From the NCBI RefSeq assembly GCF_036711975.1, contig NC_091972.1, forward strand, positions 3,043,001-3,107,000: a stretch of DNA of 64,000 nt, written 5' to 3'. The DNA is from Onthophagus taurus. Its lineage: Eukaryota; Arthropoda; Insecta; Coleoptera; Scarabaeidae. Position numbers and translations under genes: made by a program. The stretch's first letter is position 1, and the number at the start of each line of letters is the position of its first letter. Below, piece after piece: positions 1 to 64,000 of this stretch. The notes below the pieces were generated by a model. It was not told the DNA's origin and did not search any database. It worked only from the letters and a program-made list of their open reading frames with translations.

Positions 1-3000
1 ACAGAATCATTTTCTATGTAGTCCAATTTAATGAACTAATAGCATAAATGAATAGGTAAAATATGAATAGGAAAAAAAATTTAAAAACTTTATAAAGAAT
101 AACATTGTCTAATATTTTATTAATACTAAAACATAATCGTATCGTTACTTCCAACAATATTAACATTTACGTCATAACATTGTAGATGCCGCACATTTCC
201 CTTTGAAGGCAGGCCACAATATTAAAATGCTACTTTTCGTGCTTTCTCTTGTGCGAATAATGAAATTAATTCACAGAGGTCCAGATTGTAAGCCAGTTCT
301 TGCTCTATTGATATTGTCGCTAATCCAAGTAATCTTTCTTCAGCCATCGTTAAGCGCAAGTAAGTTTTAATTAATTTCAATCTAGAAAAACTGCGCTCTC
401 CACTTGCTACAGAAACAGGGAGAGTTAATAAAATCCTTAACGCGACGTAAATATTAGGAACGCTATTCTGGAGATCATGCCTTAAAATGAAAAGAAGAAC
501 TTCAGATGGGCCCATTACTTTTGGAAGTCTTCGAGACACACTTTGAAGTTCTCAGCATAAGTCTTCTCCATAAATGTCTTTACAGGAATTATGCGTTAAG
601 GCACTTTCAAACTTTTTGCATTGCATAAGAATATCAGCTTCGTTTTTATCCTTTAAGTTAATAATATCGTAAAGAAACCCAAATAAAGCACAATACTCTT
701 GCATTTGATTAAATCTTTCCTGTATTGCATTTACTGCATTATCTATAATCATATAATAGAATGATATTTTATAGTTTTGTTTGGGATCTTGTATTGATAC
801 ACCTTCGGCTTCATAATCAAACTGTAACTTCCAGCTGTTTCGTACATACAAATATGTCTGCATTCTTATTTTGCAGTAATTTGCTTGTAATGTTGATTTC
901 GAAAAGAATATTGTACCATACCATCTATTGTACTTATACCATTTGCAATTCCTTTTGCTTCTACGCGCATGATGTTTCCACTGTAACCTGCTGGATTTGG
1001 GTCATTATAAATATCCATAACGGCGTCATATATTTTCGAAATTTGAAATGGCAGCGGCTTCAACGCATCGATACGGCTTTCTCAACGTGTATCACTCAGG
1101 GGTTTGATAGTTAAATTTGTTGCATGTTTTTGAAGAATGTTTTGTAGAACCAGCGAAAAAAGTATAAATTTTTTGTACAATGTTAAAAAAAATTGTAGCC
1201 TCTAGGGAACAGCTCACAGCATCATTCACCACTAAATTCAAGGAATGGGCGTTGCATGGAACAAAGAATGCGCGTGGGTTTTTTTCAATGATTTTTCGTT
1301 GAACTCCATTTATTTTGCCCTTCATGTTGCTTCCGTTATCGTATCCTTGCCCTCGTAAGTTATCAATTTGTAATCCCATTTGTTCGAGTTCATCCACGAT
1401 TGTTTTTGATATAAAAGCACCTGTTGTTTCTTGTAGTGGCACAAACCCAAGAAAATGCTCCCGTATGACCACGTCAGGTTGTTGTGTTTCTTCATCCATT
1501 ACATCAACAAATCTTATTATAATTGTCATTTGTTCCGTATCACTGATATCAGGAGTACAATCCAATATGATTGAATAATATTTGGCTAATTTAGCACTAT
1601 TCAAAATTTTTGCTCTTATAGCTCGTGATAGCAGTTGTATAAGTTCATTCTGAATATCCTTGCCGAGATAATGAACAAATAATTTAGCATCTTTAACGTT
1701 TTGCAAATGTTCATTCATGACTGAATCGAATAATGCAAGATATTCAATAAATTTTAAATAGTTGCCGTTATTATGGTCATATAATTTATCCTTTGAACCG
1801 CGAAAGGCCAAGTTTTGTCCACCCAGAGTTCTCACCAAGGCTATTAAACGATGTAAAATTTGTTTCCAATAGCTCTCCTGTTGTTTAATTTTCTTTTGGT
1901 GCATGGCGTCAATGGTTTTATTTTCACGTAGGCGAACTTCTAATTCTCGCCAAACTTGACAATTGTCAATGTGATTTACATTGCGCTCATGGGAAGAGAG
2001 GATGGTGCTCATGTTTTTCCAGTCATTACTTCCTTCTCGGCACAGTGAGGTATATGCAGATTTTTGTTTTTTCTTGAATAACTTGCAGCAAAAACATACA
2101 ACTGTGTTATTTGATGGAGAATAAACTAACCATTTCCTTGGTATTTTTTCTCCATTACACATTTGTCTATTGAAGTGAACCGTGGTAAACCTACGGTTGT
2201 TTTTATCTTTGGGAAACTGACTTGGAATATTTTGTTGAGGGCCGCGTGAGACAATCATTTGCCGCAAATGATCATTTATAGAATCAGGCCAGGTACCAGG
2301 ATCGTCATAATCAATGGAAACGTATGCCGATGTATTTGATGTTCCTTCATCCTTTAAATTTTCACCGTGTACTGCTTCTGTTCCCTGCTCCGTAGTAGAA
2401 GTACTGCATTCACTTGTCTCTGTTAGAATATCCGTATTTTCTTTATCTTCTCTTTGAAGAAACACAAGGAGAGATCTTTTTAATTTGGCACTTTCTTTCT
2501 CTTTTTCCGCTTTCCGTTTTCGGTTTTGCGACCCAGAAGGTCGCTTAGGCTTACTAGCATCAGCCATGACAGTTCTATTGAAAGAATACTTTGATTATTC
2601 TTGAAAAGCGAACATCACCTATTGCAAGTGGTATTCATAGAACACTTTTGGAGGAAGACATCGATAGGTTTTTAACAGAACGCAGAACACCGGAAACGAC
2701 ATTGAGAAAAATTTGCAAGAATCGATTTTTTAACTGCTTTATCTTACAGCATGTTTTTTTTTTGTGGGCAAGAGGTTTAATGAGTTTTTATTGAAATAAG
2801 ACAGTTATTAAAAAACAATTTTTGTGAAATTTTCTCAGTGTTGTTTACGATGTTCTGATGTTTTAAAAATCCGTCGATATTTTAACTAATTTTAACGTCA
2901 TAATATTTTCACACTTACCAAATGTTTTAAATCACAACACAATAATAAAGGTTGTGAAAGCAATAGGAAGTAAGGTTATATTTATGTCTACTTCCTTTAG

Positions 3001-3299
3001 AGACATTAGAGACCATTAGAGAATGTAAAAAAGATCAGGCAATACACTAATTGAAAACCACGTTAAAATTAAAAATATTATACATAGTCCTTATAGTCCG
3101 GTCGAGTATGTAATACGTACAATTGTTAAAGGTTGCCTAATACAGTGGTCGCTTTTGTTAAAAATTTAGCCCAATTAAGATTAATTTAAGAAAGTGCAAA
3201 ACTTTTGGCTATTTTTCTCGTGCGCCAAAATTTTGCGCCCCCCCAAACTCGCGCGCCCTAGGCAACCGCCTAAATTTCTCTTATGTCGCGCCGGCCCTG
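1..3299 (-). mobile_element. Decayed hAT element (ZMYM1/DUF4371 type), 3' end outside window or lost
   Basis: On the minus strand the element begins at 3299 with CAGGGCCGGC, a typical hAT terminal repeat, followed by a GC-rich leader (3200-3299) and then the broken transposase at 2567-222. No matching right terminus is visible in 1-221, so the element either runs off the window or has lost that end, and the 8-bp target duplication cannot be checked. 2568-3200 is non-coding element sequence with no gene. The 5' terminus abuts a TTCTAGTTCT motif of the dispersed repeat described at 3300. Confidence 0.75.
222..2567 (-). pseudogene. hAT transposase pseudogene (TTF zinc finger, DUF4371, hAT dimerisation)
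   Basis: The reading frame starts at 2567 and runs 491 codons. A lysine-rich N-terminus is followed near residues 140-165 by a TTF-type zinc finger (WLVYSPSNNTVVCFCCKLF) and then a DUF4371/RNase H-like core, with LDCTPD and GQGYDNGSNMKGK carrying likely catalytic aspartates and FFVPCNAHSLNLVV. Near 1110 the frame slips by one base and the conserved DTRW is read as DTR-stop. The rest continues in pieces at 1063-866, 863-552 and 539-222; the last has the hAT C-terminal signature SVASGERSFSRLKLIK. In the active family these parts form one nuclear cut-and-paste transposase. Several frame breaks make this copy dead. Confidence 0.88.
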
Positions 3300-3477
3300 A
3301 TTCTAGTTCTTGGTCTAACGCTGTATAACAATTAAAACTAGAACTAACACTAGGTGTAGTGTTAGTTCTAGTTTTATGCTAGCACTGTTACTATGTAGAA
3401 CTAACACTATACCTAGAATTAAAATTATTTGAGTTTAGTCGCACGTCTCTAAAGACGGCTAAACCCGAATGACTCTA
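3300..3477. repeat. Dispersed repeat with CTAGTGTTAGTTCTAG core, left block
   Basis: The block holds inverted and direct copies of ACTAGAACTAACACTAG and CTAGTGTTAGTTCTAGTTTT, a TAACGCTGTATAACAATTAA segment, and a small hairpin (GTCTCTAAAGAC, 3446-3457) followed by CGAATGACTCTA. The same pieces recur at 9077-9260, 12196-12235, 26990-27025, 35315-35355, 43500-43620 and 63000-63020. The family is not one I can name. Confidence 0.7.
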
Positions 3478-3939
3478 TGTAAAATAAATAAAAGCCGTAA
3501 TGAGGCTTAAACGATGTTTATTGGCAAAATATTATAAGTTCGGTGCTACACGTGTTTCGTATTATTTCCACATCAACAGGAACGACTACAAGATGAGAGA
3601 AAATACGTTAATTATTGTAAATTTAAATATAGATATACAGGGTGTTCAGGGGTCATTACGATCAAAAAATGGTATATCACCTATAGGCGAATTCGTCTTT
3701 GTTTAGGAGATATGGAAATAAAAAAAAAATAAAAATGATAAAAATAAATTTATTTATTTATGAATGGGTAGTTAATTAACACAAAATTACAGCAGCTGTT
3801 CAAAATGAGAACCACATTTTCTAAACACGCAGCCATCCTTCGTGTCATAAAATATTGCCAGTTAATTACTGCCAATTCATTCTTTATCGAATTAGTAGCT
3901 TCAACTATTCGCGTGTATCTGGTTTACGATTACTGCTAT

Positions 3940-4735
3940 ACACACGAGATTTGAGGCAACCCCACAGAAAAAAATCTAGAGGCGACAAGTCAGGTGACCG
4001 AGCTGGCCAATGTACAGGACCACCTCGTCCTATCCACCTTTCCGGAAAATTTTCATTAAGAAATACCATCACTTGTCTCCCAAGATGTGGTGGTGCCCCA
4101 TGTTACTGGAACCACATGCCACGACGAGCTTCTAGAGAAATATCTTCCGTGTAATTCGGCAATTCTTCTTCCAAAAAGTGAAAGTAAGTTTCTGCACTAA
4201 GACGTCCTTAAAAAAAATGAGGCCCAATAAGATGATTATTTAACAAGCCGTTTAACAACGATTGTTTCGTGGGTTTTGATCCGTCCAGATGTGAGAATTA
4301 CGTGTGTTGTTAATACCATTCCTTGCAAACTGGACCTCATCCGTAAAAAGTATGTATGAAATAACTTCTAAATTATTTTGAAATTACTGGAAATACCGTA
4401 CTCGATTTTCTAAATCTTGCGGAAGTAAATGCTGGACTTTTTCTAAATGATAGAGAGAGATAAAGACCATCATAATGCAGAATTCTCCTTACGTTGGTTT
4501 GAGGGATTCCCGTTGTATCAGATGGTATGAGATTGGTATGAGATTCTACGAATACTGGTAGAAGGACTTCGTTCAACTGCATTTAAAACTGCTTCAGCGT
4601 GCCAATTTGCATCTCTTTCTACAGGACGACGTGGGTCACTTTTGCACTTCCATTGCAAAAACCATATACGAAAACCATATTCTGCATTAGTAAGACTAAC
4701 GGTTCTGCCAAGACTAACTGTAAACTTTTTTAATT
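3940..4735 (-). pseudogene. Remnant of DUF4817-type mariner-like transposase
   Basis: Read on the minus strand, 3955-4110 encodes the C-terminal transposase motifs GAPPHLGRQVMVFLNENF and SPDLSPLDFFLWG, the region of the last catalytic D in this Tc1/mariner branch. Around 4590-4690 the N-terminal DUF4817 helix-turn-helix region is recognisable in broken frames (YGFCNG-like motif). Only about 0.8 kb lies between the two, far less than the ~350-codon gene of intact relatives, and stops and frameshifts are present. It is an internally deleted, inactive copy. Confidence 0.7.
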
Positions 4736-5094
4736 CCTTCAATATCTCTGAAATAAAGAGGAATTCACCTGTAGGTGATATACCATTTTTTGATCGTAAT
4801 GACCCCGGAATATATGAGGTTGCGCATATACCAGCCTGCGCAGTTGAAAAGTGCTGTTCCATCCGACCCGTGGACGTGCCGCGGACTGGTCGGCGACAAG
4901 TTGGCATGAGTTCCAACGACCGTCGGACGCGTTCATGTACGCGTCCGCGACAAGTCAAATGCGTACCTGGTTTCGACGATGTACGCTTTGTCACGTTCTT
5001 TAGCGCTTGCGCATAACAGAGCATAACTCATTTCCAATTGTGCAGCCGGTCTGTTTGTATCTCTTATGGGTATCTTTACGATCAAGCGGGTCTG

Positions 5095-5985
5095 TCACGA
5101 CGAGCTGAGTCTATATCTATGTGGCAAACTACTGGCACTATTTCTCTGAAAATTTGCATATAGCGTTTATCCGAGGTGCTCGTTTCAAATAAAATATTTT
5201 CTCCAACTTCCGGTTATACCGGAAATGGACCCCAACTTCGTTATTTTAAATGGAATGTACCAATTTTTATTGAATTTTCGAGATCCCCACCAAATTTTAA
5301 TATAATTTGATATAAGTCATCATATGTCTAGAGTGCATCATTTATGAATTATTTCAGTTTTTTCGAAAATTATGGCAGATGCAACCCTTCACAATAAAAG
5401 TAATTTTTCGAAATTACACTCGAGTCCGACCAAATATTCTCAGGGTTTGCACAGAGAGGACCCATAGTTTACATAACCCTTGAAAAGTTTTTTAAAAAAT
5501 TATACAGATTGGTCAGAAATTTTCCCCGAATTTCCCTATTTCGAAAAGTCGAAAACTTCATTTTTTTAAATGGCAACCCTAATTTGGGGGTTGATTTTCA
5601 AGTATTATGTAAGCTATGGGTCGTCTCTGTGCAAACTTTGGGAATATTTGGCCGGACTAGAGTGTAATTTCGAAATATTATTTTTATTGTGAAGCGTTGT
5701 ATCTGCCCAAATTTTCGAAATGACTGAAATAATTGAAAAATGGTGCACTCTAGACATATGATGACTTTATCAAATTGTATTAAAATTTGGCGGGGATCTC
5801 AAAAATTCAATAAAAATTGTTAAAATAACGAAGTTGGGGTCCATTTCCGGTATAACCGCAAGTTGGAGAAATCTGAAAATATTTTAGCTGGAACGACCAC
5901 TTCGGGTAAACCCGTATGTAAATTTTCACAAAAATAGTGCCAGTAGTTTGCCATATACATATAAAGACTCAGGTCGAGTTTCTGG
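5095..5985. repeat. Fold-back (long palindrome) element
   Basis: Arms of roughly 370-400 bp (5095-5465 and 5590-5985) are inverted copies at about 85-90% identity by eye. Shared landmarks are GGCAAACTACTGGCACTATT, CGGTTATACCGGAAATGG, CATCATATGTCTAGAGTGCA and CGAAATTACACT. A spacer of about 120 bp lies near 5466-5590. No coding content was seen. The transcript or single strand would form a very long hairpin. Confidence 0.8.
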
Positions 5986-6496
5986 TGTTTTGTTTGACAA
6001 ATTAATCAAAAAAGTGCAAAAACATGCATATTTTATTTCATTTTTCTAGTAAGGGTTATTACGTTTTTTTTACATTTCTAATTAATGCTACTTTAGTTCA
6101 TTATTGTTAAAAAAATGAGTAAATGGATTTCGTTTGAAATCATATATTGTGGCTGCAGCGCTAACTATCGGCAGGGTTGAATATAAAACGTACATAGAAA
6201 TTTCAAACCGTTCCAACAGCGTTGACGAAATGTACGCGTACACGAACGTGTCCACGGACGAACATGCGCAGAAAAAAGTCCTGTACTAGTCGTGTACGCG
6301 TACACGACGAGTCAAATTTGTGCGGTTGGAACGAACCTATGGTATAAGTTTGTCGGTAGAGTCACGGAACACCTGTATGTTAGGCATTAATTTATACTGT
6401 ATGTTTAGAAAGTAATATTTACCGTCATATGGCTACAGACTCAATTCAGCCAATAGACAACATTATAAGCGTGTTTAAAATACACCCAATTTTTTT

Positions 6497-8256
6497 TTAA
6501 CTTTCGGTTCAATTTGAATATCTGGTTTCTTATCTTACCATATTCAGAATATTGTCTTAAAGGAATATAAATATATTTTGGTGATTCAGCTTCTTGTGTC
6601 GAAAGCGATCTCTCTTTTAACATTTTATCTTCTTTCTGAGGAATGGAAGGAGTTTCAGCAGAAAAAGCTCTTCTCAAAGGTTCAGTTATAGTCGTTAAAT
6701 ATCCTGTGATTTCTTTATTAACTTGTTCTCCTTTAGTTTGTTTTGTTTCCTCCTTGTTTTTGTGATTTATATCTTGAATCAACTCTTCTTCAGGCTTAGT
6801 AACAATCTGATTATTACTGAAAATCACTGTATCTACTGAGTCAGCTGAAGTTGTTGAATCCTTACTAATTGGTCTTTTAATTGTTTTGACATCAAGCTTC
6901 TCTACATTTTTTTCTTGTGGTTCGGAAGATATCTCAACGACGTCTACACCATTTTCAATTATTACTTTAAGCTTTAAGTTTCTTTAAGTTTCTTCTTCAG
7001 CCGTACTAATTAAATCTTCGTTTTTAACATCGGATTTTAAATCAAAAGGATTTTTTTGTGATATGGGCGTCTCAATATTTTCAATCAAAATTGGTTGTGT
7101 TTCGGATGAAACATCAAAATCTTTACCTTTTTCAATTATTACTTTTAATATATCATTGTCATCTTTATCTACAAAGTTTTTAATAAAATCTTTTTCTTCA
7201 TTGATTATGTCGTTTTTTAAAACTTTATCCACAATTTCTTCTTTCATATTTTTAACTTTTTCGACATTATCTTCAAGATTTTCTTCTTCCACCAAAGTGG
7301 ATAATCTCTCTTTATCGTCAATAATAACCTTAGGAATAAATCTATGCTCTTTTCTAGATAAATATCCTCTAAATAAAGTTTGAATTACTATCGCAGCTTT
7401 TCGACGTTGCTCTTCGGTAAGTACATCGATTTTTCCACTTTTAAAACTAACATTTCTCCTGATCTTGTGACCTCTCCATACCGATTGAATCTTCGTGGCT
7501 GCTTTATTTTTGTAATTATCCATCTCAGAGATAATTTCTTTATTGATAGATGGTTGAACATCACCGCCAAAAATAGAATCAACTTCGTTATTTTTAATTT
7601 CTTCTTTATTCTCAGACGATTTTTCAATTTTCCTCAATCTACGTCTAGTTATAAAACTTCTTATCAAGGATTGTATTAAAATTGCTGCTTTTTCCATCGA
7701 CATCGATGAAGTTTCATTTTGTTTAGGAGTTTTATTTATTAAATTTTTAATGGGTGATTTGGTTTCTTCATTAGAAATAGTAGAACTTGAGGAAGATTTC
7801 GAAGAGGTTTTTTTCAGTTTATCCTTGTTTGTTTCCATACTCCACCGAAAGGATCTCGTTTTTTGGATTCCAAAGATTTCGATAGGCGACGTTTTTCGAG
7901 GATACATTTTGCTTTTTCATTTATGTTATCGTTTTGAGGGGTTCTCGGTGACAAGTTAGAGTCTACTTTAGCCTTGACGTTTCGTCTATTGATCCTGCGA
8001 ATAGGTAACAGAGGTTGTTAATTTTTTAATTTCATAGTTGTGCCAATTGTTGCTGTTTTAATTTTTAATGTGTCGTTTTTTGTGTATTCTTTACGTAAAC
8101 TCGATCTTCCAACTTTTGGTAAAGATACTGCTTAAAAATAAACATAACGAATTTTTCGTTTTTACCTTTATAATTTGCTTTATTTCTATTAGATAATAGA
8201 CGTGAAAAATATTCGGATGCAAAGGTGTAGATATCATCTGGTTTTTTTCTTAGCAC
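6497..8256 (-). pseudogene. Captured, inverted copy of the RIIa/IQ gene fragment
   Basis: This is a DNA-level copy of 16709-18510 of the plus-strand gene: the second half of exon 1 (KKPDDIYTFASEYFSRLLS), intron 1, and the first ~1.6 kb of exon 2 with three IQ motifs. Because intron 1 is retained it did not arise from spliced RNA. By eye identity is about 93-96%. Differences include a degraded splice donor, a 3-bp deletion, a 9-bp insertion (near 7060), a ~24-bp deletion near 6540, and a frameshifting insertion near 6975 that adds a stop. Open stretches remain (7907-6984, 307 codons; 6827-6441). The copy abuts the inner TIR on its low side. Protein function is unlikely; RNA-level effects are discussed in the findings. 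Confidence 0.9.
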
Positions 8257-8421
8257 CCAATGTCACATTGCTTACTTTACGTTTTTCAGATCATTCCCAG
8301 TCGAAAATTTTGATTGCTTTTATTCATGTACATTTATTAAAAAAGTTTTATAGAAAAAATTGGGTGTATTTTAAACACGCTTATAATATTGTTGCTTAAT
8401 ATCTGGTCTATCCCTGCTTAA

Positions 8422-8882
8422 TAGGGCCGTTAACTATTTTTTTTTATTGGCTCATTCGAAAGTTTTTTAAAATTGATTGACCCCATATTTTTTAATTTTT
8501 GATTCTGAGGCTTAGTTTTTCCAAAAAAAAATAATAAAGTTTGAAATTACAGGCCGCGAATTCAGTAGCGCGTCACTCAGATTTGAGCGTATGATTGGAG
8601 CGTATAAAAATCAATAAAATTCCTAGAGAGAGACAATGCTACGAATCTTATGCGCTAGAAGAAAACAGAAGAAAACGGGAGAGAAATCACGTCTGTGATT
8701 TCTTTCTTCTTACTTAAAACGTCACAATGAATCAGGGGTGGGGAATTTTAAACTTTTATATTAATTATTGCAAAAATTAAACAATTTTCGAACGTGAAAA
8801 CGTTACTAATCCGTCTAATTTAATTTACATTATCGATTTTTTGAAAGACGGTCTTTCTAATCGATTGACGTTAACGGCCCTA
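8422..8882. mobile_element. MITE with TTAA-type target site
   Basis: TAGGGCCGTTAAC at 8422 and GTTAACGGCCCTA ending at 8882 form 13-bp terminal inverted repeats flanked by TTAA (8418-8421) and TTGA (8883-8886), read here as a once-identical TTAA duplication. About 460 bp with no coding sequence. The TTAA preference suggests a piggyBac or Sola3 type helper, which is inference. It interrupts the right arm of the composite element. Confidence 0.65.
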
Positions 8883-9076
8883 TTGAGTCTGTAGCCATAT
8901 GACGGTAAATATTACTTTCTAAACATACATTAATACCTAACATCTATCTATATTTAGATTTACAATAATTAATGTATTTTCTCTCATCATAAGGCGAAAC
9001 ACGTGTAGCACCGAATTTATAATATTTTACCAATAAACATCGTTTAAGCCTCATTATGGCTTTTATTTATTTTACA

Positions 9077-9260
9077 TTGAGATTTCAAACGATGAAGCTG
9101 GAACAAACCTTAGCTTTACGAATGACTCTAGTTCTAGGTATAGTGTTAGTTCTAGTTTAGCCGCACGTCTCAAAAGACGGCTGAACTCGAATGACTCTAG
9201 TTCTTAGTGTAGCGCTACATAACAATTAAATCTAGCTGTCTAGTGTTAGTTCTAGTGTTA
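9077..9260. repeat. Dispersed repeat with CTAGTGTTAGTTCTAG core, right block
   Basis: Contains GTGTTAGTTCTAG motifs, the hairpin CGTCTCAAAAGACG (9163-9176) followed by CGAATGACTCTAG, and ATAACAATTAAATCTAG, the same modules as 3300-3477. Its last 13 bases (9248-9260) are the target duplication of the adjoining LINE. Confidence 0.7.
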
Positions 9261-12182
9261 CATTACATTACATTACATTACATAGAATACATATCGGGTA
9301 GGCGGACCAACCAACCTTGCACCGCGACCCTAAGGATCTATTGTACCCCGATAGATATCGTTATCAAATTTCACCGTGCAGTCCAATGCTCTTAACGAAC
9401 ATTAATACCTTGCTCGGCGAAAGGTCATTCAGATCTTTTGAGGAGATAAACTGCGACCCAAAAATCGAGAATCTGATACGGTTAACGGCAGGGCAGTGGC
9501 ATAAAACATGCTCAACCGTCTCTGCTTCCTCCGCACATAGTCGGCATTCAAAACTAAACCCAACAAGTTGAGGTGTGCTTTTAATCGGCAGTGCCCAGTA
9601 AAAACACCCATTAGAACTTTTATGCTACTACGGGCAAGTCCTAAAATATTCCCGGGTTTGACAGTGGCGATGTTAATAAACACCTTAGCATGTCTCATTC
9701 CAAGAGAACTGGTCCACAGTAGGCGAAGTCTCTCTTCAGCCCGCAGTCCAATCCTATATTTGGCCATCGCAAATGATACACCAACTGCTGGTTCCGGTCC
9801 CACAAACGCTTCAGCGCTGCCATCTCGTGCTAGCTTATCTGCCGCTTCATTGCCAGCAACACCAGAGTGACCCGGGACCCAGATCAGAGAGACTCTGTTA
9901 TCACAACTCAGTGTGTTTAATGTTCTCTTACAATCATTAACCAGAGCCGACACCGTTTTCACGGCTTGCAGCGCCTGGAGAGCGGCTTGACTGTCTGAGA
10001 AAATTCGTACTGTCATGTTCTTCACCCCTCTTTCAAGAAGGATTTTAGCACCCATGTCAATAGCAAATACTTCCGCCTGGAATACAGTACAGTACGTACC
10101 CAGGCTGTAGGCTTGCTTAATTCGAGGTGTCTGGCAGTATACTCCTGCTCCTACCCCTTCAGGCGTTTTTGATCCATCTGTGTACAAGCAAATGTCTGCC
10201 CGAACCAGAGAATTTTCATTTTCGATCCAGGACTGCCGCTCAGGCAGTACAATCTGGTATCGAGCGTTAATCACTGATAGTGATACCGCCAAATCTGACG
10301 GCATTGATAGCACAGTATCAGTGCTTATAATGTCTTCCGCAGCCCATTGGTAGGACATGTCGGAACAGTTTTGAGTATATTGCTTAAATCTGTAAATGGT
10401 TGTTCTAGCCACTTTCTCTATATGCAGATGCAGAGGAGATAGGCCAAGCAGAACCTCCATTGCTAGAGTTGGCGTTGTGCCTATCGCACCAGAGATTGCC
10501 AATCCAGCTACTCGTTGAATTCGTGAAAGTTTACTGATAACTGAAGTCTGTCGGACTTTCCTATACCAGGCTGCTGCTCCGTATGTGATCATAGGTCTAA
10601 CCACAGTCACATAGAGCCAGTACAGTCTTTCAGGGGTAAGACCCCAATTTTTTCCACAAAGACTGCGACAAGTTCACAAGGATAGTCTAGCTTTGTGCAA
10701 AACTCCCTGCAAATGTCCATTCCATGACAGGGTTTTGTCTAGGATTACTCCTAGATATTTGACTTCCTTTGAGAAAGGAATTTCTTCACCTTGGATAGTT
10801 GGGCGGATTAGTCCATCCAACTTTCGCTTCCTGGTGAAGGGCACAACAATTGTTTTTTGCGGGTTTATTGAGAGGTTCTCTCCCTTACACCAAGCGCAAA
10901 TGGTATCTAGGGTCACCTGGAGGACTTTAGATATCCTCGGCAAACAGGTTCCTTTGACCATAACGACAATGTCATCAGCATAAGTTTGTATTTCCACACC
11001 AACGGCTTCGACTATCGCAATCAGATCGTCAACTAGGAGGGACCAAAGCAGGGGAGATAACACCCCTCCCTGCGGGCAGCCACCTCCCGGCCTGAAGCGT
11101 ATCGTATCACCGTGGAGTGAAGTAGAAACTATTCTACTATCTAGCATATTGCGGATCCAACCCGCTATAGTTGCTTCCACTCCCCTGTCAAGAGCAGCTC
11201 TTTCAAGAGATTGTGGTATTGCGTTGTTGAACGCTCCCTCTATATCCAGAAACGCACAAACCAAGATTTCTTTATCCTGCAGCGTCCTGGATACTCTACC
11301 AACTAAGTTGTGTAGAGCCAATTCTACTGATTTTCCCGCTTGATAAGCATACTGGTGGCAGCTCAGTGGACCAGATACCAATGGCACCGTACGGATATAC
11401 CGTTCCAGAACTTTTTCAAGGGTTTTCAGCAGAAATGACGTTAGGCTGATGGGTCGAAAGGCATTAGGAGTAGGGACCGAACGGCCCGCTTTGGGTATAT
11501 AAGATACCCGTACTTTAGTCCATTCTGCCGGCACATATTTCCAGGCGACACTCGCTCTGAAAATTTTTACCAAAATTGGCAACAACAAAGACCTCCCCTG
11601 CTGTAACAAAGCAGGAAAGATATTGTCTTCTCCAGGCGATTTGAACGGCTTAAACGTTTGAATTGCCTGGTCCACGGATGTGTAAGTGACGACTTTTCTA
11701 GCCACACTCCAATCCGTATTTGAGGGGCGCTTTGCCTTGCAGGAATAGCCCGCTGTGGCATTATCGGCCCTCATCATCAGGCTTCCTGGGAAGTGAGTCT
11801 GCATGAGAAGCTCCAACGAGGCTCTGCTAGAGTCCGTAAAACTACCATCAGGCCGCCTAAGTGAGCCCAGGGGTAGTACCGGATCTCTAGCGAGAATCTT
11901 GTGAATTCTTGCACTGCTGGGTGTGTCTTTCACTCCCTCACAGAACCTCCTCCAAGACTCTCTTTTTGCCTTACGTATGTTTTTGGTGTAATTCGTTAGA
12001 GCTTGTTTATATTTCTCCCATTCACCTAATGTCTTAGCCCGGTTGAAAAGCTTTCGGACCTCTTGTCTTTCGGAGCTAAGAGATTCGTTCCACCAGGGTG
12101 TGCCCCGATTACTACTTTTCACCTTCAGTGGACTGCTACTGTGATATGCAGAGCGAATTGCCACAGAGATCTGCTCCGTGGC
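9261..12182 (-). mobile_element. 5'-truncated LINE with RNase H, (TGTAA)n tail and 13-bp target duplication
   Basis: The element is flanked by a perfect direct repeat AGTTCTAGTGTTA at 9248-9260 and 12183-12195. On the minus strand its 3' end is a short (TGTAA)n tail (9261-9283), as expected from target-primed reverse transcription by I/Jockey-group LINEs. The 5' end is truncated: no ORF1 and no apurinic endonuclease are present. It landed inside a copy of the GTTCTAGTGTTAG dispersed repeat. Confidence 0.85.
9429..12164 (-). pseudogene. LINE reverse transcriptase and RNase H, one frameshift
   Basis: 12164-10674 (496 codons) carries the pre-RT region and a reverse transcriptase with CAFLDIEGAFN, GGCPQGGVLSPLLW and the catalytic YADD near residue 393. 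A 1-2 base indel around 10665-10680 ends this frame. 10610-9429 (393 codons) then continues with the thumb region (TYGAAAWYRK) and a full RNase H with all acidic positions: LYTDGSKTPEG, VFQAEVFAID, FSDSQAALQA and WVPGHSGVAGNEAADKLARDG. RNase H places it in the I/LOA/Jockey group; I cannot settle the clade. The single frame break and intact motifs suggest a fairly recent insertion. Confidence 0.88.
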
Positions 12183-12195
12183 AGTTCTAGTGTTA

Positions 12196-12432
12196 GTATT
12201 AGTCTAGTTTTATTTGTTATTCAACGCTAGAAACTTCAAACAACCCAAAAAAGAACGTCAGAGTCAATTAAATAATTGAGAAGTTAAAAAATAAATACAA
12301 CAAACCTGCAATATAAAGAGTTTATATAAATTATCATTATATATAGATTAGGTGATTACAGTAAAATAAAATATAAATTATAAATAAAAAAAAGCCATTC
12401 CATTATATTACATTTTAGTTTTTTTTTCTAAC
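12196..12432. other. Repeat remnant and 3' flank of the secreted-protein gene
   Basis: 12196-12235 completes the dispersed repeat split by the LINE (GTCTAGTTTTATTTGTTATTCAACGCTAG). 12240-12432 is AT-rich with no open frame; the 3' UTR of the minus-strand gene ends somewhere here. Confidence 0.5.
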
Positions 12433-15400
12433 TTATTTTTCTGTATCCCTCGATCGCTTCACTCTTTTAAACCGCGATAATTCACCTTCATAACTTTGCG
12501 GAAGTCCTCCGAATATATCCGCTTCGGATAATTCCGTAATATCATTCTTTTCAACGGCATCGCCTCTTAACCGGCCCGTAAGTTCCTCCTCGCGTCTTTT
12601 ACGTCGTTTATTACGCGTTCTAACTACATTATCACCTAAATTATCGTATCGCTTTACTCGAGAATATTTCTTCGGATAAAACAAAAAATTATCAAACGAT
12701 TCATCTTCCCCAACTTCATCGTCGTAAAGTCTAAGGGCGTTCCTCTTATTTCTTTCCATATATGTTGGATAATCCGGACCGTCTACGTCTTCGTATTCGT
12801 TTCTTTTATTTACTAAATTAGATGTTTGATCATCAAAACCATCATCTTGCATTTCATCGTCCTCTTCATCAATTTCACCATCCTCCGCTCTATATCCGAC
12901 CGAATCCGAATCACTCCAAGAACCATCACGTTTTTTTCGAGAAGACCGCTTTAACATTTCGTTATATAAAGATCTTCGTTTTCGTTTAACATCGGAATTA
13001 TCATTTTGTTTTTCTTTCGATTCTAAATATGATGTTTCATCTTCCTCGGCGAGTTTTTTAACGTTTTGATTCACTTCGTTACTTTCTTCTTTGATTTCTT
13101 CTTTATCGGTTTGAGATGAATCTTGGTTAAGATTTGATTTTTCTTGATTATTTATTGGTAATTCTTTTGTCTCTTCGGTTTCCGCAGCACTTCTTTCCTC
13201 AACTTGGTTTTCCTCAAAAAAAATTAATAACAAATTAGTTCGTTATTATGATTTTAATTAATATAAAACTTACTTTACCCAATTCTTGTTCGTTTAAAAT
13301 AACCGATTTCGAAGCTGCTGGTTTCTCCAATTCTGGAATCGTTTCTTTTGCTTCATTTGTACTTCTTTTTTGTTGTTTTTCTTTGATTTCTTTGTGTGTT
13401 ATTGGTTTGCTACTTGATTCATCGGGAGATCTTTGATCGCGTTTTGAGATATTATCGGTATTTTTTATTAAATTTTCTTCTTTTCCTTTGGATTCTTTTT
13501 GGTTATTAAAATTTTTAACATCTTTTTCTTTTATGCTTCGTTCTTGTCGATTTTCTTCTTCCTCCTCATAGGTAGATTCGATACCTGCTCTGGGTATAAT
13601 AAATTTATTCGTTGTTTGTTCTTCTTCGTTTCTTTTCACGATCGTGTTTGCATCTGCTATTACCGCGTTGATTTCTGTTTGTTCTTTGGCGCTAACGTCA
13701 ATATCGTTTCTTTTATTAATATTTTCGGTTGAAGCATCTTCTTCTCCGTTATTCTCTATTTTTTCGGTTACTTGAATTTCAGCGTCTCTTTTATCAACGT
13801 TTTTATCTTCTTCGTTTTCTTCCATGTCTTCTTTTGCAATTTTTTTTCTTTCTTTTTCTCTTTCTTTCTTTTGGTTGCGCTTAATCATTGATGTTTCCCG
13901 TTCTGTCTCATCGTCTTCATCACTACTTTCTTTGTCTTCTTCTTCTTCCTTTTCCTCTTTTAGTTCGGGTACTGATTTTGAAGCTCTTTTAATTAAAGAT
14001 TTTTCTTTAGATTCTGCTTCATCATTTGCAACTTCTTGTCGATTATTTATCATCGATTCTTCTGAATTCGATTTTATTTCTTCGTTACTATTAATAGCAG
14101 AATTTTCTTCCAATTCTTTCGGGGTCTTTTCCTCTTCCGATTCAACCGGATGCATTTTATTTTTGTTATTGTTTATTTCGGTTCCTCTTCTCTTTCGAAT
14201 GTGTGGTTCAAGATCTTCTTCGATGTTTTCTCCTGGATCAAGGATACTACTTTCACATTCCATCAAGTTATTAGTTATCTCTCTTTTTTTCCTTTGTGGG
14301 TCATCAACATCTTCATCGTCAGATTGCAAACGGGAAATTTCCCTTTTAACTTCTTCTTTGATAGCGTTAATTTTTTCCTCGATGTTCCTCTCGAGCCTTT
14401 TTTCGTACTCCAGTTCTTCTTTATCGCGTTTTTCTTGACTCTTCTTTTCAATTTCATCGTTACTTACAGCTACAAGAGGCGATTTATTCCCGCTTACTGT
14501 TAAATCACCAGAGGCTTCTTCTAATCCTTTCATAATTTCAGAATCGCCTCTCTCAGCTTTTTCGTCTTTAGCAGTTTGTCGTTTCTTTCGAAGGTATTCT
14601 TCGCCAGCAGACTGATAATTTGCGATTTTATTTATTTTTGAACCTCGGTTATTGTTGTAATTGTTTCCTTTGAGGCGCTTAGGACTTTTTACAATTCTTT
14701 GTTTGGGCTCATCAGAATCCTTTCTAGCTTTCTTTTTACCTTTTCTATGAATGCTTTTTTCAACTTTGGTCTTTTTGATGTTTTTTAATGATTTGGTAAC
14801 GATTTTTGTTTTAAGAGGAGTATCTTCCTTTTTATTTCTGTCAAAGTGAGATTCTTTGGTTAACCCGATCTTATTGAGACCATTCTCAAGGTCTTCATCT
14901 TCAAAATAGATCTCCCTCTTTTTCATAGCAATCTTTTCATCTTTTTGCTGCTCGGAACCATCCTTTTCTATAAAATTCAAATCGTCCATTACCTCTTTTA
15001 GATTATCATCAACATCACCAATCTTCTCCTCGGCTTTTCGTTTAACTTTCGATGAAGATTTCAACCCGGAATCGATTTTTACAACTTGTTCTTCGTCTTG
15101 CTTTTGATCGCTCGTTAAATCGCCCAAATTCAAAGCTCCCCGTTTCTTCAATTCATCTCCTTCCCGCTTTTTGTTCGCCAAATCCGACGAGGTCTCTTCC
15201 AGTAACGAAGATGTCGGGTTGCTGAAAGACGACGCTGAAACCACGGATGAAACCAACGCTGCAGGATCGAACTGATGATCTTGGTTTCCATCTTCAGCTA
15301 CGTCTTCGGAGAACGCGTTTCTTTTAACCTGTTGTGCACATAGAAAATCACGGTAAGGCCGATGTTTGACTTTGTTGTTGACTTTGAACTTGGCCAGTAC

Positions 15401-16166
15401 GTTCGCGTAATTGCTGCTGTGTAACGCCCCCAGCTCGTCGTCGGCTCGCTCCAAATCATCCATCTCCAAGTCCGTTGACTCCCTTTTTGTTGGATACCAT
15501 TGCGACTTAAAACCTGTATTTCTTAGGTTAACATCTCGAGGGGCTGGATAAGAAGCATATTCAAACGCTTGACCAATTGGCTAACAAAAATTATAACAAA
15601 TTTGTTTTTAATTAAAAAAAAAATTAAACGCAATGAGGAAATGAGCTTAGCTTTAATTATTTTTGTTTCTGGTGACGCTTTCTAACACGTGTCAGAAAGA
15701 AACGTTAAAAAAGTTTGATGGATATGTGCCAAGAGTAAATGGAAAGGTGTTTACTTTAAAATGGCCAAAAGTCGAAATTTCGACTAAACTCAATATATTT
15801 AAAAAAAGAAATAACCTCAAGAATTCCAATCGGTTTTCCTTGATTATAAACTAAACCATAAGGACTTCTTTTTCGTGTACTTCCAAAAATGCTTCTTTTA
15901 AACGGATGGATACCTCCATCGATGGATCTTTTATAACCGAAAACGTCAGAACTTTGATCTTGCATCTCATCAAAATCCATGTCGTAAGATGGTCTCCTGG
16001 CGCCGTAATAAGGACTATTAATAAAAAAACTAAATGGTAACATTGACATTGAGGGTTAAAACACTTTCATTTACCTTGTGCCGTATTTGTTAAAAACTAA
16101 CGACTTAGCCTTGACCTCAAAAATAGCCATTAATGTGAAGAGCACGATGGAACAACACCTCTTCAT
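12433..16166 (-). CDS. Secreted, highly charged protein with many dibasic sites (unknown; prohormone-like or matrix-like)
   Basis: Four exons read on the minus strand: 16166-16075, 16014-15816, 15580-13274 and 13212-12433. All junctions are GT-AG and the phases agree, giving 1,125 residues. The first exon encodes a signal peptide (MKRCCSIVLFTLMAIFEVKA). The next stretch has closely spaced dibasic sites (GY-KR-SIDGGIHPF-KR-SIFGSTR-KR-SPYGLVYN) like a peptide-hormone precursor. The long remainder is Glu/Lys/Ser/Asn-rich and low in complexity, with dozens more KR/RR/KKR sites, no cysteine-rich domain and no membrane segment after the signal. I do not recognise a named family. It could be a neuropeptide precursor with a large acidic spacer or an extracellular charged protein. 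It is transcribed divergently from the RIIa/IQ gene, with 459 bp between the two start codons. Secretion is inferred from the signal peptide only. Confidence 0.75.
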
Positions 16167-16625
16167 TTCGTTCTTTTTCCTTTGAGAACGAGGAGTTTTT
16201 GTAAAGAGTCAAATAATTTTAAGAGTCACATAAACAATTCGGACAGCAGTTCGACATTTTTTATAAACAAATTGACGTTCTTTTTTGGTTGGTGATTGCT
16301 TCGATTTTGTTAAAGTTAAATTTTTTTATATTAGTTTCTTTCAGATCGTTTTAATTCATCTGGTTGGGACAAACAATGCAAATAAATTATTATCCTAAAT
16401 TGTAAATCTTTCGAGTCTATAAATATGTAATGCTTTATAGCGTACGGTTTTATTGATTTTTAACGTTGTTTGTATCGTTCCTATTCTCAAAAAAAAGTTG
16501 TTAGGCATTCAACAGTCACGTAAAGACATTGATCGAATTTTCCCTACTAACAAGTCTTCGTTAAACTCAGTCTGAAAATATCACGACCAAGATAACAAGC
16601 AAAAAAGTTTTCATTAAAAGATAAG
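16167..16625. promoter_or_regulatory. Divergent promoter region between two genes
   Basis: 459 bp separate the start codons of the minus gene (16166) and the plus gene (16626). On the plus strand a TATAAAT at 16418-16424 lies about 200 bp before the ATG. On the minus strand TTTATAAAAAAT at about 16268-16257 lies about 95 bp upstream of the other start. Both are candidate TATA boxes. No transcription start can be fixed from sequence alone. Confidence 0.4.
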
Positions 16626-19600
16626 ATGGCAAGTGAACCCGAAATGGTTGTAAAAAGAGTTAGTGTTCCTTTAGGTTTAGAAGAGCTTATGGAAACTTTA
16701 ACGAAAGAGGTGCTAAAGAAAAAACCAGATGATATCTACACCTTTGCATCCGAATATTTTTCACGTCTATTATCCATTAGAAATAAAGCAAATTATAAAG
16801 GTAAGTAATTAAAAATAGGTAAGAAAAATTCGTTATGTTTATTTTTAAGCAGTACCTTTACCAAAAGTTGGAAAATCAATCCAACAACCATCAACCAACG
16901 GGGGTTTACGTAAAGAATACACAAAAAACGACGTTTTAAAAATTAAAACAGCAACAATTGGCACAACTATGAAATTAAAAAATGAGCAACCTCCGTTACC
17001 TATTCGCAGGATCAATAGACGAAACGTCAAGGCTAAAGTAGACTCTAACTTGTCACCGAGAACCCCTCAAAACGATAACATAAACGAAAAAGCAAAATGT
17101 ATCCTCGAAAAACGTCGCCTATCGAAAACTTTGGAATCCAAAAAGCGAGATCCACCGAAAAGTACGGAAACAAACAAGAATAAACTGAAAAAAACCTCTT
17201 CTAAATCTTCCTCAAGTTCTACTATTTCTAATGAAGAAACCAAATCACCCATTAAAAATTTAATAAATAAAACTACTAAACAAAATGAAACTTCATCGAT
17301 GCCGCTAGAAAAAGCAGCAATTTTAATACAATCTTTGATAAGAAGTTTTATAACTAGACGTAGATTGAGGAAAATTGAAAAATCGTCTGAGAATAAAGAA
17401 GAAATTAAAAATAACGAAGTTGATTCTATTTTTGGCGGTGATGTTCAACCATCTATCAATAAAGAAATCATCTCTGAGATGGATAATTACAAAAATAAAG
17501 CAGCCACGAAGATTCAATCGGTATGGAGAGGTCACAAGATCAGGAAAAATGTTAGTTTTAAAAGTGAAAAAGTCGATGGAGCACTTACCGAAGAGCAACG
17601 TCGAAAAGCTGCGATAGTAATTCAAGCTTTATTTAGAGGATATTTATCTAGAAAAGAGCATAGATTTATTCCTAAGGTTGTTATTGACGATAAAGAGAGA
17701 TTATCCACTTTGGTGGAAGAAGAAAATCTTGAAGATAATGTCGAAAAAGTTAAAAATATGAAAGAAGAAATTGAGGATAAAGTTTTAAAAAACGACATAA
17801 TCAATGAAGAAAAAGATCTTATTAAAAACTTTGTAGATAAAGATGACAATGATGTATTAAAAGTAATAATTGAAAAAGGTAAAGATTTTGATGTTTCATC
17901 CGAAACACAACCAATTTTGATTGAAAATATTGAAACACAAAAAAATCCTTTTGATTTAAAACCCGATGTTAAAAACGAAAATTTAATTAATACGCCTGAA
18001 GAAGAAACGCTTAAAGTAATAATTGAAAATGGTGTAGACGTCGTTGAGATATCTTCCGAACCACAAGAAAAAAATGTGGAGAAGCTTGATGTTGAAACAA
18101 TTAAAAGACCAGTTAGTAAGGATTCAACAACTTCAGCTGACTCAGTAGATACAGTGATTTTCAGTAATAATCAGATTGTTACTAACCCTGAAGAAGAGTT
18201 GATTCAAGATATAAATCTCAAAAACAAGGAGGAAACAAAACAAATTAAAGAAGAACAAGTTAATAAAGAAATCACAAGATATTTAACGACTATAACTGAA
18301 CCTTTGAGAAGAGCTTTTTCTGCTGAAACTCCTTCCACTCCTCAAAAAGTCGATAAAATGTTAAAAGAGAGATCGCTTTCGGCACAAGAAACTGAATCAC
18401 CAAAATATATTTATATTCCTTTGAGACAATATTCTGAAGATGGTGATAATTCACCAAAAAATGAAATTGATAAGAAACCAGATATTCAAATTGAACCGAA
18501 AATTGAAAAAGAAATTATTATTTATTCTCCTAATAAAGAGATTTCTGAGAAGTCTAACGGGGCAATCACTGAATATATCAACTCTATAATCGAACCTGTT
18601 AAACAAAAATTTTCCCCTAACGGCACGGAATTTGTCTCAAAAAAGCCCACTGTTGTTGAACCTGAATATCAATATATTCCTCTTAGAACGTATAGTGAAG
18701 ATAAAGAAAATTTATTGAACGCAGCGAATGGAAAAAGTTATCAAGAAAGAGTAGAACATCACCTAAAAAATGGGGTGGAAGAAAAAACTGTTTCGGAACA
18801 AATCGATGATATAATTCAAGAGGCGAATCAAGTGGTTGGACATGATAAAGTTTCTAATCTTGATTCCTCAAACTTTGAGTCTAATGATTCAAGAAATAAA
18901 AGAGAAGTGAGTTTTAATGAAGATAAGAAAGAATCTGTATGTGATGAAAAAATTTCTGTAAATAATTTTACTAAGAAAGATATTGAAGAATCAAAGATAA
19001 AATTCGATGGTAATGAATTAAATAAAGTTGCTGATACCATCAAATCTGATCCACAAGAAAAAGAAAATTCTTTAAACTTAAATAAATTACATAAAGGAGA
19101 TACTCAAGAGGAACTTCTAAAAGAAAATCAATTAGAAAAAACTAATATTGAAGAAAAGAATAATGTTACAAAAAATAAAGCTAAAGTTGAAGTTGAAGCT
19201 GAGGAATCCGCAAGTTCAAATGAAATAAGTAAGAATGAAGAAAATTTAATTCAAGAAAATGGTGGTGGGAAAGAAATTAAGAACCCTAAAGACGATTCAA
19301 ATGAAAATAATGTCAATGTAGCAATTAAAGAGTCTAAAGAGATGGAAAGTAAACAATCTACGGATAAATCAAGTTTTTTAGAAGTTTCTCAAGTACAAGA
19401 ATTACAAAATAATTCTAAACTCACTGAAAATTGCTTGAAAAACGCTCCGAAAACAGAAATTATTAAAGATGTATCTGAATCAGATGCAAATCTGATTCAT
19501 CATAACATGGAACCACAAATTACATCTAAAGAAAAAGCTGAAAAAGATCAAGGAGAAAAATTAAATACGGATCAATCTGTTAAAAAAGAAAATAAACTTT

Positions 19601-22600
19601 CAGAAAGTGATCTAAAATTAAATAATCAAGATATTAAAACATCAGAAACTTGCAAAAGCAATTTAGAAACTGGTGAACTTTCAACAGATGATACTCTTGA
19701 TAATATAGCCTTGGATAGTTTAGAAAGTGAAAGTTTTCCGATAAATACTACGCAAGATGAAATAACCAAAATGGGCAAAGAACCTTTATTGCAAGATTCA
19801 GGCATGAAGGATGGGGTAATACAAGGTTCCCAAGATCTTAATGAAGGTGATGTTAAAAAAACTGAACTACAAAATTCGAATTATGATGATGATTTGTCAA
19901 AAAAGTTTAAATCAATGCATGACGTAGATGATGTTGTACATCTATCTAATGCTGAGAAAGCTACGGAAGTGGATACCAAATCACAAAAAGAAGGAGAGGA
20001 GTTGAAGATGGAGAAAAACGAAGTGATAAAGAATGATAAATTAATCCATGATGTAGTTTCTGCTGCAGAAAATCTTAAAAACGATGTACAGTTATCTAAT
20101 GGTGAGAAAGTAACGGAAATGGAATCACAAAAAGATGGCGAATTGGAATTGGGAAAAATCGAAAAAACTCCAGCTCAAGATTCAAATGATGGCGAATCAT
20201 CAAAGAGTGATAAATCAATTCATGATGTAGTTTCTTCTTCAGGGAATGTTAATAATGAAGTTGTACAGTTATCTAATACTGAAAAAGCAGTGGAAGTGGA
20301 CATTAAATCACAAAAAGGAGACGAAATGAAATTGGAAAAAAACGAAAAAACTCCAGCTCAAGATTCAAATGATGGAGAATCATCAAAGAGCGATAAATCA
20401 ATTCATGATGTAGCTTCTTCTTCAGGCAACGTTAATAATGATATTATAAAGTTATCTAATACCGAGAAAGTAGCGGAAATGAAATCACAAAAAGATGGCG
20501 AATTGGAATTGGGAAAAAACGAAAAAACTCCAGCTCAAGATTCAAATGATGGCAAATCATTAAAGAGTAATAAATCAACTCACGATGTAGATTCTTCTAC
20601 AGAAAACCTCAATAATGATGTTGTACAGTTATCTAACATTGAGAAAGCAGCGGAAGTGGACATTAAATCACAAAAAGGAGATGAATTGAAATTGGAAAAA
20701 AAAGAAAAAACTCCAGCTCAAGATTTAAATGATGGTGAATCATCAAGAAGTAATAAATCAACTCATGATGTAATTTCTACTACTGACAACATTAATAACG
20801 ATGTTATACAGTCATCTAACACTGAGAAAGCAACAGAAGTGGAAACTAAATCACAAAAAGGAGATGAATTGAAATTGGAAAAAAAAGAAAAAACTCCAGC
20901 TCAAGATTTAAATGATGGTGAATCATCAAGAAGTAATAAATCAACTCATGATGTAATTTCTACTACTGACAACATTAATAACGATGTTATACAGTCATCT
21001 AACACTGAGAAAGCAACAGAAGTGGAAACTAAATCACAAAAAGGAGATGAATTGAAATTGGAAAAAAAAGAAAAAACTCCAGCTCAAGATTTAAATGATG
21101 GTGAATCATCAAGAAGTAATAAATCAACTCATGATGTAATTTCTACTACTGACAACATTAATAACGATGTTATACAGTCATCTAACACTGAGAAAGCAAC
21201 AGAAGTGGAAACTAAATCACAAAAAGGAAACGAATTGAAATTTGGAAAAAATGAAGAAACTCCCGCACAAGATTTAAATGTTGGCGAATCATCAAAGGAT
21301 AATAAATCAACTCATGATGTAGATTCTTCTACAGAAAACGTCAATAAGGATGTTATACAGTCATCTAACACTGAGAAAGCAACAGAAGTGGAAACTAAAT
21401 CACAAAAAGGAAACGAATTGAAATTGGGAAAAAATGAAGAAACTCCAGCTCAAGATTCAAATGATGGCAAATCATCAAGGAGTGATAAATCAACTCATGA
21501 TGAACTTTCTTCTACAGAAAACGTTAATAATGATGTTATAGAGTTACCTAATACCGAGAAAGCAACGGAAGTGGACACTAAATCACAGAAAGAAGATGAA
21601 TTAAAATTGGAAAAAAACGAAAAAACTCCAGCTCAAGATTCAAATGATGGCGAATTATCAAGAAGTAATAAATCAACTCATGATGTAATTTCTACTACAG
21701 ACAACATTAATAACGATATTATACAGTCATCTAACATTGAGAAAGCAACAGAAGTGGAAACTAAATCACAAAAAGGAAACGAATTGAAATTGGGAAAAAA
21801 TGAAGAAACTCCAGCTCAAGATTCAAATGATGGCAAATCATCAAGGAGTGATAAATCAACTCATGATGAAGTTTCTTCTACAGAAAACGTTAATAATGAT
21901 GTTATAGAGTTATCTAATACCGAGAAAGCAACGGAAGTGGACACTAAATCACAGAAAGAAGATGAATTAAAATTGGAAAAAAACGAAAAAACTCCAGCTC
22001 AAGATTCAAATGATGGCGAATTATCAAGAAGTAATAAATCAACTCATGATGTAATTTCTACTACAGACAACATTAATTACGATATTATACAGTCATCTAA
22101 CATTGAGAAAGCAGCGGAAGTGGACGCTAAATCACATAAAGGAGAGGAAGTAAAATTGGAAAAAAACGAAGAAACTCCAGCACAAGATTCAAATGATAAA
22201 TTAAATGATGACTTAGTTTCTTCTACAAAAAACGAAAAACATAACACCAAATTATGTAACATAGAAAAAGCTGGACAAATAAACGACGAGACTCAAAAAG
22301 ATGACTTGAAGTTGGAAAAGGTTGAAATGATTCCTTGTGAAAGTTCTGATAATAGGAATGAATCACCAAAAAATGATGAACCAATCCATGATATACTTTC
22401 TTTAAAAAAACATGACACAAAATTATCTAATGTAGAAAAAACACAACAAGAAGAATTGTATACTGAAAGAATTGAATTGCCAAACGAAAATGAATCAACC
22501 CATCATTTGACCACAACTGATATAATTTCAACTCAGGACCGAAAAGGCGATGATGAATTATCAAAGAAAAAAGGTGTAAATGAAACGGAACAAGATACAA

Positions 22601-25600
22601 ATACAGACGAAATAGATGGCGGAAACAAAAACAAGAAAAATGAATCTAATGATGGAATCTTGAATAATGATAAACCAGAACATTTAAAAAAGGATGCTTC
22701 AAAAGTAGATGTTGCCGAAGAAGTCCAAGAATTAACCAAGGAAATTAATGGAAAAAGTAAAATCAATGAAACAGAAGAAAATAAATCGAAATCTGGTGGA
22801 GAAAACAGAATTGCTGTTACGCCAAATAATAAATCCCATGATATACAGTTGCAAAATGATAATACGCAAAAAATTGAATATATTGAATTAAGAAAGGATA
22901 TTGAATCAAATGATACAGAAAATAAAAATAAAAGTGACAAAAAAGATGAAACGAATTCGATTAAAGCAAACCAGTCTTCTGACAGCAATTTAAATATAAA
23001 TACTGAAGGCTTGGAAAAATTCAATGTTAAAATAGAGGGTAAAGATAAAATATTAAAATCCACGTTGCAGGATCCTGTAACTCTTAAAGAAAACCAAAAC
23101 ATCAAAGAGGTAAGAATAAATTTATTATTAAAATGCTTAAGATGCAGATATTATCCTATTATTTATGTTTATTATATTCCAGAATCAAATAAATACAAAG
23201 AATGCAAGTTTAAATGCAGATAGTAAATCTGAGTCTAACATACGAAATCGCAAAGAAATAACAACCAAACAACCATCAACTCTTGAATCTGTTTCGGAAG
23301 GTGCGTTAATTAGATAGTAAATAATTTGTGTTATTCAATCTGTGAATACATTTTTTTAGATGTTGATATCGGAGAAAATGAGTTAAAATCCAGCAATAAT
23401 AATTCTGAATCGAGCATGGATCATGGAACCACAAATTTATATATGTCAACTTTTAAAGCACCTACTTTTCCAATTTCTAATGGTAATATAACAGATAATT
23501 ACAAAATATATAAATTGGAACATCTTGGATTTGGTAACTGTTTGAATACAAAAAAAAATAGAGTTAGTTTTGAATTTAATTTTTTATTTAGGTGAAGATG
23601 TAGAGGGAAGAAAATCAATAAGTCCTACCGAAGTAAATTGTTCTACTTCAAGATCATTACCTTCATTACCAGAAGAAGACACGCAACCAGGTGAGTAATA
23701 ATAATTAAGAAATGAAATGATGTTTGTATTGTTCTTTTAAAAGGATGTGAGATATCGTCACCTTAATTAGCTATGATTTGGTTCAAAGCTAAAATTGAGG
23801 TTATAGTTGTGTGTAATGTTAAATTAGGTGTTGTCGTAGTCAACCGTGAGCCCTAATTTGCCCTAATTCTAACAAGATAATGTACATTTATATTGTTTTA
23901 AGTAACTTTTGAAGTAAATGTTTGTGTTTTTTTAAATTTATTTACTTTTGTAAAGTGACAACTGTTACGGTTTTGTCTTATTTTCGGAGATGGTGTCCCG
24001 TGCACGAAAAATTCTAGACATGGCTCTTCAAAAGCTCCCAATTTTCGTGGATTCTCAACTACGTAACATTGTGGAATATACTGTAGTTCAAGAACTTCTA
24101 AATCCAATCAACAGAACACAGCAAGGAATTTACAAGATGTGGAGATAGAAGTTAGTGAAGTATACTTCTTATCTAAAGATACGTTGGAAGACGAAAACAT
24201 AGAAGTTACTGAGAAAAATGCCAATGAGGCGTCACAAACTGAAGACACAGATTATCAATCTGCTGTAGTTCAAAGTTGCAAAGAAAAAGATTCGGAGCCT
24301 AACTCATCGGAAGATATTTCTAGGGGTGAAATTGTGAAAAGCAGTGTGATCAAAATACTACTAAAACATCAACAGTCGAAGATCCAGATTATCGACCTAC
24401 TGAAGAATTGAATAGCGAAGAAGAAAATGTGGAAAACGAAGAGCCTTTGCGAAGAAAAAGACTGAAAAGAAGACACGTTAAAAAAGGCAACTGGAAGAGG
24501 GAGCAGAATAAAAGAAGAAGAGAGCTAGGCGACTCGTATAAAGGAAAAAAGATTGTTGATGGGAAATGGGAATACTTCCAAAGCAAAAAATCTACCAAAA
24601 ATAAAGGTTCAGCAAAAAAGTCTACTTTAAAATGTTATTTATTTTCTGAGGAGGATAGAAAATCAGAATTCGATAGTTTTTGGGAATTGAGTTGGAAAGA
24701 AAAGAAACTTTTTGTGCAGCTGAATATGAAATTGGGCGAAACTCAACAACATAGAGATCGAAAAGAAGAGGAGAACTCACAAAGGGTAAATAGCTTTAGT
24801 TACTATTTACGAAAAAAACAATGAACCACTCAAGGTGTGCAAAAGAATGTTTCTTAATTCAATGGGAATAGGAGAATGGACAGCACGTTCCTGGAAACGT
24901 GAAAAGGAAGAAGATGAAAAAAAAGAAGCTGACGAAACTATAGAAATTGAGACAAACCGGAAAAATGAAGACCCAAGTCAAAAGAAAAGGAGAAGATTGG
25001 ATGTTACAAGAATAGATTCCCTTAAATTATTTTTTGAAACTCTGCCAAAGATGGAGTCGCATTACTGCAGATCAGCATCTAAGAAATTATATCTCGAACC
25101 ACAATGACAGTCCAAACAACAGTTGTATGAACTCTACAGTTCTGCTAAGCTCCCAGCCATCCTCTCTGTTGACGTTATTTTTATGTCGGTGGATCTCTAT
25201 GGCTTCTCTTGTCAGTCTTTAGTAGTATCTGTTGTCCCTAGCCAGCACCTTTGTTTGTTCGAAGTCTATTCGGTGCCCCTCTGCATGGCAATGTTCCGCA
25301 ACCGCCGACTGCTGGATCTTCTTCAGCCTTACATCCCTCTCATGCTCCTTGATGCGGCAGTCGACGTTGCGTCCAGTTTGGCCAACATAAACCTTCCCAC
25401 AACTACACGATAGTCGATAGACTCCTGCTCCTTTTAATGGAGTTAGTTTGTCCTTGGCTATCGGGAGTGTGTTCCGAATTTTGCTGACCGTGCCGTACCG
25501 CACTACGATGTCGTTCTTCTTGAGGTGCCTAGCAATTCGTTCCGTTACACCTGAAACATAGGGAAGACAGATAAATCCAAGTGGTTTTGTGCCTACCGTG

Positions 25601-28600
25601 TCTTCTTTCTGCTTTCGCTGCTTGATGGCCTGGTTGATGTCCCTCGAAGTGTATCCATTCTCCTGCAGCACGCCTCGTAGAAAGTGTTGCTCCTTCTTCA
25701 AGTTCCCTCCTTCACATAGTCTCGCTGCTCGTTGAAATAATATACGGATCATGGACCTCTTCTGTTGGGGATGATGATGTGAACATGCCTGTAAATACCT
25801 GTTGATATGGGTCTTCTTTCGGTATACACCAAGTTCTATATCTCCATTTGTCGTCCTGGTGACCAACACATCTAGGAAAGGTAGTTTTTTGGCAGTTTCT
25901 GTTTCCATGGTGAACTTAATCATGGGATGTTGAGAGTTCAAAGAGAACTCTTGGAGCCGTTTTTGACCATGTTGCCATATCACAAACGTGTCATCCACAT
26001 ATCGGAGACATAGTTTTGGTTTCCGCTGGCTCTTCTTCAAAGTGTCCTCTTCGAATAATTCCATGTAGAAATTAGCTATAACTGGCGAAAGTGGAGATCC
26101 CATGGCTGCCCCTTCGAACTGCTCGTAGAATTCTCCTTTCCAGCTGAAATACGTCGACGATAAGCAATACTCCACCAGATCTGGCACGTATTCTGGTAAA
26201 CCCTCCGGAATGAGTTTTCGGCGAAGACCCTCTACAGCATCCTTAACTGGTACCCTAGTAAAAAGGGATTCCACATCGAAACTTACCAACATATCACCAG
26301 CATCCGGCTTTACACCTTTTACCGATTCCACAAAATGTGTAGAATCCCTGACATACGATTCCGTGTTACCTGTAAAGGGAGACAGAATCTTTGCAAGATG
26401 TTTGGCCAGCTGGTATGTTGGGGAGTTGATGGCGCTGACGATAGGGCGGAGGGGTACGTCTGGTTTGTGAATCTTCGGTAGTCCGTAGATTCTTGGTGGT
26501 ACCGGCGCCTGCACAAACAAACCTTTCTGCTGTTCTGCTGGAATTCCTGTGGATTTCATCAGTTCCTTCATTTTCCTTACGATTTTGTCTGTGGGGTCCT
26601 TCTTGATCTTCCTGTAGGTGGCTGGGTCCAGTAGGTTCATCATTTTGTCGTCGTATTCTTTCCTGTCCATAACAACGGTGGCATTCCCCTTGTCTGCTGG
26701 TAACACGACGATTTCTGATTTTTCTTTTATAGATCGGAGTGTCTTCTTTCCACCAACCGTCAAGTTGGATTTTGGTGGTTTTGCTGACTTCAATACTCTC
26801 GCAACTTCTTGTCGGATCTCTTCGGCTTTCAGTGCGGGCATCCCTCGAACAGCTGCTTCCACTTCGCAGATGATTTCCTCCTTTGGGACCTTCTTCGGGG
26901 CGATTGCGTAGTTCAATCCTTTGGCGAGCACAGAGGTTTCGTCTTTCGTTAGTGGGACATTCGATGTAGCACGGAAAACCCGAAAGTTTCTAGTGTTAGT
27001 TCTAGTTTTAGTTCTAATTTTAGTTTACTTGTCACATGTTCAAAAAGCTCGTAAACGACTAGAACCATATCAAGTAAAATATTTAGAGTACAGTTTTTTC
27101 TGAAATTTTAGCAGCATGCAGTCTATACCTTCTATTAGGCCAGGAAAAGATCAGGAGATCTTACTGCAACTGACTTGCGTGAACTACGTTATAACCCAAA
27201 TGGTACACTTGAATTTAAGCTTCGACACACTGAGGACTGGCAGCCTCTCCCAATTAGAGCTAACAAAAAGGTCTATCAAGTCTATCAACTCTATCAAGAA
27301 AAATTGAAAATTAACCAAGAAAAGTTTCAACATCTCCAGGCATTAAAAACCACATGCTGTCTGATTACCACACATTCTATGATAACTTACAGCATCATTA
27401 AAATTTTGTTTTTCAGAGTGAAATTAATGCAAGTTCTAAGAAATATATATTTTTTTAAATATTTTTTTGAAGTACCTTTCTGTTTAATTTCAAATAAGTA
27501 AACACTGATCATCAACAAAACTATTTCGTCATCATTTCTAATGATGTTATGACCTCGTAACTCCAGATACTTTGGGATTTAATGGAAAAACCTCGTAACT
27601 CCATTGTAACACCTAAGTATTGTATGGATCTTTAAAAATATTGATATAACTGATAAACTAGCTACTTACAGTTATACATATGAATAGAGACTGTCCTTGT
27701 TGAAAAAACTGTAAAGATAGATAAATTTATTTGTTTCCTACAAATTTTGTCATTTGGGAGTTATGAGGTTTGCTAATTAGGGTGACGTTATATCTTTTTT
27801 TCTAATAATTTAATTTTCGTTTAATTTATTTTGAAGACGATGTAATAAAAGAAACAGATTCAGTATCAGAGTCAAAGTCGGAGCCTTTTTATTTACATCG
27901 TCAGGGTGATTCACCAAAACTGATAGCTTCGAGCGACCAAGAAAAAGCTTTTTCAAAAGCTTTCCAAAAAACGAATGGTATAAAATATGATTCAGTCCCA
28001 ATTAGAGGAAACTTGGGAAGTTCTGGGTCATCGACCGAAGAGCTAAATTGTGAATCAAATATTGATTCGAGACATAATAAACCATCATCACCTCATCCAT
28101 CAGTTCAATGCAACATCTCTGTGGTTGATGGTTCTTCACCTACATCCGCTCTCCCTTTGGCATTGGAAATGAGCCAATCAGCAGGTCGAGTATTTGTAAT
28201 CATAGTAAGTAAAATTCACATTCCATCTCACTCGCACCGCCTACAACCGCTTTCTTCCTACTGGATACTAATTTTTATTTCAATCAAGGGCACGTGTCTA
28301 TTTCGAACCGAGTACCCTTACGAAATCGAACGCCATTGAATAATTTAGTAACTCGGTGCTATTTTCGTGCGAAGCCCACACAAACCGCCGTCACGCAGTT
28401 TCGATTTTTTACTCAAATCGATATTCATTTCTTTTTTGTGTCATCCTTTCTTTTTTTTTCCGTTGTAATCATCAAGTTTTTGACGCCTGGCACTGTTTAG
28501 TTTGCGCGGCAAATGACGAGTAAGTACGAAGGCGAATGTTTCGTGTTCAGCAGGTGCTGCGTTCGTGACGGAAACGACTTTATCTGGCGCGCAAGCGCAA

Positions 28601-30176
28601 AATTGTGCTTCAGCCCGAGATCAAGCGGATATCGATCAAAACGAACATCAGCAGCGCGCTGAATCGGTCGTCGTCATGGATACGGTCAAACGCAACAATT
28701 CCTCCATCATTAAGAAGACACCGGAACAGCAGGCTGCGACAAAGATTCAGGCGAGCTTCAGGGGATACCAAGTCAGGAAGAAATTGAAGAATAAGGTAAG
28801 TTTAAATTTTTTTTAGAAATGAATTATTTTATTTGAATTGAAGCTGTATTGTTTAGATCGTTAGACGCTGTTCTATATATGGGGCTTCTATGGCCATCTG
28901 GTTCAGTACAGAAATAGTTATCTTTTCGTTTTGTTGGTATTCTTGAGTAATTTAATTCCTATTAACATTAAATTAAGATAATTAAAAAAATTATTCCCAA
29001 TTAAGTAATTTTGTTATAACAGGATAATTAAAAAAATTGTTCGTTTACAAATTAAGATCTTAAAACGACATCTTTTTGGCTTAAATGCGAGAAATTTCGA
29101 CATAATTCGTTTCGTTTATTTTTACCTGCACTTAAATCTAAATATTAGTGTGCAACTTGGTTGGATCTAAATGGATTGGATTCCAAATGTCTAGTTAAAA
29201 TGATTCGATGACGTTTTTACCGATTTGTTCTGGAATTCCAAACGTATAGGTTTTCGCGAATTCGAAAAAAATCTCAAAAACCACAAAGCGTTGACAGCCG
29301 AAACGGACGAACATCGCCGAATTTGCGTAAGCGGGAACGCTCCTGTACACTAAAAATACTGATTCTAATATTAGGATTTAATTTTGTTTGACGTGCTCGC
29401 GAATTTATCGTATTTTGCACATAATTACAAAATAACAATTAAAGAAATCATTAAAATCGTTCCTGAAGAATTGAATTGAATGAAAAATTCCAAAATTAAT
29501 TACGAAAGATCATAACAAGTTAAAAGAAATTAATTATTTTTTGAGATAACAATTATAATAAAGGTTCTAAAATTTGTAACGCATCCAAGATTTATAAAGG
29601 TAATAAACTCTTTTATTTCGCAATAAAACTTGTATCTTTATTGTTCAAAAAAAAAAAATTAAGGGAGTATAAACAATTCCAAATTCAGTCAGAATATAAA
29701 TAAACAGTTTTTAATTGCTCTCTTTTAGTTTTTAACATTGAAAAATTGAACAATGATTATTGTTGAATTGAAATGGTTAAAGGAAGTAAAATGGTGAGGT
29801 CGAGTACGATTGAATGTGGGTCGTCCTTGATTGAATTAATTTAACGAGATCATTTTGTCATCCACACAGTAGTGCAATGTGTCACGTGTTCTAAATTTCC
29901 TTTATAACGTTTCTTTGTGGTTTAGTTTCGCGTGCATCGTGTCGGAGAAACATTGATATAAAACCTTCTTGCTTTTAGACTATTTCGCCTAAATCAAACG
30001 GGATAAAAAGAATTTGTCGACGTAAAAGTTCTGGAAGAATGGATCCGAATAAAAACTCGAATAAGAAACCAACCGATCTTGAACAACAATCTGCCACTAA
30101 AATCCAAGCGGGCGTTCGAGGGTTTTTGGTAAGAAGAAGGCAAAAGAAGAACAAATCTGTTCCGGAATCCCCATAA
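16626..30176 (+). CDS. igl: RIIa-domain and IQ-motif calmodulin-binding protein, igloo/neuromodulin-like
   Basis: Exons 16626-16800, 16850-23109, 23183-23300, 23360-23533, 23592-23690, 27837-28208, 28551-28795 and 29979-30176 splice in phase to about 2,546 residues. Residues ~12-58 (VPLGLEELMETLTKEV...DIYTFASEYFSRLL) form an RIIa-type dimerisation/docking domain as in PKA regulatory subunits and CABYR. IQ motifs, the calmodulin sites, lie near residues 212, 276 and 310 (AAILIQSLIRSFITRRRLRK; AATKIQSVWRGHKIRK; AAIVIQALFRGYLSRK). Two more lie at the C-terminus (~2457 AATKIQASFRGYQVRKKLK; ~2516 SATKIQAGVRGFLVRRR), very like neuromodulin and Drosophila igloo; the symbol rests on that and on the RIIa domain. 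The middle is disordered, acidic and repetitive. The end of exon 6 is uncertain: GTAAGT at 28205 is the stronger donor, but only the donor at 28209 (GTAAAA) keeps phase with exon 7. An internal start at 28676 could give a short C-terminal isoform. Confidence 0.7.
16709..18510 (+). other. Parent segment of the captured copy
   Basis: This part of the RIIa/IQ gene (end of exon 1, intron 1, start of exon 2) is the source of the inverted copy at 6497-8256. Breakpoints fall inside exons and are not at any repeat visible here. No TIR flanks the parent, so the direction of transfer is from gene to element. Confidence 0.85.
20168..22200 (+). repeat. Coding tandem repeat, 183-bp (61-residue) units
   Basis: About 11-12 in-frame units begin at TPAQDSNDGE-like motifs (20168, 20351, 20528, 20711, 20894, 21077, 21260, 21443, 21626, 21809, 21992, 22175). 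Spacing is 183 bp except one 177-bp unit. Each reads KTPAQD.NDG, SNKSTHDV, NNDVIQ.SNTEKA.EV and KSQKGDELKLEK in order. Units starting 20711, 20894 and 21077 are almost identical, and 21443-21808 repeats as a two-unit block in 21809-22170. More diverged units extend back to about 19930. The repeats encode a hydrophilic, probably unstructured stretch at residues ~1165-1840. Confidence 0.92.
25150..27030 (-). mobile_element. Penelope-like retroelement, 5'-truncated, nested in the DNA transposon
   Basis: The coding part is at 26931-25219. Its upstream edge reads GAAACTTTCGGGTTTTCCGTGC next to CTAACACTAG (26975-27000 on the minus strand). The same junction occurs at 63005-63040 in a longer form, which shows that the leader here is mostly deleted. 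The low end lies near 25150, where transposase coding (QSKQQLYELY) stops. The exact end and any target duplication were not resolved. Confidence 0.75.
25219..26931 (-). CDS. Penelope-like reverse transcriptase with GIY-YIG endonuclease
   Basis: 570 codons open. RT motifs include VPPRIYGLPKIHKP, SFDVESLFTRVPV, GAAMGSPLSPVIANFYME and the catalytic YVDD near residue 310. At the C-terminus (about residues 497-560) is a GIY-YIG nuclease: GAGVYRLSCSCGKVYVGQTG followed by R and a conserved KEH. That arrangement defines EN-containing Penelope elements. The first residues (MLAKGLNYAIAPKKVP) lie inside the N-terminal RT region, so the true start of the family protein is probably missing. The frame has no internal stops over the RT and nuclease, so the copy is young. 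Confidence 0.92.
   Translation of the reverse strand: MLAKGLNYAIAPKKVPKEEIICEVEAAVRGMPALKAEEIRQEVARVLKSAKPPKSNLTVGGKKTLRSIKEKSEIVVLPADKGNATVVMDRKEYDDKMMNLLDPATYRKIKKDPTDKIVRKMKELMKSTGIPAEQQKGLFVQAPVPPRIYGLPKIHKPDVPLRPIVSAINSPTYQLAKHLAKILSPFTGNTESYVRDSTHFVESVKGVKPDAGDMLVSFDVESLFTRVPVKDAVEGLRRKLIPEGLPEYVPDLVEYCLSSTYFSWKGEFYEQFEGAAMGSPLSPVIANFYMELFEEDTLKKSQRKPKLCLRYVDDTFVIWQHGQKRLQEFSLNSQHPMIKFTMETETAKKLPFLDVLVTRTTNGDIELGVYRKKTHINRYLQACSHHHPQQKRSMIRILFQRAARLCEGGNLKKEQHFLRGVLQENGYTSRDINQAIKQRKQKEDTVGTKPLGFICLPYVSGVTERIARHLKKNDIVVRYGTVSKIRNTLPIAKDKLTPLKGAGVYRLSCSCGKVYVGQTGRNVDCRIKEHERDVRLKKIQQSAVAEHCHAEGHRIDFEQTKVLARDNRYY
28209..28550 (+). other. Intron 6 and possible alternative promoter of the IQ gene
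   Basis: 342 bp, CpG-richer than neighbouring introns, with pyrimidine tracts (28430-28460) and two CAG acceptors in tandem at 28548-28553. An ATG at 28514 lies 37 bp before the exon but reads into a stop in another frame. No TATA box was seen. Confidence 0.35.
28796..29978 (+). other. Intron 7 of the IQ gene
   Basis: 1,183 bp of AT-rich sequence bounded by AAG|GTAAGT and CTTTTAG|ACT. No open frame or transposon signature was recognised. Confidence 0.6.
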
Positions 30177-30186
30177 ATAACATAAA

Positions 30187-30192
30187 AATAAA
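30187..30192 (+). terminator. Candidate poly(A) signal of the IQ gene
   Basis: AATAAA 10 bp after the TAA stop (30174-30176), in an A-rich tract with further variants to 30215. 30193-30770 contains no gene. Confidence 0.5.
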
Positions 30193-30769
30193 TTATAAAA
30201 ATAAAAAAAGTTAAAAAAATATTTTATAAAAGATGGCAGGAATTAATTGTTATTATAACCATTTATTTTTTAATTCGTCTCTAGTCTCAAAACTTTATAA
30301 AAATCCATATTTTAATCTTCTTAGAACGGTATTAATAATTAATACAATTAAATTGGTATTAAGGTAATTTACTTATTGTTAGAGATATTCTTACCAAGCT
30401 ATTTATAATTCATAAATTTTAAAGTTAGCATGTATCGTTAGCTCGTTTATAAATGTGGCTTATAATAAAGTGTTTTTCTGAGTACATTAAAGTTTATGTA
30501 GTTTACTTATTTCGACATCCACGTGTAAGTAAATGTAAAAAACAATGCGTTTTAATTTCACACTTTAAACCTCATGTCAACAACTTGATCATTAAACGTG
30601 ACAAATCTTTTACGTATTACAGTTCCATAAAAAATTTTTAAATAGAGTTAAAAACCTTTTTGTCATTACAATGAATATTCAAAAATATACAAAACAATTT
30701 ACATGTTTGAATTTTTAAAATGCTAAAGAAGATTTTCTGAGTTAATTATAATGAAATAAGATGGGATAC

Positions 30770-32600
30770 ATAACGAAGCATGGTTGGAAGCATCAAGGGT
30801 GGTGCGAGTGAAGTTGTTGGAGGGGATGAATATCGTATGGAGAGGGGGTGGGATTCCGGAGGGATGGAAAGTGGGGGTAATTTGCCCAGTATATAAAAAG
30901 GGTAATAAGGGAAGTGTAGAGAGCTACAGGGGAATTAACCTACTAGACTCGGCATACAAGGTATACACGAAGATACTGCTGGGAAGATTGGAGGAGGAGA
31001 TGGAGTTGGGGGGAATTTTGCCGGATGGGCAGGCAGGCTTTCGGAAGGGAAGGGGAGCAATCGACAACGTGTATGTGTTGAAGCATTTGGCAGATAGAGA
31101 GCTGGATAAGAAGGGAGGGAAATTGTACGCCCTGTTTATAGATTTGAAGGCGGCTTTTGATAAGGTGGATAGGGGGAAGTTATGGGAGGAGATGGGGAGG
31201 AGGGGGATAACGGAACACCTAATTCCGAGAGTGAAGGAAATATACATGGAGACGATGGCTAGGATAAAAGTGGGAGATAAGCTGAGCGACGTGTTCTGGA
31301 CGACGAAGGGACTGAGGCAGGGATGTCCGCTGAGTCCAAGTCTGTTTACACTGTATACGGCGGACCTGGAGGAAAGATTGGGGAAGGGGCAGATGGGAGG
31401 ATTGGTGGTGGGAGGTAGAAAGGTGCATATGTTAGCATACGCGGACGACATCGTGGTCATGGCGAGAGAAGTGGTGGAGATGAAGGAGATGATAAAGACA
31501 TTGGAAAGATATTTTAGGGGGAAGGGGCTGGAAGTAAATGTGGGGAAGACAAGGATGATGAAGTTTTGTAAGGGTGGGAGAAAAAAAACAGAAAACTGGA
31601 GATGGGAGGGAAAGGAGATCGAGGAGGTTAGGGAGTATATTTACTTGGGGTATGTGTTTAGGGAGGATAACAGGGAGGGGTCGCATGTGATAGCTATGGC
31701 AAAAAAGGCGAATAAGGTGATGGGACAAGTATGGGGTTGGGGGAAGAGAGTCTTTGGAAGGAATGTGGCAGCGAGGAAGATTATGTTTGAAGGTCTGGTT
31801 AGCAGTGTGATGATGTATGGAGCAGAGGTATGGGGATGGAGAGAGCAGGCAATGCTGGAGGACGTGCAAGCTAGATACTGGAGATGGGTGCTTGGGGTGG
31901 CGAGAGAAACACCGGGGTATATAGTGAGGGAAGAGGTAAAGGTGGATAAGGTCAGGGTGGAGGCGGGCAGGAGGGCAGTGACATATGAAGAAAGAATAGA
32001 AGGGAGGCCAAGCTGCGGGATCCTGGGGGAGTGTTGGAGGGAAATTAGAGAGGGAAAGGTCAGATATGGGAAAGGACACAGAGACAACTATTATAGACGA
32101 GCGGGCTACTCGGTAACGGAGATAAATAGTAGACGAAGGGAGATGTGGAGGGAGTTGAGAGACAGGGACCGAGATGTGCAGAGACAGGAAAGAAGGACAC
32201 AAATAAAAGAGGGAAGGTATAACGAAAGATACAGGGACATAATTACGGAGGGGCTGCCTAGATACTTGTTATTGGAAAGAGATGAGGAAGGGAAAAAGTT
32301 GGTGGCTAGGTTCCGTTGTGGAAACGAGGAGAGAGCCAACAAATACTGGATGGCCGATGAGGAGAGGTGGTGTAGGCTGTGCAGGGAGGAATGGGAAACG
32401 TTAGAACACATGCTGAATGGGTGCAGTGAGTTGAGGGAGGAGGAGATGGACCGAAGGCAGATCTTAGGAGAGGGGGGAGAGGGGAAACGATGGATGAGAA
32501 TGGTGATGGGGGTGAGGAGACAAAGGGATGATTGGGCCGAGGAGACGAGGGCGTGGAAATGGAGGAAGAGGGTAGAGAGTGAAAGTAATATTTGAATAAT
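30770..32600 (+). mobile_element. 5'-truncated LINE fragment, strongly purine-rich coding strand
   Basis: The segment contrasts sharply with its AT-rich surroundings: the plus strand is dominated by G and A. It contains one long RT frame and stops just after the stop codon at 32595, with AATAAA-like 3' sequence (32630). No tail repeat or target duplication was identified. Confidence 0.7.
30784..32595 (+). CDS. Non-LTR retrotransposon reverse transcriptase (partial)
   Basis: 603 codons open without a break. RT motifs are GWKVGVICPVYKKGNKG, GINLLDSAYKVYTKIL, ALFIDLKAAFDKV, GLRQGCPLSPSLFTLY and the catalytic YADD near residue 217. After the RT comes a thumb region (MMYGAEVWGW) and a C-terminal zinc-knuckle-like CRLCREEWETLEHMLNGC. 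No upstream endonuclease or ORF1 is present, so it is 5'-truncated. The clade is not certain. The frame runs for 1.8 kb with no stop, so the insertion is recent or its strong purine bias simply lacks stop codons. Confidence 0.85.
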   Translation: MEASRVVRVKLLEGMNIVWRGGGIPEGWKVGVICPVYKKGNKGSVESYRGINLLDSAYKVYTKILLGRLEEEMELGGILPDGQAGFRKGRGAIDNVYVLKHLADRELDKKGGKLYALFIDLKAAFDKVDRGKLWEEMGRRGITEHLIPRVKEIYMETMARIKVGDKLSDVFWTTKGLRQGCPLSPSLFTLYTADLEERLGKGQMGGLVVGGRKVHMLAYADDIVVMAREVVEMKEMIKTLERYFRGKGLEVNVGKTRMMKFCKGGRKKTENWRWEGKEIEEVREYIYLGYVFREDNREGSHVIAMAKKANKVMGQVWGWGKRVFGRNVAARKIMFEGLVSSVMMYGAEVWGWREQAMLEDVQARYWRWVLGVARETPGYIVREEVKVDKVRVEAGRRAVTYEERIEGRPSCGILGECWREIREGKVRYGKGHRDNYYRRAGYSVTEINSRRREMWRELRDRDRDVQRQERRTQIKEGRYNERYRDIITEGLPRYLLLERDEEGKKLVARFRCGNEERANKYWMADEERWCRLCREEWETLEHMLNGCSELREEEMDRRQILGEGGEGKRWMRMVMGVRRQRDDWAEETRAWKWRKRVESESNI

Positions 32601-34021
32601 GTAAAGAATTGTAAACAATTACTGTATATAATAAACTCTTAATAATATAATGAAATAATAATTATATAGACACAGATGTATTACACTAAAAGATTTATGA
32701 CAACGCTCACAAGATGTTTCGATTTGGGGTTATCATTACATATAGCTATATAAAAGAATAGACGCACTTTTTGAATTGTACAGCAGACATATTAAACTAA
32801 TGTTATCTCTTTCTAACACACATTACTCTCTAACAGTTTATGAATTTTAATTTACTACGTATGGAATTTGTAAGAGCGGAAAACGATGATTTACTGCCAG
32901 CTCTCGTGGCGTCTACTATACAAAGACCAACAAAACACAACTTAATAAAACATTTTTTAGTGTTTATAACTAATCTTTTTCTAATTTGATTGCACTATCT
33001 ATTAATGGACAAAAAGACCATTTTTCTGAGACAAAGAGGTTTTTTCAATACATATAAAAGTACCATTTAAAAATGCAAAAGTAACTTCATTTCTATAAAA
33101 AAACCATGACGCATTGATATCCTAATTATTTAAGCTTTTCAACAATTGGCAACAATAGATACATAAAGTGAATCATTTTTGTGCTCGAATACTGTCCAAT
33201 ACCAAGTATTGTTGTCCAAGTATTGAAGAAATGAAAGAGAGAAACATAACAACATTTTTTCAAGACTTAATAATCTAATCTTACTTAATAATCTCTAATT
33301 CCAGAAGATTGCTCCATTTCGGGACATGATGGAAAAATGTCTGTAAAACTGTCAGAAAAGCTATAGCGTCAAAGAGAATGTGGAATGCAGCCTGAAGATA
33401 TGTACTTACATTCTGTGTCAGCGTTAAGCCATCTGAGATGATAAAAGGAATGGCTAAACCTTTAGTTTAATAATTAATTTATGGAGCTATTCTATAATTT
33501 AGTTGCCCCAAGAATTTATTGTAGTTTAAGGATGGAAATAATAACCAGCATATTTAGTTATGAGAAAAATTTAGAATCTCATATATCACAAGTGAAGAAG
33601 AACGTGAATCCTCGACGGCATCACTTCGTACAATTCTATCAAGGGTGGTGTCAATATTTTAGACCTATATGTGCTACTTACAGAGTTATCCCACCGACCA
33701 ACAGTTGGAATAAGAACCAACTTCCAAATAGGACTGAAATAGGACTTGAAAATTCAACCCAACCACATACAAAATATGGTCTGTGAACTTTCCAGTTCTT
33801 CATAACTTTTTACAAAACATTATAGTCTAACTAATATTTTCTTTTTCCTTGCTATTCTCCCTTTCTTAATTAAAACGCTCCATTGAACATTAATGAATTC
33901 TTTAAAGCACTTATTGCACCCGTAATCATCTGCATTAATATTGCGCCATCAAAAATAAATTGGTGGTAGACCTCAAAGTAGTTTTCTTTATTTTTATTGT
34001 AAATTTATAACTTTACCTATA
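32601..34021. other. Intergenic, no gene recognised
   Basis: AT-rich sequence. Short open frames (for example 33481-33786) show no recognisable domain and are probably chance. Confidence 0.5.
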
Positions 34022-34518
34022 CAGAGTGTTTCTGACATAATTTTAATTACAAATAGAAGAGTGAAAGTCATGACATTTTGTATAAAAATGTTTGGTCTAA
34101 ACCCATACGATATAGCTAAGATATAGGCTAAGACATAGGCCATCAAAGTTAAGAAATTTTTAAATATTTTCTTAAATATTTTCAATATAATTTGTCTTAG
34201 AAAGATAAAATTTGGCAAATAGTGCAATGTTATCATAACAAATCGTTTAAGATCACTTTTGAATAAATGCAAATACGGGATCAATACTATACAGGGTGTT
34301 CACAAATGTTATTTCCTTAAAACTTTTTTATTATGTCATAAACTATTACATTTTTTATTCTGAAAGCCTATTTTCGAAATTATTACTCAAGGTAGCATAA
34401 AATATGGATTTTCTTCAGTACAATTATTCTTCAGCACTTCTCAAATTAATAGTTATCTGTAAAAAGTACTTTTTTCTAAAAACACAGCATCAATAGCAAA
34501 TTTTTCCATCATAGTAAG

Positions 34519-35204
34519 GCAACACCGGGGCTGAGGTTGAGCTTGAGCTTAGGGGGATGGCACCCGGCAAAGGTCCTGGATCAGATGGTATTCCTTCAGT
34601 CCTTATTATTAACTATGCCGTTGCTCTTTCCATTCCTCTTATGAAAATTTTTAATTTGTCCATCACTACTGGAGTCTTTCCCTTGGCGTGGAAACGCGCG
34701 AATATTGTACCAGTTTACAAATCTGGTGACCGACACCTGGCCAAGAACTACCGTCCAATTTCTATTTTGCCCTTATTTGGAAAGGTATTTGAACTGAGGT
34801 TGATGTACTCGAGACTATTTTTTCAGTTGAAAAATACTATTAATGTCAATCAACACGGTCGAGACGAACATGCTCGAGTATATTGACTTTCTGTACTCTT
34901 CCATAGACAACAACATCCAAGTAGACGCGGTATACACGGACTTTAGCAAAGCATTTGACAAGTAGATCATAAGTTGTTATGCGATAAACTGCATCGCGCT
35001 GGTGTTACTGGATATTTGCTGGACTGGTTTACCTCTTACGTCTCGGGACGGACTCTTGTTGTACGGTTTGGTGGATTTTGTTCACGTGCCTTGTCAATCT
35101 CTTTTGGTGTAGCTCAGGGCAGCCACCTGGGGCCTCTGTTGTACCTTCTTTACATTAACGACATCTTTGGCTCCTTTTCCCATTGCCGCTGTCTCATGGT
35201 TTGA
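34519..35204 (+). pseudogene. Jockey/CR1-like reverse transcriptase fragment
   Basis: KGPGSDGIPSVLI, WKRANIVPVYKSGD and NYRPISILPLFGKVFE occur at 34566-34800. After a frame break comes DFSKAFDK (34939-34962), and then LHRAGVTGYLLDWFTSYVSG and GSHLGPLLYLLYINDIF to about 35168. The YADD block is absent. It ends abruptly where Penelope-like sequence begins near 35205. Confidence 0.8.
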
Positions 35205-35355
35205 AATGGAGTGAAACACTTAAGGCACTTCGAACCAGTTTCTGAAGAAGGTTGCAACATGGCATCCGAAACGTCAAACCTTTTCTTAAAAGACGCACCG
35301 CAAAACCAGAAAGTGTCTAGTGTTAGTTCTAGTTTTAGTTCTAATTGTAGTTTAA
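35205..35355 (+). repeat. Penelope-derived piece with hammerhead-like core, joined to dispersed repeat
   Basis: CTGAAGAAG (35242-35250), an intervening GGTTGC / GCATCC imperfect stem, and GAAACGTC (35268-35275) resemble the hammerhead-ribozyme-like motif described in Penelope terminal repeats; the consensus is CTGATGA...GAAA, so one core base differs. The piece runs on to AAAACCAGAAAGTG and then CTAGTGTTAGTTCTAGTTTTAG (from ~35316). A near-identical copy lies inverted at 63005-63115. Confidence 0.6.
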
Positions 35356-35956
35356 TAGATGGATACAATTGCTGGATATTCTGAAATGTCTAAACTGTTG
35401 CTATCAACAGTACTAGCAGTACTACGATCTGCCACAAAATCCAAAATGTTTTTTTCCAGTTGGGGTGTACGAACTGACCCTAGATTCCTGTTATTTACAT
35501 ACTTCTGTTTTAAATTTCCTGTTTCACGTAAATGTCTTTCGATATTTAGAAATGTTTATCTATCAGGTTGTCTTTACTTACAATTTGTTTCCATAGGTCC
35601 CTACGATTAATGAAAACAAATCAAAATCGAGGTTGTATCTTTTTGCAAATAAACAATGCGTCTAATCAAAAATTTCTAAGAGTGAAAATAATCTTAAAAT
35701 AAAATAGGTTTTTAGAATCAGTTGGAAAATTTAAGGGTTTATGACATAATAAAAAAGTTTTAAAGAAATAACCTTTGTGAACACCCTGTATAGCATTGAT
35801 CCCGATGTTTAAGAAAATGTTTCAAAATTTCTTCACTTTGAACAGTAGTATAGATCATTTATAAGTTTAGATCAAACATTTTTACACAAATCGTCATCAT
35901 TTTCACTCTAATATTTGTGATTAAAATTATGCCACGACTTACAGAAACACCCTGTA

Positions 35957-36505
35957 TGACAAATTTTAGCCAATTTATTATTATTTAGACAACTCTTAAA
36001 TGACGTACGTTTTTATAAGCGTAGGATTGGTCATTACGAGTGTAATTGAGACAATAAGATTCATTCTTTGCGATGACCTAAACTAATCCAACGAACCTCT
36101 CACAAACTTCGTATAATGATATATACTTATTAATATTCGTGATATCCCCAGGTTGTGAAAGTGTTACACAATTGAAAATTACAACAATATTAAATTGTAG
36201 GTTGTAAAAGAATATGCAAAATAATTTTGCCGTTGAAACAACCACGAATGTTTTTCGTATCGAGGTTGTAATTACAGCAAAGAAATATCTTTTGGTTTTA
36301 TAAAATGAAACAATTTAAAATATAGTAGACAAGTTATATTTATTTTATGAAGAGTTCTTAACATTTAATTTTTTTTTTGAGAGATCGTTTTGTTATGGTC
36401 CATTTTTTTTAAATAAATACAAAAAAAATACAGAAAAAATTGAGAGCTGATCACAAGATAATAATACTGATAATAATTTAGTTGCTGGTCAAAATTCGAA
36501 TTGAT
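35957..36505. other. Intergenic and 3' UTR of the neuroparsin-like gene
   Basis: AT-rich. TTTATT at 36339-36344 gives an AATAAA on the minus strand about 165 bp beyond the stop codon of the neuroparsin-like gene. Nothing else was recognised. Confidence 0.45.
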
Positions 36506-37074
36506 TTAAGGGAAGCAGTTGTAATCGGTGGGGCTCAACATACAACCGTGGCACTTTTCGTCTTGTTTACACATAAGTCCTTCACCGCATTTTCCATAAA
36601 TATCAAGGGGACCTCCGCATCGTTCACCTGGACCCTATAAATAACAAGGAATTTCAAATAAACCGTTCATAGTAGATTATAACGTACCCTGGCGCACGTC
36701 CTTCTTCCGCAGTTATCTCTTACTTCATCCCAAAGACAAAAATCATTAGGTTCTTGTTCACAATCTGTAAGTGATTTACAGGGTTTACAAACGTAGGTGT
36801 TTCTGGCATCGCCGCTAAAAAGGAAAAAAATAATAAATAAATTGTTTTTTCTTTAAAATTTTTGTATCCTAAAGTAGCACAACGAATTCGTCGTTTTTAT
36901 GTATTTTATGTTTCCCGTTTAAAACGTTCCAAGTTAAGGGATTAAATCGTCACGACGTCGTCGTTATGTTTATCGGTGCATTCAACCCGACGGAATATAA
37001 AATACTTACAATCGAAGAAGACTTCCGGTAACAATGCAGACGATTAAAAGAGATGTTATCATGTTGGATGCCAT
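36506..37074 (-). CDS. Neuroparsin-like secreted hormone (single IGF-binding-protein-type domain)
   Basis: Three coding exons on the minus strand, 37074-37010, 36814-36688 and 36634-36506, join in phase (2, then 0) to 106 residues. Residues 1-22 are a signal peptide (MASNMITSLLIVCIVTGSLL). The mature part is cysteine-rich: VCKPCKSLTDCEQEP, DFCLWDEVRDNCGRRTCARG, PGERCGGPLDIYGKCGEGL, then C..C..CHGC and a terminal NCF. The GPGERCGGP-x-GKCGEGL core and cysteine order are those of insect neuroparsins, brain neurohormones related to the N-domain of IGF-binding proteins. Length fits the family (~100). The start is the first ATG before the signal peptide; a 5' untranslated exon probably lies further upstream. 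Confidence 0.8.
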
Positions 37075-37400
37075 TGTTAAGTTTTGCTTGCGCAAAAAAT
37101 TAGAAAAAGAGATTGTAAGATAGGAAAGAAAAGTGTTATTTTTAAGAACAAATATTAATTGTTGTTGTCTTTTAAAAACTTACCTCCAAAAGAATCGGGC
37201 TGCTTGCGAAAAAAATTTGAAATTAGAAATAAGATAATAAAGAAAAGTGTCATTTTTTTTAATTAGTACTTTTTAGATTTGATTCTTTTTAGATTAGTTG
37301 ATGTTGTCGTTTAAAAACTTACCACCAAAAGAATCGGGTGTGAACACATCCAAGAATGAAAATGATTGCGTGAAATTCCATTTGGGTTTTTTATATTTTT
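37075..37400 (-). other. Upstream region with duplicated candidate first exons
   Basis: Two related splice-donor segments occur 141 bp apart on the minus strand: CCCGATTCTTTTGGAG|GTAAG (donor near 37186) and CCCGATTCTTTTGGTG|GTAAG (near 37327), each followed by TTTTTAAA-CGACAACA. The surrounding ~140 bp is a diverged tandem duplication. The outer one is preceded by an ATG (37381) opening a 19-codon frame. They may be alternative 5' exons spliced to the acceptor GCGCAAG before the neuroparsin start. Confidence 0.45.
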
Positions 37401-37985
37401 TTAATATAAATTGAAAGCGTTTCCTTCGAACTTCCTCTCCATAGTATTGAACGTACGGCATTGCTTTTACTCTTAACTCGTATTTTTGTTTTGCAATAAA
37501 ATGCGTGCAAGAGCTCGAGTCGTAAAGCTCAAGACCGTTTTATGTCTTCGGGGAGTTGCTTTTCTGTTCGTCTTTGGTTGACAAATCAAATTAATTCATT
37601 CAAATTAATTTTCAACTTCAAAAATTAATAATGATTATTTTTGACTTATGATTTCAAAATGTTTTAAACGTTATAAACACGTTCTTATTTTCTGCCAAAT
37701 TCGTATTCCAGAAAATTATATTTGGAACGTGATTATTTATTGATGATTCTCATAAACGGTTCAAAACAAATCGTTTCCTTTTAATTACATTGATTCTGAT
37801 TTTGAAATGATTCATATTTTTGGAATGAATCAAAATTTTCCTTCTTAATCTTAATTAAATTTGAACAATCCAGTTCATTTTCTATTTAAGAATGACCACA
37901 CCCACACAAATCACGCATCAAAACCAAACCCAACCCAAAAAAAATAATCGTCGACTACCTCAAAACTCCACAACATGTTTACAAC

Positions 37986-38022
37986 TATAAATACTCTTGG
38001 TACGTGTATTTTGGTCCCAGTT
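37986..38022 (+). promoter_or_regulatory. Core promoter of the first RING-finger gene
   Basis: TATAAAT at 37986-37992 and an initiator-like CCCAGTT with its A at 38019 are about 32 bp apart, the usual TATA-to-start distance. They lie 309 bp before the ATG at 38328. 37400-37985 upstream is AT-rich and shows no gene. Confidence 0.5.
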
Positions 38023-38327
38023 ATAGTTTGACAAAGTCCGTGGAACCGAGAGTTCATTTTCGTAATAATGCATCGATTTCAAACGTTCAAAGAACTCTTT
38101 GTGCTCGACGTTTTAGTTCAAGTTGTTGTAATCTTTTGATCGGGGGTGGTGAAAAAAAGATAAATACAAAGAAAAAGATACTGACTTAGTGGATACGATT
38201 CGACGGCATCGTCCACCCGAAAATAGAAGCGTCGTGACGCCGCTCACATCTCCAACAACAAGGTTAATCTCGCAATAATCGTGCTCCGAGACGGTGGGGT
38301 TTTGCAAAAAAAAATTAAATTAATAAA

Positions 38328-40334
38328 ATGGGGATGACTACAAGGGTTAGGGGAAGATTGCGAAGTCTTCATAAATTGTATAGATTCGATCCAAAAGTTA
38401 GAGAAGAAAGAATTGCAGAAACTGGTAAGTTAGAGTAATTAATAAAACGTATGTGTCAATTTTTTTTCGTTTTAGTGTGCCTTCTTTCGGTGCTTTTTCT
38501 TTTGCCTTATTGTTCAAGAGGTCATGCCCCTTTATTGTTAAGTTTAGGAGGATGGTGTTTGGCTACGTATTCTTGTTTAGTTCTTCCCGTAGTGGTATCG
38601 GCAAACTATATTTATCCAGCAAAGTGGTTGAAGAAACTTGCGGAAAATATTCCTCGTAAGTAACATTTAATGTATTTTTGTATTGAACGGAAACGAAACG
38701 TTAATGCTGTTTTTGACCAAAGCCAGAAAGAAAGTGCTTTAACCGTTTTGCTATTTTGGGAGGACTTCGTAAATAACACCGCTCCAATTTGGAGTTGTTT
38801 ACAAAATAAATTAATACAAATGGTTTTTCTTACCTAAGTGCTTCTCGAAGTTGTGATCAACTCAAACTGTGCCTAAACATCCCTAAAAAATTCTTTTATA
38901 TACCTTCTACAAAAACCCCTCTTTCGATCCAACTTAATTTTCAGACCCGTCAATTTATTACGCGATCGTTAATTAAGAAATTCGAAGTGTGAAAGACAAC
39001 GACGACGGTTTTTTCATTATTTTATGCTAACGACCGTCAAGACACTCCGTGTAATAACAGAGTTTCCTATACAGTTGCTTTTGTGCGTGCGTTTTCCAAT
39101 AAGTTAAGATGTCAATAGAAACGGGATCAAACGCTTTTTCGTTTTAAATTTAGCCCGTACAAGTAGCACGAGTATTTTGGCAAATTGCAAAATCGTGAAA
39201 ACACCATCTCACTCAGTCGATGAAAACGAGGTCAACATAAATTCCAAACCAAACGGTTTTTTAATCATAAAAATTAAAATTTTTATTATTATTTAATTAA
39301 TTAATTTTTATTTTATGTTAAGGTTTGGCTCGTAAAATTGCTGTACCAATATGGACCATTTTCAGAAAAATCTACGCTCCATTAGATCGTTGCGAAAAAT
39401 TCTTCATGCAAATGTCCCATTTATCCAACATGCTTAATCAGGTAAATTAAAATTAGTAATTAACTTTTTTCCATTGTTTTTAACATTCATTCGTTTTTAC
39501 ACTGGTTTGATCCAGTTGGTTTTTTTCATGGTTTGCGATCGAGTACTCCTTTGTACACTGACCAACGGAAATCGAAGCTGTCCAGAGAAAAAAGTAACCG
39601 GTCTCTACTCCTTAATGTTCTACAACGTCGTCACTTACTGCATTTCGTACATCAAGGAATTAATCGAAAAAGAAGACTGGTCGCCGTATGTTAACATGAC
39701 TCAACACGGCAATTTGAAACATGTTGCAATGTCCGCAACAAAAATCGTTTTAGAATGGACGAAAGCGATTACCTTCATCATAACTGTTACATTCATGCTT
39801 TTGGTTTTTGGTTTGGAACAAGGCTTGGAACATTATAGACCAACAGCTTCTTATACATTTATTACATGGTCTTATTACATGTGTACTGAAAAACTTTTCG
39901 TCGATTTATTTCCCCATTTATTAATATTTTTGAAAATAAACGCTTTGGAAGCTTTAGAACTTTTATACGCTCCAGTTTTATTACGATATTATACAATAAG
40001 CGTTTCAGCTTTACTATTAATCGTATTGGTGTGTTACGGACAACTTAAATTCGCTTTATTGGCAGCTTATTTAACGGTTTACGTTCGAGCTAAAGACATG
40101 GCATGTAACTGTTTAAAGAAATTAAAAAACGAACAAGCAATTTTGGCGCGATTTCGGCGTGCTTCTTACGATGAAATCGAAAATTGCGACGATGTATGTG
40201 CTGTTTGTTTAACGCAAATGACAAGGGCTCGAGTAACGCCTTGTCAACATTTCTTTCACGCTGAATGTCTTAGACAGTGTCTTAATAATTCGCATTATTG
40301 TCCTATATGTAAGAGGGAATATACATTTTGTTAA
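38328..40334 (+). CDS. Multi-pass membrane RING-finger E3 ubiquitin ligase, TRC8/RNF145-like (paralogue 1)
   Basis: Exons 38328-38424, 38476-38655, 39323-39441 and 39516-40334 splice in phase (1, 1, 0) to 404 residues. Several hydrophobic segments follow a basic N-terminus, for example LLSVLFLLPYC, LATYSCLVLPVVVSA, ITFIITVTFMLLVFGL and ISVSALLLIVLVCYG. The C-terminus (about residues 357-402) is a RING-H2 domain: CAVC, CQHFFHAEC and CPIC supply the eight zinc ligands. Such proteins act in the ER membrane in ubiquitin ligation. The protein is shorter than typical TRC8 (600-800 residues), so the sterol-sensing half may be absent. A second paralogue follows at 43912. An AATAAA overlaps the region just after the stop (40335), and a more likely one is at 40503. 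Confidence 0.78.
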
Positions 40335-40502
40335 AATAAAACGTATTTTATAAGAATAGCTTTTAACAAAAAAAAAATGGTGCTATTTCGATGTGCTTTA
40401 AACGTTTAACTCATTTTAAATGTGAGACTATTAAATAAGATAATATTTAAAATAATCGTATCTTTTTTAGATTAGCTTAAATTGTATTTTTTACATTTCT
40501 CA

Positions 40503-40508
40503 AATAAA
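40503..40508 (+). terminator. Candidate poly(A) signal, RING gene 1
   Basis: AATAAA 169 bp after the stop codon, followed by a T-rich stretch. The sequence to 40745 shows nothing else. Confidence 0.4.
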
Positions 40509-40744
40509 GCAGGTTAAATATTTTAAAATTTGTAGTAAATTTAACGTTATTTTGACGCTTTTTCTAATAAAGTTGAAATTTCTTTCTCCAAAATGGTTTT
40601 GTATTAAGAAATAAATCTTTTTGGGATTACAGCAACAATCAGACGCATTTTTAAAAAAATGGTTAAAGAAAATCGTTCTATAAAACTATTTTTGACGTTA
40701 AAATATATTATTTGAGAAGAAGTTGTAGTACATTTTAATAAATC

Positions 40745-43375
40745 GCCGGTTTGAATGGGGTATGTAGAATGTATGTAGGTATGTTTTTCTCAATATTTTC
40801 CCAATCCAACCCAACAATTATTATACATCATTTTAAAGAGAAAGCTTTGAGCTTTAATTTAGAATAAGTCTCATTCCTTAATTTCAATAAATACGGCTTC
40901 CAGGAATTTTTAAATTAGCATCTTTTTTGAAATTTTTAAGTTATACGAAAATGTAAGTTTTATTTCAACATCTTTTTTCTTAATATTTTTCCAATCCAAC
41001 CTATCAGTTATTATACATCATTGTAAAGAGAAAGCTTTGAGCTTTAATTTAGAATAAGTCTCATTCTTTAATTTCAATAAATACGGCTTCCAGGAATTTT
41101 TAAATTAGCATCTTTTTTGACATTTTTAAGTTATACGAAAATGTAAGTTTTATTTCAACATTTTTTTTCTTAATATTTTTCCAATCCAACCTATCAATTA
41201 TTATATATCATTGTAAAGAGAAAGCTTTGAGGTTTAATTTAGAATAAGTCTTATTCCTTAATTTCAATAAATACGGCTTCCAGGAATTTTTAAATTAGTA
41301 TCTTTTTTGACACTTTTAGGTTATACGAAAATGTAAGTTTTGTTTCAACATTTTTTTTCTTAATATTTTTCCAATCCAACCTATCAACTATTATACAACA
41401 TTTTAAAGAGAAAGCTTTGAGCTTTAATTTAGAATAAGTCTCATTCCTTAATTTCAATAAATACGGCTTCCAGGAATTTTTAAATTAGCATCTTTTTTGA
41501 CACTTTTAGGCTATACAAAAATGTAAGTTTTATTTCAACATTTTTTTTTAAAAATATTTTTCCAATCCAACCCAACAATTATTATACATCATTTTAAAGA
41601 GAAAGCTTTGAGCTTTAATTTAAAATAAGTTTCATTTCTTAATTTCAATAAACACGGCTTCCAAAAATTTTTGAAATAGCATTTTTTTCTTAATATTTTT
41701 CCAATCCAACCTATCAATTATTATACATCATTGTAAAGAGAAAGCTTTGAGCTTTAATTTAGAATAAGTCTCATTCCTTTATTTCAATAAATACGGCTTC
41801 CAGAAATTTTTAAATTAGCATCTTTTTTGATACTCTTAGGTTATACAAAAATGTAAGTTTTATTTCAACATTTTTTTTCTTAATATATTTGCAATCCAAC
41901 TCAACAATTATTATACATCATTTTAAAGAGAAAGCTTTGAGCTTTACTTTAAAATAAGTTTCCTTCCTTAATTTCAATAAATACGGCTTCCAGGAATTTT
42001 TAAATTAGGTTCTCTTTTGACACTCTTAGATTATACGAAAATGTAAGTTTTATTTCAACATTTTTTTTCTTAATATTTTTCCAATCCAACCTATCAATTA
42101 TTATACATTATTGTAAAGAGAAAGCTTTGAGCTTTAATTTAGAATAAGTCTCATTCCTTAATTTCAATAAATACGGCTTCCAGGAACTTTTAAATTAGCA
42201 CCTTTTTTGACACTCTTAGGTTATACGAAAATGTATGTTTTATTTCAACATTTTTTTTCTTTATATTTTTCCAATCCAACCTATTAAGTATTATACATCA
42301 TTGTAAAGAGAAAGCTTTGAGCTTTAATTTAGAATAAGTCTCATTCCTTAATTTCAATAAATATGGCTTCCAGGAATTTTTAAATTAGCATCTTTTTTGA
42401 CACTTTTAGGTTATACGAAAATGTAAGTTTTATTTCAACTTTTTTTTTCTCAATATTTTTCCAATCCAACCCGACGATTATTATATATCATTCTAAAGAG
42501 AAAGCTTTGAGCTTTAATTTAAAATAAGTCTCATTCCTTAATTTCAATAAAAACGGCTTCCAGGAATTTTTAAATTATCATAATTTTTGACATTTTTAAG
42601 TTATACGAAAATTTAAGTTTTATTTCAACATTTTTTTCTTAATATTTTTCCAATCCAACCTATCAATTATTATACATCATTTTAAAGAGAAACCTTTGAG
42701 CTTTAATTTGAAATAAGTTTCATTCCTTAATTTCAATAAATACGGCTTCCAGGAATTTTTAAATTAGCATCTTTTTTGACACTTTTAGGTTATACGAAAA
42801 TGTAAGTTTTATTTCAACATTCTTTTTCTTAATATTTTTCCAATCCAACCTATCAATTATTGTACATCATTTTAAAGAGAAAACTTTGAGCTTTAATTTG
42901 AAATAAGTTTCATTCCTTAATTTCAATGAATACGGCTTCCAGGAATTTTTAAATTAGCATCTTTTTTGACATTTTTAGGTTATACGAAAATGTAAGTTTT
43001 GTTTCAACATTTTTTTTCTCAATATTTTTCCAATCTAACCCAACAATTATTATACATCATTTTAAAGAGAAAGCTTTGAGCTTTAATTTAAAATAAGTCT
43101 CATTCCTTAATTTCAATAAATACGGCTTCCAGGACTTTTTAAATTAGAATCTTTTTTGACACTTTTAGGTTATACGAAAATGTAAGTTTTATTTCAACAT
43201 TTTTTTTCTCAATATTTTTCTAATCCAACCCAACAATTATTATACATCATTTTAAAGAGAAAGCTTTGAGCTTTAACTTAGAATAAGTTTCATTTCTTAA
43301 TTTCAATAAACACGGCTTCCAGAAATTTTTGAATTAGTTTCTTTTTTGACACTTAGATTATGCGAAAATGGTATT
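40745..43375. repeat. Satellite-like tandem array, ~190-bp units
   Basis: About 14 head-to-tail units can be counted by CCAATCCAAC landmarks at 40801, 40991, 41181, 41371, ~41563, 41701, 41891, 42081, 42271, 42461 and onward to ~43220. The period is 190 bp apart from one shortened unit (~138 bp, 41563-41700). Each has AAAGAGAAAGCTTTGAGCTT and AATACGGCTTCCAGGAATTT. Units differ by a few percent, mostly single changes. No coding frame spans the array. It lies between the two RING-finger paralogues. Confidence 0.93.
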
Positions 43376-43499
43376 GCATATTTTGCTAAAATTATCTCCA
43401 AAGGCATTCACTGAGTGTATTTTGATAGCGTTTTAATTCTGTCTGATTCTGTTACAAAGTTTCAAAATTTTTGACTTCTTGGGACACAAAACGCTAAGA

Positions 43500-43620
43500 C
43501 GTCTAAACTTTTTAGTTCTATATCTTGTGTTAGTTCTAGTTTTAATTGTTATTCAGCGTTAGATTGTGATATATTTTTCTTGAACAAAAAGTAGAACTAA
43601 CACTAGACCTAGATCCAGAA
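43500..43620. repeat. Copy of the CTAGTGTTAGTTCTAG dispersed repeat
   Basis: GTGTTAGTTCTAGTTTTAAT, TGTTATTCAGCGTTAGA and AGTAGAACTAACACTAGACC lie within 120 bp, in inverted halves. No transposon is inserted here, so it is the best intact copy for defining the family. Confidence 0.65.
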
Positions 43621-43911
43621 AACTCAGAGTTATCATAAGGACGTCACCTTTTCCAAACAAAACTTTTCCTTTACAAAACTATCCAATGCCTGTAATATTA
43701 AGCTATGTTGCTTTTTATGTGGGACAGTGCAAGTTCATAGTAGTTTCGTAACTATAGTTACAGCATTCATAAATTGCGAGTTATATGAAATTCCCGGTGT
43801 ATAAAGATGATGTTGAAACGTGACATTTCAAAATGTCACTTCCAAAAAGAATACTTTGAAAAATAAATATAATTTTGTTTAGTTTTTTATATAAATTATT
43901 AGTTTGTAAAA

Positions 43912-45184
43912 ATGTCGGAAACTGTATCAACATCTACGATGGATTTAGGTCTAACAACTCGGACAGGACATAAACTTAAAGGTAAAAAAAAGAGGTGGTT
44001 ATTATCAGAAAGAATCTGCAGGACAAAGTTTCTTTACAGATATTTTCGTGTCGATCGGCGGGTGTCTTAAAAGATTTCTAATAGGTTTTGTTGCGGAGAT
44101 GTCAGCTATGGAGTATCTCTTTATAAAAATGTATCATATTTACTCATTTATATGTCAGGTTAGTAAATTTACTGAAACACACTTAATTAATTAAATAAAA
44201 AAACCAAAAATAGCTATCATCTATCAGATATAAATTTGTTTTATAGAGAACTTTAATAATTGTCTTTTTCGCAACACCAATTTCTTACGAATGGGACGTT
44301 TTCAACTCTCACAAATATTTATAAGTAAGTTCCTTAAAAAAATATCCCTCTATCTACCCATCAATTTTTTCTGTTTGTTGCAGTTTTTCTTCCTGGCACT
44401 TTGCGAGGTAGCTGTTATAAGATCAAAACATTCGGAAACGGAACGTAAAGAAGAAAGAATGATATCGGGTCTAACAACGTTGCTTTTTTATTCAGTCTTT
44501 GGTTATTTTGTATCCCGCGTTCGAGAAATTTACGTAAACGAAATACAACGCAGAGGACCAACTCCAAGACATTCTCATCACTCCTCTTACAGACAATACG
44601 CTTATTGGATATGTAAAATTGTTATAGAGTGGGCGAAAACGATCGTGATAGTTATATGTTTAAGAGAACAAGGTCTTAATTATCAACCGAATGCGTTCTA
44701 TAATGTTGTAACATTTATTTATTATATTTGCACGGAAAAGATAACATCCGAATCGATTGAAGCATTAGTAACACTCTGTGGGTTTACAACCTTTGATTCT
44801 ATGGAGTATCTCTTCGTTCCTATTATTTTGAAATCAACAACAGCTCTATTATCGTTTGTATTAATTGGATCTCTTTTAAATACGCCTTATGGAAAATACG
44901 CTTTGCTATCTTCGTATTTTTTGCTATACCTAAATTTGAAAGATCTTTGCCGAAATTACATATATCCTTTGATTATTGAAAAACGAACTTACGCCTCATT
45001 TAGAATGGCTTCAAATAACGATTTGGAGACATGGGATGATATATGTGCTGTTTGTTTGAATAAAATGAGCAAAGCTAGGATTACGCCGTGTAACCATTTA
45101 TTCCATCCCCTGTGTTTGAAGCGATGCTTGAAGAACTCACTGCAATGCCCTCTTTGTAAGCAAAATTTTCTCCAAACGATCTGA
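43912..45184 (+). CDS. RING-finger membrane protein, paralogue 2, with a frame break near its 5' end
   Basis: The last exon (44384-45184) encodes 266 residues collinear with paralogue 1: IVIEWAKTIVIV, LREQGLNYQPNAFYN, ICTEKI, SMEYLFVPIILKS and the RING-H2 (CAVC, CNHLFHPLC, CPLC). An upstream exon ends at 44158 (CAG|GTTAGT, phase 0), exactly where paralogue 1 has its intron 3 boundary. The ATG at 43912 opens a frame (MSETVSTSTMDLGL) that stops at 44070. The homologous frame starts after a run of eight A (43984-43991) and differs by one base, reading RGGYYQKESAGQ to the donor. Either the A-run is a mutation or sequencing slip, or translation begins at 44099, giving ~286 residues. An AATAAA lies at 45244-45249. 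Confidence 0.68.
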
Positions 45185-45243
45185 GTTTGTGTCTGTTTAT
45201 TTAGTACTATTTCCATCGTTGTTTACAAGTTTATAATTTTTTT

Positions 45244-45249
45244 AATAAA
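45244..45249 (+). terminator. Candidate poly(A) signal, RING gene 2
   Basis: AATAAA 60 bp beyond the stop codon at 45182-45184, followed by GT/T-rich sequence. Confidence 0.55.
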
Positions 45250-45439
45250 CATTGTTAAATGTGTTAATTTTAAATCTATAATGTTAGATTGATTCTAGAT
45301 GTTTTGACATATTATGACGAGGTCATTTGCGGCCAACCTAAACGTCAACCTAAACGTGGTTATTATATTGTGGAGCCTCGGCTTTTTCAGATAGTGTTGT
45401 AGAGTTTTGACTAAATAAGCTATGGTCCCAATCAAGGTC

Positions 45440-47850
45440 CGTTTACAAAGTGAAGTTAGGTTTTATCTTCGTGCATAATCACGTGGGAAATTAAAAATCC
45501 TTTAATTTGAGTCCAAACACGACTCAATTATCTTAAAAAATAACCGAGATATCCCATATTTAATTTTGACATAACCTCAAACAAGTGACAACCGGAAGTC
45601 GGTGGCGTTTGTTGTTTTTTAAGATAACTCGACCGAGTTTGGGCTCATTTTAAAGAGAATTTAATGTAGATTACGAATACGATGTTAGATTAATCAAATT
45701 CGATAGTAATAAAAACAAAATGGAGGATGATTTAAGAAAAATGATTCGATTTCAACGAAATTAAATTTGCCGGGTACTTTTAGATCTAAAAATAAAGAAT
45801 TTTATTATTATTTAATTAAAATTATTAATCAAGATGGCGAAAAATATCAAACAATAATAATTTGACGTTTACAAAGTGACGTTAGGTTCTTTTTTTATTC
45901 TTAATCGGGTGGGGAATTAAAAATCCTTTAATTTGAGTCCAAACTCGACTCAATTATCTTAAGAAATAACCGAGATATCCCATATTTAATTTTGACATAA
46001 CCTCAAACAAGTGACAACCGGAAGTCGGTGGTGTTTGTTGTTTTTTGAGATAACTCGACCGAGTTTGGGCTCATTTTAAAGGGAATTTAATGTAGATTAC
46101 GAATACGATGTTAGATTAATCAAATTCGATAGTAATAAAAACAAAATGGAGGATGATTTAAGAAAAATGATTCGATTTCAACGAAATTAAATTTGCCGGG
46201 TACTTTTAGATCTAGAAATAAAGAATTTTATTATTATTTAATTAAAATTATTAATCAAGATGGCAAAAAATATCAAACAATAATAATTTGACGTTTGCAA
46301 AGTGACGTTAGGTTCTTTTTTTATTCTTAATCGGGTGGGGAATTAAAAATCCTTTAATTTGAGTCCAAACACGACTCAATTATCTTAAAAAATAACCGAG
46401 ATATCCCATATTTAATTTTGACATAACCTCAAACAAGTGACAACCGGAAGTCGGTGGTGTTTGTTGTTTTTTAAGATAACTCGACCGAGTTTGGGCTCAT
46501 TTTAAAGGGAATTTAATGTAGATTACGAATACAATGTTAGATTAATCAAATTCGATAGTAATAAAAACAAAATGGAGGATGATTTAAGAAAAATGATTCG
46601 ATTTCAACGAAATTAAATTTGCCGGGTACTTTTAGATCTAAAAATAAAGAATTTTATTATTATTTAATTAAAATTATTAATCAAGATGGCGAAAAATATC
46701 AAACAATAATAATTTGACGTTTACAAAGTGACGTTAGGTTCTTTTTTTATTCTTAATCGGGTGGGGAATTAAAAATCCTTTAATTTGAGTCCAAACACGA
46801 CTCAATTATCTTAAGAAATAACCGAGATATCCCATATTTAATATTTAACATAACCTCAAACAAGTGACAACCGGAAGTCGGTGGCGTTTGTTGTTTTTTA
46901 AGATAACTCGACCGAGTTTGGGCTCATTTTAAAGGGAATTTAATGTAGATTACGAATACGATGTTAGATTAATCAAATTCGATAGTAATAAAAACAAAAT
47001 GGAGGATGATTTAAGAAAAATGATTCGATTTCAACGAAATTTAATTTGCCGGGTACTTTTAGATCTAAAAATAAAGAATTTTATTATTATTTAATTAAAA
47101 TTATTAATCAAGATGGCGAAAAATATCAAACAATAATAATTTGACGTTTACAAAGTGATGTTAGGTTCTTTTTTATTCTTAATCGGGTGGGGAATTAAAA
47201 ATCCTTTAAATCGAGTCCAAACTCGACCCGATTATCTCAAAAAATACCCGAGATATCAAACATTTAATTTTGACATAACCTCAAAAAAGTGATAATCGGA
47301 AGTTTGTTGTCTTTTAAGATAACTCGACCGAATTTGGGCTCGTTTTAAAGAGAATTTAATGTAGATTACGAATACGATGTTGAATTAATTAAATTCTGTC
47401 AAAATAAAGATAAAATGGCGGATAATTCAATGACAAATGATACGATTTGTACGAAATTAACTTCGCGGGGGACTTTTAAGTAAAAATATAGAATTTCGCT
47501 ATTATTTAATTAAAATTATTAATCAAAATGGCGGGAAATATCAAATAATATTAATTTGACGTTTATAAAGTGAGGTTAGGTTTTTTATTTATTCACGATG
47601 TGTGGGGAATTAAAAATGCTTCAAATTGAGTCCAAACTCGACTCGATTATCTCAAGAAACACCCGCGATATCCCACATTTAATTTTGACATAACCTCAAA
47701 AAAGTGACAATCGGATGTTTGTTATCTTTTAAGATAACCCCATCGAGTTTGGGCTCGCTTTAAAGAGAATTTAATGTAGGTCACGAATACGATGTTGGAT
47801 TAATCATATTCGATATTAATAAAAATAAAATGGCGGATTATAAAGATTGA
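45440..47850. repeat. Tandem array of ~426-bp units
   Basis: Six units are marked by GAGTCCAAAC at 45509, 45935, 46361, 46787, 47213 and 47628. Spacing is 426 bp, with the last 415. The first four are ~97-99% alike by eye; the last two are clearly older. Each unit contains an internal inverted pair: GAGTCCAAACACGACTCAAT and, ~120 bp on, CTCGACCGAGTTTGGGCTC. Conserved pieces are GACAACCGGAAGTCGGTGG and TTTGCCGGGTACTTTTAGAT. Nothing is coding. Confidence 0.93.
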
Positions 47851-48069
47851 GCTTGACGTTTTACTCTAATTGACTGTAATGTCAAATTATATTGACATGG
47901 ACAAAGTATGTAGATGCGGTCTGGTTTTTATGGAAGTCACAGTGAAATACACTGTATAAATAAAAACGTAGAAATGTCAATTCTTCCAATGACGTCACAG
48001 CAAGGCCTTTGCGGGGGGGTACGTTCATAACAACAGCGTTCATAGGGAGTTGGATAACCTTATACAGTA

Positions 48070-48215
48070 CAGTGCGTTAATTAATTATCGTACCCGACGT
48101 CATCATTACAAGTATGCAACCAATTTCACAGTATTGGTATTTCAATACGTGATTTGCGTATTTGCTTGCATAGTTGCAATGATGACGTCGGGTACGATAA
48201 TTAATTAACACACTG
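48070..48215. mobile_element. 146-bp MITE with TA target duplication
   Basis: CAGTGCGTTAATTAATTATC from 48070 and GATAATTAATTAACACACTG ending at 48215 are inverted repeats. They extend through GTACCCGACGTCATCATT (about 44 bp in all) and are flanked by TA on both sides (48068-48069, 48216-48217). The loop is ~58 bp. This is a Tc1/mariner-type non-autonomous element. Confidence 0.8.
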
Positions 48216-48217
48216 TA

Positions 48218-49433
48218 TGTTTATTCAACGGACTTTGGATCCCAATACATACACGAATACTTTTGTTGGACACTGTATACGGTACGTACTCGAAATGTGG
48301 ATTTCCGTTGTCATTGAAAAATCGCAATAATGAAGAATAAAATTGTAAAAAATCGCAGTAAATTCAAAATACGGCAATAGAATAAAAGTAATGTTTTCGA
48401 TTACGCAATTTTATGATATATAAATATCATAAATGAAGGACAGGTTTTATGAAAAAAATTACATGTGATTAAATAAAGTAACATTTCCGGTTAGATTATT
48501 TGATTGTAATTTATTAACAAAATAAAATCAACTACGAGTATAAACAAAATAAATTTAATAAAAGCTTCTTATTGTAACTAAAAGCCTTAATTTGTAATTG
48601 TAATTAACTTTAGTTGTTTTAAAATAATGCTTTAAGTTTAAATCTGAAAGGTAGACAACCCAATTTACGCGATGAATTTATTTATTAATAATTGTTTTTA
48701 ATTTTGCTGTGTGGGTTATTTAACTCAATATAGCTTTGTCATTGTTCTCAGTAATCGGTTTACTTTATTATAACTGGAACTAATTGTGAATGAGTAACGA
48801 TTCCTTTAAATTATCAATAAAGAAGTTGGTCATTCTGAAAACAATTTGTTTAAAATTTAAAACGCTGATTTTAGTTGTCAATTGCTAATAATCAAAAATT
48901 ACATTATCTGCGTTAATTTTCAATATATTGTTATTATTTATATTGATTTTTAAATCGTAAGTATTTTTAATTTAATTTATTAAAATGGGAGTCATCATAA
49001 CCTTGTTTTTAAGTCCTTGAATCTAACCTAAAATATATGTTTCAGTATGGAATGTCATTGTTTAATATTACAGTAATTAGCAATTTCAATTAAATTGGAA
49101 CATCAACTGCAATGTGGCAAGCCAGCAAGTTATTTTTTATGACACAGTAGAAGAGAAAGGGATCCAGCGTTGTCGTTCAATTCTGTTTTCGACCCGTATT
49201 CTGCGTATCAGTATATTAAAAGTTTGTGATGATAAACAACACAAGGCAAATACAAACACGATAATGCTATCACGGATATAAAGTGTAAAAACGTTAACCG
49301 CGCGATATAACTGTAAAAATCCAACAAAACCGTTAACAAAGAGAAATATGTTTACATGTAAACAGACATACTTTAAAATAATGTGAGCTTTAAATGTTAG
49401 TGACTAAAAATAAAAATTTAAAGATACAATACA
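48218..49433. other. 5' region of the ABCA gene
   Basis: 1.2 kb of AT-rich sequence. A TATAAAG at about 49277-49283 lies ~155 bp before the ATG and is a weak promoter candidate. No gene or element was recognised. Confidence 0.4.
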
Positions 49434-52400
49434 ATGCCGTCCGCTTTATATGCTTCTTTATATAAGCATTGTGCGATTCGAAAAAGGCAAATTGTGTTAA
49501 CATGTTTCGAAGTGATTGTACCAATTCTTACTATTGCATTTATCGTTTTCGCAAGATCACAAATCCCAGGTTTTCATAAAATATATGTGAATACTACAAC
49601 ATGGGTTGATCCGATTGATGAAATTTCCTTGAAAAGTCGTCTCGGAATCGATGAATTGAGCATATATTACACACCAATGAATAATTTTACTTTTAATTTA
49701 ATAAGAAAAATGCAATTGAAATTAGATTTATATAACCATCATATTAGTGGATTTCCAAATCAAAATATACTCTTTAATTATTATAATAAGAATCCGAGCA
49801 CTGGTACAAATGTGGTTATTGTGTTTGATGATGTAAACGGGCCTTCTGTGCCAAAGGAATTTCAATATAATCTCAAAATTTACAAGGATTTTATCGAATG
49901 GAATACCGATGATCTTTTTATCGAATCAAATTCTTACTCACCAGGAACTGGTATAAAAAATATTTTAAATCTTTACCATAAATTAATAGTTGTTTTTATT
50001 TAGGTTCTATAAATTATATTGAAAATGGCTTTCTCCCAATACAATATGCAATTGAATTGTCCTTCATAGAAATTGTTACTGGAAAACCATTGGATACCCA
50101 ATTTAAATTTGAAGAATTCCCATATCCACCACATTCAATTGATTCTGGAATGAATGAAGTTTTCATTAAGGCACTTCCATTGGTGACCATTTTATCGTTT
50201 CTTTTTATTTGTTCTTCTGTACTGAACAATATTGTCCAAGAAAAATCCCAAGGAATGAAAGTAAGGTCTTATTATAAATTAGTTTTAAAAATAAAGATAA
50301 TCATAAAAATATTAAAAATGAATCATATTATAGTTAATGTGATGTATCTAATATCTATGTGTAAAACTATCATAACATTTCTTAATATGTAGAGGTAAAT
50401 ATCAGAATTAATACCACATTTTATTGAATACTTGAATTTTATAAAATAATAGGGAGGAAATTGTATTGGTTAAAGCTGAACATCTATGTAGAAATATACT
50501 GGAATACTTTGCTGTTTTCCTCCAGTCATCCAATTTTTTGTCCTCTAAACCACAGTCCACAATATTCTTGGAAAATGTTGAAAAATTACTTTCTTTCACT
50601 ATCAATATCTGACAGTGGTTAGTGTAGATAAATATGTGGTATAAAACCATATAAATATGGAAAACATTTTCTTTAATTAATTTCTTCCAAAACACTGTTG
50701 AGAATTCTATTTTAACAACTATTTGCCAAAAACCGCCCATATAAATTATGAAGATAGAGAAATTAATCAGGGAAAATGTAAAATACAAGACATGGTCAAG
50801 TGGTTCAAGGTCATGTGGAGAGATTGGACCAATGGGAAGAAGACCACCTAAGACATGGACCCACAGTTAGTTATCCTCATCTACAAAATGAAAAGAGACA
50901 AGGGATTACGCCTAATCAAACGAAGAATAAGATGTCTTTTACCAGCAGTTTTCTACAAATAGCATCTACTAAAATTACAAATTTGAACTGGTGATAAACC
51001 GATGTGTTTTTAATGTGGGGCATATTTTATTTTTTCGATATTTCATATAATTTCGCGGTTTAGTAGGATGCGGTTATTTCGAAAACGACCTGGCGCATTT
51101 TAACGTGGTTTTTACCAAAATATGTCAAATAATGTCGGTTGTCGGATTCCGTTATCAGTTTTTCAAAATTGGGGCTCCTTAATTTTTTAAAAGCGGTAAT
51201 GGAATTACAAATTAAAGAGAAACAGAAATAAGCTATGCGGGAAAAGGAACAGATGGTATGTCCGACAGTACGTCGCGCCTTTATCTTACATACATAAAGA
51301 AATAAGGCGCGACGTCCTGTCTAGGACTCACCATCTGTTCCGATTGGACCCCCGTCACACCGCAGAGCTTATTTCTGTTTCTCTTTAATTTGTAATTCCA
51401 TTAAATCGCTCTTAAAAAATTAGGAAGCTCTAATTTTGAAAAACTGATAACGGAATCGGATAACCGACATTATTTGACATATTTAGGTCAAATCCGCGAG
51501 GAAATCCACCCAGCCGTTTTCGATATAACGGTGTCTTATTAAACCGCTATTTTCGGCGAAGCTGTATGGAATATCGAAAAAATAAAATATGCCACTCATT
51601 AAGAACACATCAGGCTACCTAATCTGTTCAAAATTCAAATTTTTTCATACGATAGTTTTTGAGAAAAAAAATCGCAAAGATGACAAAGTTGGCGGTACTG
51701 TAAAAAAACTTTTTTCATTTAATTCGCGATAAAAAGAAAACCGCTGATCCGAATATTTTCAAATTAACCTATGTTACGTAGAAATGTTCAATGATTACAA
51801 CAAACTTTGTCGCAATTTTTTTTATCGAGCGGCTGTGAAGATATCGATCTCTAAAGTGTGGGGCCTTGACTTTTTGCACCGATAGTAGTCTTCTGAAAAG
51901 AATATCTAGTCTTTTGTTAACAGTACCAACTCTCCTACAAACAGGCGCAGTCTTCTGTAAGCACTATTTAGTCTTTTGCAAATAGCGAGTTATTGTCTGG
52001 TAGACTTCTGCCATCTAAGGCCCACTTTTACAATCCTCCTGATAAACTATCCAGAGGATAGTTGCCATGGTTACGGCGGTTTTAAGCGCTCTCATTGGCT
52101 AAGACTCGTTACTACCATCTTCTGGTTAAGCTATCTAATTATTATTATATGGGATTATTATTATTATGGTTACGCGCTCTGATTGGCTAGTAGATGGGTT
52201 TATCTATAAGATAAATTTAACTAAAAGATGGTAGTAATGGACCTAAAAACTGGATTTATCTATCGGATAAATTTATCAGGAGGTGGTAAAAGTGGGCCTT
52301 AAACAATTAATTAAAGATGTGCCATAAGGAATACGAACCAGGTTGTACATATAATGCCAAATTGTATGATATGCGATAAAGGTTAGTTGTATAACAACAG

Positions 52401-55400
52401 GAGTCGATTTTGATGAATCTGAGAAATACTGGTAGACAATATTTAATCATCGCTACCTCTTCAGTGATGACAGAAATGACAGACCATAACTAAAATGCTA
52501 GTGGAAAAAATTATTTCACAAATTTGCAGTTTTAGAAATTCTTAATATTTTGAGAAAACTTTAGAAACTATCATTTTATTTGTTACTAACAATAAATAGC
52601 GAATTAATATATATTTAATAATTTTTTTCTTAGTTATTTCTTCTTATATTATTATAAAATAAAATATTGAACAAAAAAATAATAAAACATGCATTACATG
52701 CACAGTAATGATATTCTACATGGGTATAGAATGTTAGGCAATTCTTATACTTGTGACTTATAATTAGTAATTGTTATATCCTCATTGATGATGGTAAAAT
52801 CGACTAATTTCAGACATTTCATCATCAATGTTAATTTTAATCTATTTCACAGAAATGACTAATGTGTATATTATCTGAGTTTTCAGACTTTGATTAGTAA
52901 TGCAATTCATTATAGAAATATTATCGAAACGTTTTTATAATTAAATAAAAACCATATAAAAACTTCCAACTTGCGTTTATTAATTTAAAGTCGTACTAGT
53001 TGGAAGTTTTTATATGGTTTTTATTTAATCATTATTCTTGCAACATGGATAACTCTTTCAATTTTCGTTTTTATAATTCACATCCATGATTTTGGTTATC
53101 TTTATTTTTAAAACTTCACGAAACATTAAGTTCTTTTCTATTGATTTTGAAATATTTTAGGAATTAATGAAAATTAATGGTTTAAAAAATTGGTCGTTAT
53201 TTTTGGGATGGTTTTTGAACGGATTTTTATTGAACCTCATATCAATTATTGCAATTATCATTTTGTTAAAATGCAAATTGTGGGAGGTAAAAACTGCTCC
53301 TCTTGAACATTGTCATTGGTTGATTATTGGATTGCTATTAATTTTGTATTGTTCAGCGACAATTAGCTTTTTCTTGATGTTTAGTACATTATTTAATAGA
53401 GGTAAGATTATTTTAGCAATTTTTTGATGCAATCTATAATCTCAAGACATCCTTTTTGCGATAAAAGCAGGAAACGGGAACTTGATAAATTTATCAAGTT
53501 TTAATCACTACGTAAAATAATATTTTTTTTGTTTGTTTATAGCGACTTTAGCAAGTATATTAAGTATTGTAGCGTGGTTGGCTGGATTTATAATATTCAC
53601 ATCAATTGGTCATGGGGCTTTATTAAAATTAGGTTTCAAAAGATTATTTGTATTATTGCCTAACGTCGCTTTATATTATGCATACGAAATAATAGCTGCG
53701 TTTGAAACCCGTGGTATGTTTAAAATTTTTGAAATCGAATCTGTTTAATTATATCTTTAAAATTTTTTAGAGGTAAGCTTGAACTTGGCCAACATTTTTG
53801 ATTCACCCTCTGAAAGCTCTCAAGATGTATCAATGGGAGCACTATTGCTTTATCTGTTAGTTGAAACTTTTATTTATTTTATTTTGGCGTTATATTTAGA
53901 TCAAATTTTACCAGGACCATATGGGATATCGAAACCATGGCATTTTTTAATTTCGGTACATATACTTTAATATCTTTTTGATTTTGTTATAGAATATCTT
54001 TAATATTTGTAGGAAGAAATCTTAAAAAAATCTAATAGTGTTGGAAATGTAGCGTCTACATCTGAAAATAGTGATGCAATTGAAATGTTGAATGTCGATA
54101 ATAGCAACGTAATGATTCGCGTTTATAATTTAACGAAAGAATACGATAATGTTACCGCTGTTAAAAAGTTAAATATAGATGTTTATAAAGGGACAGTTAC
54201 AAGTTTGTTGGGTCGTAATGGCGCTGGAAAGACCACAACAATGTCCATGATGACTGGTGTGTTATTTATCATTTAATATTGTTCAATTAATTATTGTTCA
54301 ATTAATCAGGGATGATCCATCCAACATCTGGAGATGTCTTTGTTGACGGCGTGAGCATTCTTAAACATTCAGAAAAAGCAAGAAAATTAATGTCTATTTG
54401 TCCCCAACACGATTTATTATTTAAAGAATTAACTGTTTGGCAACATTTGATTTTATTTGGATTGGTAAGTAACTCAAAGACATCATATAACATTGATTAA
54501 TATTATAATATTGAATTAGTTGAGAGGATCATCTAAAAGAGATTGTGAATTACAAGCTATGGATCTATTGAAAAACAAACTGTATTTATGGGAAAAACAA
54601 AATGAGTTGGTCAGTAAACTATCTGGTGGAATGATGAGGAAAGTTGCTTTGGGTATTTCTTTAATGGGAAATCCAAAGGTAAATTTAATTTATTTTCTTT
54701 GTATAGGATTTTTTATTAAGCTCAAAGGTTTTTTCATCCTGTATTTAACTTTATTGCTTTATATTTTATCACTAAATGAATCATCATTTATTTATCAAAG
54801 TCCCCTTTATTCCTCACCTAATTAAACGAAGTCATTTTTTAATTCAACATTTATTGTTATTAATTCTATTTTAATATTTTCCTTATTCAATTAGTTGCTC
54901 ATATTGGATGAACCTACAGCTGGAATCGATGTAGAAGCACGTCGAGAAATTTGGGATTTAATCCTCAGCTACAAAAATTCACACACAATCCTCTTAAGTA
55001 CCCATTTCTTAGAAGAAGCTGACGAACTTTCCGATAGAATCGCTATAATGGACAGGGGAACACTTGTATCTTATGGCACTTCTATGTTTTTAAGAAACAA
55101 ATACAGTATGGAGAAATTTAAAACAATTTAACATTTTAGATTTAACTTAAATTATTGTTGTAGATGTAGGATACATTTGCACTTGCGTGGTTGTGGATGA
55201 AACAAAAATCGAAGGTGTTGTAAGTGCCATTAAAGCATTTATACCAGAAGCAACCAGATTAACGCAAGAAGATGTCATGTGCAAAGCTACTTCGAAGGAT
55301 GTTGTTGAGTTTGCTTTACCAAGTAATATGAAACATAAATTTCATCATCTTTTGGCTCAAATACACGGTCAAAAATTAGAATTGGGTATTAAAAGTATCA

Positions 55401-58400
55401 AGTTTAGTAATACTACTCTTGAGGATGTTGTTTTGAAGTAAGTTTGAATCAGAAAGCTAGTTACAGAATGTTTCGCATTCTTTTAAAGTTTATTATTATG
55501 TATCCTTCTGTCCCAAATTATGGTATACATTTCTCTAAAATTTATGGATTAAGGAAAGTTTGGAGAATTAACGAATCTATTTAATATAATATAATGTAAT
55601 CTTAATTTAATTAATGAAAGAAACTAGAGGTCTGTTTGTCGAAGGTTAAATCAAATCGATGTTTTGAGGATATGTACGACACAACGCAAGTTTAAAGGTC
55701 ATACTACATGACGCTGGGCGAAGCAGAACAAGAAAGGCGCTGTAAAAGAATTCTCAAAATATCAAAATTGACAATCATCTGCGTTAAATTCTGTTATAAG
55801 TAGAAAACTAAAGGTGATAGAGAAAAACGTTTCCCATAAAAAATAATGATAATGAATCAAGATAACTTATCCATAGTCAATGCCACCATAGATATCATCA
55901 TTTCTTAGGTTCAAGCCAGGATTTCTCAAAATATCAAAATTGACAATCATCTGCGTTAAATTCTGTTATAAGTAGAAAACTAAAGGTGATAGAGAAAAAC
56001 GTTTCCCATAAAAATTAATGATAATGAATCAAGATAACATAATCTATAACCAATGCTACCATAGATATCACCATTTCTTAGGTTCAAGCCAGGAATTCTC
56101 AAAATGTCCAAATTGACAATCATCTGTGTTAAATTCTGTTATAAGTAGAAAATAAAAGGTGATAGAGAAAAACGTTTCCCATAAAAATTAATGATAATGA
56201 ATCAAGATAACACAATTCATAACCAGTGCTACCATAAATATCACCATTTCTTAGGTTCAAGCCAGGAATTCTCAAAATGTCCAAATTGACAATCATCTGT
56301 GTTAAATTCTGTTATAAGTAGAAAATAAAAGGTGATAGAGAAAAACGTTTCCCATAAAAATTAATGATAATGAATCAAGATAACATAATCCATAGTCAAT
56401 GCCACCATAGATATCACCATTTCTTAGGTTCAAGCCAGGAATTCTCAAAATATCAAAATTGACAATCACCTGCGTTAAATTCTGTTATAAGTAGAAAATA
56501 AAAGGTGATAGAGAAAAACGTTTCCCATAAAAAGTAATGATAATGAATCAAGATAACATAATTCATAACCTATGCTACCATAGATATCACCTTTTCTTAG
56601 GTTCAAGCCAGGAATTCTCAAAATATCAAAATTGACAATCATCTGCGTTAAATTCTGTTATAAGTAGAAAATAAAAGGTGATAGAGAAAAACGTTTCCCA
56701 TAAAAATTAATGATAATGAATCAAGATAACATAATTCATAACCAATGCTACCATAGATATCACCATTTCTTAGGTTCAAGCCAGGAATTGTCAAAATATC
56801 AAAATTGACAATCATCTGCGTTAAATTCTGTTATAAGTAGAAAATAAAAGGTGATAGAGAAAAACGTTTCCCATAAAAATTAATGATAATGAATCAAGAT
56901 AATATAATTCATAACCAATGCTACCATAGATATCACCATTTCTTAGGTTCAAGCCAGGAATTCTCAAAATGTCCAAATTGACAATCATCTGCGTTAAATT
57001 CTGTTATAAGTAGAAAATAAAAGGTGATAGAGAAAAACGTTTCCCATAAAAATCAATGATAATGAATCAAGATAACTTAATCCATAGTCAATGCCACTAT
57101 AGATATCACCATTTCTTAGGTTCAAGCCAGGAATTCTCAAAATGTCCAAATTGACAATCATCTGCGTTAAATTCTGTTATAAGTAGAAAATAAAAGGTGA
57201 TAGAGAAAAACGTTTCCCATAAAAATCAATGATAATAAATCAAGATAACTTAATCCATAGTCAATGCCACCATAGATATCACCATTTCTTATGCTCAAGC
57301 CAGGAATTCTCAAAATTGACAATCATCTGCGTTAAATTCTGTCATAAGTAGAAAATTAAAGGTGATAGAGAAAAACGTTTTCCACAAAAATTAATGATAA
57401 TGAATCAAGATAACATAATTCATAACCAATGCTATCATAGATATCACCATTTCTTAGGTTCAAGCCAGGAATTCTCAAAATATCAAAATTGACAATCTTC
57501 TGCGCTAAATTCTGTTATAAGTAGAAAATAAAAGGTGATAGAGAAAAACGTTTCCCATAAAAATCAATGATAATGAATCAAGATAACTTAATCCATAGTT
57601 AATGCCACCATAGATATCACCATTTCTTATGCTCAAGCCAGGAATTCTCAAAATTGACAATCATCTGCGTTAAATTCTGTCATAAGTAGAAAATTAAAGG
57701 TGATAGAGAACAACGTTTTCCACAAAAATTAATGATAATGAATCAAGATAACATAATTCATAACCAATGCTACCATAGATATCACCATTTCTTAGGTTCA
57801 AGCCAGGAATTCTCAAAATATCAAAATTGACAATCATCTGCGTTAAATTCTGTTATAAGTAGAAAATAAAAGGTGATAGAGAAAAACGTTTCCCATAAAA
57901 AATAATGATAATGAATCAAGATAACATAATCCATAGTCAATGCCACCATAGATATCACAATTTCTTAGGTTCAAGGCAGGAATTCTCAAAATTGACAATC
58001 ATCTGCGTGAAATTCTGTTATAAGTAGAAAATTAAAGGTGATAGAGAAAAACGTTTCCCATAAAAATTAATGATAATGAATCAAGATAACATAATTCATA
58101 ACCAATGGCACCATAGATATCACCATTTCTTAGGTTCAAGCCAGGAATTCTCAAAATGTCCAAATTGACAATCATCTGCGTTAAATTCTGTTATAACTAG
58201 AAAATAAAAGGTGATAGAAAAAACCGTTTCCCATAAAAATTAATGATAATGAATCAAGATAACATAATTCATAACCAATGCTACCATAGATATCACCATT
58301 TCTTAGGTTCAAGCCAGGAATTCTCAAAATATCAAAATTGACAATCATCTGCGTTAAATTCTGTTATAAGTAGAAAATAAAAGGTGATAGAGAAAAACGT

Positions 58401-61400
58401 TTCCCATAAAAAATAATGATAATGAATCAAGATAACATAATCCATAGTCAATGCCACCATAGATATCACAATTTCTTAGGTTCAAGGCAGGAATTCTCAA
58501 AATTGACAATCATCTGCGTGAAATTCAGTTATAAGTAGAAAATTATAGGTGATAGAGAAAAACGTTTCCCATAAAAATTAATGATAATGAATCAAGATAA
58601 CATAATTCATAACCAATGGCACCATAGATATCACCATTTCTTAGGTTCAAGCCAGGAATTCTCAAAATGTCCAAATTGACAATCATCTGCGTTAAATTCT
58701 GTTATAAGTAGAAAATAAAAGGTGATAGAGAAAAACGTTTCCCATAAAAATTAATGATAATGAATCAAGATAACATAATTCATAACCAATGCTACCATAG
58801 ATATCACCATTTCTTAGGTTCAAGCCAGGAATTCTCAAAATGTCCAAATTGACAATCATCTGCGTTAAATTCTGTTATAAGTAGAAAATAAAAGGTGATA
58901 GAGAAAAACGTTTCCCATAAAAATCAATGATAATGAATCAAGATAACTTAATCCATAGTCAATGCCACCATAGATATCACCATTTCTTATGCTCAAGCCA
59001 GGAATTCTCAAAATTGACAATCATCTGCGTTAAATTCTGTCATAAGTAGAAAATTAAAGGTGATAGAGAAAAACGTTTTCCACAAAAATTAGTGATAATG
59101 AATCAAGATAACATAATTCATAACCAATGCTACCATAGATATCACCATTTCTTAGGTTCAAGCCAGGAATTCTCAAAATGTCCAAATTGACAATCATCTG
59201 CGTTAAATTCTGTTATAAGTAGAAAATAAAAGGTGATAGAGAAAAACGTTTCCCATAAAAATCAATGATAATGAATCAAGATAACTTAATCCATAGTCAA
59301 TGCCACCATAGATATCACCATTTCTTATGCTCAAGCCAAGAATTCTCAAAATTGACAATCATCTGCGTTAAATTCTGTCATAAGTAGAAAATTAAAGGTG
59401 ATAGAGATAAACGTTTTCCACAAAAATTAGTGATAATGAATCAAGATAACATAATTCATAACCAATGCTACCATAGATATCACCATTTCTTAGGTTCAAG
59501 CCAGGAATTCTCAAAATATCAAAATTGACAATCATCTGCATTAAATTCTGTTATAAGTAGAAAATAAAAGCTGATAGAGAAAAACGTTTCGCATAAAAAT
59601 CAATGATAATGGATCAAGATAACGTAATCCACAGTCAATGCCACCATAGATATCACCATTTCTCAGGTTCAAGCCAGGAATTGTCAAAATATCAAAATCG
59701 CCAAAAACTATGAATGAATATAATAGATTGTGTTAGAAGTGCCTTCGACGCATTAACTAAAGAAAAGTTAGATAACGTATTCTCGACACTACAAAAATGT
59801 AAGGAGGCAACCATGATGGCCTCAGCAGGCAACAACTATAAAATTGAATAAATTTGAATCTGAGCATGCTACATAAAAACTTTTCGAACGAAAGTTCTAG
59901 CAAATTGTATTCTTAACAAAATTTCTCTCAGACGCATAGATATTGAGAAAAATATGAAAATTCATGAATAAAGAAAAGCTTCGCCATAAAGGCCGTTTAC
60001 ATTGAACCAGCTGAATTGTGTTTAAATGTGTAAAATTTTCATTGATGTATGTTTAAATTAAGTTACAAATTGAATTACTAATTTTACAAACACAATAAAG
60101 TTTTGTATACCATAATTTGAGACAAATTGTAAGATGTAGAAAATATCATGTAAAAGAATCACCTTCCAATATCTAAAGATTACCTTTTTTACTTTTTAGG
60201 GTAATGTTTGGGACTCAACAAGATCAAAGTAATTCACCTAAGAGTGTTGATAATCCTGGTGAGTGTTATATTTTCAAGTCTTTACGTTTTGTTTTATTTT
60301 TATTTCAATTTTTGTTTCAGATCATGGAAAATCGAAAAACAAAGCGGTTGATTTGGCGACTATAGATAAACCAGGTAGGATTTTTATCATAAACTTTCTA
60401 TAATGGTAATTCAAAAAGTTGGTGCCAATGTCTGAAACAATAAAAAAAAATTGTTAAATTCAATTTGACTTAGACATTAACTTTTTAAATCACCCAATGT
60501 AATCATTGAAGGTTGAGTAAAAATTTATGGTTACAGTTTATATTATAATGATGTTTATATTAATTTTCTATATTTCTGGTTACTTCTTGCTATACTAGAC
60601 TTCGCCAAATACAGAGGTAATTTGTTCAAAATTGTCATGATTATACTAATTACACCAAAGTATCGCAATTAATTTATTTATGTTACAATTATTGCACCAG
60701 TGTATTCACATTATTTGTTATTTTTTTTAACTTGATTTTTTTTTGTTTACATTTTATCTCAACAAATCTAATTTTAGTTATTTTATTTTTTCAAGAAAAA
60801 TTTACTGCCCAAGCAGAGAGGGCAACACAAAATAAACAGACTAAAGAAGTAGTCACATTTATCAAAAAGCTTTGGTTCTTAGCTAAAAATCATTATAATT
60901 TCTTAAAGAAATCGTATATTTATTGTTTTTTTATGGTAAGTTTAAGACGAAATTTTTAAAAAAAAATTATACATCGCATTTTTTTAGCTTTTAATTTGCT
61001 TTATGTTCGGAGCAATAACAATGATTGCAAGCAAAATGGGTCAACGAAACGTTTCCAATGATGGAACAACATTTGAATTATCTCTAGCGCAATATGACAA
61101 TACTCACGTTTACTTTTCTATTGATGGTGCAAAAGACGGAAGATTGAGTAATGTTTATCATGATGTTGTTGCATCCGTTGGTAGTATTCCATTACGTGTT
61201 AGCAGCGCTATTGATGGTAATATAAATTTCGAATATCTTTAAAATGTCTTATTTAACAAAATTTTATAAATATGAAAGCTTTTACGGCCAGTCTTAATTG
61301 AACTAAAACTAGAATTCTTCTTGTTTTAGAAATTGTTAAAATGGGAATTGAAAATATCGTCTTTTATAAACGTTGGATGATTGCAGCAACTGAATTTAAA

Positions 61401-62960
61401 TTACATAACGACGAAATAAAAAATGTTAAAGTTTTATATTCAAATAATGCTCATCATGGAGCACCTATTTCTTTAAATCTGGCAACAAATACAATTCTAA
61501 AATATATAACTGGAGATGATGAATATTGGATTTCCGCTTTAAATACACCTTTACACTCTGCCAAACAATCGTACATTGAAGTACAACAATCATCAAGTGC
61601 AAATATGTTATTATGGTTCTTTTTATTACCGTTAGGTTAGAAATTTATATTTTAATTTATAACCCATTTTGATGACATTGTTTTTTAGGTCCACTGTTTT
61701 TAATGAGTACAACATTACTTTATCCAACATACATGCATTTAAATGAAATAAATGTTTTACAAAAACTTTGTGGTGTTCCCACTTGGTTATATTGGATTAT
61801 AAATTATATAGTTGATTTTGTGCTTGTGTCATTCAGCAGTTTAGTTTTGATTGCTATATTATTACTGGTTAATATAAACACTAAATTTGCCACAACTCAT
61901 CAAACATGTAAATATTATAATTAAAATTTGTTTATTAATGTAATTTTTTATTACACATTACAGTTGAATTGTTCAGTATTTTGGTTCTCTATTGCACAAC
62001 AAATTTGCCATTTGGATATTTGTTTACGCGCATGAAATCGGTTGAAACGGCAATCTTTCGTTATGTAACGTTTTCGCTACTTTTGGGGATTGGATTTGGG
62101 GCTGCTTTACTTATTGCAGAAACTATTGAAGCAACGTCTCTTTGGACGTTTATTTTTGAATGCTGCGTCGTGTTAGTCCCACAAGCAAGTTTAACGTATC
62201 TTTTGGGCAGTTTTGCTGTAAAAGTCGTTGAGGTACATAATTGGGATATTAAATCTGAAGATGAAGTTGATTATCTTTGTAAATTGAATCATATGCCATG
62301 TTGTGGTGAGACATAATAGCAACACTTTGTGTTTATAAAGACTTACAAATTGTTTTTTTGATTAGATCCAAATTCGGCAGAGTGTGTTGCTTGGAAAAGC
62401 GCTATGACTTTTGGAGTTGATATGATAATTGCTCAACTTGCAATATCATTTATGTACTTTCTTATCCTCCTTATAATGTATTCTGGATTTGGATCTGATT
62501 ATATTTTTGATATGCTTGATACTAAGTTGACACCAAGTTGTGTATCTAGCTTTCAAGGTAAATACTTCAATACAATTAGATATAATACAATAAATAAATT
62601 AATTGCAGAAAGACCTCAAAATTCTAATGATGATACTATTGGTGAGTTTATGATTTCATTTTTTAAAGATTTTTATTTATTTGTGTATTTCAGGACTACA
62701 ATCTGTTTCTGTAACAAATCCTGTTACAATTAAATCTTGTAAGTTATAATCTATTAGGTTAAATTAAAATCGATAGGTCGTTTGTTTTGCTAACATAAGA
62801 AATTAATCAGTAATTAAATCTTATTTAAAAACCCGTCTTAATACCTACCAAATAAGCAGCTTAACAAAAACATAGTTTTTACACTTCCTTCTTTCCCTCG
62901 AAATTAATTGTTTTGATATTTTTCCAGATAAATCTTCAGATGATAACACTGATAATAAGG
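49434..62960 (+). CDS. ABCA-subfamily full transporter, partial (TMD1-NBD1-TMD2; NBD2 beyond window)
   Basis: 22 exons in phase: 49434-49950, 50004-50260, 53161-53401, 53543-53713, 53771-53955, 54013-54256, 54310-54464, 54520-54678, 54895-55105, 55164-55437, 60200-60258, 60321-60374, 60599-60616, 60796-60935 (or from 60778), 60988-61216, 61330-61635, 61689-61907, 61964-62305, 62366-62557, 62609-62641, 62694-62738 and 62928-62960; at least 1,361 residues. A first membrane span (residues ~23-43) is followed by an extracellular loop. [19 protein letters not shown] is the ABCA signature before the TMD1 helices. NBD1 has Walker [12 protein letters not shown]-loop CPQHDLL, signature LSGGMMRK, Walker [13 protein letters not shown] and H-loop [22 protein letters not shown]2 spans exons 14-19 ([14 protein letters not shown] near the end). 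ABCA proteins move lipids across membranes using ATP; the substrate cannot be told. The start is the only in-frame ATG before the first span. Confidence 0.88.
51002..51612. repeat. Fold-back element, ~290-bp arms
   Basis: Inverted arms about 51002-51290 and 51310-51612 share GATGTGTTTTTAATG against CATTAAGAACACATC, TTTCGATATTCCATA-like ends, GTCAAATAATGTCGG, CTGATAACGGAATC, AATGGAATTACAAATTAAAG, AGAAACAGAAATAAGC and AGGCGCGACGT near the centre. The middle is GC-rich (GTCGCGCC / GGCGCGAC). No coding frame. Confidence 0.85.
52015..52302. mobile_element. MITE with ~36-bp inverted ends
   Basis: TAAGGCCCACTTTTACAATC at the left and GGTAAAAGTGGGCCTTA at the right are inverted. They continue inward through CTCCTGATAAACTATCC and GGATAAATTTATCAGGAG. 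About 288 bp, with no coding content. The target duplication is not clear. Confidence 0.7.
52940..53029. repeat. Perfect 32-bp inverted repeat with 26-nt loop
   Basis: 52940-52971 (ATTAAATAAAAACCATATAA then AAACTTCCAACT) and 52998-53029 are exact reverse complements. The element lies 131 bp before an ABCA exon. It would form a strong hairpin in the intron RNA and may be a very short MITE or a recent inverted duplication. Confidence 0.9.
55755..59700. repeat. Satellite-like tandem array, ~173-bp units, in ABCA intron 10
   Basis: About 22-23 head-to-tail copies are marked by GCCAGGAATTCTC (55914, 56088, 56261, 56434 and so on). Each includes GACAATCATCTGCGTTAAAT, GTGATAGAGAAAAACGTTT, ATGATAATGAATCAAGATAA and TAGATATCACCATTTCTTAG. 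Variant types alternate: a ~10-bp shorter form lacking the TATCAA/TGTCCA step (with CATAAGTAGAAAATTAAAGG and TTTTCCACAAAAA) occurs at ~57310, 57650, 59010 and 59350. Multi-unit blocks repeat, for example 57800-58200 against 58300-58680. The array makes up most of a 4.76-kb intron. Confidence 0.95.
59712..59850 (+). pseudogene. Possible transposase C-terminal remnant
   Basis: One frame reads [20 protein letters not shown], then [20 protein letters not shown] and KIE before a stop. It is reminiscent of the C-terminal tail of some Tc1/mariner-group transposases of insects. Nothing upstream supports it because the satellite array begins immediately before. Weak call. Confidence 0.3.
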
Positions 62961-63004
62961 GTAAGTGTAATTTTGTAACATATCAAGATTTTAAACTAAA
63001 ATTA

Positions 63005-63115
63005 GAACTAACACTAGAAACTTTCGGGTTTTGCCGTGCGTCTTTTAATAAAAGGTTTGACGTTTCGGATGCCATGTTGCAACCTTCTTCAGAAACTGGT
63101 TCGAAGTGACGAGAT
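63005..63115 (-). repeat. Penelope-derived terminal piece with hammerhead-like core
   Basis: Read on the minus strand it carries CTGAAGAAG, GGTTGC / GCATCC and GAAACGTC, followed by AAACC, AAAAGACGCACGGC and AAAACCCGAAAGTTTCTAGTG, ending in the dispersed repeat (TAGTTCTAATTTTAGT). It is closely similar to 35210-35350 in inverted orientation. Its outer end equals the upstream edge of the Penelope element at 26975-27000. Confidence 0.65.
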
Positions 63116-63132
63116 CAAAAATCGGTAACTAT

Positions 63133-63714
63133 CAGTGATGTGAGCTTGTAAATTACCAAAAAATAACCATAGTTAATACCAAAAATTAATTGCCGTAATT
63201 TACACGATAAATTACAATAAATTACCGTAATTTACTAGGTAAATAACGATATTATTTTGAGTAAACTACAGTTTTTACGGTAAATATCGTATTTTACAAC
63301 ACTTGGCATATCAACCAAGTGGAATGGTGGGAAAGCGAACAAGTTATAACACGTGTATCGCCGACACACAACGCACGTAGTTAGTCGTGTCTAGTGTCTC
63401 GTATCGTGACTTTGTTAAAAAGTGATCATGGCCAGAAAAGATAAAATTAAAAGCATTATAGTCGATGCTTTTATAAAAACTAATGGAAAAACATACAAGT
63501 GTAAATTTTGTGAACAATCTTACGTCTTGAATGTGACAAGGATGTCTCAACACTTAGTACAAAAATGTATACGCTGCCCTCCAGCGATAAAGAAAGCTAT
63601 CCACCAAGATTTGAATATAGGCGAAAGAACGTCATCTTCATTTGCTCCATTTGTTATTAAATTATTATTATTTATTAATTTATTAATATTTATTATTAAA
63701 ATAAAAATATAATA
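63133..63714 (+). mobile_element. Second hAT element, BED zinc finger part
   Basis: CAGTGATGTGAG at 63133 resembles a hAT terminus and leads through AT-rich GTAATTTAC-type repeats to an ATG at 63428. The frame encodes a BED-type zinc finger: KCKFCEQSYVLNVTRMSQHL with a following C (C-x2-C...H...C pattern), the DNA-binding N-terminus of many hAT transposases. It runs into a hydrophobic AT-rich tail and stops at 63712, so most of the transposase is deleted. Confidence 0.65.
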
Positions 63715-63716
63715 TA

Positions 63717-64000
63717 CAGTGTGACCCGTTTGAAAGCGGAACACCCTCGTAAAATTTGTATTTATTATCCGATTTCGATAATTTTTTTTTTTTAATTGCA
63801 GAGCGTAAGAAACTGTATCTTGGGACAAAGAGTGATATTTTTCTTAAAAAAAAACAAGGCCTACTATTTCACTTTTTAGGTGCTAAAAATGAAGAAATCA
63901 TATTAGGAATTTTTTTACAAAAAATGTGAGTACACCACTGCATTAAGCGCCTTTTGAAATGGGCATATACCAAATCTCATCAAAAATGGTTACAAATCAA
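63717..64000. mobile_element. Left end of another TA-flanked element, runs out of window
   Basis: TA followed by CAGTGTGACCCGTTTGAAAG and CGGAACACCC is a Tc1/mariner-type terminus. No right end is in the window. A short pyrimidine tract and TTGCAG at ~63790-63803 could be a splice acceptor, but no domain follows. Confidence 0.4.

Follow-up and report, generated by a model that had tools for sequence, protein, structure and literature searches.

The window (the whole stretch of 64,000 nucleotides analysed here, from Onthophagus taurus) carries an RIIa/IQ gene on the forward strand (16626..23223), with its ATG at 16626, the RIIa domain in exon 1, an intron at 16801-16852 (called by reading frame and GT-AG ends), and a long exon 2 with IQ motifs in three stretches. 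A partial copy of this gene lies inverted 8.5 kb away, on the reverse strand (6488..8257), and comprises part of exon 1, the intron, and part of exon 2; it aligns in minus orientation over 1.77 kb to its source in the parent, 16709-18516, beginning 3' of the ATG and stopping inside the long exon 2. The alignment confirms an earlier note on this DNA, in which an intron-bearing RIIa/IQ fragment was described as sitting inverted between inverted arms at this distance from its parent; the identity of 96.3% over 1736 ungapped sites (45 transitions, 19 transversions, and 9 gaps; K2P 0.038 +/- 0.005) also bears out the fairly young event proposed there from ~93-96% similarity by eye. The copy retains the intron, minus deletions of 9 and 5 nt, and contains a stop codon and frameshifting gaps; its differences from the parent fall 27/16/16 on the three codon positions, without an excess at the third. 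In a genome search with the captured sequence, the parent was the only other copy found.

The copy is framed by two terminal regions of a Penelope-like retroelement (PLE), arranged head to head with their 3' ends outward, one tailed and the other not. A 12-bp target-site duplication, CGAATGACTCTA, lies at the arm ends as an exact match between 3466..3477 on the left and 9119..9130 on the right. The left arm, on the reverse strand, has a tailless outer part (3478..3637), which carries the 3' end of an unspliced PLE intron as well as a hammerhead-like motif, and an inner part (6378..6495), which carries the 5' splice site of that intron and has its own last 8 nt (6488-6495) in common with the gene copy. 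The right arm, on the forward strand, has an inner part (8258..8422; 89% to locus L030 and 83% to L033) and an outer part (8882..9076) covering the intron region, in which the 3' splice site is lost to deletion, together with a portion of the hammerhead-like motif; it continues into a 42-nt tail found on this arm only (9077..9118, forward strand), which contains the sequence that in relatives starts the PLE ORF (ATGAAGCTGGAACAAACC). The right end had been placed at 9076, and is thus corrected to 9118, 42 nt further on and directly before the duplication. The gene copy ends where the PLE arms start on both sides, with a few bases, counted by eye, common to both partners at each junction. The inner inverted repeat (6457-6495/8354-8392; 39 nt, 97%) adjoins the gene as the note had it on the left alone; its right half is separated from the gene by about 95 bp of PLE sequence (8258-8353), which has no counterpart in the left arm.

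The arms are inverted, as had been stated, but do not form continuous repeats, since each is interrupted by a later insertion. The left arm contains a mariner-like element (3638..6375, boundaries by eye), probably of mariner type to judge by its inverted ends (3645-3729/4726-4810), the TA at 3636-3637 and 6376-6377, and transposase-like fragments; it is interrupted in turn by a second insertion (about 4807-6365), with an imperfect palindrome (5101-5976) inside. The right arm contains a small inverted-repeat element with AGGGCCGTTAAC ends and a possible AT duplication (8423..8881, boundaries likewise by eye, with L030 for comparison).

By sequence, the arms at 3478-9118 are assigned to the terminal region of a PLE, because the arms of relatives adjoin coding sequence for a reverse transcriptase (RT) and a GIY-YIG endonuclease (EN). 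The relative at L044 has an 842-aa ORF matching RVT_1 (9.4e-16) and GIY-YIG (2.4e-6), and RT/EN coding sequence occurs inside the head-to-head relatives L044-L048 and L056; at L037, L040, and L043, pieces 29-53% identical to the L044 ORF lie upstream of window-like arms on the same strand, and at L042 such an arm is embedded in RT/EN-related sequence. Transposase-like ORFs between the arms of relatives fall in nested insertions, leaving RT and GIY-YIG as the family's own coding capacity. The inserted copy at 3478-9118 is itself without a PLE ORF, and no intact helper with window-type arms was found, the RT-bearing copies of that subfamily being all broken. Further PLE traits of the element are its short target duplication (variable in PLEs, here 12 bp) and its one-arm tail (here 42 nt; optional and of 30-40 bp in PLEs), and of its family RT with GIY-YIG, head-to-head pLTRs, and an intron kept in some copies. 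The hammerhead-like motif gave 123 genome matches, 100 of them listed, against 0 in the control; its core is non-standard by eye, and it matches no Rfam hammerhead family. Rfam gave no match at gathering score in the window, and for L033 and L036 just sub-threshold matches, to unrelated families.

The PLE intron, with GT-AG ends, is complete in the left arm, and L032 and L036 lack exactly this segment; in a loose count by script, 7 of 30 motif copies had the 3' splice site, 8 were spliced-like, and 15 were left undecided. Its retention in the arms and absence from relatives imply that unspliced RNA served as the template here, and intron retention in the gene copy thus does not exclude an RNA origin. 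The earlier exclusion of a spliced-RNA route on the strength of the retained intron is therefore correct as worded but misleading, as unspliced PLE RNA was reverse-transcribed at this very locus.

The arms, the tail, and the duplication recur as a unit elsewhere in the genome. Among the 128 distinct motif sites listed, neighbours within 10 kb of each other are arranged head to head in 19 cases (a lower bound for the genome), on the same strand in 9, and tail to tail in 0, where about 0.6 pairs would be expected by chance. An exact duplication of 8-14 bp together with exactly one tailed arm is found in 16 of the 19 (window included), while among 342 mismatched arm pairs duplications of at least 9 occur in 17 and of at least 8 in 40; set against the 12 bp of the window, one such pair gives 12 and one gives 16. 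Of the remaining three, L052 lacks an exact duplication, while L056 and L058 belong to tandem arrays, where ends are not scorable. In the window, the flanks rejoined without the insertion align across the join to satellite units, at best with 92% over 118 nt and a 1-nt gap.

The suggestion that other members would carry other cargo was not borne out: no host gene was found in the other 18 listed head-to-head pairs, leaving the window insertion as the sole case. Content between the arms was judged by tblastn and ORFs for L044-L052, by tblastn for L056, by self-alignment for 16 pairs (all except L056 and L058, the latter judged by its tandem-array position alone), and by middle segments for nine. 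When the middles of these nine, all short pairs or part-pairs, were set against the other fetched loci, eight matched other PLE loci, and the 189-bp middle of L049 had no match among the other fetched PLE loci; L060 and L061 are palindromes with no middle, L061 being near-perfect (99.6% over 847 nt). L049 was also considered as a second capture, for 1.6 kb without a PLE ORF, and rejected, this stretch being a nested repeat inside one arm with 70 listed genome matches, in some cases two from a single copy. The 19-base end given in the earlier note does recur, though rarely, with 4 exact genome matches, two of them the window's own; allowing 2 mismatches was uninformative (25+22 matches against 47+43 in a reversed control).

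We consider it highly probable that 3478-9118 is one PLE insertion with local capture of a piece of the neighboring gene, whichever the template. In the proposed course of events, the PLE enzyme would cleave a satellite repeat on its two strands, and the ends so freed would each prime cDNA synthesis on unspliced PLE RNA, beginning at one of two neighboring start sites; before the two cDNAs joined, synthesis would switch at a few shared bases to the gene 8.5 kb off and copy 1.77 kb of it. Later, the gene copy decayed and three further insertions entered the arms. Copying of the gene piece most likely took place during insertion; arm-arm and copy-parent differences per site (0.039, from 9 differences in 232 aligned sites computed piecewise with the pieces left unjoined, and 0.037) are compatible with joint entry without proving it. 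Under joint entry and free evolution, arm-arm divergence could reach twice that between copy and parent.

For the template itself, we give nascent unspliced pre-mRNA of the RIIa/IQ gene an even chance. It is favored because the copy starts after the ATG, has its other end within the long exon, and shares the sense of the left arm, as would be expected had reverse transcription proceeded from that arm into the gene RNA. Against it, a random RNA in a 291-Mb genome would be very unlikely to originate only 8.5 kb away, and a DNA template accounts for this distance at least equally well. Somewhat below an even chance, in our estimate, is the other branch of the same reading, in which the PLE insertion is unchanged and the gene piece was copied from DNA to fill a break from the neighboring locus, either during insertion or later at the fragile center of the palindrome. 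The location of the template on the same chromosome speaks for this, as does the expected fragility of near-perfect palindromes such as L061; the short bases shared at both junctions are expected of it too, but fit either template. Two points, neither strong, speak against it: judging by the ORF, the copy stays inside transcribed sequence and has pre-mRNA orientation, and the PLE RNA templates here are themselves unspliced.

That the gene copy is an inverted segmental duplication of host sequence, caught by chance between two unrelated PLE copies, would account for its proximity and orientation, but is very unlikely: the arms, with a tail on only one of them, and the 12-bp duplication make up a single insertion unit, as in 15 other pairs, the rejoined flanks match uninterrupted satellite units, and the gene copy stops at the start of the arms on both sides. 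More improbable still is a Pack-type TIR DNA transposon with an acquired host gene fragment, the form in which capture had been proposed. Pack-MULEs and Pack-TIR elements carry a gene fragment between inverted repeats, are flanked by a target duplication, and are DNA transposons moved by transposase. Inverted arms near the gene copy and a flanking duplication are indeed present, and capture of a nearby gene by a mobile element stands; but neither true TIR ends nor a transposase-coding relative was found for the window element, whose arms are PLE ends beside RT/GIY-YIG coding sequence in relatives, with both spliced and unspliced copies, and whose ends are unequal, the right one lying 42 nt past the counterpart of the left. 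Moreover, 13 loci from the first arm search showed no convincing second arm in opposite orientation (the one weak match is of 42 nt at E 1e-4, in L037; in L036, three copies lie on one strand), and their mutual similarity continues past the supposed element end. A Helitron and a plain LINE were dropped on the RT/GIY-YIG sequence and the tail.

Capture of a host gene by Penelope elements is already known from the rotifer Adineta vaga, where, as described, an intron-containing NRPS gene is enclosed by Penelope terminal repeats, one copy of them inverted, with a target duplication of 8 bp and no PLE sequence inside; capture of host spacers is also reported, as is a tail that one inverted repeat may carry (PMC3846280). 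Both cases, as far as that account goes, present an intron-bearing host gene framed by Penelope repeats and a target duplication; the A. vaga gene is described with all its introns, two direct pLTRs and one inverted, at a new chromosomal location, whereas in the window a fragment is framed by just the two inverted arms, and its parent lies 8.5 kb away (PMC3846280). Terminons, giant PLE-related elements with hammerhead motifs at rotifer telomeres, are reported often to capture host genes between adjoining elements, in a review that also refers to the A. vaga findings as PLE transduction; they are described as telomeric head-to-tail arrays, unlike the head-to-head arrangement with target duplications seen here (PMC6431247). 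In LINE-1 chimeras, mRNA fragments are reported to be joined to element cDNA by twin priming or template switching, antisense pieces being attributed to twin priming; they resemble the window in uniting foreign RNA and element cDNA in one insertion, but are described as mammalian and without head-to-head element arms (PMC13174262). Our literature search, which covered few subscription journals, found no PLE gene capture outside rotifers.

Gene copies that keep their introns are usually taken for DNA duplications; the PLE frame, with its tail and target duplication, shows that some at least can arrive with a retroelement insertion. It is possible, at slightly less than an even chance, that Penelope RT can, after a two-strand cut, jump from its own RNA to nascent pre-mRNA nearby; if so, local intron-bearing copies would be annotated as DNA-level segmental duplications. 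For PAc, a PLE of the green anole, two neighboring RT start sites are reported to define the tail, both target strands to be cut and extended, and a hammerhead to lie near the ORF start; this is in vitro biochemistry of one element, described with no captured gene (PMC11167929). The head-to-head insertions found here constitute a natural data set for that two-strand, two-start-site model (PMC11167929).

The structure is an insertion of a Penelope-like retroelement (PLE) with a captured gene fragment; the earlier note, which took it for a Pack-type DNA transposon, was right that a gene fragment sits in a mobile-element insertion, but the element calls for a different explanation. Used as a genome query, the right arm gives 18 matches; 13 loci holding such matches resemble one another past the arm limit, and in each of them the arms stand in a single orientation (bar one 42-nt match in L037, E 1e-4). 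The arms of L037, L040 and L043 are like those of the window (68-81% over 55 to 210 nt), and upstream of them, on the same strand, lie pieces 29-53% identical to an 842-aa ORF of locus L044, which matches the Pfam domains RVT_1 (9.4e-16) and GIY-YIG (2.4e-6); in L042 the arm sits inside sequence like this ORF (41-58%), and L050 has one piece 45% identical to it. Reverse transcriptase (RT) and endonuclease coding sequence lies between the arms in L044-L048 (five of the first nine pairs examined), and also in L056. In L056 and L058 the arm runs on through ATGAAACTGGAATCC into open sequence that resembles the L044 ORF at its start; the window's right-arm tail, a 42-nt extension, thus corresponds to the PLE ORF start. 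A second, different PLE-type ORF (601 aa, minus strand, RT domain with RVT_1 1.3e-12) occupies window positions 25219-27024.

The insertion spans 3478-9118, because similarity to the window reaches 9119 in L035 and L038, CGAATGACTCTA starts at 9119 and also directly precedes 3478, and the window flanks, rejoined at this duplication and aligned to other loci, match satellite units across the join in L032, L033, L048, L053 and others (best match 92% over query positions 1-118, including one 1-nt gap and reaching 28 nt past the join); the terminal inverted repeats proposed to end at 3478 and 9076 are thus misplaced on the right, where the end is 9118. The remaining right flank aligns to the satellite as a separate match. 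Satellite with TCTAGTGTTAGTTCTAGTTT units lies at window 3300-3477 and 9119-9260, and at or near PLE insertions in L032, L033, L034, L036, L048 and L053. The duplications of the window insertion and of L048 are satellite sequence, and this satellite is possibly a preferred PLE target.

The arms share a motif, CGAAAC-ACGT-GT-N-GCACCGAA, which at no more than 2 mismatches has 123 genome hits, against 0 for the reversed pattern used as control; 28 further sites from another search bring the first 100 listed to 128 distinct sites among the matches listed. These 128 form 28 neighbour pairs at most 10 kb apart (about 0.6 expected by chance), 19 of them head to head (3' ends outward), 9 on the same strand and 0 tail to tail. 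The motif is hammerhead-like, with a variable 4-nt loop (ACGT, AATT or ATAT at the sites in L030-L061) and, by eye among the matches listed, A, C or T but never G before GCACC; the window family has the core CTGNNGAT, against CTGATGA in the standard hammerhead. An Rfam search did not recognise the motif, which is possibly a variant hammerhead. Near the start of contig C12 (G000:C12:526-10741), PLE motif copies recur every 3162 bp about a head-to-head centre, with three copies on one strand and two on the opposite one.

All 19 head-to-head pairs, the window included, were searched for exact duplication at their ends, which is present (8-14 bp) in 16; each of these 16 has exactly one tailed arm, six right and ten left. 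L052 has one tailed arm, yet no exact duplication; L056 and L058, inside tandem arrays, are not scorable, the 16-bp match of L058 being ORF sequence. When left arms were paired with right arms of other loci, at least 9 bp was reached in 17 of 342 trials and at least 8 bp in 40, so that L054 (8 bp) and L049 (9 bp) are weak individually. Within a PLE arm of L049 (372-1985) a 1.6-kb dispersed repeat is inserted, with 70 matches among those listed, some split in two, and six full-length at 91-100%, its own locus counted.

Base-by-base alignment shows 6488-8257 (1.77 kb) to be the reverse complement of 16709-18516 in the parent gene, with 96.3% identity over 1736 ungapped sites (64 differences; K2P 0.038, rough error 0.005) and nine gaps. 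The copy begins within exon 1, which encodes the RIIa domain, 3' of the ATG at 16626, and stops within exon 2, which encodes the IQ motifs (three stretches); it keeps the intron, minus 14 nt. The alignment shows frameshifting gaps in the copy and a GAG codon turned into the stop TAA; its differences from the parent fall 27/16/16 on first, second and third codon positions (about 535 sites each), with no third-position concentration. At about 7841-7852 TCCACCGAAA (parent 17150-17163) is swapped for its own reverse complement, to judge from the alignment apparently a micro-inversion. Besides the copy and its parent, a genome search with the copy returns one further match, an 84-bp PLE stretch at C7:36273356; this aligns to the PLE part of the query, not the gene part. 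The parent's long exon carries tandem repeats, mostly of 183 bp (61 codons), at 20028-22000.

The window's left arm reads ...ATATGACG|GTAAATATT...CTTGTAG|TCGTTCC..., where L032 has ...ATATGACG|TCGTGCC... and L036 is alike; the PLE therefore has a GT-AG intron, exactly lost in some copies and kept in others. In the right arm a deletion spans the 3' splice site, but the beginning and body of the intron remain. Unspliced PLE RNA was therefore reverse-transcribed, and the captured gene's intron does not speak against an RNA template: intron retention excludes a spliced-RNA route, as had been claimed, but not RNA generally. Aligned piece by piece, the arms differ at 9 of 232 sites; joint entry followed by free evolution would predict an arm-arm rate 1-2 times the copy-parent rate, with which the data are compatible, as a fit and not a proof. 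The nested insertions, with boundaries by eye, are later than the PLE insertion. In the left arm they are a mariner-like element and the element that interrupts it; the right arm has a small element with inverted repeats.

For one PLE, the purified protein is reported to cleave the two target strands and extend each, reverse transcription beginning at two neighbouring internal sites whose intervening stretch is the tail; no difference in start site between strands was found (PMC11167929). That result does not directly explain the strict one-tail pattern; holding in 16 of 16 scorable pairs, it would not be expected from two independent initiations without strand preference. Authors of published PLE work prefer an antisense template with self-priming, unspliced sense RNA still being allowed. 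In the window, the joining of two PLE cDNAs would have taken in sequence of a neighbouring gene; the PLE/gene junctions share few bases (about 4-6, by eye). The position of the parent, 8.5 kb away in 291 Mb, indicates a template available nearby in the nucleus, as nascent RNA or DNA itself. Followed inward from the left flank, the sequence is first PLE and next gene, each running 3' to 5', the product that would be expected of a reverse transcriptase switching from PLE RNA to sense pre-mRNA, and copying from nascent RNA, with which this strand order agrees, has an even chance of being correct; read from the right side, the same product would require antisense RNA. Copying from the DNA itself is only slightly less likely than copying from nascent RNA.

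Other members of the family, which the earlier note had proposed to check for other cargo, exist as the 19 head-to-head pairs, but gene capture is found in one, the window's. A captured gene of the same kind in a Penelope insertion was known before from one rotifer. The window insertion is ordinary in each tested respect except its content.
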